DNA of 64,000 nt from an uncultured Bacillota bacterium (GTDB taxonomy: Bacteria; Bacillota_I; Bacilli_A; Culicoidibacterales; ZOR0006), in assembly GCA_945956935.1 (NCBI GenBank), contig CAMFJD010000007.1, forward strand, positions 1-64,000, given 5' to 3'. The notes beneath the pieces were generated by a model. It worked only from the letters and a program-made list of their open reading frames with translations. It had not been told where the DNA came from and made no database searches. Made by a program: the position numbers and the translations under genes. Within the stretch, counting starts at the first letter, position 1. Every line of letters begins with the position of its first letter. Positions 1 through 64,000 of this stretch are shown in pieces.

Positions 1-30
1 GGACACAAAGGCCAACATGAGTGAGAAGGA

Positions 31-66
31 AAAAGACGTACCAGTACATGCACTGGTACGTCTTTT
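31..66 (+). terminator. Rho-independent terminator of an upstream gene
   Basis: A perfect 15-bp stem (31-45 with 52-66) with a 6-nt loop runs into a T tract. It ends a gene left of the window. At most a few codons of that gene could lie in bases 1-24 (one frame stops with TGA at 22-24), which is too little to identify it. Confidence 0.85.
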
Positions 67-145
67 TTTAGTTATAAATAAACACTATGAAAAAGGTTCA
101 TTACAGAGTATAATTTTAATTAATTTAAAAATGTGAGGGAAAGTT

Positions 146-1180
146 ATGTATGATAAGCAATTTTTATTGAAAACATTAGAACAAATTTTGACAATGGATA
201 GCCCAAGTGGTTTTTGTGACAGAATTATTACTGAAATTGAAGCAATTGTATCTCAATTTGGTTATGATTTTTCGCGGACAAATAAAGGTGCAGCAATTAT
301 TACTGTTGAAGGCAAGAATAACGAGCGTGTGATCGGATTATCAGCTCATGTAGATACACTTGGTGCAATGGTACGTTCAATTACAGCTGATGGTGATGTG
401 AAATTCACACTGGTAGGTGGCCCATCAGTGCCTAGTTTAGATAGTGAATATTGTCGAATTCGTACACGTGAAGGAAAAGAGTATACAGGAACATTTCTAA
501 GTACAAGTCCATCAGTACATGTGTATGAAGATAGTAAAATAAAACAAAGAATACCTGAGAATATGGTTGTTAGAATTGATGAGTGTGTCCAGTCAAAAGA
601 AGATGTGCAAGCACTGGGTATAATGAATGGTGATTTTATTTTTATTGAACCAAAAACACAAATCACTAAGAGTGGATTTGTGAAATCAAGATTTTTAGAT
701 GATAAAGCAAGTGTTGCTTGCTTATTAACGTTATTAGAGTCTTGGAGTACAAAGAAGTATATTCCAGAATTTACAGTTAAAATATTTATTTCAACGTATG
801 AAGAAGTTGGACACGGCTCATCCTATATTCCTAGTGATATTACGGAAATGATCGCAGTAGATATGGGCTGTATTGGTGATGATTTAGCATGCAGTGAGTA
901 TGATGTTTCTATTTGTGCAAAAGATTCAGGAGGCCCATATGATTATAAGATGACATCTGAATTAATTGATTTGGCAAAATCTGAAATGTTACCATTTGCA
1001 GTAGATATTTATCCGATGTATGGTAGTGATGTTGTGGCTGCTCTCCGTGGTGGCAATGATATTAAAGGTGCTTTAATTGGACCAGGTGTACATGCGTCAC
1101 ACGGAATGGAACGGACACATATTTCAGCATTAGATGCAACAATTCGATTATTATCGATGTACATAGAATCACAAAAATAA
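146..1180 (+). CDS. M42 family metallo-aminopeptidase
   Basis: 344 aa, the normal length of the M42 (FrvX/YsdC/PepA-like glutamyl aminopeptidase) family of cytosolic, dinuclear-metal aminopeptidases that form large tetrahedral complexes and trim peptides. Metal and catalytic landmarks are visible: AHVD (H68, D70), the FLDDKAS segment near residue 185, the YEEVGHG catalytic Glu pair near 218, and a C-terminal GPGVHASHGMERTH segment with the last His ligand. The ATG follows a GAGGG site by 6 nt. It is a single-gene unit between the terminator at 31-66 and the hairpin near 1290-1333. Substrate preference within the family cannot be told from sequence. Confidence 0.9.
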   Translation: MYDKQFLLKTLEQILTMDSPSGFCDRIITEIEAIVSQFGYDFSRTNKGAAIITVEGKNNERVIGLSAHVDTLGAMVRSITADGDVKFTLVGGPSVPSLDSEYCRIRTREGKEYTGTFLSTSPSVHVYEDSKIKQRIPENMVVRIDECVQSKEDVQALGIMNGDFIFIEPKTQITKSGFVKSRFLDDKASVACLLTLLESWSTKKYIPEFTVKIFISTYEEVGHGSSYIPSDITEMIAVDMGCIGDDLACSEYDVSICAKDSGGPYDYKMTSELIDLAKSEMLPFAVDIYPMYGSDVVAALRGGNDIKGALIGPGVHASHGMERTHISALDATIRLLSMYIESQK

Positions 1181-1285
1181 AAAGTAAGTATGTTTTAATT
1201 TACATTTGAGACTAGTATTTATTTGATACACAATCGCTGTATCGATAAATTATTCCTCTCATTTAAAATTTGATGTAATCACTGT

Positions 1286-1333
1286 AAAAAAACACCACAT
1301 GAAATCCGAAAGGAAACACTGTGGTGCTTTTTT
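1286..1333. terminator. Bidirectional terminator between M42 peptidase and lacI-type gene
   Basis: An imperfect stem AACACCACA/TGTGGTGC with flanking A and T tracts is shared by two convergent genes. It overlaps the region just past the minus-strand regulator stop. Confidence 0.7.
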
Positions 1334-1335
1334 GT

Positions 1336-2364
1336 TTACTTTGAGTATGGAATTGTACAACTATCTCTAATTATGAGTTTGGTAGGTAGTGTTAAATGGA
1401 CGGGTAAATTAAAATCACTATCATCAATATGTATTTTTAATAATTTTACACTCATTCGACCTAAATCGTAAGTGTGGAGCTGGACAGTTGAAAGTGCGGG
1501 ATGTGAGAATTCAGCAGTAGGGATATTGTTAAAGCCAAAAATAGATACTTGTTCGGGAACATCTATATTATGTTCGTGAAGTGCTTTTAAGGCACCGATT
1601 GCCATAGTATCACTTGCGATTAGAAAAGCAGTAGGATATGTTTCTTTTTTCAATGCTTGGCACATAAGATTATAGCCATCAATAGCCTTAAATTTGCCAA
1701 TATAAATATTTTCAGGATCAAAAATATGCTTAATTTGCATATACTCGCGAAATGTTTGTTCACGAGCATCATCAATACAATAATGAGTAGCACCGTAGAT
1801 GGTATCTTGTCCACCGATAAACCCTATTTTTCTATGTCCTAATTCAGATAAATAGGTTAAGACGTCTTTTGTTGCAGTTGTTAAATCAACACTGACACTT
1901 GAATGTTGTAGTGGTTCTGGATTAGAATCCACAAAAATCACTTGTTTTTTTGGGGTAGTTAGCGATTCGATTTGCTGTGTTGTGAATTTACCAATGGCAA
2001 TAATAGCATCATATTGTGGGAGTGTAGTTTCTACGAATTCACTGATGTGAATATTTTTTACGATTTCATATGATTGATTCAGACATTCTTTTTGGATACC
2101 TTGATGAATTGATAAGTAATAAGGATCTTCGAGTTCCTGAATTTGTGTATACCAACTGACAACAATAATTTTACAGTTATTATTTGAAGTCGTCGGTATG
2201 AAAAAATTTTTTTTATTTTTATGATAATTCAATTCATCAGCAATTTGTAAAATTTTCTGTCGTGTATCTGATGAAACAACAAGTGTAGAGTCACAATTTA
2301 AGACACGTGAAACAGTACTAATTGATACTTGTGCTAATGTTGCGATATCTTTAAGTGTAGCCAT
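1336..2364 (-). CDS. LacI/GalR family transcriptional repressor
   Basis: 342 aa from the ATG at 2364, which is preceded by a GAGGG site; the open frame extends 28 codons further upstream without a suitable ribosome binding site. The N-terminus is a classic LacI helix-turn-helix (KDIATLAQVSISTVSRVLN, residues 5-23) followed by the hinge. A periplasmic-binding-protein-like effector domain follows (IGFIGG and FLIASDTMAIGALKAL motifs), then a C-terminal core. The segment WYTQIQELEDPYYLSI resembles the galactose/beta-galactoside regulators of Firmicutes (GalR/EbgR-like), so a sugar effector is likely, but no sugar genes lie nearby to name it. It is the second gene of a two-gene operon, starting 13 nt after the upstream stop. 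Confidence 0.88.
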   Translation of the reverse strand: MATLKDIATLAQVSISTVSRVLNCDSTLVVSSDTRQKILQIADELNYHKNKKNFFIPTTSNNNCKIIVVSWYTQIQELEDPYYLSIHQGIQKECLNQSYEIVKNIHISEFVETTLPQYDAIIAIGKFTTQQIESLTTPKKQVIFVDSNPEPLQHSSVSVDLTTATKDVLTYLSELGHRKIGFIGGQDTIYGATHYCIDDAREQTFREYMQIKHIFDPENIYIGKFKAIDGYNLMCQALKKETYPTAFLIASDTMAIGALKALHEHNIDVPEQVSIFGFNNIPTAEFSHPALSTVQLHTYDLGRMSVKLLKIHIDDSDFNLPVHLTLPTKLIIRDSCTIPYSK

Positions 2365-2377
2365 AAACAAACCCTCA

Positions 2378-2848
2378 TTACTTACAAGGCACAAAGCCTT
2401 CTTGAGAGAGATAATCACAAGCTTCGGGATATGTATTAAATACTGCATCTAAAACATCAGTGTCAGTATAAACAAAAAATAGTTCATTTTCTTGATCCTC
2501 AATAATTGATAATATGATGTTATTTTTATTTTGCCAATTTTCTTTTAGTGCAGGAGTGACTGAGTCAGTTGCACTTAATAGGGTTAATGAGTACTGAATA
2601 GCAGTAATAATTTCAGTTTCTGAAAACTCACGAATGTTGACAAACCCTTTATCATTAACGATATAGTTACTACTTTTTCCGACATAAACAAATCCATTAC
2701 CATTAGGATGGAGATGATAAATAGCATTAATTTTATCAGATGTACTCTCTTGAAATTGGTAATTAACTCGTCCCATTGATACTTTGTTTGCTACTAAAGT
2801 AGGGAAATTTTGTTCAATAATTATTTTTTTTTGTTCAAATGTTAACAT
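2378..2848 (-). CDS. Hypothetical protein, cotranscribed with the LacI-type regulator
   Basis: 156 aa from the ATG at 2848, chosen because CCTAGGAGG lies at ideal distance; a 35-codon upstream extension has no such site. There is no signal peptide or membrane segment. The protein is acidic and soluble-looking, with aromatic beta-rich stretches (YHLHPNGNGFVYVGK; NELFFVYTDTDVLDAVF). I do not recognise a family. The stop is only 13 nt before the regulator start, and that regulator's ribosome binding site lies in the gap, so the two are translated from one message. It may be a partner or target of the regulator, but this is inference. Confidence 0.75.
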   Translation of the reverse strand: MLTFEQKKIIIEQNFPTLVANKVSMGRVNYQFQESTSDKINAIYHLHPNGNGFVYVGKSSNYIVNDKGFVNIREFSETEIITAIQYSLTLLSATDSVTPALKENWQNKNNIILSIIEDQENELFFVYTDTDVLDAVFNTYPEACDYLSQEGFVPCK

Positions 2849-3002
2849 AAAAAGTCCTCCTAGGAAATAATAAAAATTTATATATTGAAAATGTTTTATG
2901 GATGAATTCACTAATGAAAAAATAATACCGTTTAATCTGTTCGCAGTAGCCATGAAAGAAAAACCGTAGTAAAATCAATTATATTAGAAGAGAGGTGGCA
3001 GC

Positions 3003-3464
3003 GTGATTTTAAAAAGGCATATCATTTTGAGTGGATGCATCCTTGTTTTGGTATTTGCAATTTTAATAACTGTTTTTGCCACTCAAGGACAAGCGCAATA
3101 TCACTCGATTCCTAAAGTAATCCATACGCCAACATTATATATTGAAGCGCAGCAAGTAAAGCAAATGAATAATGTTGTCACAGTCGTTCTAACAGTGGAA
3201 AACATGGGTGATTCTGATATAGAATTGAATTCTAGTCAAATTTTACTATCAGTCGAACCATACTACCAAGATCATGTACATGAAGCTACAAATATAAAAG
3301 TACTTGATTATACAAATGGTAAGGTGATACCTGCTCATGAAATAAAGCAAGTAGTTGTTGAATTTGATGTAAACCACAATATTACAACTGATTATTACTT
3401 CTTATTTTCATCAAATGGTGATTTTAAATATGAGCAAGAATATTATTCAATGATTCTGTCTTAA
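3003..3464 (+). CDS. Membrane-anchored exported protein of unknown function
   Basis: 153 aa beginning with GTG, 5 nt after an AGAGGTGG site. Residues 1-27 are a short basic stretch followed by a hydrophobic helix (IILSGCILVLVFAILITVFA), giving an uncleaved anchor or a signal peptide without an evident lipobox context. The rest (about 30-153) alternates polar and aliphatic residues like a beta-sandwich and contains VVLTVENMGDSDIELNSSQ, reminiscent of DUF4352-type extracellular domains; this is resemblance only. It is divergently placed from the unknown/lacI operon and ends in a strong terminator. Confidence 0.75.
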   Translation: MILKRHIILSGCILVLVFAILITVFATQGQAQYHSIPKVIHTPTLYIEAQQVKQMNNVVTVVLTVENMGDSDIELNSSQILLSVEPYYQDHVHEATNIKVLDYTNGKVIPAHEIKQVVVEFDVNHNITTDYYFLFSSNGDFKYEQEYYSMILS

Positions 3465-3495
3465 CAGTAATTCTCCTAAGAATTACTGTTTTTTA
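3463..3495. terminator. Bidirectional terminator
   Basis: A perfect 12-bp stem (3463-3474 with 3479-3490) with a 4-nt loop sits between converging genes and overlaps the stop of the exported protein. It is followed by T residues on the plus strand. Confidence 0.85.
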
Positions 3496-4038
3496 TTTTA
3501 AATTTGTTTTTAGGGTACTAAAAATTTGAGTGATGAACTCATCTTCAACAGTGAAATGAATTTGACCTATATGTTTAATGTCATTAAAGTGTTGGACATA
3601 TATAGGTGTGTTAGGAAGTGTATTTGCTAGCTTTACTTGTGGTGCATGCATAAAGTTGAGTGATTGTAAAAATGTTGCATCTCCAGTTGTGTAAATACTA
3701 TCATAACCTAATTCGGCTGCCTTTATACATGCCGCTGAAATAAGGTTTTTACAACATTCGCTTTCAATGTAGGCGGAATCAACGACAATTGGACCAATAA
3801 AAGCTGCATTTTTAGTTTTATCAATGTGAATACTACTGAACATAATGTGACCGACAATTGATCCACGGACTCGTGCTACAATAGCTGCCTTCTGGTTGAA
3901 GGTAGGTGTTTTACGAATGGCTTTTAGTACGGAACTATAATTATCATTGTATGTACGCTTGTACAGTTGCTCGCTAGAGACATAATCAGTTTTTGTTTCG
4001 CTATCGATAATTATACGAAATCTTTGTTTTTGTTGCAT
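3493..4038 (-). CDS. GNAT-like N-acetyltransferase
   Basis: 181 aa from the ATG at 4038, 8 nt after GAGG; a TTG six bases further upstream is too close to that site. The fold signature is GNAT: IVARVRGSIVGHIMFSSI as beta-2 to beta-4, then FIGPIVVDSAYIES as the beta-4/acetyl-CoA region, and AACIKAAELGYDSIYTTGDATFLQSLNF as the helix and terminal strand. It resembles the YhbS-type group (predicted N-acetyltransferase). The substrate is unknown. The acetyl-CoA loop is less canonical than R/Q-x-x-G-x-G/A, so catalytic activity is probable, not certain. Confidence 0.72.
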   Translation of the reverse strand: MQQKQRFRIIIDSETKTDYVSSEQLYKRTYNDNYSSVLKAIRKTPTFNQKAAIVARVRGSIVGHIMFSSIHIDKTKNAAFIGPIVVDSAYIESECCKNLISAACIKAAELGYDSIYTTGDATFLQSLNFMHAPQVKLANTLPNTPIYVQHFNDIKHIGQIHFTVEDEFITQIFSTLKTNLK

Positions 4039-4142
4039 GTTCAAATCCTCTTTTCAAAAAATTGTCAAAAAAACGAGCTTTTTATCCATCTTTATTTTAT
4101 CATAAAAGCAGGGGAACAGTACAAATCGAGGAGACATTTTAT

Positions 4143-4637
4143 ATGAAAGTAAAAATAAATATAACCAAAGCACAAGAAGATGATGTGAAATATATTCGGC
4201 AGTTATTAGTTGAACGGGCAAATTGGCTACAGAAGAATGGATTTAATCAATGGCAACAATTTTTAATGTATGATCAAACAACACAAACACATGTTGATTA
4301 TGAGCAAGGTGTTCTTTTTGTGGCTAAAAATAAAGGGAATATTGTTGGTTCAGTTGTCATTACGCCAGCGAAAAAATTTGATAAAGAGATATGGGGAAAT
4401 ACAGATGGTTTTTTGTATATTCATCGATTGGTAGTGAGTTTAGAATATCAAAAGCATGGTATTGGATTACAATTACTGAGATTTGCACAATGCTACGCTA
4501 GTGAAAATAAGCATGGTTTAAGGCTTGATTGTAGGGCATCTAATCAGAAACTACAAGAATATTATGATAAACAAGGATTAATAAATTGTGGCTTACAGAA
4601 TGGCTACATGCGATATCAGTATCATCAAGAAAAATAA
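4143..4637 (+). CDS. GNAT family N-acetyltransferase
   Basis: 164 aa from the ATG at 4143, 10 nt after GAGGAG; the open frame begins 27 codons earlier but without ribosome binding site support. The order is standard for GNAT: residues 8-30 N-terminal helix, VLFVAKNKGNIVGSVVIT strands, YIHRLVVSLEYQKHGIGLQLL with the acetyl-CoA pyrophosphate loop QKHGIG, then LRLDCRASNQKLQEYYDKQGL with the terminal strand/helix. Its acceptor substrate is unknown. It is a monocistronic unit divergent from the other acetyltransferase gene. Confidence 0.85.
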   Translation: MKVKINITKAQEDDVKYIRQLLVERANWLQKNGFNQWQQFLMYDQTTQTHVDYEQGVLFVAKNKGNIVGSVVITPAKKFDKEIWGNTDGFLYIHRLVVSLEYQKHGIGLQLLRFAQCYASENKHGLRLDCRASNQKLQEYYDKQGLINCGLQNGYMRYQYHQEK

Positions 4638-4726
4638 AGCAATGATTTAGTTGAATTTAAGTATAAACAACTTGTTTTATATAGTGATATTCAGTAGGAT
4701 AAAAAATAAGAAATGGGGGAAAGATA

Positions 4727-5647
4727 ATGATTTATACAAGTATGCATACTTTAGTTGGTCAAACACCGATGCTTCATTTAACATGTGAAAATGAAGCATC
4801 GGCTGATATCTATGTGAAGTTGGAGTATTTTAATCCGGCAGGATCTATTAAGGATCGAATTGCTTTAGCAATGATTGAAAAAGCGGAAAAAGATGGACTA
4901 TTACACGCTGGTATGACATTAATTGAAGCAACGAGTGGGAATACAGGTATTGGATTAGCGGCTATGGCAGCGGCTAAAGGATATCGATTAATAATTGTTA
5001 TGCCTGAAACGATGAGTGTTGAGCGTCAAAAAATCATTGTAGCATATGGAGCTAATCTTGTACTGACTGATGGTGCGAAAGGAATGAGAGGAGCGATATC
5101 AGTTGCGGAAACATTGGTATCGGAAAACCCAGATTATTATATGTTACGTCAATTTGAAAATGAAGCGAATCCTTTAATTCATGAGGTAACGACAGCACAA
5201 GAAATTTTACAAGATTTCACAGATGACAATATTGATGCATTTGTAGCAGGTGTTGGAACTGGAGGAACTATTACTGGGGTAGGGCGTGTATTGAAAGATA
5301 AATATCCTGAGTTGCTTTTAGTTGCTGTAGAACCTCAAGATTCACCAGTGCTTTCCGGTGGTGAAGCAGGTCCTCACAAAATTCAAGGAATTGGAGCTGG
5401 CTTTATTCCGAAGATATTAGAACGTACATTGATTGATATTGTTATACCTGTATCACATGAGGATGCATTTTCTTGTTCGAAATACATGGCGGAAACGTAT
5501 GGCGTATTATTAGGAGGATCAAGCGGTGCTGCCATTCAAGGTGCATTCCAAGTAGCCAAACGCTTAGGAAAAGGAAAAAAAATTGTAGTGATTGCACCAG
5601 ATAATGGGGAACGGTATCTAAGTACAATACAATTTGATCAAAAGTAG
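4727..5647 (+). CDS. cysK: Cysteine synthase (O-acetylserine sulfhydrylase)
   Basis: 306 aa, full length for the PLP-dependent fold-type II enzyme that makes L-cysteine from O-acetylserine and sulfide. The PLP lysine K42 sits in NPAGSIKDR, the substrate loop is [10 protein letters not shown], the phosphate-binding loop is [10 protein letters not shown], and the C-terminal SSGAA motif is present. It is followed directly by serine acetyltransferase (1-nt gap), so both steps of cysteine synthesis are made together and could form the cysteine synthase complex. No T-box or S-box is visible in the 89-bp upstream gap. Confidence 0.95.
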
Positions 5648-5648
5648 T

Positions 5649-6155
5649 ATGCAAGCATATTTTCAATCAATTAAAGACAGAGATCCAGCAGCAAGATCTA
5701 TTTTGGCTATTATTTTGTTTTACCCTGGTGTTCATGCGGTATTTTGGCATCATATTGCTCATTGGTTTTGGAATCACTCATGTTATATGATTGGGTTATT
5801 AATTAGCTTTTATACTCGCATGTTAACAGGAATTGAAATTCACCCACAAGCAGCGATTGGAAGAAGATTATTTATTGATCATGGAGTGGGTGTCGTTATT
5901 GGTGCTACCGCGATTATTGGCGATGATGTAACAATTTATCATGGTGTAACACTTGGAGGTCAGGGGAGTAGTATTGCTGGGCGAAGACACCCAAGTATTG
6001 GAAATTCTGTTATGATTGGTGCTGGAGCGAAATTACTTGGACCAATCACAGTAGGAAATCATGTTAAAATAGGAGCGAATGCAGTTGTATTACAAGATAT
6101 TCCTAATCACAAAATAGCAGTGGGTATACCAGCAAAAATAAAATCAGGCGAATGA
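5649..6155 (+). CDS. cysE: Serine O-acetyltransferase
   Basis: 168 aa, a short bacterial form. It transfers acetyl from acetyl-CoA to serine, feeding the cysteine synthase encoded just upstream. It opens with [17 protein letters not shown] and contains the helical N-terminal segment, then the left-handed beta-helix hexapeptide repeats with the active-site region [31 protein letters not shown] and the [26 protein letters not shown] repeats. ATG at 5649 lies one base past the cysK stop with no strong separate ribosome binding site, suggesting translational coupling; a TTG at 5634 is an alternative. The C-terminal tail ends soon after the last coil, so regulation by the CysE-CysK tail may be reduced. 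Confidence 0.93.
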
Positions 6156-6181
6156 TGAATATGACATTGTTCGCTTTTTTG
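6144..6181 (+). terminator. Terminator after cysE
   Basis: A GCGAA/TTCGC based hairpin overlapping the cysE stop is followed by a run of six T. Confidence 0.55.
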
Positions 6182-6212
6182 GTGACATTTTCGAAAGGGT
6201 TAACCCCAATTA

Positions 6213-6241
6213 TTGTCAGTGTTTTGTGAACGTGGTATACT
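6213..6241 (+). promoter_or_regulatory. SigmaA-type promoter for the P-type ATPase
   Basis: TTGTCA (6213-6218), a 17-bp spacer and TATACT (6236-6241) give a near-consensus promoter about 80 bp before the start codon. Confidence 0.75.
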
Positions 6242-6319
6242 TTTAAAAAGTACTTGTATATTCAAATGAATTATGAGTGCAGAAGGTGATTTAAAAAGAA
6301 AAAAGAGGATGTAAACTAT

Positions 6320-8653
6320 ATGCAAACAAATAAATTAACTGGTTTGACTGTACAAGAGGTGCAGCAACGAATCGATATAGGGCAAGATAATAAGCAACCT
6401 AAGGCACCCACTCGAACGATTGGTCAAATTATTCGCAACAATGTGTTTACATTTTTTAACTTTATCAATTTAATATTAGCCATTCTTGTTTTGGCGGCAG
6501 GATCATTTAAGAATGCATTTTTTATTTTATTGGTGATTGCGAATACTGTCATTGGAATTATTCAAGAAATTCGTGCAAAACAAACATTAGAAAAATTATC
6601 ATTGTTAAACCAACCAAAAGCATATGTATTACGTGATGGTGTAGAACAAGAGATTGCGTTGCAAGATATTGTACAAGATGATATTTTGATTTTGCGTTCA
6701 GGTATGCAGGTAAGTGCTGATGCACAGCTACTTGATGGTCAAAATCTTGAAGTAGATGAATCATTATTAACAGGAGAGTCTGATCCAATTCAAAAAACGG
6801 CGGGAGATGAGTTATTGGCAGGAAGTTTTATTATTTCGGGCCAAGCATATGTCCAAGTAATTCGTGTTGGAACGGAGACATATACAGCTAAGTTGGCAGA
6901 TGAAGCTCGCCAATTTAAAATGGTAAATTCCGAGTTGCGCGATGCAATTGATAAGATTATTAAATTTGTGACGATAATTATCGTGCCAATTGGGATATTT
7001 TTAGCGTGGTCACAGTTTTCAATTCCAGGAGCAACATGGCAAGATGCAATTATGAATGCTGTTGCCGGAATTATTGGTATGATTCCTGAGGGACTGGTTT
7101 TATTAACAAGCATTGCGTTTGCAGCTGGTGTTGTTAAATTAGCACAACGTAAAACACTTGTGCAAGAACTACCTGCAATTGAAACATTAGCGCGTGTTGA
7201 TGTGCTATGCTTAGACAAAACAGGAACAATTACTGAAGGTGTTCTCGATGTAAACGAGGTGCACCCATTCGCACAGTTTAGTCGAGAAACAGTAGATCAA
7301 ATGATTGCTACATTTATTACAGCAATGCCTGATGCAAATCCAACGCAACAAGCATTACTTGATTATTATGAACAAAGACCAACTGCTAATGTAGTGCAAC
7401 GTATTGCCTTCTCATCTGCGAGAAAATGGAGTGCTGTCCAGTTTCAAGAGCACGGTACATATATTTTAGGGGCACCAGAAATGGTGCTAACAACACACTA
7501 TGAAAAATATCGTGCACAGATTGAAACATATGCATCACAAGGACAACGTGTACTTGTATTAGCGATGTCAGGGACACCAATTGTTGAAGAAGTGTTGCCA
7601 AGTGATATACAGGCAGTTGCATTGATAACTTTAGAGGACCGTATTCGTCAAGAAGCACCACAAACATTAGCATATTTTGCACAACAAGGTGTAAGTTTAA
7701 AAGTTATTTCTGGAGACAACCCTGTTACAGTAGCAGCAGTTGCTAAGCGTGCAGGATTAGTTGGAAGTGAAAACTACGTTGATGCAAGAACACTTCCGGA
7801 AGATTTGGATCAACTAGCGATAATTATTGAACAAACAACTGTGTTTGGACGTGTAACACCACATCAAAAGAAACTACTGGTGCAGGCGTTACAATCGCAT
7901 AATCATATAGTTGCAATGACTGGAGACGGTGTCAATGACGTGCTTGCGTTAAAAGAAGCGGATTGTGGAATTGCAATGGCATCAGGAAGTGATGCAACAA
8001 AAGCAGTTGCACAACTTGTGCTTCTTGATTCAAACTTTGCAACACTTCCACAAGCAGTTGCTGAAGGTAGACGAGTAATCAATAACATTCAGAGGGTTGC
8101 GAGTTTGTTTTTGGTAAAAACATTGTATTCATTCTTATTATCGGTACTGACAATTATTATCGGAATGCAGTATCCATTCATTCCAATTCAACTATCATTA
8201 ATTAGTACACTAGCAGTTGGTGTGCCATCATTCTTCTTGGCACTAACGCCAAATAATGATCTGATTAAACCAGGGTTTTTACGTAGAGTACTAACAACAG
8301 TTATCCCAGCAGGGACAGCAATAGCTTTGATTGTATTGAGCGTACATATAACTGAGATAATTTTTCAAGTGCAAATTGCCGCAGCAAATACTTTGGTTGT
8401 TTTAATGGCTGGAATGGTACAATTAATCGCATTATACCGTATTACCAAACCAATGAATACTTGGAAGCGTTGGCTTGTAGGGACAATGTGGGTAGCTTTT
8501 TTAACAAATTTCCTGACAGGATACGGTCGAGAATTTTTTGGATTTGAGCCACTTCCGATTGAATTATCACTATTTGCAATTGTAGGAATTATCATTGCAT
8601 ACGCATATATCCTTATTATGACAAAAATAGTAAGAAAATATCTCTTAAAATAA
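6320..8653 (+). CDS. Cation-translocating P-type ATPase (CtpE/CaxP-like, probable calcium)
   Basis: 777 aa. The actuator domain carries the TGES motif (LLTGESDPI, about 154-162), the phosphorylation site is DKTGT (LCLDKTGTITEG, about 297-308), and the hinge motif is GDGVNDVLALKEADCGIA. There are four N-terminal and six C-terminal membrane helices, with PEGL in helix 4. The shortened nucleotide-binding domain and overall length match the CtpE/Exp7 group, which includes mycobacterial CtpE (calcium uptake) and pneumococcal CaxP (calcium export). Calcium is thus the best guess, but ion and direction are not proven. The gene has its own promoter and terminator. Confidence 0.88.
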   Translation: MQTNKLTGLTVQEVQQRIDIGQDNKQPKAPTRTIGQIIRNNVFTFFNFINLILAILVLAAGSFKNAFFILLVIANTVIGIIQEIRAKQTLEKLSLLNQPKAYVLRDGVEQEIALQDIVQDDILILRSGMQVSADAQLLDGQNLEVDESLLTGESDPIQKTAGDELLAGSFIISGQAYVQVIRVGTETYTAKLADEARQFKMVNSELRDAIDKIIKFVTIIIVPIGIFLAWSQFSIPGATWQDAIMNAVAGIIGMIPEGLVLLTSIAFAAGVVKLAQRKTLVQELPAIETLARVDVLCLDKTGTITEGVLDVNEVHPFAQFSRETVDQMIATFITAMPDANPTQQALLDYYEQRPTANVVQRIAFSSARKWSAVQFQEHGTYILGAPEMVLTTHYEKYRAQIETYASQGQRVLVLAMSGTPIVEEVLPSDIQAVALITLEDRIRQEAPQTLAYFAQQGVSLKVISGDNPVTVAAVAKRAGLVGSENYVDARTLPEDLDQLAIIIEQTTVFGRVTPHQKKLLVQALQSHNHIVAMTGDGVNDVLALKEADCGIAMASGSDATKAVAQLVLLDSNFATLPQAVAEGRRVINNIQRVASLFLVKTLYSFLLSVLTIIIGMQYPFIPIQLSLISTLAVGVPSFFLALTPNNDLIKPGFLRRVLTTVIPAGTAIALIVLSVHITEIIFQVQIAAANTLVVLMAGMVQLIALYRITKPMNTWKRWLVGTMWVAFLTNFLTGYGREFFGFEPLPIELSLFAIVGIIIAYAYILIMTKIVRKYLLK

Positions 8654-8663
8654 GAAAATAAAT

Positions 8664-8697
8664 AAGCTAACAGATGCCTGTTAGCTTTTCTTGTTTT
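8664..8697 (+). terminator. Terminator after the P-type ATPase
   Basis: A perfect 10-bp stem (8664-8673 with 8678-8687) with loop ATGC is followed by T-rich sequence. Confidence 0.85.
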
Positions 8698-8719
8698 TTA
8701 CAAATGAATCATGTACAAT
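8691..8719 (+). promoter_or_regulatory. Probable promoter for the MATE gene
   Basis: TTGTTT (8691-8696), a 17-bp spacer and TACAAT (8714-8719) lie 34 bp before the ATG. The -35 overlaps the T tract of the preceding terminator. Confidence 0.55.
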
Positions 8720-8752
8720 AGAGCACAGTATATATTGAAAAGGAGTGGAAAA

Positions 8753-10090
8753 ATGGCAAATCTTGATTTGTTACAGGCGCCAATTGGGAGAACATTTATT
8801 CGTTATTTGATTCCAAGTATTATAGCTGTAGTTGCATCGAGTGCGTATATATTCTTTGATACAGCATTTATTGGATTAGGAGTTGGTGCGGATGGTTTAG
8901 CTGCTTTAAATTTTGCGATTCCAGTATTCAACTTTTATCTTGCTTTTGGATTGATGTGTGGAATTGGTGGGGCAACATTAATGGCAATTGCACGTGGAAA
9001 AAAAGATGTTGTGATGCAAAATTATTGGTATACATTAAGCTTTCTTGTTAATTTAGTAATAGGAGGTGTAATTTCCATTGTCGCTACGATATTTTTACCA
9101 GAATTAGCACAACTTTTAGGGACACCACCAGCATTATCGGGATATGTAGAACAATATTTAAGTGTGGTTGTACCATTTTCATGGCTATTTAGTGTGAACT
9201 ATGTTTGTCTTGTGATGGTAAGAAATGATGGTAAACCAAAATTAGCAATGATTGCTATGCTCATCGGAAGTATATTAAATATTATCTTAGACTGGTTACT
9301 TGTTATTGTTTTAGATGGTGGTATGCAAGGTGCTGCTCTAGCAACATTATGTTCACCGATTGTGAGTGTAGCGATTCTTGTGAGTTATTTATTATCTGCT
9401 AAAGCCACACTACGATTTAAAAAAATAGCTGTTAATTGGACAAATGTCAAGAAATTGATGTTTAGTGGTAGCGCAACCTTTTGTATGGAAATTAGTGCTG
9501 CCCTAATTATAATTGTATTCAATTTTATTTTACAACAAATTAGTGGTTCATTGGCTGTTTCGGCATATAGTATTGTAGCCAATTTGGCGATTATGGTTAT
9601 TGCAGTATTTAGCGGTGTTGCACAAGATTTACAACCATTAGTGAGTACGAATTACGGTGCAAATCAATTTCAACGAACACATAGGGTATTGCGATATGCT
9701 TTAATTATTACTGGTGGAATTGGTTTAGTAGTTTATGGAATAGCGTATACAATACCTGAAGTTTTGATAAGTTTTTTTAATACGGATACAGTGGAACTTG
9801 TTCCGATTGCAAAGCAAGCCATTCGTTTGTATATGTTAGCATTTTTTGTATCTGGAATGAATATGGTGATGATTGCCTATTTACAAGCAATTCAGCAGAC
9901 ACGGATTGCATTTATTTTTTCACTCTTACGTGGGTTTGTAGGAGTAGCATTGAATTTAGCTTGGCTTGTTCCACTTTTTACAATTCAAGGTGTTTGGATA
10001 ACAATTCCGGTAACAGAAGGAATTGTGTTTGTATTATTGGGATGGTATACGCAACAATATGTAAAACAACAAAAAAGTGAGGAATGTTAG
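8753..10090 (+). CDS. MATE family efflux transporter
   Basis: 445 aa from the ATG at 8753 (AGGAG 7 nt upstream; a 14-codon extension overlaps the promoter and is rejected). There are about twelve membrane helices in two similar halves, with the MATE pattern: an N-terminal amphipathic LLQAPIGRTFIRYLIPSIIAVVA, then FFDTAFIGLGVGADGLAALN at the helix 2 region. The family extrudes drugs, metabolites or peptides by Na+ or H+ antiport. It is a monocistronic unit between a promoter and a terminator. The substrate is not predictable. Confidence 0.9.
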   Translation: MANLDLLQAPIGRTFIRYLIPSIIAVVASSAYIFFDTAFIGLGVGADGLAALNFAIPVFNFYLAFGLMCGIGGATLMAIARGKKDVVMQNYWYTLSFLVNLVIGGVISIVATIFLPELAQLLGTPPALSGYVEQYLSVVVPFSWLFSVNYVCLVMVRNDGKPKLAMIAMLIGSILNIILDWLLVIVLDGGMQGAALATLCSPIVSVAILVSYLLSAKATLRFKKIAVNWTNVKKLMFSGSATFCMEISAALIIIVFNFILQQISGSLAVSAYSIVANLAIMVIAVFSGVAQDLQPLVSTNYGANQFQRTHRVLRYALIITGGIGLVVYGIAYTIPEVLISFFNTDTVELVPIAKQAIRLYMLAFFVSGMNMVMIAYLQAIQQTRIAFIFSLLRGFVGVALNLAWLVPLFTIQGVWITIPVTEGIVFVLLGWYTQQYVKQQKSEEC

Positions 10091-10110
10091 CATTTACTCA
10101 CTTTTTTACT
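10071..10110 (+). terminator. Terminator after the MATE gene
   Basis: An 11-bp stem (10071-10081 with 10097-10107) overlaps the stop codon; the right arm ends in a T tract. Confidence 0.8.
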
Positions 10111-10125
10111 TAATTAATTGGTTGC

Positions 10126-10165
10126 AACTATTGACATTCAAATTAATTTTTGAATGTCAATAGTT
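10126..10165. repeat. 17-bp perfect inverted repeat upstream of the zinc-binding lipoprotein
   Basis: Arms at 10126-10142 and 10149-10165 pair perfectly with a 6-nt loop. Weaker outer complementarity (TTGCA before, TGCAA after) extends it to about 10120-10177. It follows an already adequate terminator and could be a second terminator, an operator or a small dispersed element. Confidence 0.7.
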
Positions 10166-10195
10166 TTTGTGCAATTAAAAATTAAAAATCGCTAA

Positions 10196-10250
10196 AATGG
10201 AATGATTTCGCTTTACAAAAAAAAAGATGATGATAAACTAGGGAATACAG
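10196..10250 (+). promoter_or_regulatory. Possible promoter for the zinc-binding lipoprotein
   Basis: TTTACA followed after about 16 bp by TAAACT lies roughly 30 bp before the start codon. The match is moderate. Confidence 0.4.
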
Positions 10251-10271
10251 GAATCGAGAGGAGTTTGAAAA

Positions 10272-11246
10272 ATGAAGAAAATAATGATACTTATGATGAG
10301 TATGTTTGGAATAGTACTGTTAGTAGGATGTGAAAGCATCGACCAATCACAAAAACAAGCTGGATTGAGTATAAAGACAACTGTATATCCATTAACATAT
10401 TTAGCAGAAACAATCGGTGGTGATGCTGTTCAAGTAGAGTCAATTTTACCTGCTGGAGCAGATGCACATGATTACGAGCCGACGCAACAAGATATTATTA
10501 CGCTTGGAGAAAGTAATGTCTTTTTCTATATTGGAATCGGTGATCAACACACACTAGTTGAGGAATTAGAAACGGTACTTGGAAATGAAACAGTTCAATT
10601 TGTAGATACAGCTATAAACATTACTCCAATATATGGAGACGCACATGATCACGATCACGAAGGTGAGAGTGAGGAAGAACATGAAGAACATGCGGATGAG
10701 TTATCTGCTGATCCACATGTCTGGCTAGATCCATTGCGTATGGGACAATTAGCAGAGCAAGTGTATCAAACATTAACAGAGCAATTACCGGAAAAAAAAG
10801 CTCAATTAACAAAAAATTATGAACAATTGATGGTGAAGTTAGAATCACTTGATCAAAAATATATGGATGAATTAGCAAAAATTGAAAATAAGCACACACT
10901 TGTAACACATAATGCATATGGGTATTGGGAAGCGAGATATGACCTTACATTAATTGCTTTAAGTGATTTGACAAACAGTGCAGAATTAACACAACAAGAA
11001 ATTATCACAATTAGTGAAGAAATTGAGCATGAGGGGGTTCGTTCAATTTTTACTGCTCCTAATATTCAATCTGCGTATACTCAAAGTTTTATCAAACAAT
11101 TTGACTTAGCTGCTTTTGAATTGCAAAATTTAGAAACGGTTTCCGTAGCAGATAAACCAACGAATGTGGATTATTTTACTATGATGGAAGCGAATTTAGC
11201 TCAACTAGTGGAGGGGCTGTCAATTCAAGAACCTGTAGATCATTAA
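10272..11246 (+). CDS. Zinc ABC transporter substrate-binding lipoprotein (ZnuA/AdcA family)
   Basis: 324 aa. A signal peptide with lipobox LVGC places the mature lipid-modified Cys at residue 20. The cluster A-I binding fold is clear: TTVYPLTYLAETIGGD, then the first ligand in GADAHDYEPT. A His/Glu-rich flexible loop (HDHDHEGESEEEHEEH, about 121-136) typical of zinc binders follows, then DPHVWLDP and VTHNAYGYWE with further His ligands. It would capture extracellular zinc for an ABC importer. No ATPase or permease gene is adjacent, so it must work with a system encoded elsewhere, as many AdcA/AdcAII-type proteins do. It has its own terminator. Confidence 0.9.
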   Translation: MKKIMILMMSMFGIVLLVGCESIDQSQKQAGLSIKTTVYPLTYLAETIGGDAVQVESILPAGADAHDYEPTQQDIITLGESNVFFYIGIGDQHTLVEELETVLGNETVQFVDTAINITPIYGDAHDHDHEGESEEEHEEHADELSADPHVWLDPLRMGQLAEQVYQTLTEQLPEKKAQLTKNYEQLMVKLESLDQKYMDELAKIENKHTLVTHNAYGYWEARYDLTLIALSDLTNSAELTQQEIITISEEIEHEGVRSIFTAPNIQSAYTQSFIKQFDLAAFELQNLETVSVADKPTNVDYFTMMEANLAQLVEGLSIQEPVDH

Positions 11247-11251
11247 ATGAT

Positions 11252-11297
11252 AAAAACAAACTATAGTAGGGTATCAATACTATAGTTTGTTTTTTTT
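11252..11297 (+). terminator. Terminator after the zinc-binding lipoprotein
   Basis: A 17-bp perfect stem (11252-11268 with 11278-11294) with a 9-nt loop ends in a long T tract. Confidence 0.9.
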
Positions 11298-11364
11298 ATG
11301 GAATGATTGCTCGTAACTGAACTGCTCGGTATAATATAAGTAAACAGAAGGGAGCATTAACACA

Positions 11365-12192
11365 ATGAAAGATACACAACTTTTTGATCATCATATCCAC
11401 AGTGAATTTTCGCAAGATTCAACACAAAATTATGAGCAATTACTTCAGTCAGCAATAAAAGTCGGTAAACAGGCTTTTGTGACAACAGAACATTATGAAC
11501 CAATTAGTCGAGAAAATAATTATTTCTGTATGGATATAGAGAAATATTTAAAAACAGTCGCAGGTTTTCAACAACAATATCCAGAAATAGTAATACTAAC
11601 AGGAATCGAAATTGGCTACGAACCGAGTCAAGCAGCGTTTATACAGCATGTAATTAATCAACAGCAATTTCAGATAGTGATTATATCAATTCACACTTTG
11701 TTTAATGGAAAAGATATTGCTACAACATGTAAAAAATACGGATGTTGGCCATATAGTGATGATCCGATTCGAGATTATTTTCAAGCAGCGCTGCATGCTG
11801 TTGAGACAATTGAGGGGTTTCATATTTTTGGGCATCTTGATTATGTATTAAGGTATGTTGAACGTGCAAATTTCCACATTTCAACGTATGAAACAGAACT
11901 TGTAGCATTTTTTAAAAAATTGATTGAAAAAGATATAGCCTTGGATTTGAATACATCTGGTTGGAGATATGGGTTAGGACAACCACATCCGCAAGAGGCT
12001 CTATTAACGCTGTATTATGAATTGGGTGGTAAACGGATTTGCCTTGGTTCTGATGCACATGTACTCACTGATCAAAATGCTGACTTTAGAAAGGCAATTG
12101 AATTATTGAACAGACTCGGTTTTACAAGTATTACGAGTTATGAAACTGGGGTACCACAACAAATACAAATAGAATCAATTGAACTGGTGTAA
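11365..12192 (+). CDS. PHP-domain histidinol-phosphatase-like phosphoesterase
   Basis: 275 aa, HisJ/HisK-type polymerase-and-histidinol-phosphatase (PHP) fold. Metal motifs are in order: DHHIHSEFS near residue 8, TTEHYEP near 42, GIEIGYEP, SIHTL, FGHLDYVLRY and a C-terminal GSDAH. The family hydrolyses histidinol phosphate or other phosphoesters with a trinuclear metal centre. No other histidine-biosynthesis gene is in the window, so a role in histidine synthesis is possible but not shown by context. It has an AGAAGGGAG ribosome binding site and is monocistronic. Confidence 0.85.
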   Translation: MKDTQLFDHHIHSEFSQDSTQNYEQLLQSAIKVGKQAFVTTEHYEPISRENNYFCMDIEKYLKTVAGFQQQYPEIVILTGIEIGYEPSQAAFIQHVINQQQFQIVIISIHTLFNGKDIATTCKKYGCWPYSDDPIRDYFQAALHAVETIEGFHIFGHLDYVLRYVERANFHISTYETELVAFFKKLIEKDIALDLNTSGWRYGLGQPHPQEALLTLYYELGGKRICLGSDAHVLTDQNADFRKAIELLNRLGFTSITSYETGVPQQIQIESIELV

Positions 12193-12222
12193 TTAGTAGT
12201 GAAATGGATTAAAAAATACAAA

Positions 12223-12255
12223 ATTCACGTCAGATTCATATCAGGCTTCTATACT
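12223..12255 (+). promoter_or_regulatory. Promoter with 11-bp direct repeats before the two-component genes
   Basis: ATTCACGTCAG (12223-12233) and ATTCATATCAG (12234-12244) are adjacent and match at 9 of 11 positions. They are followed by a good -10, TATACT (12250-12255), in place of a recognisable -35. Spacing by one helical turn is typical of OmpR/PhoB-class response regulator sites, suggesting autoregulation. Confidence 0.55.
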
Positions 12256-12275
12256 AAAATAAAGAGGTGAAAGAC

Positions 12276-12947
12276 ATGGTAAGAATTTTAGTTGTTGAAG
12301 ATGATCAGTATATTTTAGAGTTAATTGAAGAATTTTTGAAAGCACAAAATTATGAAGTCATTAGTGCGATGGATGGAATGAGTGGACTTGAAATAGCGTT
12401 AAGTGAACATTTCGATGTGATTCTATTAGATGCGATGCTACCAAATTTAGATGGTTTTTCAGTTTGCAAGATGATTCGAAATAAAAAAGAAGTACCAATC
12501 ATTATGTTAACAGCATTGCAAGAAGAACAAGATCAAATTAAAGCATTTGAGCATTTAGCCGATGATTTTATCAGCAAGCCTTTTTCTTTTAATGTCCTCA
12601 TTAAAAGAATTGAAGCTGTATTAAGGCGTGCACAGCCATTACAACAGGCGAACATTCTAACTTGTGGTCCAATTATTGTCAATCGTGATGCATATACGTT
12701 AACATATGAACAGCAATTAATCGACTGTACTGTAAAAGAATTCGATTTATTTGTATATTTATTGGAAAATACAGGGAAAGTACTCACAAGAGATCAAATG
12801 ATTGATCATGTCTGGGGTTATGATTATTATGCAGACAGTCGTATTGTTGATGCACACATAAAAAATTTACGAAAAAAGCTACCAATTGATTGCATTAAAA
12901 CAATAAAAGGAGTGGGGTATACCATTGATCAAACAATTTGCGCGTAG
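12276..12947 (+). CDS. OmpR/PhoB family response regulator
   Basis: 223 aa from the ATG at 12276, 9 nt past AGAGG; a GTG at 12267 is inside that site. The receiver domain has acidic E8-D9-D10, phospho-acceptor D52 (LLDAMLPN), switch T79 and K101 (SKPFSF). The C-terminal winged helix (about 125-223) carries TCTVKEFDLFVYLLENTGKVLTRDQ, VWGYDYYADSRIVDAHIKNLRKKL and IKTIKGVGYTI. It overlaps the kinase gene by 23 nt and so is its cognate partner. The signal and target genes are unknown; the cell-wall L,D-transpeptidase at 16.4 kb is the nearest envelope gene but lies in a separate unit. Confidence 0.94.
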   Translation: MVRILVVEDDQYILELIEEFLKAQNYEVISAMDGMSGLEIALSEHFDVILLDAMLPNLDGFSVCKMIRNKKEVPIIMLTALQEEQDQIKAFEHLADDFISKPFSFNVLIKRIEAVLRRAQPLQQANILTCGPIIVNRDAYTLTYEQQLIDCTVKEFDLFVYLLENTGKVLTRDQMIDHVWGYDYYADSRIVDAHIKNLRKKLPIDCIKTIKGVGYTIDQTICA

Positions 12948-14364
12948 TCGATTAGCAGTTCGTATCTTCTTTATTACGACCTTACTTATTACGGTGACTG
13001 CTTTGACAATTCATAGTTTGTTTAGTTTGTTTTTACCTGGATTTTATTATCAATACAAAGAGAAGCAAATTACTGAAAGCGTTCAGATATTAGTGAATAA
13101 ACTTGATGATACAACGTTTGAACACGCTTTGCAGTCAATTGATACTTTTGCACTTGAAACAGGGTTACAGATTGCGTTGACAGACGAACAGAATCAATTG
13201 ATTTACGTACCGAATACAATGCAATACCAAAGTGTTGGTGAGGGGGTCCAAAAATTTTCTATTTCTGCTCAATCGTTTACGGCAACAAATGATTACTTAG
13301 TAGTAAAATATGAATTTAAACCGACGAATATTAATACCATGATTCACCTAATTGTTCGTTCGCCGTTACAGCCAATTGATGAAGCATCACAAGCAATTAA
13401 TAATTTTTTACCATATTTATTGTTTATCATCGTTGTTGTTGCACTCATTGCAGCATTAGTATTGACAAGAATTATTGCAAAACCATTGTTACGATTAAAT
13501 CAAGCATCAGCACAGATGGCACAACTTGATTTTAGTGCAGATCTGCCAATTGAGGCAAATGATGAAATAGGGGATATTGCAAGGAGTTTAGCAACGTTAG
13601 CTCACAATTTAGAGCAAACGATGACACAATTGCAGGTGGCTAATCAAAAATTACAAAATGATATTGAGAAAGAACGGATGCTCGAACAGCAACGCCGAGA
13701 ATTTATTGCGACAGTTTCACATGAATTAAAAACGCCACTTACAGCAATACTCGGTCGATTGGAAGGAATGATTTATAATATCGGTGCTTTTAGTGATCGT
13801 GATAAATATTTACAACAAACATATGATGTTGCGAAGCAAATGGAGCAACTTGTTTATGAGATAGTGTCTGTATCAAAATTAGAATCTGAAGCATTTCAAC
13901 CACAGCAAACGGATATTTATTTGTCAAAAGTTATTCACTCATGTGTAGCTGAAAATAGCTACTTAGCACATGAAAAATCACAAAAAATTGTTTTGTCCAT
14001 TGATGAGCATATTTACTGTTGTAGTGATGAACAGTTGATACGTAAAGTAGTTATCAATTTGTTAAGAAATGCTATTTATTATTCTCCAATTGAAGCAGAG
14101 ATATACGTAACATTACACGATGAGCACTTGCTAATTGTAAATACTGGTGTATGCATGACACCTGAACAAATTACATACGTGTTACAACCATTTCATAGGC
14201 TTGAACAATCGAGAAACCGTCAAACTGGTGGAAGCGGATTAGGTCTATACATTGTAACTCAAATTGCCAAACGATGCCAATTGCTATTTAATATCCAAAG
14301 TGATTGCGATAAACAGTCTGTCCAAGCAGAAGTAATTTTTCCTAATGTATATAAAAAGATGTAA
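12925..14364 (+). CDS. Sensor histidine kinase
   Basis: 479 aa starting with TTG inside the end of the response regulator gene, preceded by GGAGTGGGG. The order is: transmembrane helix 1 (about 11-34), an extracellular sensor of about 120 residues, helix 2 (about 163-182), HAMP (about 182-235), a short coiled coil and the HisKA domain with phosphorylated H266 (ATVSHELKTPLT). The HATPase_c domain follows, with N-box VVINLLRNAIYYSP and G-box GGSGLGLYIV. Overlap with the regulator gene indicates coupled synthesis. The sensor domain has no recognisable ligand motif. Confidence 0.94.
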   Translation: MIKQFARSRLAVRIFFITTLLITVTALTIHSLFSLFLPGFYYQYKEKQITESVQILVNKLDDTTFEHALQSIDTFALETGLQIALTDEQNQLIYVPNTMQYQSVGEGVQKFSISAQSFTATNDYLVVKYEFKPTNINTMIHLIVRSPLQPIDEASQAINNFLPYLLFIIVVVALIAALVLTRIIAKPLLRLNQASAQMAQLDFSADLPIEANDEIGDIARSLATLAHNLEQTMTQLQVANQKLQNDIEKERMLEQQRREFIATVSHELKTPLTAILGRLEGMIYNIGAFSDRDKYLQQTYDVAKQMEQLVYEIVSVSKLESEAFQPQQTDIYLSKVIHSCVAENSYLAHEKSQKIVLSIDEHIYCCSDEQLIRKVVINLLRNAIYYSPIEAEIYVTLHDEHLLIVNTGVCMTPEQITYVLQPFHRLEQSRNRQTGGSGLGLYIVTQIAKRCQLLFNIQSDCDKQSVQAEVIFPNVYKKM

Positions 14365-14379
14365 ACTTGCTAAAAACTG

Positions 14380-14408
14380 TTGTCAAAAATGAATGAACCC
14401 TGTAAAAT
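14380..14408 (+). promoter_or_regulatory. Promoter for the lysine riboswitch transcript
   Basis: TTGTCA (14380-14385), 17 bp, then TG-extended TAAAAT (14403-14408). It lies about 95 bp upstream of the aptamer. The segment after the -10 recurs at 14473-14495. Confidence 0.65.
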
Positions 14409-14499
14409 AATAGAGTCTTTCTTTTTAAAAGCATATTATTTTGAAAAATAATGCATGAAATAAGAGAAAAGTGATAAAATTAATAGAGTCATTTCAATA

Positions 14500-14720
14500 A
14501 AGTTAAGAGGTCGCAAAAACAAAAAGTAGGATACTGGAGCTCGCAACGAAGAAGGTATGAGAAAGGTGTTTTTGCCGAAATAGTTTTTGGGGCGAAACAA
14601 AAATTATTGGGCTGGTTTTTAAGAAGAATCGGACTGTCATTTGCAAAAATGGTGTGCTTACTTGTGTATACGCGAGATTCTTTAACAGTCAATTGAATGG
14701 GATGTTCAATTGGCTGTTTT
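14500..14720 (+). ncRNA. Lysine riboswitch (L-box) with terminator
   Basis: Conserved lysine-aptamer segments are readable in order: AAGAGGTCGC near 14504-14513, GGAGCTCG at 14536-14543, GAAGGTATGAGAAAGG at 14551-14566, GCCGAAA at 14574-14580, GGGCGA near 14590, GGGCTGG near 14609 and GGACTGTCA at 14631-14639. A P1-like closing helix joins GTTAA near 14502 to TTAAC near 14682. The 14-bp terminator hairpin (14684-14697 with 14705-14718, one G-U) ends in T6 and overlaps the 3' P1 strand, so lysine binding should end transcription before the transporter. This fills the otherwise empty 390-bp gap. Confidence 0.9.
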
Positions 14721-14755
14721 TTAAATAGACTATTGAGGTGAGCAAAGGAGTTATT

Positions 14756-16279
14756 ATGGAATTATTATTAACGTTATTTCCACCATTAGTAATCATTGTA
14801 CTTGTTTTTTCTACGAAAAGGGTATTGTTATCTTTGAGCGGTGGAATTTTGGCCGCCCTACTTGTCTTAGCACAAGGAAATTTATTAGCAATGCCGTCAT
14901 TATTGATTGAGTATGCTATGGGTATTTTGACTGATATTGATACGATGTTACTGTTTGCATTTATCATTATTTTAGCAGGATCGATAAGTATTGCTCATGC
15001 GAATGGTGGGACTAAAGCATTAGCACAGTGGATGTTTACTAAGGTGAGAACACCAAAACAAGCAAAATTATTTGGCTTGTTTGCAGGTATTTTTATTTTC
15101 TTAGACGATACATTTAGTACGCAAATTGTTGGACCTGTCACACGCGAACTCGCAGATGAAAATAAAATTTCGCGTGCAGAACTAGCATATATCATTGATA
15201 CAACGTCAGCCTCAGTATCATCAGCAATGCCGATATCAAGTTGGACAGGATTGTTGATTGGTAGTTTGGCGACAACAGCATTATTTACGAATGCAAGCCA
15301 AGCCTATTTTTCATTGTTAATGATTAATTTTTATTCAATTACGGCAATTGTTGTTTGTTTCTTAAGTATCTGGTTTAATATCCAAATTGGATCGATGAAA
15401 AAAGTAGAAATGGCATCTCTTGCAGGAAAAGATCCTTCTAAGTGGCATACTGATGACGCTCATGTTGATCATGGACGAAGTAATATTTGGAATATTTTAT
15501 TACCCTTATTTTTAACAACAATTGCAACAGTTGGGATGTTTGCCTACACAGGATATGTTGGAGCTGCTGATTCAGGCATTACAACCATTACTTTCATTGA
15601 TATTATTTCAAATATGAATTCATCATTATCCTTGTTTGTTGGCTCACTAGTGACGTTCATCACAGTTACAATTCAGGCTATCTTTGTTCGCTTGTCTTGG
15701 CGTGATTATTATAAAGCAATGGCAGTTGAATCAATGGGTGCGTTTGGAACAGTCATGATTTTAGTTTTAGCATTTATTGCCTCGGATATGATTAAAGCAT
15801 TAGGACTTGGAGAGCAACTGGGAATGATTATTCAAAATTTACAAGTACCGTTTGTTGTATTACCGTTAATCTTTTTAGGAATAGCAGGGTTCTTTTCATT
15901 TGTTGCTGGAACGAGTTGGGGTACGATTTCGTTATTTGTACCGATTGTTGCTTTAATTGTTAATACAATTGCTCCGGAAATGGTACTAGTATCATTGGCA
16001 GCAGTTGTAAGTGGAGCAGTTTTCGGTGACCATGCATCACCTTTAAATGGAAATACAATTTTATCAGCAGCAGGTGCACAATGTCAGCCTGAAATGCATT
16101 TTGAAACTCAGATGCCGTACGCACTTGTCGGATTAGTTATTACGGCATTTGCCTTTATTGTTCTGACGTTGACATCGAGTGCTTTATTAGCGTGGCTAGC
16201 CGTGGGAATCGGAGCAATAATTTTTGTATTAGTTGCTAAATATATTGCAAAGCGAACAACGGTTATGGAACATTCATAA
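14756..16279 (+). CDS. NhaC-family transporter under lysine riboswitch control (LysW-type, probable lysine uptake)
   Basis: 507 aa from the ATG at 14756 (AAAGGAG 5 nt upstream); an in-frame GTG 18 bp earlier lacks a site. There are about twelve membrane helices of the ion-transporter superfamily, with NhaC-type motifs FLDDTFSTQIVGPVTRELADE (about 119-139), DTTSASVSSAMPISSW and FGDHASPLNGNTILSAAGAQ. The family includes Na+/H+ antiporters. Members preceded by L-boxes have been predicted in comparative genomics to move lysine, and that context applies here. The riboswitch makes expression rise when lysine is scarce, which favours uptake over export. Confidence 0.85.
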   Translation: MELLLTLFPPLVIIVLVFSTKRVLLSLSGGILAALLVLAQGNLLAMPSLLIEYAMGILTDIDTMLLFAFIIILAGSISIAHANGGTKALAQWMFTKVRTPKQAKLFGLFAGIFIFLDDTFSTQIVGPVTRELADENKISRAELAYIIDTTSASVSSAMPISSWTGLLIGSLATTALFTNASQAYFSLLMINFYSITAIVVCFLSIWFNIQIGSMKKVEMASLAGKDPSKWHTDDAHVDHGRSNIWNILLPLFLTTIATVGMFAYTGYVGAADSGITTITFIDIISNMNSSLSLFVGSLVTFITVTIQAIFVRLSWRDYYKAMAVESMGAFGTVMILVLAFIASDMIKALGLGEQLGMIIQNLQVPFVVLPLIFLGIAGFFSFVAGTSWGTISLFVPIVALIVNTIAPEMVLVSLAAVVSGAVFGDHASPLNGNTILSAAGAQCQPEMHFETQMPYALVGLVITAFAFIVLTLTSSALLAWLAVGIGAIIFVLVAKYIAKRTTVMEHS

Positions 16280-16293
16280 ATGTGACTAAGAAA

Positions 16294-16345
16294 GGGAGCT
16301 ACACATATTTCTTTTAGAAATAGTAATGTAGTTCCTGTTTTTTTA
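16294..16345 (+). terminator. Terminator after the NhaC-family gene
   Basis: GGAGCTACA pairs with TGTAGTTCC with an inner ATTTC/GAAAT helix; T7 follows. Confidence 0.7.
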
Positions 16346-16397
16346 GTTTTATGGCACAATCTTTTAGTCAAAAATAAAAGATTAATCGATTTTTTTT

Positions 16398-16406
16398 TGG
16401 TATAAT
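16398..16406 (+). promoter_or_regulatory. Extended -10 promoter for the L,D-transpeptidase
   Basis: TGG-TATAAT at 16398-16406 is a consensus extended -10; the -35 is poor. Confidence 0.5.
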
Positions 16407-16448
16407 TAAGCTGTTTTTTTGATATTACAATTATGGAGGCGGATAACA

Positions 16449-17807
16449 TTGAAAGAAAGACGATATATATTGTTAATACTAGGAATTGTTACAATTTTAA
16501 GTGCAATGTATTTTTCTGGTATCTATTATTTTAGTACTCATTTTCTCCCGGGTCGAACTTTTCAAGGAATAGATATTGGATTAAAAACAGAAGCTGAAGT
16601 GAGTAATCAATTGTATGCTGAAGTGATGAATCAAACGAGAACAATCCAAACAGTAGCAGATTCAATCACAGTAACAAATGAACAACTCGGTTTATCCTTC
16701 AATAGTGAACAAATTGCGAAACAAGCCATGGATGTGCAAAATCAATGGTTATGGATATTTGAAATGTTTCAAAAAAAAGAACTTGATGAGGATATATCAT
16801 ATACTGTGAACGATGATGTTTTGAAAGATACACTGTTTGCCATTGGTGTGACGAATCCTGAGGGGAAGACTGAGGCCCAAAATGCTGAAATTAAGAAAGA
16901 AGATAATGGTTTTACAATCATCGAGGAGAGAGAAGGGACATTGTTAGATGAATCACAAGTATTAGCAATCGTGAAGCAACACGCAATTAGTGGTGAGAAC
17001 ATTATTGATGTTAGTAGTGCAAAACAAATGCCAGAAGTTTTTGTAAAAGATTTGGAGGCAATTGTCAACAGGGCAAATCATTCAGTTGGGGCAATATATA
17101 CACTGAAAATTCGTGAGACAGTGTTAACGATACCGAAAGAAACGGTAGCGGCTGCAGTTTCGATTATCGATAATACGCTAACTGTTGATCGACAAGTGTT
17201 TGTTGACTACTTGAATTCGCTTGTTGCTGAGTATACAATTATGGGCAGTGCAGGTGTTTTAGATACGACAAATATGCAGACGAGTGGTGGAATTGATGGA
17301 TCAACTATTGATGTAGCTACGACAGCAGCGGCAATCGAAAAAGTAGTTTCAGTAGGAGAAACAGCTCAAATTGAAGCAACAATTATAAAGGTTGAATCAC
17401 CGACACAAATTTCTGGTGTTGGAGATACATATATTCAAATTTCATTAACAGAACAACATATGTGGTATTATGAACAAGGTCAGTTAGTACTAGAAACACC
17501 AATTATTAGTGGTGATGATACACAAGGATGGGGAACAATAACGGGCGTGTATAGTATTATGGCAAAAGAACGGGATGCGGTACTTGAAGGATATGCATAT
17601 GGATGGGATTATTCAGTACCAGTTAATTTCTGGATGCCTATTTATACTGATGGAACGGGATTACATGATGCTACATGGCAAAGTGATTTTGGTGGCAAGA
17701 CATATTTAGGCGGTGGATCACATGGATGTGTGAATTTACCATATAATATTGCAGAACAGCTGTTCAACCGTGTAACGGTTGGAACACCAGTAGTTATTTA
17801 TAAATAA
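16449..17807 (+). CDS. L,D-transpeptidase with YkuD domain (peptidoglycan cross-linking)
   Basis: 452 aa using a TTG start placed 9 nt after GGAGG; an upstream TTG has no site. Residues 6-28 are a membrane anchor (YILLILGIVTILSAMYFSGIYYF). The middle, about 35-320, contains tandem PG_binding_4-type domains (QGIDIGLKTEAEVSNQL at the start). The C-terminal YkuD domain, about 321-452, has the catalytic His in GTGLHDATW and the SHGCVNLP motif with nucleophile Cys near 427. It would make 3-3 cross-links or attach ligands in the wall outside the membrane. It is monocistronic, between two terminators. Confidence 0.92.
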   Translation: MKERRYILLILGIVTILSAMYFSGIYYFSTHFLPGRTFQGIDIGLKTEAEVSNQLYAEVMNQTRTIQTVADSITVTNEQLGLSFNSEQIAKQAMDVQNQWLWIFEMFQKKELDEDISYTVNDDVLKDTLFAIGVTNPEGKTEAQNAEIKKEDNGFTIIEEREGTLLDESQVLAIVKQHAISGENIIDVSSAKQMPEVFVKDLEAIVNRANHSVGAIYTLKIRETVLTIPKETVAAAVSIIDNTLTVDRQVFVDYLNSLVAEYTIMGSAGVLDTTNMQTSGGIDGSTIDVATTAAAIEKVVSVGETAQIEATIIKVESPTQISGVGDTYIQISLTEQHMWYYEQGQLVLETPIISGDDTQGWGTITGVYSIMAKERDAVLEGYAYGWDYSVPVNFWMPIYTDGTGLHDATWQSDFGGKTYLGGGSHGCVNLPYNIAEQLFNRVTVGTPVVIYK

Positions 17808-17815
17808 TTCTACTA

Positions 17816-17846
17816 GCGATTTGTAGTGATACAAGTCGTTTTTTTT
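17816..17846 (+). terminator. Terminator after the L,D-transpeptidase
   Basis: A 10-bp stem with G-U pairs (17816-17825 with 17830-17839), loop GTGA, then T7. It overlaps the apparent 5' extension of the next open frame, supporting the later start chosen there. Confidence 0.75.
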
Positions 17847-17888
17847 GATATGATAAAAACGATTTATAAAGTGGAGAGGTTGATAAAA

Positions 17889-18503
17889 ATGGTCTGGGAA
17901 ATATTTTCGGTTGTTGGAACAATTGCTTTTGCGTTGAGTGGTGCAGTAGTAGCTATGGAAGAGGAGTATGATATTTTTGGTGTTTTTATTCTAGGATTTG
18001 TGACAGCTTTTGGTGGTGGAGCTATGCGTAATTTGTTGATCGGTTATCCAGCACAAATGTTTTGGTTACAAACACCTTTGTTTTTGACAGCAATGCTTTC
18101 AATCACAGTTATTTATATTTTCCCTCAATTGCTTAAATATTGGCCAAAATTTGAAGACATTTTTGACGCTATTGGTCTTGCAGCATTTATTGTACAGGGA
18201 GGGATGCTCGCAGTCAGTATTCAAGCATCTCCGGCAGCGATTGTGATGGCTTCCTTATTTACTGGAATTGGTGGGGGAATTATTCGCGATTTATTAGCGA
18301 GCAGACAGCCACTTGTTTTTCGGCGTGAAGTGTATGCTTTCTGGGGTGTTATTGGTGGAATGTGTCTGTTGGTTCCCGCAGTGCAAGCTTCATTTGTTTT
18401 ACAATTATGTCTATGGTTTAGCTTGCTAACATGTCGTTTGTTTGCAATTCGTTGGCAGTGGCAATTACCAAAACGGAAATGGGAATATATTCGAAGTAAA
18501 TAA
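17889..18503 (+). CDS. TRIC-type trimeric cation channel (UPF0126 family)
   Basis: 204 aa from the ATG at 17889 after GGAGAGG. There are seven membrane helices in two inverted repeats, each ending in the family glycine/arginine signature: FGGGAMRNLLIG (about 59-70) and GIGGGIIRDLLAS (about 146-158). Bacterial homologues of TRIC form homotrimeric K+-permeable channels; the in vivo role in bacteria is unclear. An earlier in-frame GTG lies in the preceding terminator and is rejected. Confidence 0.88.
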   Translation: MVWEIFSVVGTIAFALSGAVVAMEEEYDIFGVFILGFVTAFGGGAMRNLLIGYPAQMFWLQTPLFLTAMLSITVIYIFPQLLKYWPKFEDIFDAIGLAAFIVQGGMLAVSIQASPAAIVMASLFTGIGGGIIRDLLASRQPLVFRREVYAFWGVIGGMCLLVPAVQASFVLQLCLWFSLLTCRLFAIRWQWQLPKRKWEYIRSK

Positions 18504-18647
18504 CATTGAGTTAGAAGTATGAATGAAGTAAAAATAAAATCATAAAAAATAGTGAATTTTGTTTTTTGCAAAGAAAATGTCTTTTTCAAATGTGTGATTA
18601 GCGTTATACTTAAGAAAATAGCTTGGACAACAAAAGGAGGGTTTTAT

Positions 18648-19118
18648 ATGGAAGCATTATACAAAAGAGTAATTGTCGGAATTGATACAAGTGAAGCATC
18701 AATGCATGCATTTGAAAGAGGATTAGCATTTGCACGAGAAAGCCGTGCAGAATTAGTTTTGATGTCAGCTGTCCACTTAACAACAGATGCAGAGATTGCC
18801 GGACCAATTATGAATGAAGTTGGATTTAGTCAAATGGTTGTACAGTCGAATGAGATAAATCAAGCAGCGGTTGAACGTCGTCGCCAATTTGTCGATCAAT
18901 TAGCGATTAAAGCACGTGAGGCTGGTGTTGAGCAAGTAAGTGTAGATGTTGAGCTTGCTCAGGCTGTAGACTTGTTATTGGAAACATATGATAACTATGA
19001 GCAAACATTGATTGTGCTTGGTGCGACCAATAAAAAAGGTATTCAGTCGATTTTGTTAGGATCAGTTAGTAAATTCGTGGTTTCACATGCACCTTGTGAC
19101 GTTTTTGTTGTGCGATAA
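18648..19118 (+). CDS. Universal stress protein (UspA family)
   Basis: 156 aa from the ATG at 18648 (AAAGGAGGG 6 nt upstream); 32 codons of upstream open frame overlap promoter-like sequence (TATACT at 18605-18610). The Usp fold is VIVGIDTSEASMHAFERGLAFA at the N-terminus and LIVLGATNKKGIQSILLGSVSKFVVSHAPCDVFVVR at the C-terminus. The G-x-x-G...G-S phosphate-binding pattern is largely kept, suggesting an ATP-binding type. Such proteins are cytosolic and induced by starvation or stress. It is monocistronic. Confidence 0.9.
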   Translation: MEALYKRVIVGIDTSEASMHAFERGLAFARESRAELVLMSAVHLTTDAEIAGPIMNEVGFSQMVVQSNEINQAAVERRRQFVDQLAIKAREAGVEQVSVDVELAQAVDLLLETYDNYEQTLIVLGATNKKGIQSILLGSVSKFVVSHAPCDVFVVR

Positions 19119-19143
19119 TAGGGTTAAAAGATAAAAAAACAGT

Positions 19144-19170
19144 AAAAGCTCGTGTATTTGACGAGCTTTT
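19144..19170 (+). terminator. Terminator after the universal stress gene
   Basis: A perfect 10-bp stem (19144-19153 with 19161-19170), loop of 7 nt. Confidence 0.75.
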
Positions 19171-19206
19171 GTTGTATGATTAAAGAAAAATAAGAGGAGG
19201 ATGCTT

Positions 19207-20622
19207 ATGTTTAAAACAGTAGCAACATTAGATGAAACAACAACACTACCAATTGTATTTGGAATTGGAGAACAAGAAACACACAAACAAGTGCAAACTT
19301 TTTTGGGAACAGTAACACTTGATACGACATATAAAGAAATTGCAGTGTTACCAACATACGGAAAGTATTCATTTGAAAAAATTTATGTTTGTGGGTTAGG
19401 TGCACGAAAAAAATTAACAACACAGACCTTAAGACAATTATTTGGAAAATTAGCTCAAATGATGAAACAAGATTTTTCAATTCAATTAACAGATTTTGTG
19501 ACGGAGTCAATAACATTAGGAGAGGTAGCTGCAATTTTTAGTGAAACAGTTGTGATTGCCCGATATGAATTCAAAAAACATGGTGTATTTACACCAAAAT
19601 ATGAAACGTTATCAGTACAGGTTATATCACCGGAAAATATTCAATTTGACTTAGCTAATGGTGAGGTAATTGGAACAGCTATTAATCATGCACGTACGTT
19701 AGCAAATGAACCAGGAAATAAAATGACACCTCGTATTTTAGCTAAATATGCAAAAGGACTCGCAGAGAAATATGACATGGAGTACCATGTTCTAAAAACG
19801 GGAGAATTAGAACAAATTGGGGCAGATGCGCTACTTGCAGTGAATCGTGGAAGCGATGAGCCTCCGCGCATGATTGTTTTGAAATACCAAGGTTTAGATA
19901 CTTGGGAAAATCCGACAGCGTTAGTTGGAAAGGGTTTGACATTTGATGCGGGAGGATACTCACTGAAAATTAGTGGGAGTATGCAAGGAATGAAATATGA
20001 TATGACTGGCGGTGCGAATGTACTCGGTGCAATGGAAGCAATTGCCGGATTAGGATTAAAGGCCAATGTTTTAGCCGTTATTCCAGCAACAGAGAACTTA
20101 ATTAATGGAAAAGCAGTAAAAGTTGATGATGTGATTGGTTCACTTGCAGGAAAAACAATTGAAGTGAATAATACTGATGCAGAAGGTCGTTTGATTTTAG
20201 CAGACGGTATTGAATACGCACGACAATTAGGAGCAAAACGTATTATTGATATGGCAACACTTACAGGTGCGTGTGTTGTTGCACTTGGAAGTAGTTTTAC
20301 AGGTGCTTTTAGCAATGATGATGCATTTTATGATGAATTTGCACAAGCAGCAAAAATAACTGCTGAAAAGGTATGGCGGCTTCCAGTGGATGAAACATAT
20401 ACAGAACAAGTAAAATCAAGTAGTGTTGCTGATTTAATTAATTCACCTAGCCGTGAAGGTGGAGCTTCGATTGCAGCTGCTTTTTTACAAGAATTTGCAC
20501 AAGATACAGCATGGATTCATTTAGATATCGCAGGAACTGGGGATGTAAAATCTGGTTCTGATTTAGGACCTTCAGGAGCAACTGGTGTGATGATTCGTAC
20601 ATTAACACAGTTATTTAGTTAA
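19207..20622 (+). CDS. pepA: Leucyl aminopeptidase (M17 family)
   Basis: 471 aa. The ATG at 19207 is preferred because the AGGAGG ends directly at the earlier ATG (19201) and is 6 nt from the second. The N-terminal macrodomain-like region is followed by the catalytic half (about 165-470) with VGKGLTFDAGGYSLK, MKYDMTGGA and NTDAEGRLILADGIEYA, which supply the two-metal ligands and the catalytic Lys and Arg. It releases N-terminal residues from peptides in the cytosol as a hexamer. Monocistronic with a long terminator. Confidence 0.93.
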   Translation: MFKTVATLDETTTLPIVFGIGEQETHKQVQTFLGTVTLDTTYKEIAVLPTYGKYSFEKIYVCGLGARKKLTTQTLRQLFGKLAQMMKQDFSIQLTDFVTESITLGEVAAIFSETVVIARYEFKKHGVFTPKYETLSVQVISPENIQFDLANGEVIGTAINHARTLANEPGNKMTPRILAKYAKGLAEKYDMEYHVLKTGELEQIGADALLAVNRGSDEPPRMIVLKYQGLDTWENPTALVGKGLTFDAGGYSLKISGSMQGMKYDMTGGANVLGAMEAIAGLGLKANVLAVIPATENLINGKAVKVDDVIGSLAGKTIEVNNTDAEGRLILADGIEYARQLGAKRIIDMATLTGACVVALGSSFTGAFSNDDAFYDEFAQAAKITAEKVWRLPVDETYTEQVKSSSVADLINSPSREGGASIAAAFLQEFAQDTAWIHLDIAGTGDVKSGSDLGPSGATGVMIRTLTQLFS

Positions 20623-20668
20623 ATAATAAAAAGCACTCAGCATTTCAATTTGAGTGCTTTTTATTATT
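20622..20668 (+). terminator. Terminator after pepA
   Basis: An 18-bp perfect stem (20622-20639 with 20651-20668) with an 11-nt loop overlaps the last base of the stop codon. Confidence 0.85.
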
Positions 20669-20735
20669 ATCTATTCGCTTACGTATGAGATGATAATTTA
20701 TTATTGTGAAAAAATTTTTTTATTATTATACAGTG

Positions 20736-20766
20736 AAAAAATAATCAGCAAAGCTGACTATTTTTT
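20736..20766 (-). terminator. Terminator of the AbgT gene
   Basis: A 14-bp stem (20736-20749 with 20753-20766) with a 3-nt loop. On the minus strand it ends in T6, just past the AbgT stop. Confidence 0.8.
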
Positions 20767-20780
20767 ATTTGGTTATTTGG

Positions 20781-22343
20781 TTAAAGAACCGGGAAAACAC
20801 CAGGACCTAATGGTAAGTTTAATGTAAACCATACAAAGAAGATTACCGACCAGAATAATAAGAAGGCAATTGAGTAAGGTAACATCATTGAAATCAAGGT
20901 ACCAATACCTGTAGATGGCTGCCCATCAACATCGTATTTTTGAGAGAATGCAATAACGATTGCGAAGTAAGACATTAATGGTGAAATAATATTTGTAACT
21001 GAATCTCCGATACGGAAGGCCATTTGTGTAGCTTCTGGTGTGATTGCAAGGGCCATAAACATTGGCACGAAAATTGGAGCCATAATAGCCCATTTTGCAC
21101 TAGCTGAGCCGATGAAAATATTGATGATTGCAGCAACAATGATAAACCCAATCATTAAAGCAGGACCAGTCATACCAATTGATTCAAGGATGTTTGCACC
21201 ATTAACAGCTAACAATGTTCCTAAATTTGTATAGTTAAAGTAAGCAATGAATTGTGCAGCGAAGAATACAAGGACTAAATAACCACCCATCGTACTCATT
21301 GATTTTGCCATAGCGCGTACAACGTCTTTGTCGTTTGTGAATGACTTTGTTGCGAATCCATAGAATACACCTGGAATAGCAAAAAATAAAGCGATTAGCA
21401 GTACGATTCCGTTCATTAATGGTGATTTTAAAACATCTGCAGTAGGATTAGCATCTGTAAATGGATTAAGTGCATGACCAGGCCAACCTAAATACACAAC
21501 AAGTGCTAAAAATAATGCAAATGAAATACCAGCCCAACGTAATCCTTTTCGTTCGATTTGTGAAATTTCAATTGTATCGTTATCAATGTTTCCTTTATAT
21601 TTTCCTAGACGAGGTTCAACAATTTTATCGGTAATCAATGCACCAACAATAGTGATAATAAATGTTGAAACAATTAAGAAAAACCAGTTACCAGCAACAC
21701 TAACTTGATAGGTTGGATCCATCATATTTGCGGCTTGTTGTGAAATACCAGCTAATAAAGGATCAGTCGGACTTAATAAGAGGTTGGCACTAAACCCACC
21801 AGATACGCCAGCGAATGCCGCAGCAATACCTGCGAGTGGGTGGCGACCAAAGCTTAAGAAGATAATAGCACCTAGCGGGATTAAGACAACATATCCAGCA
21901 TCACTTGCAATGTTAGCCATAATTCCTAAGAATACAACCATGGCAGATAAGAGTGATTTTGGTGCCACAAGTACAGCGCGACGAAGTAAGACAGAAATTA
22001 ATCCAGAACTTTCGGCGATTCCAACTCCAAGTAGAGCAACTAGTACAGTTCCAAGTGGAGCGAATGACGTGAAATTCTGTACTGCAGATTCAACCATGAA
22101 TTGCAACCCACTTGGTGTCATTAATGAGACAGCCTCAACTGTTATCATACCGAGTTCTTGTGTTTTAGGGTCAATTGCTTGATATGTTTCACTCAATCCA
22201 GCACTCGCAGCAAAGTGAGAAATCACAACGATAGCGAGAGAGAAAATCATAAATAATACAACAGGATCAGGTAACTTATTCCCAATCCGTTCAATCCAGT
22301 CAAGTACACCTAAAGAGTGTTTCTTGTTTTGTTTTTTACTCAT
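20781..22343 (-). CDS. AbgT family transporter
   Basis: 520 aa from the ATG at 22343, with GGAGG upstream; an earlier TTG lies inside that site. It starts GVLDWIERIGNKLPDPVVLFM, the conserved AbgT opening, and contains GVSGGFSANLLLSPTDPLLAGISQQAA and IGDSVTNIISPLMSYFAIVIAF. There are about eleven to thirteen membrane helices. Family members import p-aminobenzoyl-glutamate or export sulfonamides by a cation gradient. No peptidase genes abgAB are adjacent. It is the only member of its unit. Confidence 0.92.
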   Translation of the reverse strand: MSKKQNKKHSLGVLDWIERIGNKLPDPVVLFMIFSLAIVVISHFAASAGLSETYQAIDPKTQELGMITVEAVSLMTPSGLQFMVESAVQNFTSFAPLGTVLVALLGVGIAESSGLISVLLRRAVLVAPKSLLSAMVVFLGIMANIASDAGYVVLIPLGAIIFLSFGRHPLAGIAAAFAGVSGGFSANLLLSPTDPLLAGISQQAANMMDPTYQVSVAGNWFFLIVSTFIITIVGALITDKIVEPRLGKYKGNIDNDTIEISQIERKGLRWAGISFALFLALVVYLGWPGHALNPFTDANPTADVLKSPLMNGIVLLIALFFAIPGVFYGFATKSFTNDKDVVRAMAKSMSTMGGYLVLVFFAAQFIAYFNYTNLGTLLAVNGANILESIGMTGPALMIGFIIVAAIINIFIGSASAKWAIMAPIFVPMFMALAITPEATQMAFRIGDSVTNIISPLMSYFAIVIAFSQKYDVDGQPSTGIGTLISMMLPYSIAFLLFWSVIFFVWFTLNLPLGPGVFPVL

Positions 22344-22415
22344 ACGTAAATAAACCTCCAAATTTTTTTCAATGTAAACATCAAAATTTTAACATAATTT
22401 AAGGTTTCAAACAAT

Positions 22416-22444
22416 AAAAAACCATTCAATATGAATGGTTTTTT
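22416..22444. terminator. Terminator of the HAD phosphatase gene
   Basis: A perfect 13-bp stem (22416-22428 with 22432-22444), loop ATA, with A and T tracts. It lies between the HAD stop and the AbgT start on the minus strand and separates the two units. Confidence 0.85.
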
Positions 22445-22448
22445 ACAA

Positions 22449-23240
22449 TTAACGGATAAAAGTATCAATGACATGAACAATTCCTTGAGAATTGTTATCA
22501 AAAGTGATGAAATCAGCTGCAGCTTTTACTTCATCACGAGCATTTTCCATTGCTACTCCAAGGCCAGCATATTGAATCATAGTTAAGTCATTTCCGCCAT
22601 CACCACAGGCAATTAACTGAGATTTCTCTGCATTAATTAGATTGAACAGCGTAGCAAGGCTAGATCCTTTATCTACACCATTTGGTGTTACTTCTAGAAA
22701 GGAAGGCATTGAGCGAGAAATAGTAAATTTTCCACTGAGTTCAGCGGTAACTTGAGCTTGAATAGCATCTATATATTCTGGGCTGTGAACGAAAATAGCT
22801 TTCGCAGATGGGCGATTAAAATCAGTAATTTCACGAATAGTCATCCCAGTGATGTCGGATTCAATCTGAGCAAATTCGTTTAAATTATCTGTTAAAATCT
22901 CACTATCATCGTATATCAACACAGAAAAATCAAAATTTTTACTGTAGTTGTAGAGTTCGGATACTTCATTTTTTGTTAATTCGGTTGTACTGATTTTTTG
23001 ATTTGTTTTCAAATCAAACATATAAGAACCATTGAAAGAAAGTAAATATCCTCCAAACTGATCAGTTGCTAATTCTTCTGCGAATTTAAGCATAGCATAT
23101 GTTGGACGTCCGGATGCTAAAATGAGTTGGATACCAGCACGTTGAGCGTCAATAAGTGCATTTTTTGTTTCGGAATCAATAATATGGTCACTTGTAAGTA
23201 GTGTTCCATCGAAATCGAGAGCTAAATAGCGATAATTCAT
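22449..23240 (-). CDS. Cof-type HAD-IIB family phosphatase
   Basis: 263 aa from the ATG at 23240, 8 nt after AGGAGG; a TTG two codons earlier is less well placed. HAD motif I is LDFDGTLLTSD (about 7-17), motif II ILASGRPT, motif III near the conserved Lys in VDKGSSL, and motif IV CGDGGNDLTMI. The C2B cap lies between motifs II and III. Cytosolic sugar-phosphate or cofactor phosphatase of the YidA/YxeH type; the substrate is unknown. Confidence 0.9.
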   Translation of the reverse strand: MNYRYLALDFDGTLLTSDHIIDSETKNALIDAQRAGIQLILASGRPTYAMLKFAEELATDQFGGYLLSFNGSYMFDLKTNQKISTTELTKNEVSELYNYSKNFDFSVLIYDDSEILTDNLNEFAQIESDITGMTIREITDFNRPSAKAIFVHSPEYIDAIQAQVTAELSGKFTISRSMPSFLEVTPNGVDKGSSLATLFNLINAEKSQLIACGDGGNDLTMIQYAGLGVAMENARDEVKAAADFITFDNNSQGIVHVIDTFIR

Positions 23241-23311
23241 TGTCAAAACCTCCTAGACATGTTATTAGTAGTGTAACATGTTTTAAAGTTAAACTGAAAG
23301 AGGAAAGTTAG

Positions 23312-23974
23312 ATGGTTAATATCAATATAGGCGAACAATGGAAAAATGAATTAGCACCTTACTTTGAAAGTGAGCAATGGCAATGTTTAAAAAAATTTCT
23401 TGAAGAAGAGAGCAAAGTAGCCACAATTTATCCGTCAATGACGAATGTGTTTAGTGCTTTTGAGTTCACAGATTTTGATATGGTGAAAGTAGTAATTATT
23501 GGGCAAGATCCGTACCATGGTCCAAAACAAGCAAATGGATTGAGCTTTTCGGTGACAGAAGGTCAGGCGATTCCGCCAAGTTTGCGAAATATTTTTAAAG
23601 AACTCGAGTCAGATTTAGGAATTCAGCGTAAAAATCCAGATTTATCAGATTGGGCAAGGCAAGGGGTATTACTTATGAATCGTATTTTAAGCGTTCGCGA
23701 AGGAGAAGCTGGATCTCATCAAAATTGTGGGTGGGAACAATTTAGTGATTACGTTTTGCAAAAATTAAATGAATCACAAAAGCCAATTGTATTCATTTTT
23801 TGGGGGAAATATGCTCAACAATTGCAAAGATTTATTACAAATCCAATTCATAAGCAACTAGTGAGTTCTCATCCAAGTCCTTTATCGGCACATCGTGGTT
23901 TTTTTGGTAGTCGTCCATTTAGTGAAGTCAATAATTTCCTGGTTGGAAAGGGCTACCAAGAGATTGAATGGTAG
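23312..23974 (+). CDS. ung: Uracil-DNA glycosylase
   Basis: 220 aa, full-length family 1 UDG. The water-activating motif GQDPYHG (64-70) has catalytic D66, NGLSFSV forms the uracil pocket, and the DNA-intercalation loop HPSPLSAHRGFFGSRPFSEVN with catalytic His lies near residue 184. It removes uracil from DNA to start base excision repair. An AAGAGGAAAG site precedes the ATG. It is divergent from the HAD gene. Confidence 0.97.
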   Translation: MVNINIGEQWKNELAPYFESEQWQCLKKFLEEESKVATIYPSMTNVFSAFEFTDFDMVKVVIIGQDPYHGPKQANGLSFSVTEGQAIPPSLRNIFKELESDLGIQRKNPDLSDWARQGVLLMNRILSVREGEAGSHQNCGWEQFSDYVLQKLNESQKPIVFIFWGKYAQQLQRFITNPIHKQLVSSHPSPLSAHRGFFGSRPFSEVNNFLVGKGYQEIEW

Positions 23975-24071
23975 CGATTAATTTGTGATGGATTTCACAA
24001 TAAAAAAGCACTTTCAAAAGTAATATTCTGTGATACAATAAAGAAGAATTTGAGAAAGAGGAGTCTACTTT

Positions 24072-25094
24072 ATGAGTATCTTTACAAATATTTCACAAGC
24101 AATTCAGGGGAAAGAAATTGAAATTGTATTTACAGAGGGGACAGATGTCCGTATTTTAGGTGCGGCTAGAAAATTAAAACAAGAGGGATTAGTAAAACCA
24201 GTTTTAGTTGGAAACACCCAAGTTATTCAAGATTTGGCTGAACAAACAGGAGCATCTTTAGAGGGAATTCGGATTGCAGATCCGTATAATTGTCCACGTT
24301 TTGGGGAAATGGTCGATTTATTTTTAGAAATTCGTGCTGGCAAACATTCACGTGAAGAAGCAGAAGTACTGTTACGTAAACCAAATTATTTTGGAACGAT
24401 GTTAGTCAAAATGGGTATTGGTCGTGGACTTGTTGGAGGGGCATTGTATTCGACGGCGGATACAGTTCGACCAGCTTTGCAAATTATTAAAACAAAACCA
24501 GGAGTGAGCAAGGTAGCGAGCATGTTTTTGATGACTCGCGGAGAGGAAAAACTCATTTTTGGTGATTGTGCTATTAATGTTAATCCGTCAGCACCAGATT
24601 TAGCCGATATTGCAATTGAATGTGCCAATAGTGCACCGTTTTTTGGCATAAGTGATCCTAAAGTGGCTATGTTGAGTTTTTCTACAAAAGGATCGGCAAA
24701 AGCACCGGAAGTAGAAAAAGTATCTGAAGCTGTTGAAATTGCTAAAGCAAAATCACCTCATTTGGCAATTGATGGGGAATTGCAGTTTGATGCAGCAATT
24801 TCTACTCAAGTTGGAATGCGAAAAGCACCAGATTCAGATGTAGCCGGACGCGCAAATATTGTTATATTCCCAACACTTGATGCAGGGAATATTGGCTATA
24901 AAATTGCTCAACGATTAGGTGGATTTGAGGCGATTGGACCAGTGTTGATTGGTTTGAAGCAACCAATTAATGACCTAAGCCGAGGATGTACAGAAGAAGA
25001 TGTGTACAAACTGGCAATGATTACTGCTATGCAAGTGCTTGAAGTACAAGAACATACTGATAAAATTCTTGAAATCCCATGCGGAATAGAATAA
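24072..25094 (+). CDS. pta: Phosphate acetyltransferase
   Basis: 340 aa, the short (PTA_PTB domain only) form typical of Bacillota. It converts acetyl-CoA plus phosphate to acetyl phosphate, used with acetate kinase for ATP generation; ackA is not in the window. Signature segments are VFTEGTDVRILGAARKL, LVKMGIGRGLVGGALYSTADTVRPALQI, MLSFSTKGSAKAPEV and FPTLDAGNIGYKIAQRLG. The ribosome binding site is GAGGAG. The upstream sequence TACAAT at 24034-24039 is a plausible -10. Confidence 0.95.
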   Translation: MSIFTNISQAIQGKEIEIVFTEGTDVRILGAARKLKQEGLVKPVLVGNTQVIQDLAEQTGASLEGIRIADPYNCPRFGEMVDLFLEIRAGKHSREEAEVLLRKPNYFGTMLVKMGIGRGLVGGALYSTADTVRPALQIIKTKPGVSKVASMFLMTRGEEKLIFGDCAINVNPSAPDLADIAIECANSAPFFGISDPKVAMLSFSTKGSAKAPEVEKVSEAVEIAKAKSPHLAIDGELQFDAAISTQVGMRKAPDSDVAGRANIVIFPTLDAGNIGYKIAQRLGGFEAIGPVLIGLKQPINDLSRGCTEEDVYKLAMITAMQVLEVQEHTDKILEIPCGIE

Positions 25095-25113
25095 GCAAAA
25101 GATATTTCCTAGG

Positions 25114-25143
25114 AAAACTACTCAATTTTGAGTGGTTTTTTTC
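25114..25143 (+). terminator. Terminator after pta
   Basis: An 11-bp stem with one G-U (25114-25124 with 25129-25139), loop ATTT, then T tract. Confidence 0.8.
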
Positions 25144-25237
25144 TTTATTGAACATTCTTTCAATCATTTTTACTGAAATTGAACTGAAAATATGAAATAA
25201 TAGAAGAGCAGTATTTTGAAAAGTGAGGTAGAAGTAT

Positions 25238-25501
25238 ATGGCTAAAAATATAGATGATGTATTGTCAAGTATTTTAGGTGATCGAGACGAAATTCGAATT
25301 TGTGATAAGTGTAAAGGAACGGATGTGAATACACTGTTGCCAAAATTAAAAGTAGTTGCACCAGATGCTGATTATCATGTTGGATGTCAATCATTTTGTG
25401 GACCTGGGCGTAAAAAACCATTTGCAATTGTAAACGATAAAGCGTTGTTAGCAACCAATGAAGACGAGCTTGTGAAAAAAGTAGTGGCTCAATTAAAATA
25501 A
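25238..25501 (+). CDS. DUF1450 family protein (YuzB-like)
   Basis: 87 aa. It carries the family hallmark GCQSFCGPGRKKPFAIVND (50-68), corresponding to the GCLSYCGxC..PFALVNG core of YuzB-type proteins. It has an extra Cys pair ICDKCKG (about 20-26). The four Cys suggest a small metal- or Fe-S-binding or thioredoxin-like fold. The function is unknown. Only 18 nt separate its stop from the next gene's ATG, so it is cotranscribed with the HD hydrolase. Confidence 0.8.
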   Translation: MAKNIDDVLSSILGDRDEIRICDKCKGTDVNTLLPKLKVVAPDADYHVGCQSFCGPGRKKPFAIVNDKALLATNEDELVKKVVAQLK

Positions 25502-25519
25502 AAAAGTGAGGTGAGTGAG

Positions 25520-26815
25520 ATGGGAACATTAGCAGAAGTGAAAGTATTTCGGGATCCTATTTACACGTATATTTATGTAAAAGATCGTTTGATTTGGGAT
25601 TTAATTAATACGAGACCAATGCAACGTTTACGTCGCATTCATCAACTTGGTGGTACTTTTCAGGCATTTCCAAGTGCAGAACATACGCGTTTTGGTCATG
25701 CGCTTGGCGTCTATGAAATGGCACGACTTATTGTTGAGACGGTACCTGATGTGACAAAGGCATTAAATGAACGAGAACGGTTACTTGTCCTGAGTGCGGC
25801 GTTGCTTCATGACATTGGCCATGGACCATTCTCGCATGCTATGGAAACATTATTTAACATGAATCATGAACAATTGACTATCGACTTAATTCTAGATCAA
25901 TCTGGTGAGATTTATCCTTTGTTACAGCAAATTGATATATGCTTTGCCGAAGATGTCGCAGCAATTATAGCGAAAACATATGAACGAAAATTACTAGTGC
26001 AAATTATTTCTAGTCAACTTGATGCTGATAGAATGGACTATTTGCGTCGAGATTCATATTTTGCTGGGGTTCCATATGGCAATTTTGATCCGATTCGCAT
26101 TTTAAGAGTTATGCGTGTTGTAGATGGGAAATTGGTTTTTAAGCAGAGTGGGATGCATGCAATTGAAAACTACATTATGAGTCGATATCATATGTACTGG
26201 CAAATTTATTTTCATCCTATTGGAAGAAGTTACGAGCTTGTTTTATCATTAGTCGTGAATCGAATCCAAATATTACGAAATATGGGTTACTCGTTTAAAG
26301 TTGAACCGACATTACTTTTCACGTTGTGCGATTATGGACAAACTATTGATTTAGCTACATACTTGCTTATTGATGAAAATACAATTTATTATTATATGAA
26401 TATGTTTACAACAGAGAAAGATGAGCAGTTGAGCGAATTAGCGTATCGATTTTTGAATCGTCAGTTATTACAGTATACTAATGATATGGACGGTACAAAA
26501 GCTAGACAGCTGAAAGATTTTTGCCAAAACTATGCAAAGGATCTATTACCGTTATGTATTTTAGATGAACCGCTAGCACAACAGCCGTATCATTATTATC
26601 AATCACATCACCGATTAGGTATAGCACCAATTGAGCTGTTGTTAGAAGACGGTACATTGGCTGAAATAGCCGATGTATCACCAATTGTTCGAGCAATTAG
26701 TCATGAAGAATCAGAACGAAAGCGCTATTTGTTTTATCCGAAGCGTCGGATTCAACTATTAGTTGAACAAAATGAACAGTTGGCAATGACATTGCGAGCA
26801 CATCAATTAATTTAA
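25520..26815 (+). CDS. HD-domain phosphohydrolase (YwfO-like)
   Basis: 431 aa from the ATG at 25520, 8 nt after GAGG; the GTG at 25511 lies in that site. The N-terminal HD domain has H in EHTRFGHALGVYEMA and the HD pair in ALLHDIGHGPFSH, followed by LDADRMDYLRRDSYFAG, a signature of dGTPase-like proteins. The Bacillus homologue YwfO is related to dNTP triphosphohydrolases, so nucleotide hydrolysis is probable. Its stop codon abuts a 50-bp perfect palindrome. Confidence 0.88.
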   Translation: MGTLAEVKVFRDPIYTYIYVKDRLIWDLINTRPMQRLRRIHQLGGTFQAFPSAEHTRFGHALGVYEMARLIVETVPDVTKALNERERLLVLSAALLHDIGHGPFSHAMETLFNMNHEQLTIDLILDQSGEIYPLLQQIDICFAEDVAAIIAKTYERKLLVQIISSQLDADRMDYLRRDSYFAGVPYGNFDPIRILRVMRVVDGKLVFKQSGMHAIENYIMSRYHMYWQIYFHPIGRSYELVLSLVVNRIQILRNMGYSFKVEPTLLFTLCDYGQTIDLATYLLIDENTIYYYMNMFTTEKDEQLSELAYRFLNRQLLQYTNDMDGTKARQLKDFCQNYAKDLLPLCILDEPLAQQPYHYYQSHHRLGIAPIELLLEDGTLAEIADVSPIVRAISHEESERKRYLFYPKRRIQLLVEQNEQLAMTLRAHQLI

Positions 26816-26864
26816 AGTGTAATAAAAAGGCTAGAAAATATTTTCTAGCCTTTTTATTACACTT
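26815..26864. terminator. 50-bp perfect palindrome serving as bidirectional terminator
   Basis: The two 25-base halves are exact reverse complements. The element touches the last base of the HD-protein stop on one side and contains the tautomerase stop (26857-26859) on the other. A and T tracts inside the arms give a U-rich end in both directions. Confidence 0.9.
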
Positions 26865-27045
26865 CGTCACTTTTGCGAATACCGGCAACACCATAGTTTT
26901 CAGGTTGCATCTCTTCGATGATGACATGAATACGTTCTTTTGGTGCGTTTGCACTTGCACTTACTGCAGTTGTTACACTGTCAACAAGTTCGCGCTTTTG
27001 TTCGTCACTACGTCCAGCGAGTAGTTTAATTGTTACGATAGGCAT
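26857..27045 (-). CDS. 4-oxalocrotonate tautomerase family protein
   Basis: 62 aa, the exact size of the small tautomerase (4-OT/DmpI/YwhB) subunit. The mature catalytic Pro is residue 2 (MPIVTIKLLAGRS), and the helix KRELVDSVTTAVS and strand RIHVIIEEMQPENYGVAG match the family. Such enzymes are hexamers that catalyse keto-enol tautomerisation. The natural substrate is unknown, since no aromatic degradation genes are nearby. It reads AAAGGAG then ATG on the minus strand. Confidence 0.9.
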   Translation of the reverse strand: MPIVTIKLLAGRSDEQKRELVDSVTTAVSASANAPKERIHVIIEEMQPENYGVAGIRKSDEV

Positions 27046-27188
27046 ATTTTAAATCTCCTTTATTTATTGTCTGTACTGATTATAGCAATTTTGATTTTGA
27101 AAGACAATCGAAGAAAACAACGGAATGCGAATACAAACGGATAAAAATGTGATATAATGAACGATGATTATTTGAAGGAAGCGAGGCC

Positions 27189-27620
27189 ATGGCGATGGAA
27201 GCAGTGTGGATTGATTTTGTCAGTCACAGAAATATGGATGGTGAACAAGTAACACATGAATTTAGTGCACGTGGATACATCCAAAATGACGACGAAAATT
27301 TTATTTTGCAATTTAGTGAACCAGGTGTCGAAGGTTTAGAAGGTCAGATTCAAACAAAATTAACTGCGACGCCGACACAAGTAGCCATGGTACGTACTGG
27401 TGCAATTCAAATGCAGCAAACGTTTGTATTGGCAAAACGGTCACAAGGGAGTTATCGTGTTCCTTATGGTCGCCTAGCAACAATAGCTGACACAAAAGAA
27501 TTGACATATTGTTATGATGATTCGCAAGGAGTTGGTCAGTTTTTTGTTCGTTATAACTTTTATCTTGAAACAGAATTCAGTGGTGAATTTACAATCGAAT
27601 TGAAAATTCGTCCAATGTAG
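27189..27620 (+). CDS. DUF1934 family protein (YwiB-like)
   Basis: 143 aa. A beta-barrel-like protein of the DUF1934/YwiB family (calycin-like), recognised by size, by FVLAKRSQGSYRVPYG and TKELTYCYDDSQGVGQFFVRYNFYLE strand patterns, and by position directly before argS as in Bacillus. The ATG at 27189 follows AAGGA; the ATG two codons later is an alternative. 14 nt separate it from argS, so it belongs to the argS operon. The biochemical function is unknown. Confidence 0.8.
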   Translation: MAMEAVWIDFVSHRNMDGEQVTHEFSARGYIQNDDENFILQFSEPGVEGLEGQIQTKLTATPTQVAMVRTGAIQMQQTFVLAKRSQGSYRVPYGRLATIADTKELTYCYDDSQGVGQFFVRYNFYLETEFSGEFTIELKIRPM

Positions 27621-27634
27621 TAGGAGGTTTATTT

Positions 27635-29305
27635 ATGTCAGTAGTTGAACAGCTTAAAGAGCAATTACGTGCACAAATTCAACAAGCAGTTGTAAAAGCA
27701 GAATTAATCACTGCGGAACAACAAATAGAAGTGCAATTAGAAAAACCAAAAGATGGTAAAATGGGTGATTTCTCATCAAATATTGCGATGCAATTGACGC
27801 GTATTGCAAAACGTAATCCACGTGAAATTGCACAAATAGTAGTGGATAACTTTGTAAGTGATTCTGTGGAGCGTGTGGAGATTGCTGGACCTGGATTTAT
27901 TAACTTTTATTTGAAAAATGATACGTTAACGCAAGTTGTTCGGAATATCATTGAGTTAGATTATGAGTACGGAAAAAGTACACTAGGAGCTAATAATAAA
28001 GTAAATATTGAATTTGTATCAGCGAATCCAACAGGAGATTTACATTTAGGACATGCTCGTGGTGCAGCTATTGGTGATTCATTAGGAAGAATTATGTCAG
28101 CAGCAGGATTTGATGTGACAAGAGAATATTATATCAATGATGCTGGGAACCAAATTAATAACCTAGCACTGTCTTTACAAGCACGCTATCTCCAAGCATT
28201 AGGAGAAACAGTTGATATGCCAGAAGATGGATACCATGGACAAGACATCATCAATATTGCTGAAATTGTTAAAGAAAATCATAAAGCTGAAATTGATGCG
28301 GCTGGGACAAGCGATGAACAACTCGCTATTTTCCGAAAATATGGTTTGAAATACGAACTAGAGAAAATTTGTCGTGACTTGGAGGCGTTTGGTGTACCAT
28401 TTGATATTTGGTCAAGTGAACAAAGTCTATATGATGAAAAGCGTGTTGAGCCAGCAATTGAAAAATTAACTGAATTAGGTTTTATTTATGAACAAGATGG
28501 TGCAACTTGGTTTAGAACAACGGATTTAGGTGATGATAAAGATCGTGTGTTGAAAAAAACAGATGGTTCATTTACATATTTTACACCTGATATTGCCTAT
28601 CATATGCTGAAGTTAAGTCGGGGTTATGATTTGTTAATTGACATTTGGGGAGCCGATCACCATGGATACATACCACGTATGAAAGCAGCAATTCAGGCAT
28701 TAACTGGTAAAGCAAACATGCTTGAAGTGCCAATTATTCAAATGGTACGATTAGTGCGTGACGGTGAAGAAGTGAAGATGAGTAAGCGTCGCGGAGATGC
28801 CGTGACAATTCGTGATCTCGTTGAAATGGTTGGCTTAGATGCAACACGTTATTTCTTTGCGATGCGTAGTGCGGATACTCAACTTGATTTTGATCTTGGT
28901 CTAGCTGAAAGCCAATCAAGTGATAATCCTGTTTTCTATGCTCAATATGCACATGCTCGGGTGAGTTCAATTTTACGGAATGCAGCAGAACAAGGTGTTG
29001 AATTCGATGCGAAAGTAAGCGATTTTTCAACATTAACTCACCAGAAAGAAATCAATTTAATGAATAAGCTTGGTGAATTTACACATACTGTTGAAGTAGC
29101 AGCAACACGTCGTGAACCACATAAAATCACTAATTACATTCATGAGTTAGCATCAACGTTCCACACATTCTACAATGAAATTAAAGTTATTGATAAAGAT
29201 GATGTAGCCTATACACAACAAAAATTAGCGCTTGTTAAAGCGGTTCAAATTACATTGCGCAATGCATTACAATTAGTTGGTGTTAGTGCACCAGAGCGCA
29301 TGTAG
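27635..29305 (+). CDS. argS: Arginyl-tRNA synthetase
   Basis: 556 aa, class I enzyme charging tRNA-Arg. The order is: N-terminal additional domain (1-120), HIGH-like motif HLGHARG in EFVSANPTGDLHLGHARGAA (about 126-145), KMSK motif VKMSKRRGD (about 380), then a helical anticodon-binding domain ending RNALQLVGVSAPERM. AGGAGG precedes ATG. It is the second gene of ywiB-argS-rpoE, with 27 nt to rpoE. Confidence 0.97.
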   Translation: MSVVEQLKEQLRAQIQQAVVKAELITAEQQIEVQLEKPKDGKMGDFSSNIAMQLTRIAKRNPREIAQIVVDNFVSDSVERVEIAGPGFINFYLKNDTLTQVVRNIIELDYEYGKSTLGANNKVNIEFVSANPTGDLHLGHARGAAIGDSLGRIMSAAGFDVTREYYINDAGNQINNLALSLQARYLQALGETVDMPEDGYHGQDIINIAEIVKENHKAEIDAAGTSDEQLAIFRKYGLKYELEKICRDLEAFGVPFDIWSSEQSLYDEKRVEPAIEKLTELGFIYEQDGATWFRTTDLGDDKDRVLKKTDGSFTYFTPDIAYHMLKLSRGYDLLIDIWGADHHGYIPRMKAAIQALTGKANMLEVPIIQMVRLVRDGEEVKMSKRRGDAVTIRDLVEMVGLDATRYFFAMRSADTQLDFDLGLAESQSSDNPVFYAQYAHARVSSILRNAAEQGVEFDAKVSDFSTLTHQKEINLMNKLGEFTHTVEVAATRREPHKITNYIHELASTFHTFYNEIKVIDKDDVAYTQQKLALVKAVQITLRNALQLVGVSAPERM

Positions 29306-29332
29306 GTTGAGAAAGAAAAGGAGTATTGAAAC

Positions 29333-29755
29333 ATGTTAAATCAATTCACACAACAACAAATTATGGAAATGTCATTTGTTCAATTAGCATATGAGATTTT
29401 AACTGAAATGCAAGTACCATTACAATTTAATGAACTAGTTGTCCGTGTTCAAAGTGCACAGAATATTGCGTCAGCAGAAGAAATGAACCTTGGACAATAC
29501 TATACGGATTTAACAACAGATGGGCGTTTCTTAGCAATGTCAGATGGAAGTTGGGATTTACGTACACGTCACCGCTATGAAGAAATTAACAACGATGATT
29601 TCATGTTAGATGAAGAAGAAGAGTTAGAGAGTGATGAAGATGATGTAGATGAATTAAGCATGCTTGATCGTCCAACTCAAGAAGAAGGATTTACAAACGG
29701 ATATGCTGAGGAATTAAATCGTTATCGTGAAAAAATGAAAGAAGAAGAGTTTTAA
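29333..29755 (+). CDS. rpoE: DNA-directed RNA polymerase delta subunit
   Basis: 140 aa. The N-terminal HARE-HTH-like domain (about 1-90: FVQLAYEILTEMQVPLQFNELV ... FLAMSDGSWDLRTRHRYEEI) is followed by an acidic disordered tail (about 95-140, Glu/Asp-rich). Delta is specific to Bacillota and increases polymerase recycling and promoter sensitivity to initiating NTP. That fits its position next to the NTP-sensitive pyrG leader. The tail is shorter than in Bacillus. Confidence 0.93.
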   Translation: MLNQFTQQQIMEMSFVQLAYEILTEMQVPLQFNELVVRVQSAQNIASAEEMNLGQYYTDLTTDGRFLAMSDGSWDLRTRHRYEEINNDDFMLDEEEELESDEDDVDELSMLDRPTQEEGFTNGYAEELNRYREKMKEEEF

Positions 29756-29781
29756 AAACTAATTATGAAAAATTTTTTTGA

Positions 29782-29810
29782 TTGCTTTTCAGTCTCAAAA
29801 CTAGTAATAT
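29782..29810 (+). promoter_or_regulatory. pyrG promoter with GGGC initiation site
   Basis: TTGCTT (29782-29787), 17 bp, TAATAT (29805-29810), then 6 nt to GGG at 29817-29819 followed by C. The initial GGGC is the hallmark of CTP-sensitive pyrG promoters. Confidence 0.65.
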
Positions 29811-29816
29811 AGACGT

Positions 29817-29873
29817 GGGCACTTTTTGCACGACAGCTCTCCCCCTACTTAGTACAGGGAGAGCTTTTTTTTA
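29817..29873 (+). promoter_or_regulatory. pyrG: pyrG leader attenuator (CTP-sensing reiterative transcription)
   Basis: The predicted transcript starts GGGC. A terminator hairpin follows (29835-29843 with 29857-29865, T8 after), whose upstream arm ends in a run of five C (29840s). In B. subtilis low CTP makes polymerase stutter G residues at the GGGC start. The extra G run pairs with the C/U-rich terminator arm and prevents termination. All elements are present here in the right order. Confidence 0.75.
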
Positions 29874-29904
29874 TTTAATAAACTAAAAGCATGCATACCT
29901 TTGA

Positions 29905-31545
<1,641 letters not shown>

Positions 31546-31562
31546 AAATTGACGCATAGATA

Positions 31563-31591
31563 TTTTCATTTTGTGTCAATTGCGGTATAAT
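31563..31591 (+). promoter_or_regulatory. fba: fba promoter
   Basis: Consensus -10 TATAAT at 31586-31591 with a weaker TTTTCA 17 bp upstream. It places the start near 31598 and leaves a leader of about 140 nt. Confidence 0.6.
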
Positions 31592-31603
31592 ATTTGCGTA
31601 TCC

Positions 31604-31705
31604 TTTCAATTTAACCGTATTGTTAGATTGAAACCAGGGTGAGACAGTCCCGTAGTGCTTAAAGTATTTATTACTTTGGGAATCAAATCTTCTTTTTGAG
31701 AAGAT
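31604..31705 (+). ncRNA. Structured 5' leader of fba (uncharacterised)
   Basis: Four stems can be drawn: 31604-31615 with 31622-31633 (12 bp, one G-U); GGG 31637-31639 with CCC 31649-31651; 31661-31666 with 31672-31677; and 31687-31693 with 31699-31705, the last close to the ribosome binding site. The CCC at 31649-31651 can instead pair with GGG 31678-31680, enclosing the third hairpin, so two alternative folds exist. I do not recognise a known riboswitch class. Confidence 0.45.
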
Positions 31706-31736
31706 AAAGAATGTCAAAAATTTCGGAGGTATTTTT

Positions 31737-32606
31737 ATGTTAGTTTCAGCAAAAGAAATGTTAGACAAAGCCTATGCTGGTAAATATGCAGTAGGACAAT
31801 TCAACATCAACAACTTAGAGTGGACAAAAGCAATCTTAACGTCTGCACAAGAGAATAACTCACCAGTTATTTTAGGAGTTTCTGAAGGGGCTGCTAAATA
31901 CATGGGTGGATTCAACACTGTTGTTGGAATGGTAAATGGATTAATGGAAACATTAAACATTACTGTACCAGTTGCATTACACGTTGATCACGGAAGCTTT
32001 GATGGAGCAAAAGCTGCTATTGAAGTTGGATTCTCATCAGTAATGTTCGATGGATCACACTATTCAATCGAAGAAAACATTGCGAAAACTACTGAAATCG
32101 TTGAATTTGCACACTCAAAAGGAATCTCTGTAGAAGCAGAAGTTGGTTCAATTGGTGGAGAAGAAGATGGAATCGTTGGTAAAGGTGAAATTGCTGATGC
32201 AGCTGAATGTAAGTTAATCGCTGATTTAGGTGTAGATATGTTAGCAGCAGGAATTGGAAATATCCACGGACAATACCCTGCAAACTGGGAAGGTTTAGCT
32301 TTTGATGCATTAGAATCAATCAATGCAGCAACTGGAGAAACTCCATTAGTATTACACGGTGGAACAGGAATCCCGGCTGATATGATCAAAAAAGCAATCT
32401 CTTTAGGAGTTGCTAAAATCAATGTAAACACTGAGTGCCAGTTAGCATTCCAAGAAGCAACTCGTGCATACGTATTGGCTGGAAAAGACTTACCAGAAAA
32501 TGGAAAAGGATTTGATCCACGTAAATTATTAAACCCAGGATACGAAGCAATCAAAGCTACTGTAACTGAAAAAATGGAATTATTCGGATCAATTAATAAA
32601 GCTTAA
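31737..32606 (+). CDS. fba: Class II fructose-1,6-bisphosphate aldolase
   Basis: 289 aa, zinc-dependent glycolytic aldolase. Zinc and catalytic segments are VALHVDHGSFDGAKAAIEVGFSSVMFDGSH (about 78-107), EAEVGSIGGEEDG, GNIHGQYP and LVLHGGTGIP; the phosphate-binding end is KINVNTECQ. Codon use is unusually uniform (GGA, AAC and GCA rich) compared with neighbours, as expected for a very highly expressed gene. In Bacillus spo0F lies upstream and tal downstream; both are missing here. Confidence 0.97.
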   Translation: MLVSAKEMLDKAYAGKYAVGQFNINNLEWTKAILTSAQENNSPVILGVSEGAAKYMGGFNTVVGMVNGLMETLNITVPVALHVDHGSFDGAKAAIEVGFSSVMFDGSHYSIEENIAKTTEIVEFAHSKGISVEAEVGSIGGEEDGIVGKGEIADAAECKLIADLGVDMLAAGIGNIHGQYPANWEGLAFDALESINAATGETPLVLHGGTGIPADMIKKAISLGVAKINVNTECQLAFQEATRAYVLAGKDLPENGKGFDPRKLLNPGYEAIKATVTEKMELFGSINKA

Positions 32607-32616
32607 TTGCTCGAGG

Positions 32617-32645
32617 AAAAGTCACGGAAGTGGCTTTTTCTTTTT
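32617..32645 (+). terminator. Terminator after fba
   Basis: A 9-bp stem with one G-U (32617-32625 with 32630-32638), loop GGAA, then T-rich. Confidence 0.8.
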
Positions 32646-32748
32646 TGGAAAATACTTTGAATATGAAACTAATTAAGAAAACAGCTTGCAAAAATTGGTA
32701 TATATTTGTAAAATAGAATGAAAAGTAGGTAAGGTAAGAGGTGGGAGA

Positions 32749-33408
32749 ATGACAGCGGGTCAAATGGTCAAGTTATACGTACCTTTTGTGAAGTTTATTG
32801 CAGAAGCAATGGGTCCAGATTGTGAAGTTGTACTTCATGATTTGACAAAAGATGGGGGCACAATTATTGCAATTGAGAATGGTCATATTAGTGGTCGCAA
32901 AATTGGTGATTATGCAACAGATCTTATTTTGAAAATAATTCAAGACCGTGAGTATCAAGATAAAGATTTCATTGCAAATTATAAAGCTGTGGGTAGAAAT
33001 AGCCAAGTTTGTCGCTCGTCAACGTATTTTATCAAAGATGACTTTGGTCGATTGATAGGTATGGTTGGAATTAATACAGATATACAAATGTATGAAGATT
33101 TGCATACAATTGCTTCGAGATTTTTGCAATTTGCAAATGTTGAATCAAATCAACAAACAATAGAAACGAAAGTAACAGAGCACCTCCATGGGAATATTGA
33201 CGACGTCTTGAAAACAATGATCAGCGCTGAAATTAATCGCTTCGGTGTTGATCCAGCACGACTTTCCTCAGAAGAGAAAATGATTATTATCAAATCTTTA
33301 TCGGATCAAGGTGCTTTCTTACTTAAAGGGTGCGTAAGTGAAGTGGCAAGATTGTTGAAAACATCGGAACCAACGGTGTATCGGTATTTAAATAAAATAA
33401 AAGAATAG
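32749..33408 (+). CDS. YheO-like transcriptional regulator (PAS_6 plus HTH_22)
   Basis: 219 aa. The N-terminal YheO-like PAS domain (about 5-120; GPDCEVVLHDL, GRKIGDYATDLILKI, SSTYFIKDDFGRLIGMVGINTD) is followed by a C-terminal helix-turn-helix (about 175-219; GAFLLKGCVSEVARLLKTSEPTVYRYLNKI). Homologues such as DauR/YheO control amino-acid catabolism genes. The ligand and target here are unknown. Monocistronic, AAGAGGTGGGAG before ATG. The divergent or downstream target is not obvious; the flavin oxidoreductase follows after a terminator. Confidence 0.88.
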   Translation: MTAGQMVKLYVPFVKFIAEAMGPDCEVVLHDLTKDGGTIIAIENGHISGRKIGDYATDLILKIIQDREYQDKDFIANYKAVGRNSQVCRSSTYFIKDDFGRLIGMVGINTDIQMYEDLHTIASRFLQFANVESNQQTIETKVTEHLHGNIDDVLKTMISAEINRFGVDPARLSSEEKMIIIKSLSDQGAFLLKGCVSEVARLLKTSEPTVYRYLNKIKE

Positions 33409-33415
33409 ATTATCG

Positions 33416-33462
33416 AAAAAACCTCTGTATCATCAGGAATAGATATTTGAAGGTTTTTTCTT
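33416..33462 (+). terminator. Terminator after the YheO-like regulator
   Basis: AAAAAACCT pairs with AGGTTTTTT around a long loop; T-rich end. Confidence 0.6.
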
Positions 33463-33536
33463 TTACACGAAATCATACCAATTGTTTAGTAGTTTTGGTA
33501 TAGTTAGGGTAAGAATAAACATGGGAGGACATAACA

Positions 33537-34544
33537 ATGTTATTTGAACATTTACGAGTAAAGAATTTACAATTAGAGAATCGGATTGTTGTACCGCCAA
33601 TGTGCACATATCAAGCAATTGACGGTGTTGTCAATCAATTTCATCATATTCATTATGGTGCAATGGCTTTAGGTAAGCCAGGATTTATTATTATTGAGGC
33701 AACGGGAGTGACGCCAGAAGGGCGCATTAGTGATCATGATTTAGGATTATATAATGAACAACAAGCACAGAGCTTTAAAGAACTTGTTACACAATTGCGT
33801 ACATTTGCTGTACCATTGGCCATTCAATTGAACCATGCAGGTCGCAAATCGGGAACGAATGATTCAGTAAAATATGCTCCAAGTAGTATTCGATTTGATG
33901 AAACGATGAGAACACCAAACACATTAACTCAAGAACAGATAAAAGAAATTGTCGCAGCATTTGCTCAGAGTGCACAGTATGCTGATGAAGCAGGTTTTGA
34001 CGCACTCGAGATTCACGCTGCACATGGATATTTGATTCATCAGTTTTTATCGCCGATTACGAATCATCGAACTGATGAGTATGGAGGTACTTATCGCTAT
34101 CGCTTGAGATTTTTACGTGAGGTTATTGCTGCTGTAAAATCAGTATGGCCGAAGGAAAAAGCATTATTATTACGCATTTCAGCAGATGACTATCATGCAG
34201 ATGGAAATGGATTAGCTGAATATGTAGAAATGATGAAAGCTATTGCCAAGGAAATTGATATATTAGATGTTTCAACAGGCGGTTTGCTACCGATTCAACC
34301 TCATGTGTATCCAGGCTATCAGTTAAACTACGCGAGTGTATTGAAGAATACGACACAGTTGCCAGTTATTGCAGCGGGATTGTTACATGAATATGACTTA
34401 GCACAGTATGCACTTGAGAGTGGACAAACCGATTTAGTTGCAATGGGAAGAGCAATGCTATCAAATCCACATTTACCAATTACATTGGCACGTAAAAGTG
34501 GACAACGCTTACTACAACAAATACCATACAATAAAGGAGTATAG
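33537..34544 (+). CDS. NADH/NADPH:flavin oxidoreductase, old yellow enzyme family (YqjM/NamA-like)
   Basis: 335 aa TIM barrel binding FMN. Key places are RIVVPPMCTYQA with the YqjM-type flavin-tuning Cys (about 24), QLNHAGRKS, EIHAAHGYLIHQFLSPITNHRTDEYGG (about 161-187, substrate His and the family signature) and MGRAMLSNPHLP. It reduces activated C=C bonds (enones, xenobiotics). It is followed by a GNAT gene 3 nt downstream, so both form an operon. Confidence 0.92.
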   Translation: MLFEHLRVKNLQLENRIVVPPMCTYQAIDGVVNQFHHIHYGAMALGKPGFIIIEATGVTPEGRISDHDLGLYNEQQAQSFKELVTQLRTFAVPLAIQLNHAGRKSGTNDSVKYAPSSIRFDETMRTPNTLTQEQIKEIVAAFAQSAQYADEAGFDALEIHAAHGYLIHQFLSPITNHRTDEYGGTYRYRLRFLREVIAAVKSVWPKEKALLLRISADDYHADGNGLAEYVEMMKAIAKEIDILDVSTGGLLPIQPHVYPGYQLNYASVLKNTTQLPVIAAGLLHEYDLAQYALESGQTDLVAMGRAMLSNPHLPITLARKSGQRLLQQIPYNKGV

Positions 34545-34547
34545 TAC

Positions 34548-35000
34548 ATGGAAGTCATAGTGTTTTATGGGGATGATGAACAAAAAAAGCAGCAAGCGTT
34601 TTATGTCAGGGATGCAGTTTTCACCAAAGAACAAGGATACCCTGCAGAAATAGATATTGATGAATATGATGAGTGTGCGTGGCATGTTATTGTTATAGTG
34701 GATGGCCAACCGGTCGCAACGGCTAGACTTATTAACAGTAAGGGTGTCGATAAAATAGGACGTGTGGCTGTATTACAAGCAAATCGAGGTGTGGGGTTAG
34801 GTGCTATTGTTGTAAATGCACTATTAATACAAGCTCAAAAACTTGAAATTGGAGAAATTTCCTTGCATTCTCAAAAACATGCACAAAGCTTCTATGAGCG
34901 TTTAGGGTTTGAAGTCGTAGGAAATGTCTTCTTAGAAGATGGTCAACCACATATTGCAATGAAGCGAACTCTGAAAACAAAGCAAAAAAAATCAGAATAA
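34548..35000 (+). CDS. GNAT family N-acetyltransferase
   Basis: 150 aa. The N-terminal AFYVRDAVFTKEQGYPAEIDIDEYDECAWHVIV resembles the YjcF/ElaA-type small acetyltransferases. The acetyl-CoA loop is VLQANRGVGLGAIVVNALL (R/Q-x-x-G-x-G, about 85-104), then QKHAQSFYERLGFEVVG. AAAGGAG lies at the end of the oxidoreductase gene. The substrate is unknown. Confidence 0.88.
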   Translation: MEVIVFYGDDEQKKQQAFYVRDAVFTKEQGYPAEIDIDEYDECAWHVIVIVDGQPVATARLINSKGVDKIGRVAVLQANRGVGLGAIVVNALLIQAQKLEIGEISLHSQKHAQSFYERLGFEVVGNVFLEDGQPHIAMKRTLKTKQKKSE

Positions 35001-35006
35001 AAAATG

Positions 35007-35048
35007 AAAAACACTAAAAGAGCATTTTATTTTAGTGTTTTTTTTTAT
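35007..35048 (+). terminator. Terminator after the GNAT gene
   Basis: A perfect 13-bp stem (35007-35019 with 35030-35042), loop of 10 nt, T tract. Confidence 0.85.
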
Positions 35049-35136
35049 ATAATAGAAATTGCGTTTCTCTCTTTATTTTTTGAATATGGAAAGTATGGGG
35101 ATAGAAAACGAGTTTTGATGGGAAAGGAAGAACGCC

Positions 35137-36408
35137 ATGCGAGTTTTTAAGGTTGAAGGGAAATATCCTTTAAACGGAACAATTGAAGTAAGCGGTGCCA
35201 AAAATAGTGTCGTAGCGTTAATTCCGGCAGCTATTTTAGCTGGCGATGTTGTTGTTTTAGAAAATGTCCCAGAACTTTCGGATGTATATGCGTTGAATAC
35301 AATATTGAATGAACTCAATGTTCAGACAACATTTGAAAATAATACACTAACAATTGATGCGAGTAATGTCAGATACAAAGCACTTATTGAAGGAGCAGTA
35401 CAAGAATTGCGTGCATCGTATTATTTAATGGGTGCAATGTTAGCACGATATAAAGAAGCGATTATTGGAATGCCTGGAGGGTGTTATCTTGGGCCAAGAC
35501 CGATTGATTTGCACTTGAAAGGATTTCAGTCATTAGGTGCAGAAGTTAGTATTGAAAATGGAGCATATCATTTAAGTGCTCCGAACGGATTACATGGATC
35601 AAAAATTAACCTAGATATTCCAAGTGTTGGGGCAACAATTAATATTATGTTAGCAGCAGTACATGCAACTGGTATTACAATGATTGAAAATGCAGCCAAA
35701 GAACCTGAAATTGTCGATATTGCCACTATGTTAAATAATATGGGTGCAAAAATCACCGGTGCAGGGACAGATACGATTCGAATTAATGGTGTTACAACTG
35801 ATGCTATGCATGGGTGCCGTCACCAAGTTATTCCAGATCGTATTGAAGCTGGAACATATATGGTGGCAGCAGCTATTGGTGTCGGTGAGGGTATGGAAGT
35901 TAAGGTTGATAACATTATCCCAGAGCACATGGAAGCATTCCTTTCAAAAATGGAAGAAGCTGGTGTCAATATGGATGTCGATCTTGATTCTGTGACAATT
36001 CGTCAATCATCTCCTTTACAAGCAGTCAATGTAAAAACGGGTGTTTTTCCAGGATTTGCTACGGATTTGCAGCAACCGTTTACACTTCTACTCACGCAAG
36101 CGAATGGAGCAAGTATTATTACGGATACAATTTATAGCGCCCGCTTTAAGCACGTTGATGAATTGCAGCGAATGGGAGCAACGATTCGTAATGAGGCGTC
36201 AACGGGAATTGTAGTTGGACCAAGCACCTTGGAAGGGGCAAAAGTAACAGCAACTGATTTACGTGCAGGGGCAGCAATGGTTTTAGCAGGCTTGATTGCC
36301 GAAGGAATTACTGAAGTTCATGAAATTGAGCATGTTGAAAGAGGATACGAGCGAATTATAAAAAAATTGACAAATGTTGGAGCGAAAATTTGGTTAGAAG
36401 AAATCTAA
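35137..36408 (+). CDS. murA: UDP-N-acetylglucosamine 1-carboxyvinyltransferase (second-type MurA, MurZ/MurAB position)
   Basis: 423 aa. EPSP-synthase fold with two inside-out barrels. Substrate-binding K22-N23 lie in SGAKNS and PEP-binding/fosfomycin-target C116 in MPGGCYLGPRPIDLH. It commits UDP-GlcNAc to peptidoglycan synthesis. Its place between fba and rpmE matches murAB (murZ) of Bacillus; the other copy at 50.5 kb matches murAA. The residues after Cys (YLG instead of AIG) differ from the other copy. Confidence 0.95.
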   Translation: MRVFKVEGKYPLNGTIEVSGAKNSVVALIPAAILAGDVVVLENVPELSDVYALNTILNELNVQTTFENNTLTIDASNVRYKALIEGAVQELRASYYLMGAMLARYKEAIIGMPGGCYLGPRPIDLHLKGFQSLGAEVSIENGAYHLSAPNGLHGSKINLDIPSVGATINIMLAAVHATGITMIENAAKEPEIVDIATMLNNMGAKITGAGTDTIRINGVTTDAMHGCRHQVIPDRIEAGTYMVAAAIGVGEGMEVKVDNIIPEHMEAFLSKMEEAGVNMDVDLDSVTIRQSSPLQAVNVKTGVFPGFATDLQQPFTLLLTQANGASIITDTIYSARFKHVDELQRMGATIRNEASTGIVVGPSTLEGAKVTATDLRAGAAMVLAGLIAEGITEVHEIEHVERGYERIIKKLTNVGAKIWLEEI

Positions 36409-36419
36409 TCGAAATTTTA

Positions 36420-36448
36420 TTGCAACGATGTTTACAAGTTGTTATAAT
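36420..36448 (+). promoter_or_regulatory. rpmE: rpmE promoter
   Basis: TTGCAA (36420-36425), 17 bp, TATAAT (36443-36448). It starts just after the murA stop. Confidence 0.7.
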
Positions 36449-36454
36449 ATAGTA

Positions 36455-36632
36455 CGGTATTAGTTAATTAAGCTATATCAACAACGCAAGTAGTACAGTT
36501 AAATTGTTATTTAACTCAACTATAGACACTGGTTAAAATTCGCCATCACCTTCGAGAAAGAATTTCAATGGAGCTGGAAGACTCACATTAAACGCTTATT
36601 CTAGAAATAAACAAATTTTCTAGGGCAGAAGG
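36455..36632 (+). ncRNA. Candidate ribosomal-protein L31 leader RNA
   Basis: The 180-nt leader contains a hairpin of GTAGT and AGTTAAAT pairing with ATTTAACT and ACTAT (about 36491-36526). A second region has AAATTC/GAATTT pairing. A third CTAGAAAT/ATTTTCTAG stem lies just before the ribosome binding site (36601-36625). Autoregulatory L31 leaders are known in Firmicutes; whether this matches that consensus was not tested. Confidence 0.45.
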
Positions 36633-36641
36633 AGCATAATT

Positions 36642-36857
36642 ATGAAAAGTGGAATTCACCCAAATTACAAAAAAGTAAACGTTACATGTACTTCATGTAA
36701 TACAGAATTCGAAACAGGATCAGTTTTAGATGAAATCCGTGTGGATACTTGTTCAAACTGTCACCCATTCTATACAGGACGTCAACGTTTCGTTGCTGCT
36801 GATGGACGTGTGGACCGTTTCATGAAAAAATATGGTATGAAGACGGAAGAAAAATAA
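36642..36857 (+). CDS. rpmE: Ribosomal protein L31, zinc-binding form
   Basis: 71 aa. Starts [23 protein letters not shown] with the zinc C-x-x-C pair, a second pair in [12 protein letters not shown], and the C-terminal [12 protein letters not shown]. This is the C+ type, normally replaced by a zinc-free paralogue under zinc starvation. AGAAGGAG precedes ATG. In Bacillus rho precedes rpmE; here murA is the direct neighbour. Confidence 0.97.
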
Positions 36858-36874
36858 TTCATCCATCTCCAAAC

Positions 36875-36903
36875 AAAGCAGGTGCGATGCACCTGCTTTT
36901 TTG
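36875..36903 (+). terminator. Terminator after rpmE
   Basis: A perfect 11-bp GC-rich stem (36875-36885 with 36889-36899), loop GAT, T6. Confidence 0.9.
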
Positions 36904-36942
36904 TTACAATGAGAGATATCAAGTGAAGATGGAGGCAGTATG

Positions 36943-37548
36943 ATGCATTTTGATTTACGAAAAGATGGTTGGTTAGAAGTTATTTGTGGAAGTATGTTTG
37001 CCGGAAAAACAGAAGAATTAATTCGACGTTTAAAACGTTTAGAGTATGCAAAAAAACAGTTCGTTGTTTTTAAACCACAAATCGATAATCGTTACAGTGA
37101 AACGGATGTTGTATCTCATAATGGGCAGGCAATTCAGGCAATTGCTATTTCAACATCAAAAGAGGCTTTTGATTATTTAACACCTGATGTAAGTGTTGTT
37201 GCATTTGATGAAGTACAATTTTTTGATGAGACAGTTATTGAGGTGATTGATGAGATTGCGACTAGAGGAATTCGTGTTATTGCAGCCGGTTTAGATATGG
37301 ATTTTCGTGGAGAGCCATTCGGAGTTATTCCACAACTTTTAGCAAAGGCAGAGTTTATTACAAAATTAACAGCGATTTGTACTGTTTGTGGTGAGCCGGC
37401 AACGCGAACACAGCGATTAATCAATGGTATGCCGGCAAATTATCATGATCCTATCGTACTTGTTGGTGCACAAGAGAGTTACGAGGCTCGTTGTCGCCAT
37501 TGCCACGAAGTGCAAAAAGATTATCGAAATCAATTGAAGGAGAATTAA
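36943..37548 (+). CDS. tdk: Thymidine kinase
   Basis: 201 aa, type II cytosolic enzyme phosphorylating thymidine for salvage. P-loop [14 protein letters not shown] (about 16-29), catalytic Glu in [19 protein letters not shown], and structural zinc Cys in [13 protein letters not shown] and CRHC. The second of two adjacent ATGs is 7 nt from GGAGG and is chosen; the first (36940) is an alternative. It leads the tdk-prfA-prmC-ywlC operon, with 1 nt between tdk and prfA. Confidence 0.95.
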
Positions 37549-37549
37549 T

Positions 37550-38632
37550 ATGAGTTTATTAGAGCGTTTACAAACATTGGCTGATCGCTATCACCAATTG
37601 ACAGAACAATTAAGTGATCCAAATATCGGAAGTGATCCGAAGCGTTTAATGTCTTTATCACGCGAACAGTCACAATTGCAAGAAGTTTACGATAAATATA
37701 ATGAATATAAATCGGTAATGGAAGGTATTGAAGATGCTAAGTTTTTGATTGCTGATGAAAAAGACGAAGAAATGCGTGAAATGGCGAAAGAAGAATTGCG
37801 CGAGCTTGAGCAACAAGTAGAACCTTTAGAGGATGAAATTAAAATTTTATTGATTCCAAAAGACCCAAATGATGACTTAAATGTTATTGTTGAGGTGCGT
37901 GGTGCAGCTGGTGGAGACGAAGCAAATATTTTTGCTGGTGATTTATATCGTATGTATGCTCGCTATGCAGAAAGTCAAGGATGGAAAGTTGAAATCATGG
38001 AATCACATGAAGCCGATATGGGTGGATTTTCATTAATTTCATTTTTAATTAAAGGACAAGGGGCATATTCAAAACTTAAATTTGAATCTGGATCACACCG
38101 TGTTCAACGAGTACCAGCAACAGAAAGTCAAGGACGAATTCATACATCAACAGCTACCGTTTTAGTAATGCCAGAAGTTGATGATGAAATTACGGTGGAT
38201 ATTAAGACGAATGATATTAAAGTTGATGTATATCGTTCAGGAGGAGCCGGAGGTCAGTCAGTAAATACAACTGATTCAGCGGTACGTATTACCCATTTAC
38301 CAACAGGTTTAGTTGTAACTTGTCAAGATGGACGCTCGCAACATGAGAATCGTGATCAAGCGATGAAAGTACTACGTACAAAATTATTTGATCTTGAGTT
38401 ACAAAAGCAACAAGCAGAATTAGCGGCAATGCGTCAGTCAAAACTTGGAAGTGGCGATCGTTCTGAAAAAATCCGTACATACAATTATCCGCAAAATCGA
38501 GTGACAGATCATCGTATTGGTTTAACAATCCAACAATTAGATCGCATTATTGAAGGGAAATTAACTGATATTATTGATGCGCTACTTGTTGAAGAACAAC
38601 GTGAAAAACTCGCACAAGGATTAGGTGAGTAA
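37550..38632 (+). CDS. prfA: Peptide chain release factor 1
   Basis: 360 aa. Recognises UAA/UAG. The PxT-type tripeptide anticodon region is in [16 protein letters not shown] and the catalytic GGQ is in [22 protein letters not shown]. It is followed, overlapping, by prmC, whose enzyme methylates the GGQ glutamine. AAGGAG lies 8 nt before ATG. Confidence 0.97.
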
Positions 38633-38633
38633 G

Positions 38634-39494
38634 ATGACAATTAAAGAAATGTTGCAACAAGCAGAGGTGCTACTTGATGCAAATGGGAGTGAACGATCAA
38701 TTGCAAAAATTTTATTAATTGATGCTTTACAAATGGAGAGTTACGAGATATTAATGAATTTAGATTCAGTTGTCGATGCTCAAAAAGAAGCGATTTTTTT
38801 AGGAAATCTTACACGTTTTATTGAAAAAAAAGAACCGGTACAATATATTTTAGGATATGAGTATTTTATGGGACGTAATTTTCAAGTTAGTGAAGCGGTA
38901 CTTATTCCAAGGCCCGAAACAGAAGAGCTTGTCTATAATGTATTGGATATAATAGATGAATATTTTGAAACGTATGAATGTATACGTTGTTGTGATGTTG
39001 GGACAGGAAGTGGAGCAATAAGTGTGTCGTTGGCTGCTGAGTGTGATAATGTCCAGATGATTGCAACTGATATTAGTGAAGAAGCACTAAGTATTGCTCG
39101 GAAAAATGCACAAGCATTTGCACCACAAGTAACATTTTTAGCAGGAGATATGGTACAACCTTTAGTTGAATCTGGAACCCAAGTGGACATTTTCATTTCA
39201 AATCCACCCTATATTCCTGTTGAAGAAAATGTCGATGCAATTGTAAAGGAAAATGAACCGCATGTAGCGTTATTTGGTGGGAATGATGGACTTTATTTCT
39301 ATCGTAAAATTTTTGATCAAGTACATGATATTTTAGCACCGGAACGTAATGTTCTAGCTTTTGAAATGGGGTATGATCAAGGCGATCGTTTACGTGAATT
39401 GGCGCAAGTGCATTTTCCTGAAGCAGTCATTGAAGTAGTGCAAGACATTAATGGAAAAGATCGTATGCTGTTCATATACAACAACATTAAGTAA
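38634..39494 (+). CDS. prmC: Release factor glutamine methyltransferase
   Basis: 286 aa from the ATG at 38634; a GTG at 38625 overlapping prfA is nearly as likely. Class I SAM methyltransferase: N-terminal helical domain, CCDVGTGSGAISVSLA SAM loop (about 120-135) and the NPPY active-site tetrad in FISNPPYIPVEE. It methylates the GGQ Gln of RF1/RF2, both of which are encoded in this window. Confidence 0.94.
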   Translation: MTIKEMLQQAEVLLDANGSERSIAKILLIDALQMESYEILMNLDSVVDAQKEAIFLGNLTRFIEKKEPVQYILGYEYFMGRNFQVSEAVLIPRPETEELVYNVLDIIDEYFETYECIRCCDVGTGSGAISVSLAAECDNVQMIATDISEEALSIARKNAQAFAPQVTFLAGDMVQPLVESGTQVDIFISNPPYIPVEENVDAIVKENEPHVALFGGNDGLYFYRKIFDQVHDILAPERNVLAFEMGYDQGDRLRELAQVHFPEAVIEVVQDINGKDRMLFIYNNIK

Positions 39495-39550
39495 TTAGGA
39501 ATCTTTTCGACAATTGTTGAAAAGATTTTTTTGACAGGAGGGGTTACAAG

Positions 39551-40156
39551 ATGATTGTAAACACAATTGAACAATTAGTCACGCAATTATTAGCAGGAAA
39601 TATTATTGCATTTCCAACCGATACTGTTTATGGTGTTGGCTGTAATGCAGAAAATAAAAAAGCATTAGAAACTATCTATGAATTGAAAAATCGTGATAGA
39701 ACAAAGCCACTCATTTTATTTGTCGCCAACCAGCAGCAAGTCAGTGATTATGCAGCGATTATTCCACCAATTGCAAAACAATTAATGGAGACTTTTTGGC
39801 CGGGGGCATTGACAATTGTGTTGCCAAAACGTGTTCAAGTGAGTGACACAATTAGCTCTGGATTACAAACGATTGGGTTGAGAATGCCAAATCATCCGGA
39901 TATACTTGATTTGTTAGCCCAAAGTAATTTGACTTTAGCAACGACAAGTGCAAATTTTTCAGGTGAACAAGCAGCTGTAACAGGAAAAGAAGTTGAACAA
40001 TTTTTTGGTGATCAAGTGACAACGCTCGAAGGTCAGGCGAATAAGCAAGTAGCGTCTACTGTTGTTGAAGTTTTTGCTGATAATACATATAGTGTTTTGC
40101 GTGTAGGGGCAATATCAGTTCAGGAATTATCGCAAATAATTGGAGCGCCGAAATGA
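39551..40156 (+). CDS. ywlC: Threonylcarbamoyl-AMP synthase (Sua5/YwlC/YrdC family)
   Basis: 201 aa. YrdC domain only, beginning with the conserved IIAFPTDTVYGVGCNAENKKALETIYELKNRDRTKPL. It makes threonylcarbamoyl-AMP for the t6A modification of ANN-decoding tRNAs. It lacks the C-terminal Sua5 domain present in longer YwlC proteins, so it is closer to the TsaC form. ACAGGAGGGG precedes ATG. It overlaps the next gene by 4 nt (ATGA). Confidence 0.93.
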   Translation: MIVNTIEQLVTQLLAGNIIAFPTDTVYGVGCNAENKKALETIYELKNRDRTKPLILFVANQQQVSDYAAIIPPIAKQLMETFWPGALTIVLPKRVQVSDTISSGLQTIGLRMPNHPDILDLLAQSNLTLATTSANFSGEQAAVTGKEVEQFFGDQVTTLEGQANKQVASTVVEVFADNTYSVLRVGAISVQELSQIIGAPK

Positions 40157-40809
40157 AAAAAATAATTGAAACGATCCTTATGGTTGTGTTATTTGCAGTT
40201 TATACATATATTTTAATTGATATTGTGAATATCCAATCATTTGCTGATTTGTTTAATGCGGAATATTTACGAGTACAAGTCATGCAATATGGTATGTATG
40301 CACCAATAGTGTTCGTTATTTTGTACATGCTTGGAATTATTTTTATTGTTCCAGGTTCAAGTCTGACATTTGTTGGTGTTTTACTCTTTGGACCATGGAT
40401 AGGCTTTTTGTTATCATGGTTCGCAGCAAGTGTAGCGAGTTTAATTGCTTTTGGATTTGCTTCGACTGTGGGGTATCCACTTTTGTCCAAACGGTTTCAA
40501 TCAAAAAAGATGTATCAAGATTTACAGCAAGGAATTGCCAAAAATGGAGCTATTTATTTATGGTTTATGAGTATGTCATCACTTGTACCAACGGTGTGGA
40601 GAAACTATTTTGCTGGAATTATTGGTTTTGAATTTCGAAAATATTGGTGGATTAACAGTCTGGGAATTTTACCAATGACATTATTATCTGCTTTCATAGC
40701 TGATGCACTCATTCGACAAGCTAATCTATGGATTATTGGTATATTAAGTGTATTTTTTATTGGTTTGACAGTAGCTGGTATGATTTATTTAAGGAAGTAT
40801 GCAAAATAG
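40153..40809 (+). CDS. TVP38/TMEM64 (DedA-superfamily) membrane protein
   Basis: 218 aa with about six hydrophobic segments. The SNARE-associated/VTT domain is seen in GIIFIVPGSSLTFVGVLLFGPWIGFLLSWFAASVASLIAFGFAS (split by a G-rich re-entrant loop) and MSMSSLVPTVWRNYFAGIIGFEFRKYWW. Related DedA/VTT proteins act in lipid scrambling or recycling; the role of this one is unknown. Start overlaps the ywlC stop, so translation is coupled. Confidence 0.85.
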   Translation: MKKIIETILMVVLFAVYTYILIDIVNIQSFADLFNAEYLRVQVMQYGMYAPIVFVILYMLGIIFIVPGSSLTFVGVLLFGPWIGFLLSWFAASVASLIAFGFASTVGYPLLSKRFQSKKMYQDLQQGIAKNGAIYLWFMSMSSLVPTVWRNYFAGIIGFEFRKYWWINSLGILPMTLLSAFIADALIRQANLWIIGILSVFFIGLTVAGMIYLRKYAK

Positions 40810-40868
40810 TATGTTTTTTCAATTAACTATGCTACAATCGATGCAACAAAATGATTGGAGTGAGGCCT

Positions 40869-42074
40869 ATGAAAGACGAATACATTGAGAGGTTATTACA
40901 AATAGAACAAGTACGCCAACATGATACTATTGAACTAATAGCATCAGAAAATTTTGTCAGTACAGATGTGCTTGCTGCGCAAGGTTCTATTTTGACAAAT
41001 AAATATGCAGAAGGGTACCCAAATCGTCGGTACTATGGTGGGTGCGAAGTTGTTGATCAAATTGAAACACTTGCAAAGGAGCGTTTTTTGCAAGTGTTTG
41101 GTGGAGATCATGTGAATGTTCAACCACATTCAGGAAGTCAAGCGAATATGGCAGTCTATATGAGTTGTTTAGCTGCAGGAGATTGTGTGCTTGGTATGGA
41201 TTTGGCAGCGGGTGGTCATTTAACGCATGGACATCCACTCAATTTCAGCGGTACTAACTATCACTTTGTTGCTTACGGTGTTGATGACAATGGACGCATC
41301 GATTACGAAGAGGTGTATAGGCTCGCTCGGATACACAAACCAAAAATGATTGTCGCTGGTGCTAGTGCGTATCCATTCGCAATTGATTTTCAAAAATTTA
41401 GAGTAATTGCTGATGAAGTCGAGGCATATTTATTTGTAGACATGGCACATATTGCAGGTTTAGTTGCGGCGGGGCTACACGAGAATCCAGTAGGTATTGC
41501 AGATTTTGTCACAATGACAACTCACAAGACTTTCCGTGGACCACGTGGAGGAGTCATTTTTTGTAAACAACAATTTATGAATGATATTGATCGGGCAGTT
41601 TTTCCAGGCATTCAAGGGGGACCATTGATGCATGTTATCGCAGCTAAAGCTGTGGCAGCATATGAGGCTATGCAACCTGAATATCTGGTCTATCAACAAC
41701 AAGTAATTGAAAATGCAAAAATGCTTGCACATTCGTTGCAAAGGTACGGCTGGCATATTATCGGTGGTGGTACAGATAATCATTTGTTACTGGTAGATGT
41801 GTATGAGCGCGGATTGACTGGTAAACAGGCACAAGATCGTCTCGATGCAATTGGTATTACAGTAAATAAAAATACAATACCAAATGAAACCCTGAGTCCG
41901 CATATAACGAGTGGAATACGTTTAGGTACGCCAGCAATGACTACGAATGGGTTTGATGAAAATGCGTTTCAACGTATTGCAAAATATATTCACTGTGCGT
42001 TGACAACAGATGATGTACAAAGTGACGAACTATTGAAACGAGAAGTACAACAACTTATAGCAGAATATCGATAA
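40869..42074 (+). CDS. glyA: Serine hydroxymethyltransferase
   Basis: 401 aa from the ATG at 40869 (GGAG 8 nt upstream); an earlier ATG overlaps that site. PLP enzyme: [11 protein letters not shown] at the N-terminus, [15 protein letters not shown], and the PLP lysine in [15 protein letters not shown] near residue 224. It interconverts serine and glycine while charging tetrahydrofolate with C1 units. A -10-like TACAAT lies at 40833-40838. Ends in a terminator; unlike Bacillus, rpiB follows rather than precedes it. Confidence 0.96.
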
Positions 42075-42101
42075 AAAACTAGCATTAGCTAGTTTTTTTA
42101 T
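42073..42101 (+). terminator. Terminator after glyA
   Basis: An 11-bp perfect stem (42073-42083 with 42088-42098), loop ATTA, overlapping the stop codon. Confidence 0.85.
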
Positions 42102-42159
42102 TTATGAATTAATCCTGAGTTAATAAAATTGATTCATGACTAAAAAAACACAAAGTTGA

Positions 42160-42191
42160 CTATTTTTTATTGATTTAAAAATAAAAAATAG
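42160..42191. repeat. 12-bp perfect inverted repeat in the glyA-rpiB gap
   Basis: CTATTTTTTATT at 42160-42171 pairs with 42180-42191 around an 8-nt loop. It is A+T only apart from the end bases and may be a weak second terminator; otherwise the gap is plain A+T-rich sequence. Confidence 0.5.
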
Positions 42192-42263
42192 ACTATAGTT
42201 ACGAAAAAACACGATGCGAGGAATATTGAATTTTTTACTAATGACTTTATCGACGAGAAAATA

Positions 42264-42291
42264 TTCAAAAAAATGAATTTTATGATACAAT
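42264..42291 (+). promoter_or_regulatory. Promoter for rpiB-upp
   Basis: TG-extended -10 TGA-TACAAT (42283-42291) with TTCAAA 16 bp upstream. Confidence 0.5.
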
Positions 42292-42328
42292 AGAACAGAT
42301 ATTTAAAAAAATTTTGAAGGGTGTTGAG

Positions 42329-42784
42329 ATGATGAAAATTGCAATTGCAGCCGATCACGGTGGTGTTGAAATGAAAGCAGAGTTAATTGCATTGATTGAA
42401 AGCTTAGGACATGAAGTGACAGATTTTGGAACGAACACAACACAAGCTGTTGATTATCCTGACTATGCAAAAATTGTATCAATGCAAGTAGCTCAAGGTG
42501 AGTATGAACGCGGTATTTTAATTTGCGGAACAGGTATTGGAATGAGTATTGCTGCTAATAAAATAGCAGGAATTCGTTGTGCACTTGTTGGTGATGTATT
42601 TAGTGCAAAAGCAACACGATTACATAATGATACAAATGTATTAGCGTTGGGTGCACGTGTAACAGGTATTGAGCTTGCTAAAATGATTACAGAAGTGTGG
42701 CTTCAAACGTCATTTGAAGGTGAACGTCATTTGAAACGACTAGCAAAAATTACTGAATTAGAACATGTTTGTAAAGGGGAATAA
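42329..42784 (+). CDS. rpiB: Ribose-5-phosphate isomerase B
   Basis: 151 aa from ATG 42329, 7 nt after AAGGG. RpiB/LacAB fold: [16 protein letters not shown] at the start, [37 protein letters not shown] with the catalytic Cys, and [10 protein letters not shown]-like [17 protein letters not shown]. It interconverts ribose-5-P and ribulose-5-P, supplying PRPP used by the next gene, upp. The gap to upp is 4 nt. Confidence 0.94.
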
Positions 42785-42788
42785 GCTC

Positions 42789-43415
42789 ATGAGTAAAGTA
42801 CATGTATTTGACCATCCACTTATTAGTCATAAGTTGACAAATATTCGTAAAGAAACAACACAAACAAAAGATTTTCGTGAAACAGTGAATGAAATTGCAG
42901 GGCTAATGGCATATGAAATTACTCGCGATTTAAAGTTGCAACCAGTTCAAATTAAAACACCCGTTTCAGAAAGTATTCAACAAGAATTGGCACAAGAAGT
43001 ATTTATTATTCCAATTTTACGTGCCGGTCTTGGGATGGTTGATGGGATTCATCGTTTAATTCCAACAGCAAAAATTGGACATGTTGGTATTTATCGTGAT
43101 GAAGAAACACTAGAACCAAAAGAGTACTTCGCAAAATTTCCACAGGGACTTGAGACAGCAATGAATTTAGTTGTTGATCCAATGTTAGCAACAGGTGGTT
43201 CTGCGATTGCAGCTATCGATATGTTAAAAAAACGTGGGGCAAAAACGATTAAATTAGTATGTCTTGTAGGAGCACCTGAAGGTGTGAATGCAGTACAACT
43301 GGCACATCCAGATGTTGATATCTATTTAGCAAACCTAGATGAATGTTTGAACGAAAAAGGCTATATTGTTCCTGGATTAGGAGATGCTGGAGACCGTTTG
43401 TTCGGGACGAAATAA
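42789..43415 (+). CDS. upp: Uracil phosphoribosyltransferase
   Basis: 208 aa from ATG 42789 (AAAGGGG upstream), the normal family length. Signature features: [14 protein letters not shown], the PRPP loop [16 protein letters not shown], and a C-terminal [18 protein letters not shown]. It salvages uracil to UMP. The stop is one base before the ATG of atpI, linking pyrimidine salvage with the ATP synthase operon as in Bacillus. Confidence 0.97.
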
Positions 43416-43416
43416 G

Positions 43417-43809
43417 ATGTTTGAAGATAATTTTAGTGTAAATTACGCGAAAAATGTTTTTTTACGTATTCCAATCGTAACTTTTGGATTAGCAATTATT
43501 GGTTTGTTGATTTTTCGCTTTAATTGGCCGGTTTTTTTTGGTATTCTACTTGGTGGGAGTGTTTCAGCATTTAATTTTTGGTCACAAGTACGTTATGTAC
43601 GAGCGATTATTTTCGCTCAGACGTCTGGACGCTATCTCATTGGTTCGCTATTACGACTTGTTGTAGTAGCAGGTGTATTTATTTTAGCGATGCTTTATCC
43701 GCAATGGCTGAATATTTTTGCGGTATTCGCTGGGGTAATGATTGCACCAATTATTATTATTTTTTATAAGCGAAAATTACCAAAAGTGAAAGGAGGTCAA
43801 ACAAAATAA
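43417..43809 (+). CDS. atpI: ATP synthase subunit I (AtpI-like)
   Basis: 130 aa from ATG 43417, immediately after upp. Four hydrophobic helices, ATP_synt_I family pattern (FGILLGGSVSAFNFWSQVRYVRAI). AtpI helps assemble the c-ring. It has no strong ribosome binding site, so translation probably couples to upp. Identification rests on topology and position at the head of the atp operon. It overlaps atpB by 1 nt. Confidence 0.82.
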   Translation: MFEDNFSVNYAKNVFLRIPIVTFGLAIIGLLIFRFNWPVFFGILLGGSVSAFNFWSQVRYVRAIIFAQTSGRYLIGSLLRLVVVAGVFILAMLYPQWLNIFAVFAGVMIAPIIIIFYKRKLPKVKGGQTK

Positions 43810-44489
43810 TGAACTTGATATTTGCAACGACAGTGAAAGAAGGACTAACAATTGGTAGTTCAACAATTCCACCAGGAATGTTTTATGCATGGATAGTTAT
43901 GCTTGTCATCATTGGACTAGGATTATTAGGACGCTCATACTTAAATCGATTGAACGTGAATGATAAACCCCCAAAGTTTATTGTTATTTGCGAACAACTA
44001 TTACAATTTTTTGATGGTGTTGTAGCAACAAATCCATATCGTAAAAAATTAGCGCCAATGTTGGCAACACTATTTATGTATTTGCTGCTAATTAATACTT
44101 TATCATTATGGGGATTACGCCCAGCAGCGTATGAATTGCCTATTGCACTCTCATTAGGAGTGCTGACATTTATCATTATGCATAGTCTCTCATTTAAAAC
44201 ATATGGGTTGAAAGGGTACTTTAAACAGTATATGCAACCATTTGGTTTTATGCTTCCACTTAATATGATTAGTTTTGCGACAGAATCTGTAACAATTTCA
44301 TTACGTTTATTTGGAAACATGGTAGCTGGAACAGTATTAGTTGCTGTATTACAGCAATTAATTACACCACTTGGTTATTTTTTACCAGGAATTCCACTGA
44401 GTTTTTATCTTGATATTTTCTCAGGTGTGATTCAAGCACTGGTATTTACAATGTTAACGGCGATTTTAATTTCAAGCCGAACAGAATAA
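43809..44489 (+). CDS. atpB: ATP synthase Fo subunit a
   Basis: 226 aa, about five to six membrane helices. The essential stator arginine is in TESVTISLRLFGNMVAGTVLV (about 158-178), facing the c-ring, and IFSGVIQALVFTMLTAIL forms the last helix. AAAGGAGG lies inside the end of atpI. It forms the ion half-channels of Fo. Confidence 0.96.
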   Translation: MNLIFATTVKEGLTIGSSTIPPGMFYAWIVMLVIIGLGLLGRSYLNRLNVNDKPPKFIVICEQLLQFFDGVVATNPYRKKLAPMLATLFMYLLLINTLSLWGLRPAAYELPIALSLGVLTFIIMHSLSFKTYGLKGYFKQYMQPFGFMLPLNMISFATESVTISLRLFGNMVAGTVLVAVLQQLITPLGYFLPGIPLSFYLDIFSGVIQALVFTMLTAILISSRTE

Positions 44490-44570
44490 TTATCGGTATC
44501 ACACACGATTTTGTGTACCAAAATAGATACAAAATAAAAAGTTTTAGACAAATCTTAGGAGGATTTACAG

Positions 44571-44837
44571 ATGCAAGTTATTGAAGTAGGAAATGCAATT
44601 GCAGTTGCAGGTATTGCAATTGGTGCTGGATTAGCAGTTATGACAGGATTTGGAGCAGGAATTGGACAAGGTGTTGGTGCCGGTAAAGCGGTAGAAGCAG
44701 TTGGACGTAATCCAGAAGCAGCAGATAAAATTCAACAATTAATGATTGTTGGTTTAGCAATGGCTGAGACAACAGGGATTTATGGTTTATTAGTATCAAT
44801 CATGTTAATTTTCATCTTAGGTGGTAACCTCGTTTAA
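44571..44837 (+). CDS. atpE: ATP synthase Fo subunit c with sodium-type ligand residues
   Basis: 88 aa, two membrane helices joined by the polar loop GRNPEA (45-50). The ion-binding carboxylate is E66. Aligned by eye with the Ilyobacter tartaricus c subunit (Q32, E65, S66, Y70) it has Q33, E66, T67 and Y71, the set that coordinates Na+. Bacillus-type proton c subunits lack the Gln and the hydroxyl after Glu. Very strong AGGAGG precedes ATG, fitting the high copy number of c. Confidence 0.96.
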   Translation: MQVIEVGNAIAVAGIAIGAGLAVMTGFGAGIGQGVGAGKAVEAVGRNPEAADKIQQLMIVGLAMAETTGIYGLLVSIMLIFILGGNLV

Positions 44838-44866
44838 TCGAAGGTTGCTAAGTGAGGTGAAGCGCA

Positions 44867-45376
44867 ATGGATATTAATTTTTCTTTGGATTTTGATCCAC
44901 TAACGTTTATTTTAAGCCTAGTTTCGACGGCAGTTTTATTTTATGTACTATTTAAGTTGCTTTGGCAACCGCTTCAAAATTACTTAGATCGTCGCCAACA
45001 ATATGTTGTTGAGCAAATTTCAGCAGCTGATGAACAAAATAAAGCAGCAGTTGAAACAAATGAGCAAGCGCAAAAACGTCTTCGTCGTGTTCAAGAAGAA
45101 GCAACTGATATTTTAGAAACAGCACGTATGCGTGCTGATCAGACAGCAACGAAATTGGCAGATGATTTACAAGAAGATTTACGCAAGCGGCGTGAAGCGT
45201 TTGATGCTCAATTGGTAATTGATCAACAATTGGCGCAAAAAGCGTTAAAAGATGATGCAATTGACTTATCAGTCTTGATTGCAAGTCAATTACTCAGTGA
45301 ACAGGTAGATGAAGCAAATACGAAAGCCCGTGCATTAGCAATGGCAGAGAAAATGGTGATGGCAAATGAACGCTAA
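44867..45376 (+). CDS. atpF: ATP synthase Fo subunit b
   Basis: 169 aa. One N-terminal membrane helix (about 12-30) followed by a long charged helix (about 40-165), the peripheral stalk that dimerises and binds delta. GAGGTGAAG precedes ATG. It overlaps atpH by 11 nt. Confidence 0.94.
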   Translation: MDINFSLDFDPLTFILSLVSTAVLFYVLFKLLWQPLQNYLDRRQQYVVEQISAADEQNKAAVETNEQAQKRLRRVQEEATDILETARMRADQTATKLADDLQEDLRKRREAFDAQLVIDQQLAQKALKDDAIDLSVLIASQLLSEQVDEANTKARALAMAEKMVMANER

Positions 45377-45899
45377 TGTCGCGCAAAAATATGCGCAAGC
45401 ATTGTTTTTGACCGTTGAAACACAATATCATCAAAAAGCTGAGCAATTAGTTATGATTGCCCAGCAATTTACACAGCAACCAATTGTCTTTCGGTTATTG
45501 GAAGATCCACGTTTGAGTATAGAACAAAAAAATAGTTTTTTACAAGAAACGTGTCAGGGTGCTGATCAAATAATTATTGAATTTATGCAATTAGTTGTCA
45601 AAAACCAACGTGTTCGTGAAATAAGTGCTATTGCAGATTACTTTGAAGCACTTGTACTAAAAGTAAATGGACAGCAAAAAGCGACTGTCACTACCGCTAC
45701 AAAACTAGATGAAGCAACACTAGCAACACTAATAAAAGCTGTTGAAACAAAGACAGCTACAAAATTAGTAGCAACACATGTTGTTGATCCAAGTATTATT
45801 GGTGGGGTGAAAGTAAGCGTTGGAGCACAAACATTTGATGACTCATTTGCAACGAAACTACAAAAATTACAGTCAGACTTACAAAAGATGACTGTTTAA
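45366..45899 (+). CDS. atpH: ATP synthase F1 subunit delta
   Basis: 177 aa. OSCP/delta pattern: NVAQKYAQALFLTVETQY at the N-terminus and VDPSIIGGVKVSVGAQTFDDSFATKLQKLQSDL at the C-terminus. It joins the b stalk to the top of F1. Its start lies inside atpF. Confidence 0.94.
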   Translation: MNANVAQKYAQALFLTVETQYHQKAEQLVMIAQQFTQQPIVFRLLEDPRLSIEQKNSFLQETCQGADQIIIEFMQLVVKNQRVREISAIADYFEALVLKVNGQQKATVTTATKLDEATLATLIKAVETKTATKLVATHVVDPSIIGGVKVSVGAQTFDDSFATKLQKLQSDLQKMTV

Positions 45900-45915
45900 A
45901 CCATGAGGTGTCTAT

Positions 45916-47436
45916 ATGAGCTTAAAACCAGAAGAATTAAGCCGTGTCCTCGCCCAAAAATTGAAAGACTATGAACAAACAGTTGATTACTATGAATCAG
46001 GTGTAGTTGTGAAAGTCGGAGATGGTGTTGCGACGGCAAACGGATTAGATAATATTATGATGAGTGAGCTTGTTGAATTTGCTGACGGTACTTTAGGAAT
46101 GGCAATCAACCTTGAAATGCATACAGTTGGGATTGTTATGTTAAGCGAGAGTGATGAAATTCGTGAAGGATCAATCGTCAAACGTACAGGACGTATCGTC
46201 GAAGTTCCAGTCGGTGATGGATTATTAGGACGTGTTGTTAATCCATTAGGAGAACCAATTGATGGAAAGGGAGAACTCGTTTCAACAGGTGTTAGACCAA
46301 TTGAACGTATTGCTCCTGGGGTTATGACACGTAAGAGTGTCCACCAGCCATTACAAACGGGGATTAAAGCGATTGATGCAATGTTCCCAATTGGGCGCGG
46401 GCAACGTGAATTAATAATCGGTGACCGTCAAACAGGAAAAACAGCAATTGCAATCGATACAATTTTGAACCAAAAAGGTGAAAATGTGAAATGTATTTAT
46501 GTTGCAATTGGACAAAAAAACTCAACAATTGCAAACGTATATAATACGTTATTACGTCATGGTGCAATGGAATATACAACAATTGTTGCAGCAAGTGCTT
46601 CAGATATGGCACCAGTACAATATTTAGCTCCGTATGCTGGATGTGCAATTGGTGAGGAATGGATGGATAATGGTGAGGATGTATTAATTGTTTATGATGA
46701 TTTATCAAAACATGCTGTAGCATACCGTACATTATCGTTGTTACTTCGTCGTCCACCAGGTCGTGAAGCATATCCAGGAGATGTATTTTACCTTCATTCA
46801 CGTTTATTAGAACGTGCTTGTAAATTAAATGCTGAATATGGTGGTGGATCGATGACAGCCTTACCAATTATCGAGACACAAGCGGGAGATATCTCTGCGT
46901 ATATTCCAACAAATGTAATTTCTATCACAGATGGGCAAATCTTCTTGCAAGCAGATTTATTCAATGCTGGTCAACGACCAGCCATTGATACTGGACTTTC
47001 AGTATCACGTGTAGGTGGAGATGCACAAACGAAAATTGTGAAAAAATTATCTGGATCAATGAAAATTGACTTAGCACAATATTCAGAGTTACAGGCTTTT
47101 GCACAATTTAGTTCAGACCTTGATGCAACAACAAAAGCAGTATTAGATCGTGGTTCAAAATTAATGGAAATGATTAAACAACCCGTGAATCAACCAGTAC
47201 GTTTAGAAGAGCAAACGATTTTATTATTTGTTGCGCAAAATGGATATTTAACAAAAATTGCTGTAAACGATATGAAGCGCTTTGAAAAAGAAGTATTTGA
47301 ATTCTTTGAAATTCAAGGGCAAGATGTGTATGCGTTAATTCGTGAACAAAAAGCTTTGACTCCAGAAGTTGAAGCAGCAATTCGAATTGAACTTGACAAG
47401 TTCATGGCGAATTTCGCAGTAGCAGGTGATCGTTAA
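45916..47436 (+). CDS. atpA: ATP synthase F1 subunit alpha
   Basis: 506 aa. Walker [14 protein letters not shown] (about 170-182), non-catalytic nucleotide site, signature [14 protein letters not shown]. Regulatory and structural partner of beta in the hexamer. GAGGTG precedes ATG; overlaps atpG by 1 nt. Confidence 0.98.
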
Positions 47437-48332
47437 TGGCAAAAGGGATGAAAGCGATCAAAGATCGCATGTCTTCAATTACATCAACGAAAAAAGTAAC
47501 TAGTGCAATGCAGCTTGTTTCGATGGCAAAGCTACAAAAGTATCAGCGCCAAATTATTTCGATTAAGTCGTATAAGGAACTTGTTGAACAACATATGCAA
47601 CACATATTAGTCGCAGCAAAAAATAAACAAACGGAAATTGATGTCTCATATTTCCGACAACCGACACATACGAATAAAATTGCGTATATCGTATTTACAT
47701 CGGATGTTGGATTATGTGGTGGATATAACGTGAACGTGTTAAGGACGTTACGTGAAGAAGTAAAGCGTCAACCAGATGTTGAACATTTGTTCTATTTTGT
47801 TGGGAAAACCGGTGCTGAAAAAGCAGCGTTTTACAATTTAACTGCAACGTTTGCTGTAAGTGGGCGCAATGAAACATTGACATATGAAGAGCTGACAGAT
47901 GAAATTGTCATGCCATTACTTGATATGTATGCAAATGAAGAAATTGATGCAATTAAAATTATGTATACAGATTATAAAAATCCACTCGTACAGACGCCAA
48001 TTTTAACGCAAATGTTACCAGCAAATTTTCAAACAGATGTGATGACAGAGGAGACAAAAACACCGATTTTAACAGCAGATACGTTGTTTGAACCGGATCC
48101 AAATACAGTGTTGATGTATTTAGCACCGAAAATGATTTCGACAATGGCATATATTTATTTGTTAGAATCATTAACAAGTGAATCGGCAAGTCGTCGAATG
48201 GCGATGGAGAGTGCAAATACAAATGCTGATCAAATGTTAGATACGTTATCGATTTTATACAATCGTGAGCGTCAAGCAGCGATTACCCAAGAAATGTCAG
48301 AAATTATTGGGGGATCAGAAAGTTTAAATTAG
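47436..48332 (+). CDS. atpG: ATP synthase F1 subunit gamma
   Basis: 298 aa. The central rotor: N-terminal helix MKAIKDRMSSITSTKKVTSAMQLVSMAKL and C-terminal helix SESASRRMAMESANTNADQMLDTLSILYNRERQAAITQEMSEIIGG, both signature regions. It overlaps atpA by one base. Confidence 0.97.
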   Translation: MAKGMKAIKDRMSSITSTKKVTSAMQLVSMAKLQKYQRQIISIKSYKELVEQHMQHILVAAKNKQTEIDVSYFRQPTHTNKIAYIVFTSDVGLCGGYNVNVLRTLREEVKRQPDVEHLFYFVGKTGAEKAAFYNLTATFAVSGRNETLTYEELTDEIVMPLLDMYANEEIDAIKIMYTDYKNPLVQTPILTQMLPANFQTDVMTEETKTPILTADTLFEPDPNTVLMYLAPKMISTMAYIYLLESLTSESASRRMAMESANTNADQMLDTLSILYNRERQAAITQEMSEIIGGSESLN

Positions 48333-48342
48333 GAGGAAATGA

Positions 48343-49749
<1,407 letters not shown>

Positions 49750-49751
49750 CT

Positions 49752-50162
49752 ATGAGTTTTCATCTGAAAGTTGTCGCAATTGATCGCCTTCTTTTTGAGG
49801 GTGATATCGATAAAATGGTCGTTACAACAACTGATGGTCAATTGACAATTTTACCAAATCATATTCCTTTGATTAGTATTTTGAAAATTGCACCGCTCAT
49901 TATTGAACAAAATGGTGAACGAAAATATTTGGCGATAAGCGGTGGATACATGAGTATTCAACGCCATGAGACATTAATTGTAGCAGATATTGCTGAATGG
50001 GCTCACGAAATTGATATTGATCGTGTGGAAGAAGCAAAAATACGTGCACAACACGCATTGAGTAATCCATTAGAATTCGTTGATCCAACAGTTGCCGAGA
50101 AGGAATTAAAAAAGGCATTAAATCGTTTACATGTTCACGATCTGTATAAGAATGGTCATTAG
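49752..50162 (+). CDS. atpC: ATP synthase F1 subunit epsilon
   Basis: 136 aa. N-terminal beta-sandwich (SFHLKVVAIDRLLFEGDIDKMVVTT, LPNHIPLISIL, ISGGYMSI) and a C-terminal two-helix domain that can inhibit hydrolysis. Two nt separate it from atpD. Last gene of the atp operon. Confidence 0.95.
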   Translation: MSFHLKVVAIDRLLFEGDIDKMVVTTTDGQLTILPNHIPLISILKIAPLIIEQNGERKYLAISGGYMSIQRHETLIVADIAEWAHEIDIDRVEEAKIRAQHALSNPLEFVDPTVAEKELKKALNRLHVHDLYKNGH

Positions 50163-50163
50163 T

Positions 50164-50205
50164 AAGAAAAGGCATGGAGCAAAAGCTTCATGCCTTTTCT
50201 TTTTG
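50164..50205 (+). terminator. Terminator of the atp operon
   Basis: A 17-bp stem with one mismatch (50164-50180 with 50185-50201), loop AAAA, T5. Confidence 0.9.
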
Positions 50206-50284
50206 TCAAATAAAAGGTGATTTGTTATAATGGCAATAAGTGTATGAAAAATACACGCGAACAAAGAGAAGGGAGTTGCCGAGT

Positions 50285-50521
50285 ATGGAACAAGCTTTTG
50301 TGAGTCAGTCGGTGTTACACCTACTTGTATATTTTGTTAATTTTAGTGTATTGTTTTGGGCGCTACAAGCAGTTCAGTGGCAATATCTTTTTCGAAAGAA
50401 TAGCAGTAGTCAAATTTTAATTGCTCAAACGTTAGTTTCAATGGGATTGGCATATATGTCGACACAGTTTTTGTTAGCGTTATTTTATTCTGGGCAAACC
50501 ATTATGAATTCGCAATTTTAG
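50285..50521 (+). CDS. DUF1146 membrane protein (YwzB-like)
   Basis: 78 aa from ATG 50285, 9 nt after GGGAG; the longer frame lacks a site. Two hydrophobic helices flank the family-typical WALQAVQWQYLFRKNSSSQ segment. YwzB homologues sit between atpC and murA across Bacilli, as here. The function is unknown. 21 nt separate it from murA, so the two are probably cotranscribed. Confidence 0.85.
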   Translation: MEQAFVSQSVLHLLVYFVNFSVLFWALQAVQWQYLFRKNSSSQILIAQTLVSMGLAYMSTQFLLALFYSGQTIMNSQF

Positions 50522-50542
50522 CAGAGTTTTAGGAGAATATAT

Positions 50543-51802
50543 ATGAGTGAATATATCATAGTACAAAAAGGGAACCCCCTAGTAGGTGAAGTACAGATAG
50601 AAGGTGCAAAAAATGCTGTCTTACCGATTATGGCAGCAAGTTTATTAGCCAAAGGATCAAGTGTTTCACTCGAACGAGTACCATTGTTAACAGATGTTCA
50701 AACAATGGCGGCAGTCCTGAGTAATTTAGGGGCGCGTGTGATGCATTCGGAAAATAATATGGAAATTATGATACCTGAAAAATTACAGACACAAACGCCT
50801 GAACATTTAATTTCAAAAATGAGAGCATCAATTCTAGTTATGGGAGCATTATTAACACGTGAAGGAAAAGCAAGTGTTGTTATGCCTGGTGGCTGTGCGA
50901 TAGGTTCACGTCCACTGGATATTCATCTAAGGGGTTTTGAAGCACTTGGTGCTAAAATTCAATTGAGTCATGGTGTTATTGAAGCGAGTGTTGTTGGTCG
51001 TTTGAAGGGTACAACATATAATCTCGGTTTTCCAAGCGTTGGAGCAACAGAAAACCTTATGATTGCAGCAACGCTTGCAGAAGGGGTAACTGTATTGCAA
51101 GGAGTTGCTCGTGAGCCTGAAATTATTGATCTTGCCAATTTTCTAAATGCAATGGGAGCGAAAATACATGGTGCAGGGACTGATATAATTGAAATTCATG
51201 GAGTTGATACTCTCCATGAATGCCAATATGAAATTTTATCAGATAGGATTGAAGCTGGTACTTTTATGGTAGCAGCAGCGATTACAGGTGGGGACATTAT
51301 TATTAAAAATATTGTGCCTGATCATCTTCAACCACTCACATCAAAACTTCAACAAATAGGAGTTGAAATGACTGTAGGTACAGATTGGATTGGAGTCAAA
51401 GGTATGCCTTCATATCGTGCAGTCGATATTAAAACTGGACCGCACCCGCATTTCCCAACTGATATGCAGTCACAAATGTTGGCATTGTTGCTGTGTTGTG
51501 AAGGGGTATCAACGTTAACAGAAACAATTTTTGAAAATCGTTTCATGCATATTGAGCAGTTAAACCATATGGGAGCACAAATAACAGTTGATGCGAATAT
51601 CGCAATTATTACAAAGCAGCGATTACACGGTATGCGAGTAAAAGCAACTGATTTGCGATCGGCAGCAGGGCTTGTCTTAGCGGGTTTAATTGCAGATGGA
51701 GAAACAAAAATTGAACAGCTACATCATCTCGATCGTGGATATGTTGATTTTGTTGGAAAGTTACAAAAGTTAGGTGCGACTATTTCACGCATAGAACGTT
51801 AA
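50543..51802 (+). CDS. murA: UDP-N-acetylglucosamine 1-carboxyvinyltransferase (main MurA)
   Basis: 419 aa. K23-N24 in GAKNAV and C118 in MPGGCAIGSRPLDIHLRGF, the canonical fosfomycin-target loop. First committed step of peptidoglycan precursor synthesis in the cytosol. Position after DUF1146 and before mbl corresponds to murAA of Bacillus. The window therefore holds both Firmicute MurA paralogues. Confidence 0.96.
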   Translation: MSEYIIVQKGNPLVGEVQIEGAKNAVLPIMAASLLAKGSSVSLERVPLLTDVQTMAAVLSNLGARVMHSENNMEIMIPEKLQTQTPEHLISKMRASILVMGALLTREGKASVVMPGGCAIGSRPLDIHLRGFEALGAKIQLSHGVIEASVVGRLKGTTYNLGFPSVGATENLMIAATLAEGVTVLQGVAREPEIIDLANFLNAMGAKIHGAGTDIIEIHGVDTLHECQYEILSDRIEAGTFMVAAAITGGDIIIKNIVPDHLQPLTSKLQQIGVEMTVGTDWIGVKGMPSYRAVDIKTGPHPHFPTDMQSQMLALLLCCEGVSTLTETIFENRFMHIEQLNHMGAQITVDANIAIITKQRLHGMRVKATDLRSAAGLVLAGLIADGETKIEQLHHLDRGYVDFVGKLQKLGATISRIER

Positions 51803-51922
51803 GGAAAATTAATCAAATTTAGTCAAGAAATAGCCTGTTTTTGTGATATAATAACTGAGAATGTTGAACAAAGACAAAAAAAGAATGAAATATGAATGAA
51901 ATGATTTTGGAGGAATGATTGA

Positions 51923-52918
51923 ATGTTTGGATCAAAAGACGTAGGAATTGATTTGGGAACAGCAAATATATTAATTTATGTACAAGGAAAAGGTATTGTT
52001 TTAAATGAGCCAACAGTTGTTGCTGTTGATTCAAAGAGCCGTCGTTTATTAGCGGTAGGTGAAGAAGCACGTGAAATGATTGGACGTACACCTGGACAAG
52101 TAGAAGCAATCCGTCCATTAAAAGATGGAGTTATTGCGGATTTTGAAGCAACTGAAGCAATGTTACAGTATTTTATGAGTTCATTGAATGTGCGTGGGTT
52201 ATTTTCACGTCCACGTATTTTAATTTGCTGTCCAACTAATATTACGACAGTGGAGCGTAATGCGATTCGTGAAGCAGCAGAACGCGCTGGAGCAAAACAA
52301 GTATTTTTAGAAGAAGAACCAAAAGTTGCTGCAATTGGTGCTGGATTAGATGTATCACGTCCAACTGGAAATATGATTTTTGATATCGGTGGGGGAACAA
52401 CTGATATTGCCGTTATTTCACTTGGTGAAATAGTAACAAGTGCATCAGTAAAAATTGCTGGGAATAAGTTTGATGGTGATATTTTACGTCATATTAAAGA
52501 CAAGCATAAATTATTAATTGGAGAGCGCACAGCTGAGCAAATTAAAATTCAAATTGCAACAGTGTATGCTGGTGGTCGTGATGAAACGATGCAAGTACGT
52601 GGTCGTGACCTCGTAACAGGATTACCGAAAACAATTACAATTACATCGGAAGAAATTGAACTAGCCTTACGTGAATCTGTTTCTGTGTTAGTGAGTGCAT
52701 CAAAAACAGTGTTAGAACAAACACCGCCAGAATTAGCGGCTGATATTATTGACCGTGGAATTGTTTTAACTGGTGGTGGTGCGTTATTACACGGATTAGA
52801 TCAATTGTTATCTGATGAATTATTAGTACCGGTATTTATTGCTGAGGAGCCACTGAGTTGTGTAGCACGTGGAACAGGTGCGATGTTAGAAAATATTGAT
52901 AAGTATGGTTTGAAATAA
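51923..52918 (+). CDS. mbl: MreB-like cytoskeletal protein Mbl
   Basis: 331 aa. Actin-fold ATPase: DVGIDLGTANILIYVQGKGIVLNEPTVVAVD (phosphate 1), FDIGGGTTDIAVISLGEIV (phosphate 2), and LTGGGALLHGLDQLL (adenosine). Guides lateral wall synthesis in rod cells. Mbl is assigned over MreB because it follows murA and has no mreC downstream. Suggests a rod-shaped cell. Ends in a terminator. Confidence 0.93.
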   Translation: MFGSKDVGIDLGTANILIYVQGKGIVLNEPTVVAVDSKSRRLLAVGEEAREMIGRTPGQVEAIRPLKDGVIADFEATEAMLQYFMSSLNVRGLFSRPRILICCPTNITTVERNAIREAAERAGAKQVFLEEEPKVAAIGAGLDVSRPTGNMIFDIGGGTTDIAVISLGEIVTSASVKIAGNKFDGDILRHIKDKHKLLIGERTAEQIKIQIATVYAGGRDETMQVRGRDLVTGLPKTITITSEEIELALRESVSVLVSASKTVLEQTPPELAADIIDRGIVLTGGGALLHGLDQLLSDELLVPVFIAEEPLSCVARGTGAMLENIDKYGLK

Positions 52919-52928
52919 AGTTGAATTT

Positions 52929-52964
52929 AATAGGCCCTCCACATAAGTGAGAGGGCCTATTTTA
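52929..52964 (+). terminator. Terminator after mbl
   Basis: An 11-bp GC-rich stem (52929-52939 with 52951-52961) and T4. The ribosome binding site of the next gene follows at once, so some read-through may serve it. Confidence 0.85.
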
Positions 52965-52979
52965 TAAGGAGAGTAGTAT

Positions 52980-53705
52980 ATGGCTAATCGACAAACACGG
53001 AAAAAACAACAAACACGAAAAAGACGTAATCTCATTGTTATGATAGTTGCAATTTTAATTATTTTAGTTGTTGGTGGCATTGGTACGGTGTTTTTATTAA
53101 ATCAAATGGATAATACAACAGCGACAGTACCGACGAGTAGTGATCCACAAGTACGTACAACACTACAGAAACGAATGCAACAAGAAGTAGATTCACTTGT
53201 GATGACGGGTGATTATAAAGAACTTGAAGTGCTGAGTATGGATGCAGTTGCACAAATTTTCACATATCAAGCACTCATGAGCGATACACAGTTACATGGA
53301 ATGGCGTATATTCAGCCTGAAAAAGTACAAGAGTATTTAGAGTTTTTAAAAACAACAATATATTTTTACTATAGTGATTTAGTGAATACATATGGTGAAA
53401 GTGAACTGCCAGAGGTTGCCAATGTAATCATTGGTGAAATATATGAAGATACATATACTGACGAGGCAACAGAAACCGAGTATACGGCGTATGAAGTCGA
53501 AGTGACATGGAACTACTTGAATTCAAAATCAACTGTAGATAGCAATCAGCAGTGGGCGAATTCAGCGACATTGACATGGATATATGATGAGAATCAATCA
53601 CAATGGTACCTAGTAAAAATTGACAGTGAACATGATGAAGATATTCTACTAGTAGCGAATAGTGATGGGGAGAATACAGAGTCAACAGTTTTTGAATCTG
53701 AGTAA
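52980..53705 (+). CDS. Membrane-anchored extracellular protein of unknown function
   Basis: 241 aa. Very basic start (RQTRKKQQTRKRRN, 4-17), one hydrophobic helix (about 18-40), then an acidic outside domain rich in Tyr/Thr (about 60-241). Conserved-looking motifs are absent. The alternating EVEVTWNYL...SATLTWIYDENQSQWYLVKI pattern suggests a beta-sheet, NTF2-like or similar. AAGGAGAG precedes ATG. It directly follows mbl (61 nt), so a role in envelope growth is possible but unproven. Confidence 0.78.
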   Translation: MANRQTRKKQQTRKRRNLIVMIVAILIILVVGGIGTVFLLNQMDNTTATVPTSSDPQVRTTLQKRMQQEVDSLVMTGDYKELEVLSMDAVAQIFTYQALMSDTQLHGMAYIQPEKVQEYLEFLKTTIYFYYSDLVNTYGESELPEVANVIIGEIYEDTYTDEATETEYTAYEVEVTWNYLNSKSTVDSNQQWANSATLTWIYDENQSQWYLVKIDSEHDEDILLVANSDGENTESTVFESE

Positions 53706-54278
53706 AATAAAAATGTAGTAGTATGTCGTGCATAGTCGTATGTGGATATAAATGATTGAGAGAGTATACAATTGAAAATGAGGAAGGATTGAGTTCTCTA
53801 TTGAGTTAGGAACCGTCCTTTTTATTTTATGGAAAAACGGCTGCTATTAACCTCGTTGTTGAATTACCAATTAAAATTCTTGTTTGATAATTCTGGACGC
53901 TTGTTATGCTTATACGATTAGTTGGGTGTTGATTAGAAGAGTAATTTTTTTGAAAGGAATATTACTTGGAAGTTATCTTTAATATTTCAAATGTTTGTGA
54001 TTTTAACATATGGATAGACACGATATCTGGATAAGGGATTGTTTTGAATGTAGCATTCAATATTTACATGGGTTCATTTAGTAATTATATGAAATAGTTG
54101 ATGTGATTATTATTTATGCGATAGCTAATATGGTACTGTCAAATTAATATTATAATTTTATATTCTGTGTTTATTTTGTAATATAAAAACACCTCATTAT
54201 TTGTGTCCAAGTAATGAGGTGTTTGAAAATTATGCTATCACTTTTTAGTTGCTATCATGAATTATTGTTATGTGGCCA
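53706..54278. other. 573-bp gap without a convincing gene
   Basis: It holds a terminator-like hairpin (53784-53820, AAGGA/TCCTT ends and T5) and the terminator at 54187-54224. The middle is A+T-rich with stops in all frames. The only start with a ribosome binding site, TTG near 53965 after GAAAGGAA, opens just over 20 codons. It may be decayed coding sequence or hold an unrecognised small RNA. Confidence 0.6.
54187..54224 (-). terminator. Terminator of the LCP gene
   Basis: A perfect 13-bp stem (54187-54199 with 54212-54224), T-rich on the minus strand. Confidence 0.85.
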
Positions 54279-55661
54279 TTAGGTTCCAGGCTCTGGAGTT
54301 GTTTCAGTAACTGGAGGCTCTGGAGTTGTTTCAGGTTCTGAAGGCTCTGGAGTTGTTTCAGGTTCTGAAGGTCCTGGAGTTATTTCAGGTTCTGAAGATT
54401 CCGGTGTTGTTTCAGGTTCTGAAGGTTCTGGAGTTGTTTCAGTAACTGGAGGTTCTTCGATACTTGGTGTTTCTATCCATGTATCCGTTGGAGTAGTATC
54501 AGTGATGGGATCATTATCAATCACTGGTGTTGTATCCTCAGACGGAACGATATCGGTATACATAGGTGTTAATCCATTAATTGTTTCAGGTCTTGGATAC
54601 TGATAATTAGCATTGAAAGCATATTCACCATTTGATATTACTGGTGAAAGATTTAGGGCCATACTGATTTGTTGCTGTAAGTATTCAATGCTTTCAATGT
54701 AGGGAATCATGTACCAAGCACGTCCGTTTAGTTCACCTTCAAAAATATAACCATCACCTTGAATTTGGAGCGTACGGAAAGCAAATCCATTGATGTCACC
54801 GCCACGAGCAGCGAGAATGTTTTGTGCAAGTGATAACATAGAGGTCATCTGATTAATTGACATGTTTGTTGCAATATTGTTAGCAGCTGCATCTAGAATA
54901 CCGTTGATTGAGAATACACCTTGTACACTAAGTGCTTTTGTAGCAACTGCTTTGACGACTTCCATTTGGCGATTTCCACGATCCCCATCTGAGTCATAGT
55001 GACGCGTTCTTGCTAACGCTAGTGCTTGTTCACCGTTAACGTGTTGCATACCAAATTCATTGAAGCAAATTGCATAACGCTCCCGGTTACTATCAGATTC
55101 ACACCACATTGTTCCTTTTTGGAATTCAACCATTTGTTCCGGAAAGGGAATTAATCCTTCATCATCAGGTGATTGAATATATGATAAGAATCCAGAGCGC
55201 AAGTCAGGAACATTCATTTCGATACCACCGAGTGCATCAATAATATCCACAAATCCATTAAAATTAATTTTGAGATAAAAATCAATCGAAGTATCCAAGA
55301 GCTGTTCAATCGTATCAATTGTACACTCGGTACCACCATATGCATGGGCATGTGTAATTTTATCACGTAAATTATTTTTGCATGGAATCTCAACATAAGT
55401 ATCCCGGGGGATACTTGTCATCTGGATTGTTTGGCTCTGTGGGTTAATAGTCGCAAGATTTAAAGAATCAGCACGACCAGTATCTAATTCGGTTTCATCC
55501 ATACCAATAAGTAATACATTAAATGGTTGTTGAGTTACATTAATATTATTGCTATTGTTTGAATCGACAATTTTGTCAACTGATGTGAATATTTTATATC
55601 CGATAAATGCCGAATAGCTAAGTCCGACAATGAGTAATGTAATAAAGAACCAACGAAGCAT
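54279..55661 (-). CDS. LytR-CpsA-Psr (LCP) family wall glycopolymer ligase
   Basis: 460 aa from the first ATG. Membrane helix at 3-25, then the LCP domain: FNVLLIGMDETELDTGRADSLNLATINPQ, SIPRDTYVEIP, KITHAHAYGG, FNGFVDIIDALGGIEMNV, LARTRHYDSDGDRGNRQMEVV, with the conserved Arg/Asp pyrophosphate-binding residues. LCP enzymes attach teichoic-acid-like polymers to peptidoglycan outside the cell. The last 75 residues are Pro/Glu/Thr/Ser-rich nonapeptide repeats, probably wall-spanning. A strong AGGAGG (55709-55714) points to in-frame ATC codons at 55703/55700, 13-14 codons upstream of this ATG, so the true start may be noncanonical. Confidence 0.9.
   Translation of the reverse strand: MLRWFFITLLIVGLSYSAFIGYKIFTSVDKIVDSNNSNNINVTQQPFNVLLIGMDETELDTGRADSLNLATINPQSQTIQMTSIPRDTYVEIPCKNNLRDKITHAHAYGGTECTIDTIEQLLDTSIDFYLKINFNGFVDIIDALGGIEMNVPDLRSGFLSYIQSPDDEGLIPFPEQMVEFQKGTMWCESDSNRERYAICFNEFGMQHVNGEQALALARTRHYDSDGDRGNRQMEVVKAVATKALSVQGVFSINGILDAAANNIATNMSINQMTSMLSLAQNILAARGGDINGFAFRTLQIQGDGYIFEGELNGRAWYMIPYIESIEYLQQQISMALNLSPVISNGEYAFNANYQYPRPETINGLTPMYTDIVPSEDTTPVIDNDPITDTTPTDTWIETPSIEEPPVTETTPEPSEPETTPESSEPEITPGPSEPETTPEPSEPETTPEPPVTETTPEPGT
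54283..54450 (-). repeat. 27-bp tandem repeat coding for a Pro/Glu/Thr tail
   Basis: About six imperfect copies of a 27-bp unit (nonapeptide such as PEPSEPETT) form the 3' end of the LCP gene. Copy number is likely to vary between strains. Confidence 0.8.
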
Positions 55662-55799
55662 CCTTTTCCAAAGAGCGGATTTTTGGTTTGAATGTGCGAT
55701 GATAAACGCCTCCTTGTAAAATAGTGAATGTCATAAAAAATGACATATTATTGTTATTATAAAGTTTTTTATACGAGAACAACAGTTGAAAATGTAATT

Positions 55800-56444
55800 T
55801 TAATCAGAAAAAAGGCTTTTTTCATAGAAAATTGTGTCAAGTTCATAGATGTCAACCTCTTGATTGCAGAGTGTTTGAATTAATTCGGTGAGCGTCACTA
55901 GCTCGCATGAATCCAATAAAATGAACATAGTCACTGCAGTTGATAAGTACTCAACACTTTCAATTATAAAACGTTTATCTTGTCTGAGAGTATTTTCGAC
56001 TTTAAAGGCGTGTTCAAATGAAAGCATACATTGGATGCGTAATAATGGTATTTGCTGTGTGACAATTGCTTGTTGATCAAGCGCAGTAGCAACACATTGG
56101 GTGTATGCACGAACGAGTCCACCGGCTCCGAGTTTAATACCACCAAAATAGCGAGTTACAACGGTTACAATGTTTGTGAGTTGTCTCTTTTTTAGTACTT
56201 CAAGCATTGGAACACCAGCAGTTCCACTCGGTTCACCATCATCATTTGCTTTTTGATATTGTTGGTTATCACCAACAATATATGCTGAACAATTATGTGT
56301 TGCATCCCAGTGTTTTTTCTTGATTGTTGTGATAAACTCTTGAGCTTGCTCAACAGTATTTACACGGGAAAAATAACAAATGAATCGTGATTTATCAATA
56401 ATAATTTCATGATCAGCACCATTTTCTATACTAAAATAAGTCAT
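55800..56444 (-). CDS. YigZ family protein (UPF0029/IMPACT)
   Basis: 214 aa. N-terminal UPF0029 domain: SRFICYFSRVNTVEQAQEFI, HWDATHNCSAYIVG, DDGEPSGTAGVPMLEVL, VTRYFGGIKLGAGGLVRAYTQ (about 100-120), all family hallmarks. The C-terminal DUF1949 ferredoxin-like domain follows. Related to eukaryotic IMPACT, with a putative translation-related or nucleic-acid-binding role. AAAGGAG lies rather far (13 nt) from the ATG. It is a separate unit from the LCP gene. Confidence 0.92.
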   Translation of the reverse strand: MTYFSIENGADHEIIIDKSRFICYFSRVNTVEQAQEFITTIKKKHWDATHNCSAYIVGDNQQYQKANDDGEPSGTAGVPMLEVLKKRQLTNIVTVVTRYFGGIKLGAGGLVRAYTQCVATALDQQAIVTQQIPLLRIQCMLSFEHAFKVENTLRQDKRFIIESVEYLSTAVTMFILLDSCELVTLTELIQTLCNQEVDIYELDTIFYEKSLFSD

Positions 56445-56645
56445 AGTTTATCAAGAACTCCTTTGGTGATACATAATAGATAGTATCTTTTATATTATAC
56501 ACGAGATGATATTGAAAAGTAAAAAAATTCTCAAATGATCTATTGGAGAAGTGAGAAAGGTTTCGTCATTTTATGAAATCAAAATTGCAACAGTTCTTTC
56601 AATAGTATATAATTATAAGGAAAACTACTTTTAAGGAGTGCGATC

Positions 56646-57494
56646 ATGAGTAAAGTAGCAATTTTGAGTGATACAACAATGACAATTCCTCAGGAATTTG
56701 CACAGCAATATGATATTTATACAATTCCATTATATGTTGTTTTTAACGAACAGCCGTATAAAGATGTGGAAGAAATAACATACGAACAATTTTTTGAGCG
56801 TTTAAAAGCTGGTGAAATGGCAACAACATCGCAAGCAGCACCAGGTGAATTCGTAGAGAAATATGAATTTTTAAAATCACAAGGTTATGATGAGATTATT
56901 GTAACTGTGATTTCTGCAAAAATGAGTGGAACATATCAAGCAGCTATTGCAGCTATTGATTTTGTTGAAGGTATTACAGTGCATGTTGTTGACACTGAAT
57001 TAACGACGATTTTTGGTGGATTAGCTGTGATGGAGATGGCAAAGTTATTGAATAATGGTGCTGGATCGAGTGAAGCGATTCAGGTATTTACTAAAATCGT
57101 ACGTGAACGAGCTGTTGATGCACGTATTACTGTTGATTCATTAACACATTTACAACGTGGTGGACGTTTGAGCCGTGTGTCGGCAACAGTGGGAGAATTG
57201 TTGCAAATTAAACCAATTTTGACAATTTCAGATGGTGAAATGAAAGTATTGACTAAAATGCGTACATTCAAAAAAGCTGTTATGACTATTGCTGAAGAAG
57301 CGGCACAGACGAATCCGACAGTTATGTATATTTTCCATACGGGGGATGAGAAATTAATTGCTCAACTACGTCAAGCAGTTGAACAATTGATGCCAGATGT
57401 CCCTTGTGAACAATGCTATTTATCACCAACAGTCGGAGCACATATTGGGCCAACCGGAATTGGACTGGCTTGGTTATCGGACTATAAAAAATAA
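56646..57494 (+). CDS. DegV family fatty-acid-binding protein
   Basis: 282 aa. Two-domain DegV fold: KVAILSDTTMTIPQEFAQQYDIYTIPLYV at the start, TSQAAPGEF and VTVISAKMSGTYQAA in the ligand region, GGRLSRVSATVGELLQIKPIL, and a C-terminal VGAHIGPTGIGLAW. DegV/FakB proteins carry fatty acids to the FakA kinase; no fakA is adjacent. AAGGAG precedes ATG. DegV next to comF genes matches Bacillus synteny. Confidence 0.94.
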   Translation: MSKVAILSDTTMTIPQEFAQQYDIYTIPLYVVFNEQPYKDVEEITYEQFFERLKAGEMATTSQAAPGEFVEKYEFLKSQGYDEIIVTVISAKMSGTYQAAIAAIDFVEGITVHVVDTELTTIFGGLAVMEMAKLLNNGAGSSEAIQVFTKIVRERAVDARITVDSLTHLQRGGRLSRVSATVGELLQIKPILTISDGEMKVLTKMRTFKKAVMTIAEEAAQTNPTVMYIFHTGDEKLIAQLRQAVEQLMPDVPCEQCYLSPTVGAHIGPTGIGLAWLSDYKK

Positions 57495-57528
57495 AAATGA
57501 CGAGACATATTGTCTCGTCATTTTTGTT
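57493..57528 (+). terminator. Terminator after degV
   Basis: A perfect 15-bp stem (57493-57507 with 57511-57525), loop TAT, T5. Confidence 0.9.
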
Positions 57529-57566
57529 TTTTGCGTATAATACAGTAAAGTGAAGGAGGTGTATGT

Positions 57567-58403
57567 ATGCAAAAAAATAAATGGTGTGTTGTTCAAGACG
57601 GTGAGCGGGGGATAGCAGCTGTTTTATTAGTTGCAGGTAAATGTTATTGTCAGCGATGCGGAAATAACGATCAAACTCGATTTTATCAATATTTTTGTGA
57701 GTCGTGCCAAGCTGATTGTTGGTATTGCCGTGATTGTGTTAGCTTTGGAATGATGACAACTTGTCAAGAAATTTATGTGAATCAGGAAAAATTTTCAATG
57801 CCAGCTGTGACGTATCAGTGGAGTGGAGTACTTTCTGAACAACAACAACACGCAAGTGAACGAGTACAACAATTATTTCAGCAACGAATAAATAGTATGG
57901 TGTATGCAGTGTGTGGTGCTGGGAAAACAGAAATGATGTTTGAGACAATTTATGATGCGTTACAACACAATTGTCGTGTCTGTTGGGCAACACCACGAGC
58001 TGATGTTGTTAAAGAACTAAAACCTCGTTTGCAACAAGCGTTTCAAGGGATTGAAATAGTTGCTCATTATCAGAATTCGCCAGATAGTCATAGAGATTCG
58101 CCACTTGTTGTTGCAACTACAAATCAACTGATTCGTTATTACGAAGCGTTTGATTGGATTATTATTGATGAAGTCGATGCTTTTCCATACACAATAGATG
58201 AAAAATTAAAGCGTTTTGTCCAACGTGCACTTAGCCCTAATGGAAGTATTACATATCTAACCGCTACTCCAAGTATTCGTTTACAAAAGGAATTTGATTC
58301 GCAAACACTTATTCAATTACCAGCACGGTATCATCGGCGACCATTACCGGTTCCAAGTATAAAATTACTAGGAACAAGTAAATCAATATTTTCTTTTCCA
58401 TGA
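57567..58403 (+). pseudogene. comFA: comFA, 5' part, ended by an in-frame TGA
   Basis: 278 codons then TGA at 58401-58403. ComFA is the DEAD-box-like ATPase that drives transforming DNA through the membrane. This part has the zinc cluster (CYCQRCG, CESC, CWYCRDC, about 27-57), Walker A VCGAGKT (115-121), DEVD (201-204) and TATPS (232-236), i.e. the whole RecA-like domain 1. The frame continues open after the stop into domain 2 with no indel. The simplest reading is a single nonsense change, for example of a TGG. GAAGGAGG precedes ATG. Confidence 0.85.
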
Positions 58404-58859
58404 AAATATCGATGGATTATAAAAAAAATTGCTTTTTTTTTGAAGCATAATCGTGTTGTAATGATTTTTGTGCCGACTATTGATGTCGGTAATTATGTGT
58501 ATAGTAAATTAGTTGGGAAATTAGGGAGTATGTGTGCATTTGTGTATAGTAGTGACGAAAAAAGACAAACGAAAGTACAAGGATTAAGAGATCGTACAAT
58601 CAAAGTACTGATTACAACAACAATATTGGAAAGAGGAGTGACCATTGACTTGTGTGAAGTGATTGTTATTGATGCAGATCACGATGTTTTTGATTGGTCA
58701 GCACTTGTACAAATTAGTGGGCGGGTTGATCGAAAAAGTGCCGATGCGTTAGCACAGATTTTTTTCATTGCACAGACAAGGACAAAAGCTATGAAAGTAG
58801 CAATTCAAGAAATTAAACAATGCAATGATTTAGCAAAAGAAAGAGGGTTACTCTATTGA
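58404..58859 (+). pseudogene. comFA: comFA, 3' part, same reading frame
   Basis: In the same frame as the 5' part, 152 sense codons hold RecA-like domain 2: VVMIFVPTIDVGNYVYSKL, ITTTILERGVTIDLCEVIVIDAD and the arginine-finger motif ALVQISGRVDRK. The first possible separate start is a TTG at 58440 after a T tract, without a ribosome binding site, so independent translation is unlikely. The protein sequence shows no sign of decay. With both parts the product would be about 430 residues, normal for ComFA. It overlaps comFC. Confidence 0.82.
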
Positions 58860-59545
58860 TGAGGTGTTTATTATGTAATAGTAAAATGAAACAACAACCG
58901 AGTTTTAGCAATCTTTTTCCTCAAAAACACAACGATTTTTGCGCATTTTGTTGGCAATTATTTGAACGAATTGACACACAAGGAGATGGGCGTTGTCAAA
59001 CATGTGTTGGGTTAGTCGATAGATATACGAAACAAAGAAGTTGCGAGCAATGTTGCTTTTGGAACGAAATGTATGATTACATCCCTAATCATCGAGCGTT
59101 ATTTTGTTATAACGAGACTGCTAAAGAGGTGTTACATCAAATAAAGTTTCTCGGTGATTGTGCGTTGATTGATCCATTTGTAATGAAAACAAATGAATAT
59201 TTACGTAATTATATGAATAAAGGAATAATTACTGCTATACCTTCCCATAGTGAACGCTTAAAAAAGCGTAAAATTGATGTTTTGAAGCATTTTTGTACGC
59301 AATTAGACTATCCTTTTGAATTTTTTTTGGTAAAATTACTACATACACCACACCAAAGCGAGCAAACAAAGCAAGCGCGTTTACAACTTGATTATCCATT
59401 TGAAATCCAAAACAATCCAAAGCATGATTTGATTGTAATCGATGATGTTTATACAACGGGTGCAACAATGTATCAAGCGGTAGCGGCTTTGCAACAAGCA
59501 CCAAATTATGACAAAGAAATTCAAACATTTTCTTTGTTTCGATAA
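58859..59545 (+). CDS. comFC: ComFC competence protein (phosphoribosyltransferase-like)
   Basis: 228 aa from ATG 58859, overlapping the comFA stop (TGATG). N-terminal zinc-finger Cys pairs (MRCLLC, DFCAFC, CQTC, CEQC) and a C-terminal PRTase motif LIVIDDVYTTGATMYQAVAAL (about 193-213). Needed for DNA uptake in natural competence and linked to ComFA. Its overlap with the interrupted comFA means that a stop upstream could lower its coupled translation. Confidence 0.92.
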   Translation: MRCLLCNSKMKQQPSFSNLFPQKHNDFCAFCWQLFERIDTQGDGRCQTCVGLVDRYTKQRSCEQCCFWNEMYDYIPNHRALFCYNETAKEVLHQIKFLGDCALIDPFVMKTNEYLRNYMNKGIITAIPSHSERLKKRKIDVLKHFCTQLDYPFEFFLVKLLHTPHQSEQTKQARLQLDYPFEIQNNPKHDLIVIDDVYTTGATMYQAVAALQQAPNYDKEIQTFSLFR

Positions 59546-59546
59546 C

Positions 59547-59574
59547 TTGAAATCGCTTTCTGATGTGGTATAAT
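59547..59574 (+). promoter_or_regulatory. hpf: hpf promoter
   Basis: TTGAAA (59547-59552), 16 bp, TG-extended TATAAT (59569-59574), about 30 bp before the start codon. Confidence 0.75.
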
Positions 59575-59604
59575 AAACATATCAACAGCAAGGGGGTCCT
59601 CTTT

Positions 59605-60168
59605 ATGAAATTAAATATTCGTGGTCAAAATGTAGAAGTAACACCTGCAATTAGAGAATATGTGACAACAAAATTTGCCCGATTAGATCGTTTCTTTGAA
59701 ACACCAGAAGAGGTAGAGACAAAAGTGCTATTTAAAGTGTATGATCATACACAACGAGTCGAAGCAACAGTATTTGCGAGCCGTTTTATTCTTCGTATTG
59801 ATGAAAAACAAGATGATTTATATGCGGCGATTGATATTGCAGTAGATAAGCTTGAACGTCAAATTCGTAAACATCGTGAACGAATGATGAAAACAGTAAA
59901 AAATCGTCCGAATATTCATCATGGTTTAGATACAACGTTTGTTGAAGTCGAAGATGCTGATTACCCAGATGATGTGTATACAGAAGCTTCGGAAGCGATA
60001 GTTAAAACAAAACGAATTGAGTTGCGACCAATGGATGTTGAAGAAGCAATTTTACAAATGGAGTTACTCGGACATGATTTCTTCGTTTACCGAGATCTTG
60101 ATGTGAGTAAAGTTTGTGTATTATATCGTCGTTCAGATGGTAAATTTGGAGTTATTGAACCAGAATAA
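59605..60168 (+). CDS. hpf: Long-form ribosome hibernation promoting factor
   Basis: 187 aa from ATG 59605 (AGGGGG upstream; an earlier in-frame ATG lies on the promoter). N-terminal HPF/YfiA domain (1-100: MKLNIRGQNVEVTPAIREYVTTKFARLDRFF) and C-terminal dimerisation domain (about 130-187: VKTKRIELRPMDVEEAILQMELLGHDFFVYRD). It pairs 70S ribosomes into inactive 100S dimers in stationary phase. Position before secA matches Bacillus yvyD. Confidence 0.95.
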   Translation: MKLNIRGQNVEVTPAIREYVTTKFARLDRFFETPEEVETKVLFKVYDHTQRVEATVFASRFILRIDEKQDDLYAAIDIAVDKLERQIRKHRERMMKTVKNRPNIHHGLDTTFVEVEDADYPDDVYTEASEAIVKTKRIELRPMDVEEAILQMELLGHDFFVYRDLDVSKVCVLYRRSDGKFGVIEPE

Positions 60169-60175
60169 GTGTATG

Positions 60176-60206
60176 AAAGCAAGTGAATACTCACTTGCTT
60201 TTTTAT
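60176..60206 (+). terminator. Terminator after hpf
   Basis: A perfect 11-bp stem (60176-60186 with 60191-60201), loop ATAC, T6. Confidence 0.9.
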
Positions 60207-60313
60207 TGGTTGAGAAACGAGCTTTTTTTTGATCAAAGTATGCATCTATGTAGATAATATGATATGATAGTGCTGATGAATGAAGAGTTTAGAGCGTATG
60301 AGGAGCGAGATAC

Positions 60314-62815
60314 ATGAAATTTTTAAAAAAATTATTTGATGAAAGCCATCAAGAACTACGTAAAATTGAAAAAATTGCTGATCAAGTTATGACATTTGAA
60401 GAACAAATGTCACAAATGAGCGATGAGCAGTTACAAGCGATGACGCCAGCATTCAAACAACGTTATGCAAATGGGGAAACGTTGGATCAGTTATTACCTG
60501 AAGCATTTGCGGTTGTTCGTGAAGCGGCACACCGTGTATTAGGGATGAAACCATATTATGTGCAAGTCATTGGGGGTGTAACTTTACACCGTGGTGATAT
60601 TGCAGAGATGAAAACTGGTGAGGGGAAAACATTAACATCAACAATGCCTGCGTACTTAAATGCTTTGACAGGTAAAGGTGTTCATATTGTAACAGTCAAT
60701 GAATACTTAGCACACCGTGATGCAAGTGAAATGGGTCAATTGCATAATTGGCTTGGACTAAGTGTTGGCTTAAATGTGAATTCATTAACACCAGAACAAA
60801 AACAAACCGCATATAATTGTGATATTACATATAGTACAAACAATGAATTAGGTTTTGATTACTTACGTGATAATATGGTTCTTTATAAAGAAAACAAATC
60901 GCAACGTCCATTGCATTATGCAATTATTGATGAAGTCGATTCGATTTTAGTCGACGAAGCAAGAACACCATTAATTATTTCTGGTGGACAAAAAAACACG
61001 GCGAACCTTTATCGTTATGCGGACATGTTTGCAAAGATGTTAAAACAAGAGCAAGATTATGAAATTGATGTTGAAGCAAAATCAATTCAATTAACGGAAA
61101 ATGGAATTACACGTGCTGAGGAAATCTTTAAATTGGAAAATTTATTTGATATTAAGCATACAGAGCTTGTTCATCGTATTCAGCAAGCATTAAAAGCAAA
61201 CTATACAATGCATAATGATGTTGATTATGTCGTTGCAGAAGATGAAATCTTGATTGTTGACCAATTCACGGGACGAATCATGCAAGGACGTCAATTTAGT
61301 GAGGGATTACACCAAGCACTTGAGGCTAAAGAAGGTGTTTCAATTAAAGAAGAAACAACAACATTAGCAACAGTCACATTCCAAAACTTTTTCCGATTGT
61401 ATGAAAAAATATCGGGGATGACGGGTACGGCGAAAACAGAAGAAGAAGAATTCCGTAATATTTATAATATGCGTGTTATTGCAATTCCAACGAATCGTCC
61501 AATTGCTCGTATTGATGCGGCAGATTTAGTCTATGCAAATATTGAAGCGAAATATAAAGCAATAGTTGAAGAAGTAAAAGAGCGTCATAGTACAGGACAG
61601 CCAATTTTAATTGGTACAGTTGCAATTGAAACATCAGAAATGTTATCAAAAGCTTTCCAAAAAGCCGGTATTAAACATGAAGTGTTAAATGCCAAAAACC
61701 ATGAACGTGAAGCAGAAATTGTTATGTTGGCAGGACAGCAAGGAGCTGTAACAATTGCAACGAATATGGCTGGTCGTGGAACGGATATTAAATTGGGTGA
61801 AGGTGTGAGTGAACTCGGTGGCTTAGCAATTATTGGTTCTGAACGCCATGAATCGCGCCGTATCGATAATCAATTACGTGGACGTGCTGGTCGTCAAGGT
61901 GATGCTGGGTATACACGCTTTTATATTTCATTAGAAGATGAATTAATGATCCGATTTGGTGGGGATCGTATTAAGGGCATGATGCAAACACTCGGACTTG
62001 GTGACGAACCGATTGAAAGTAAAATGTTAACACGTCAAGTTGAATCAGCACAAAAACGTGTTGAAGGTGTCAACTACGATATTCGTAAGTCGTTATTACA
62101 GTATGACGAAGTGCTTCGTCAACAACGTGAAATTATGTATGCACAGCGTGACGAAATTTTGTATGCTGATGATGTGAGTGATTTAGTACAGAATATGTTT
62201 ACACTAGCGGCTCAAACATTAGTTTCACGCCATATTCATCCAGAGTTGCGTGAGTATGCAACGAAGAGTTATCAAGCACTGATTGATGAAGTGAATGTAC
62301 AATTTACAGGACAAAAAGTATTAACATTAGCGGATGTAGAAAGTAAAACATACGATGAACTTGTTGATTTAGTACATAACTCACTCGTACAGGTATATGA
62401 ATTGAAGCATGAATTAGCTGATGAACAAGCATGGAAGGAATTTCAGAAAGTTATTTCGTTACGAGTTGTGGATCAAAACTGGATGGCACATATTGATGCA
62501 ATGAGTCATTTGCGTGATGGTATTCACTTCCGAGCATATGCACAACAAGACCCATTACGCGCATATGAAGAAGAAGGGTTCCAAATGTTTGAAAGTTTGA
62601 ATCATCGTATTGCTGTGGAGATTAGCATGTATATTATTCGTGCAGAAATCGTTGACAATTTAAAACGACAAGAAGTTGTGAAAGGACATGCGATAAGTCC
62701 AAAAGCAGATACAAATTTAAAAGCTCAACCAAAACGTAATGACCAAAAAGTTGGTCGCAATGAGCAGTGCCCATGTGGCAGCGGTAAGAAAGCAAAAGAT
62801 TGTTGCTACCGTTAA
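60314..62815 (+). CDS. secA: Protein translocase motor subunit SecA
   Basis: 833 aa. Walker A in AEMKTGEGKTLTSTMPAYLNAL, Walker B/DEVD IIDEVDSILVDEARTPL, the preprotein cross-linking domain, motif VI GRAGRQGDAG, helical wing/scaffold and a C-terminal SEC-C zinc motif (CPCGSGKKAKDCC) that binds SecB or ribosomes. It drives proteins through SecYEG. AGGAGCGAG precedes ATG. Ends before the hairpin at 62821-62857. Confidence 0.98.
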   Translation: MKFLKKLFDESHQELRKIEKIADQVMTFEEQMSQMSDEQLQAMTPAFKQRYANGETLDQLLPEAFAVVREAAHRVLGMKPYYVQVIGGVTLHRGDIAEMKTGEGKTLTSTMPAYLNALTGKGVHIVTVNEYLAHRDASEMGQLHNWLGLSVGLNVNSLTPEQKQTAYNCDITYSTNNELGFDYLRDNMVLYKENKSQRPLHYAIIDEVDSILVDEARTPLIISGGQKNTANLYRYADMFAKMLKQEQDYEIDVEAKSIQLTENGITRAEEIFKLENLFDIKHTELVHRIQQALKANYTMHNDVDYVVAEDEILIVDQFTGRIMQGRQFSEGLHQALEAKEGVSIKEETTTLATVTFQNFFRLYEKISGMTGTAKTEEEEFRNIYNMRVIAIPTNRPIARIDAADLVYANIEAKYKAIVEEVKERHSTGQPILIGTVAIETSEMLSKAFQKAGIKHEVLNAKNHEREAEIVMLAGQQGAVTIATNMAGRGTDIKLGEGVSELGGLAIIGSERHESRRIDNQLRGRAGRQGDAGYTRFYISLEDELMIRFGGDRIKGMMQTLGLGDEPIESKMLTRQVESAQKRVEGVNYDIRKSLLQYDEVLRQQREIMYAQRDEILYADDVSDLVQNMFTLAAQTLVSRHIHPELREYATKSYQALIDEVNVQFTGQKVLTLADVESKTYDELVDLVHNSLVQVYELKHELADEQAWKEFQKVISLRVVDQNWMAHIDAMSHLRDGIHFRAYAQQDPLRAYEEEGFQMFESLNHRIAVEISMYIIRAEIVDNLKRQEVVKGHAISPKADTNLKAQPKRNDQKVGRNEQCPCGSGKKAKDCCYR

Positions 62816-62820
62816 ATAAG

Positions 62821-62860
62821 AAGACTACGTAGTGTGTTATCAACAATGCGTAGTCTTTTC
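62821..62860 (+). terminator. Terminator after secA
   Basis: AAGACTACG (62821-62829) pairs with CGTAGTCTT (62849-62857), long loop, T4. Confidence 0.65.
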
Positions 62861-62895
62861 TGTAGAAATTAAGTAAATATGAGAGGAAGATCGAG

Positions 62896-64000
62896 ATGGA
62901 ATTATATGAAATTCGTAATCAATTAGAACAATCAGAGCAAAAATTGGTAGAATTTAGGGGGTCACTTTGACATAGATCAAAAACAAGCGGAGATTACTGA
63001 TTTGGAAGTAAAGATGCAAGAGAGTGATTTTTGGAGTGATCAAAAAAACGCACAGCAAATAATTCAAAAGTTAAATAATTTAAAAGGGATTGTCGATGAA
63101 TTTACTGATTTAATGAAACAATTAGGTACTTTGCAAGAAGGCTATGAAATGCAAAAAATAGAACCTGATGATGAGATGCAATTGTTGTTAGAAGAGGAGC
63201 TAGAACCGTTTCTTGAGATGCTGACAGCTTTTGAGTTAGAAGTGTTATTATCTGGTCCATATGATAAAAACAATGCTATTCTAGAGTTGCATCCAGGTGC
63301 AGGTGGAACAGAATCACAGGATTGGGCTGAAATGCTATATCGTATGTATATTCGTTGGGCAGAGAAACAAGGATTTAAAGTGGAAATTTTGGATTACTTG
63401 ACAGGTGATGAAGCAGGAATAAAAAGTGTGACTATTCTAATTAAAGGAATAAATGCGTATGGATATTTAAAAGCTGAACGTGGTGTTCATCGGCTTGTCC
63501 GTATTTCACCATTTGATTCATCGGGTCGTCGACACACATCATTTGTTTCGTGTCATGTTATGCCTGAAATTACGGATGATGTATCAGTTGATATTCACGA
63601 ACATGATTTGAAAATTGACACATATCGCTCAGGTGGAGCTGGTGGTCAATCGGTAAATACAACCGACTCAGCTGTGAGAATCACGCACATACCGACAGGA
63701 ATTGTTGTAACATGTCAAAATGAGCGATCACAAATTAAAAATCGGGCAGCAGCTATGCAAGTATTACGCGGACGCCTCTATGAAAAGCAGTTAGAAGAAC
63801 AAGCTGCTAAATTAGCTGGTCTTGGAGGCGAAAAGAAAGAAATAGGTTGGGGTAGTCAAATTCGCTCTTACGTTTTTCATCCGTATTCAATGGTGAAAGA
63901 TCACAGAACTAATACTGAAATGGGAAATGTCCAAGCAGTAATGGATGGGGATATTAATGTCTTTATTCGCACGTATTTACAGGCGAGTATTAATAATGAA
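62896..64000 (+). CDS. prfB: Peptide chain release factor 2 with programmed +1 frameshift, 3' end cut by the window
   Basis: 24 codons from ATG 62896, then in-frame TGA at 62968-62970; reading resumes in +1 at 62969 and stays open for 344 codons to the window edge. The shift site is classic: SD-like AGGGGG at 62956-62961, then TCA CTT TGA C. RF2 decodes UGA and UAA, so low RF2 promotes the shift and raises its own synthesis. The body has the SPF-type tripeptide ([14 protein letters not shown]) and catalytic GGQ ([22 protein letters not shown]). Close to complete, since RF2 proteins are about 365-370 residues. Confidence 0.95.
62956..62971 (+). promoter_or_regulatory. prfB: RF2 recoding (+1 frameshift) signal
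   Basis: AGGGGG, 3-nt spacer TCA, slippery CTT, stop TGA, then C: the full conserved autoregulatory signal. Confidence 0.95.

Follow-up and report, generated by a model that had tools for sequence, protein, structure and literature searches.

ComFA of Bacillota is a late competence ATPase/helicase encoded in the comF operon. In B. subtilis a Walker A mutation is described as inactivating the protein, yet the mutant still supports the stability of ComGA (PMC8262900), and in S. salivarius inactivation of comFA severely reduces competence (PMC13101493). The insertion of mobile elements into comFA is known (Croucher et al. 2016, PMC4774983). In-frame stop codons occur widely in bacterial genes, and most of them do not persist for long (Belinky et al. 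2021, PMC7918605). Another described setting for a TGA within an open frame is the UGA-to-Trp reassignment of the Mycoplasmatales (code 4). Here we analyse a comFA gene with a single in-frame TGA in a stretch of 64,000 nucleotides from an uncultured Bacillota bacterium (the window). The only congener compared was Firmicutes bacterium ZOR0006 (JTLC01000001.1), which we take to be close to Culicoidibacter.

A comFA gene interrupted by one TGA

The comFA frame extends over positions 57567-58859 of the window (+ strand) and starts with an ATG preceded by GGAGG. Its one internal stop, TGA 58401-58403, is codon 279 and closes a first ORF of 278 codons (57567-58403); AAA follows directly, and 151 codons then remain open until the TGA at 58857-58859. 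The earlier note had described two comFA halves in one frame, parted by this TGA alone, followed by an A and with undamaged ATPase motifs on either side, and all of this holds. The 5' part includes a cysteine-rich N-terminus with CxxC pairs at residues 28-57 (zinc-finger region) and a DEAD/ResIII-type ATPase domain (Pfam PF00270 and PF04851) with Walker A and B. The 3' part (58404-58859), in frame beyond the TGA, matches Helicase_C (PF00271), and the motifs AVCGAGKTE (Walker A), DEVD, TATPS, ILERGVT and QISGRVDR were all found along the frame. Immediately 3' lies comFC (58856-59545, +; TIGR00201, E=3.8e-15, below the curated cut-off), whose start overlaps the end of comFA and which is unbroken, as had been claimed; the order of the two genes is identical in the sister genome. 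When read through the stop, ComFA aligns end to end with its intact ZOR0006 counterpart with 57% identity. The window copy thus shares with Bacillota ComFA the zinc-finger cysteines, Walker A, the DEVD box, Helicase_C and the neighbouring comFC, and differs from it by one TGA at codon 279. In a typical ComFA, Helicase_C and motifs V and VI are on one polypeptide with the ATPase domain, whereas here Helicase_C sits past the TGA.

The read-through protein was modeled from a 27-sequence alignment (mean pLDDT 87, pTM 0.83). In the model residue 279 opens a helix (278-293) that we take as the first of the second RecA-like domain, which would place the stop at the boundary between RecA-like domains 1 and 2. 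At the RNA level, positions 58395-58500 of the window, around the stop, fold better than shuffled sequences (z -2.74). Small hairpins lie over and after the TGA in this segment and have no known role.

Across the 64 kb window, comFA is the only in-frame interruption with coding scores on both sides and no start with a Shine-Dalgarno sequence after the stop. A blast of the sister-genome ORFs, judged by inspection, likewise returned comFA as the only long sense-strand gene with an interior stop, the remaining stops being in antisense frames or upstream of a start.

Two homopolymer runs, A8 (58421-58428) and T9 (58433-58441), follow the stop. The earlier note was right about the A8 run and about the absence of a frame shift, but the second run is T9 rather than T8 and the two lie 18-38 bases after the stop rather than 20-40. 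A homopolymer frameshift was ruled out, the frame being identical on either side of the stop. It is decidedly unlikely that the true codon is a sense codon and the TGA an error of sequencing or assembly: the genome is a draft in 52 contigs, but the change is a substitution within an intact frame, with no homopolymer indel, and the assembly is of good quality (99.77% complete, 0.04% contamination). As for a phase-variable switch, the sequence shows no sign of one at the comFA stop itself.

Codon 279 and comFA disruptions in other genomes

A Trp at this position in orthologues, which the earlier note had proposed to look for, was found in none of 26. The aligned column holds Arg in 13, Lys in 5 and Gln in 2, with six other residues occurring once each; every one of the 26 sequences has a residue there, Arg or Lys in 18. 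Orthologues that normally end at codon 279 as two separate genes, also suggested as a check, were sought and none was found. A comFA naturally split in relatives was ruled out, since the orthologues examined are continuous at codon 279 and the breaks found elsewhere fall at other places.

The stop might also separate two polypeptides, the second made by re-initiation, that assemble into a two-subunit ComFA. Such an arrangement would suit the predicted position of the stop at a domain boundary, and an ATG (58400-58402) overlaps the TGA, but this ATG is out of the ComFA frame and its own frame closes after 16 codons. In-frame starts between the stop and residue 361 all lack a Shine-Dalgarno sequence, on which ground separate translation of the second half was rejected. 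With none of the examined orthologues split at codon 279, we find a two-subunit ComFA scarcely credible.

Among 80 named comFA loci, 78 have no stop in the aligned gene. The two exceptions are both staphylococcal, S. lugdunensis NCTC 12217 (L120), with a TGA in the zinc-finger region, and S. caledonicus H8/1 (L165), with a TAA. Set against its intact orthologues, the window comFA is likewise an interrupted copy, as expected of a nonsense pseudogene. In two further genomes, G013 (L175, L176) and G052 (L177, L178), the Walker A region of comFA is split by inserts of ~24 and ~43 kb, and a gene that by eye resembles a large serine recombinase adjoins the N-terminal comFA piece in both; these inserts are probably prophages or other mobile elements. 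In G046 (L179) the break in comFA, also at the Walker A region, is a stop or frame change without a long insert, possibly the scar of such an element. An interrupted comFA is thus not very unusual, the gene being repeatedly broken in other genomes. The present case resembles the described natural disruptions (PMC4774983) in that comFA would be disabled while the remaining com genes persist, but differs in that the lesion is a point nonsense codon at a site free of any mobile element.

Decoding of TGA

The use of stop codons was surveyed in about 850 kb of stretches from the window's genome (a 1.84 Mb draft). In these, 334 open segments of at least 300 codons end with TAA (245), TAG (58) or TGA (31), TGA being the rarest terminator at ~9% of long reading frames. 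Genome-wide reading of TGA as Trp was ruled out, because TGA ends 31 of these 334 segments and Trp is absent from the orthologue column. A TGA within an open frame recalls the Mycoplasmatales, but here TGA terminates many genes and none of the 26 orthologues has Trp at codon 279. Neither the window's genome nor ZOR0006 gave an RF01852 (tRNA-Sec) match above the cut-off, and the sub-threshold matches examined were tRNA-Leu, tRNA-Ser and other ordinary tRNAs; selenocysteine at codon 279 was therefore rejected. No tRNA-Trp was found in either draft. Several further tRNAs are also missing from both, and the missing tRNAs probably sit in unassembled rRNA-linked clusters.

The sister gene also has an in-frame TGA, so that both genomes of the genus carry one in the comFA frame. 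In ZOR0006 an ATG with the best Shine-Dalgarno sequence is followed by five codons and then by the TGA (MKRQK*IHCSDEEGE), at codon 6, aligned to Trp6 of the window protein (L004:2773-2775, -). At about codon 18, a GTG has its own Shine-Dalgarno sequence, GAGGAAGGTGA. The ZOR0006 stop is probably harmless, because this downstream GTG can bypass it.

These observations bear on the reading in which the UGA at codon 279 is leaky: a near-cognate tRNA would decode it a few percent of the time, giving little full-length ComFA, so that uptake would be dampened rather than lost and the stop would act as a translational throttle. This would account for the coincidence of the two TGA codons in the genus; the conserved residues after the stop are retained, TGA is the rarest terminator, the RNA at the stop shows the favourable folding given above, and a read-through of UGA of ~6% in B. 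subtilis is reported at second hand, from work cited by PMC7918605. However, codon 279 is never Trp in orthologues, frames interrupted by TAG and TAA also occur in this genome, and the ZOR0006 TGA can be bypassed from the GTG. We consider leaky decoding unlikely. Its extension to the whole genus, with comFA kept under UGA control and leaky decoding setting a low ComFA level that throttles uptake without abolishing it, appears highly improbable. Between the recent nonsense mutation and the UGA read-through that the earlier note had offered as alternatives, the former fits best, while read-through as Trp found no positive support.

Other interrupted genes in the genome

Eight same-frame interruptions without a plausible start after the stop, comFA included, were found in the 850 kb, and all three stop codons are represented. 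A nitroreductase gene (L198:15516-16283, -) is split by an in-frame TAG that its family match spans. A TrbL-like conjugation gene (L206:8703-10904) has an in-frame TGA, after which 186 codons with Ser/Asn-rich repeats remain open, and another frame, not assigned to a family, carries both TAA and TGA. One of the eight (L222) consists of two adjacent genes, and others may likewise be adjacent gene pairs. The mix of TAG, TAA and TGA is the pattern expected of ordinary nonsense mutations. As in the short-lived stop polymorphisms described in bacteria (PMC7918605), comFA has a single stop in an otherwise conserved coding sequence; unlike those, the stop is known here from one genome.

Age of the stop

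Downstream of the stop, 24 columns are conserved in at least 85% of outgroups. The window sequence differs at 2 of them, and both differences are common to ZOR0006. With zero lineage-specific changes at these columns, the rule of three sets an upper limit of roughly 0.13 per site on the neutral amino-acid change accumulated after selection was lost; the path between the window and ZOR0006 is ~0.7. Since there is neither a second downstream stop nor a lineage-specific change at highly conserved positions, the nonsense event would be recent relative to the divergence of the species, or a polymorphism.

Branch lengths on a fixed tree speak against a purely recent event. For the downstream part they are 0.67 for the window against ~0 for ZOR0006, and for the upstream part 0.29 against 0.43; the two parts were fully separated in 60 bootstrap replicates, and the downstream/upstream rate ratio of 2.3 on the window lineage is the highest of 21 taxa. 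Site counts are weaker, with Fisher p from 0.04 to 0.68 depending on the threshold. In our reading of the rate data, variable sites have changed faster and the conserved ones have been retained. The fast downstream half could mean that the loss is older, or that a weakly expressed domain is tolerated.

The remaining uptake machinery

ComGA, ComGB, ComGC, ComGD, ComEA and ComEC are encoded by open, recognised genes in the window's genome, some of them scoring below the NCBI curated cut-offs, and dprA was also found. ComK was not detected in this genome. A motif, NGCG[CT]ATA[AT]TA, lies 35 nt 5' of comFA (TGCGTATAATA, window 57532-57542, +), 32 nt 5' of comGA (L049:1888) and 65 nt 5' of recA (L194:9252, -; recA was named by eye from its sequence). 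Of its 9 matches in the 850 kb, only these three stand before a start that has a Shine-Dalgarno sequence. A close variant occurs at comEA, and ZOR0006 has a related motif in front of comFA and comGA. The motif is a candidate competence promoter. Given the shared motif and the open com genes, comFA belongs to a competence regulon that seems to have been maintained, an unexpected state had the loss of uptake been ancient.

Two sigma-like genes were also noticed, one SigH-like, between rlmB and nusG (L232:1420-1974), and a second small one (L230:1285-1935). In addition, both genomes have a PilB-like ATPase locus apart from comG (L053, L054), with a PilT-like locus as well in the window's genome, which suggests type IV pili alongside the competence pilus.

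Expected consequences for DNA uptake

We propose, with a probability of about 80%, that comFA acquired a nonsense mutation fairly recently, that ComFA is thereby disabled or severely weakened, and that a near-complete uptake system is left in place. A nonsense mutation is the best fit because orthologues are single frames, no further stop occurs downstream and other genes of the genome carry interrupting TAG or TAA codons. In a comFA that is ordinary in all other respects, a single substitution would have turned codon 279 into TGA, and ribosomes would halt there. Because the stop appears to fall at the start of the domain 2 helix, the 278-residue product would consist of RecA-like domain 1 preceded by the zinc-finger region, and domain 2 with helicase motifs V and VI would be missing. 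Since B. subtilis requires the ATPase activity of ComFA, such a protein should not work as the DNA-uptake ATPase; the Walker A mutant and the S. salivarius data lead us to expect that ComFA without domain 2 is inactive for DNA transport. By analogy with the Walker A mutant, it might still stabilise ComGA. Translation that no longer reaches the end of comFA may also reduce ComFC, as its start overlaps the comFA stop.

Should the stop be read through, this locus would offer an uncomplicated natural example of DNA uptake controlled at translation. A nonsense mutation, which we favour, would be one more natural loss of competence at comFA, in a gut member of the Bacillota in which the rest of the uptake machinery is present.
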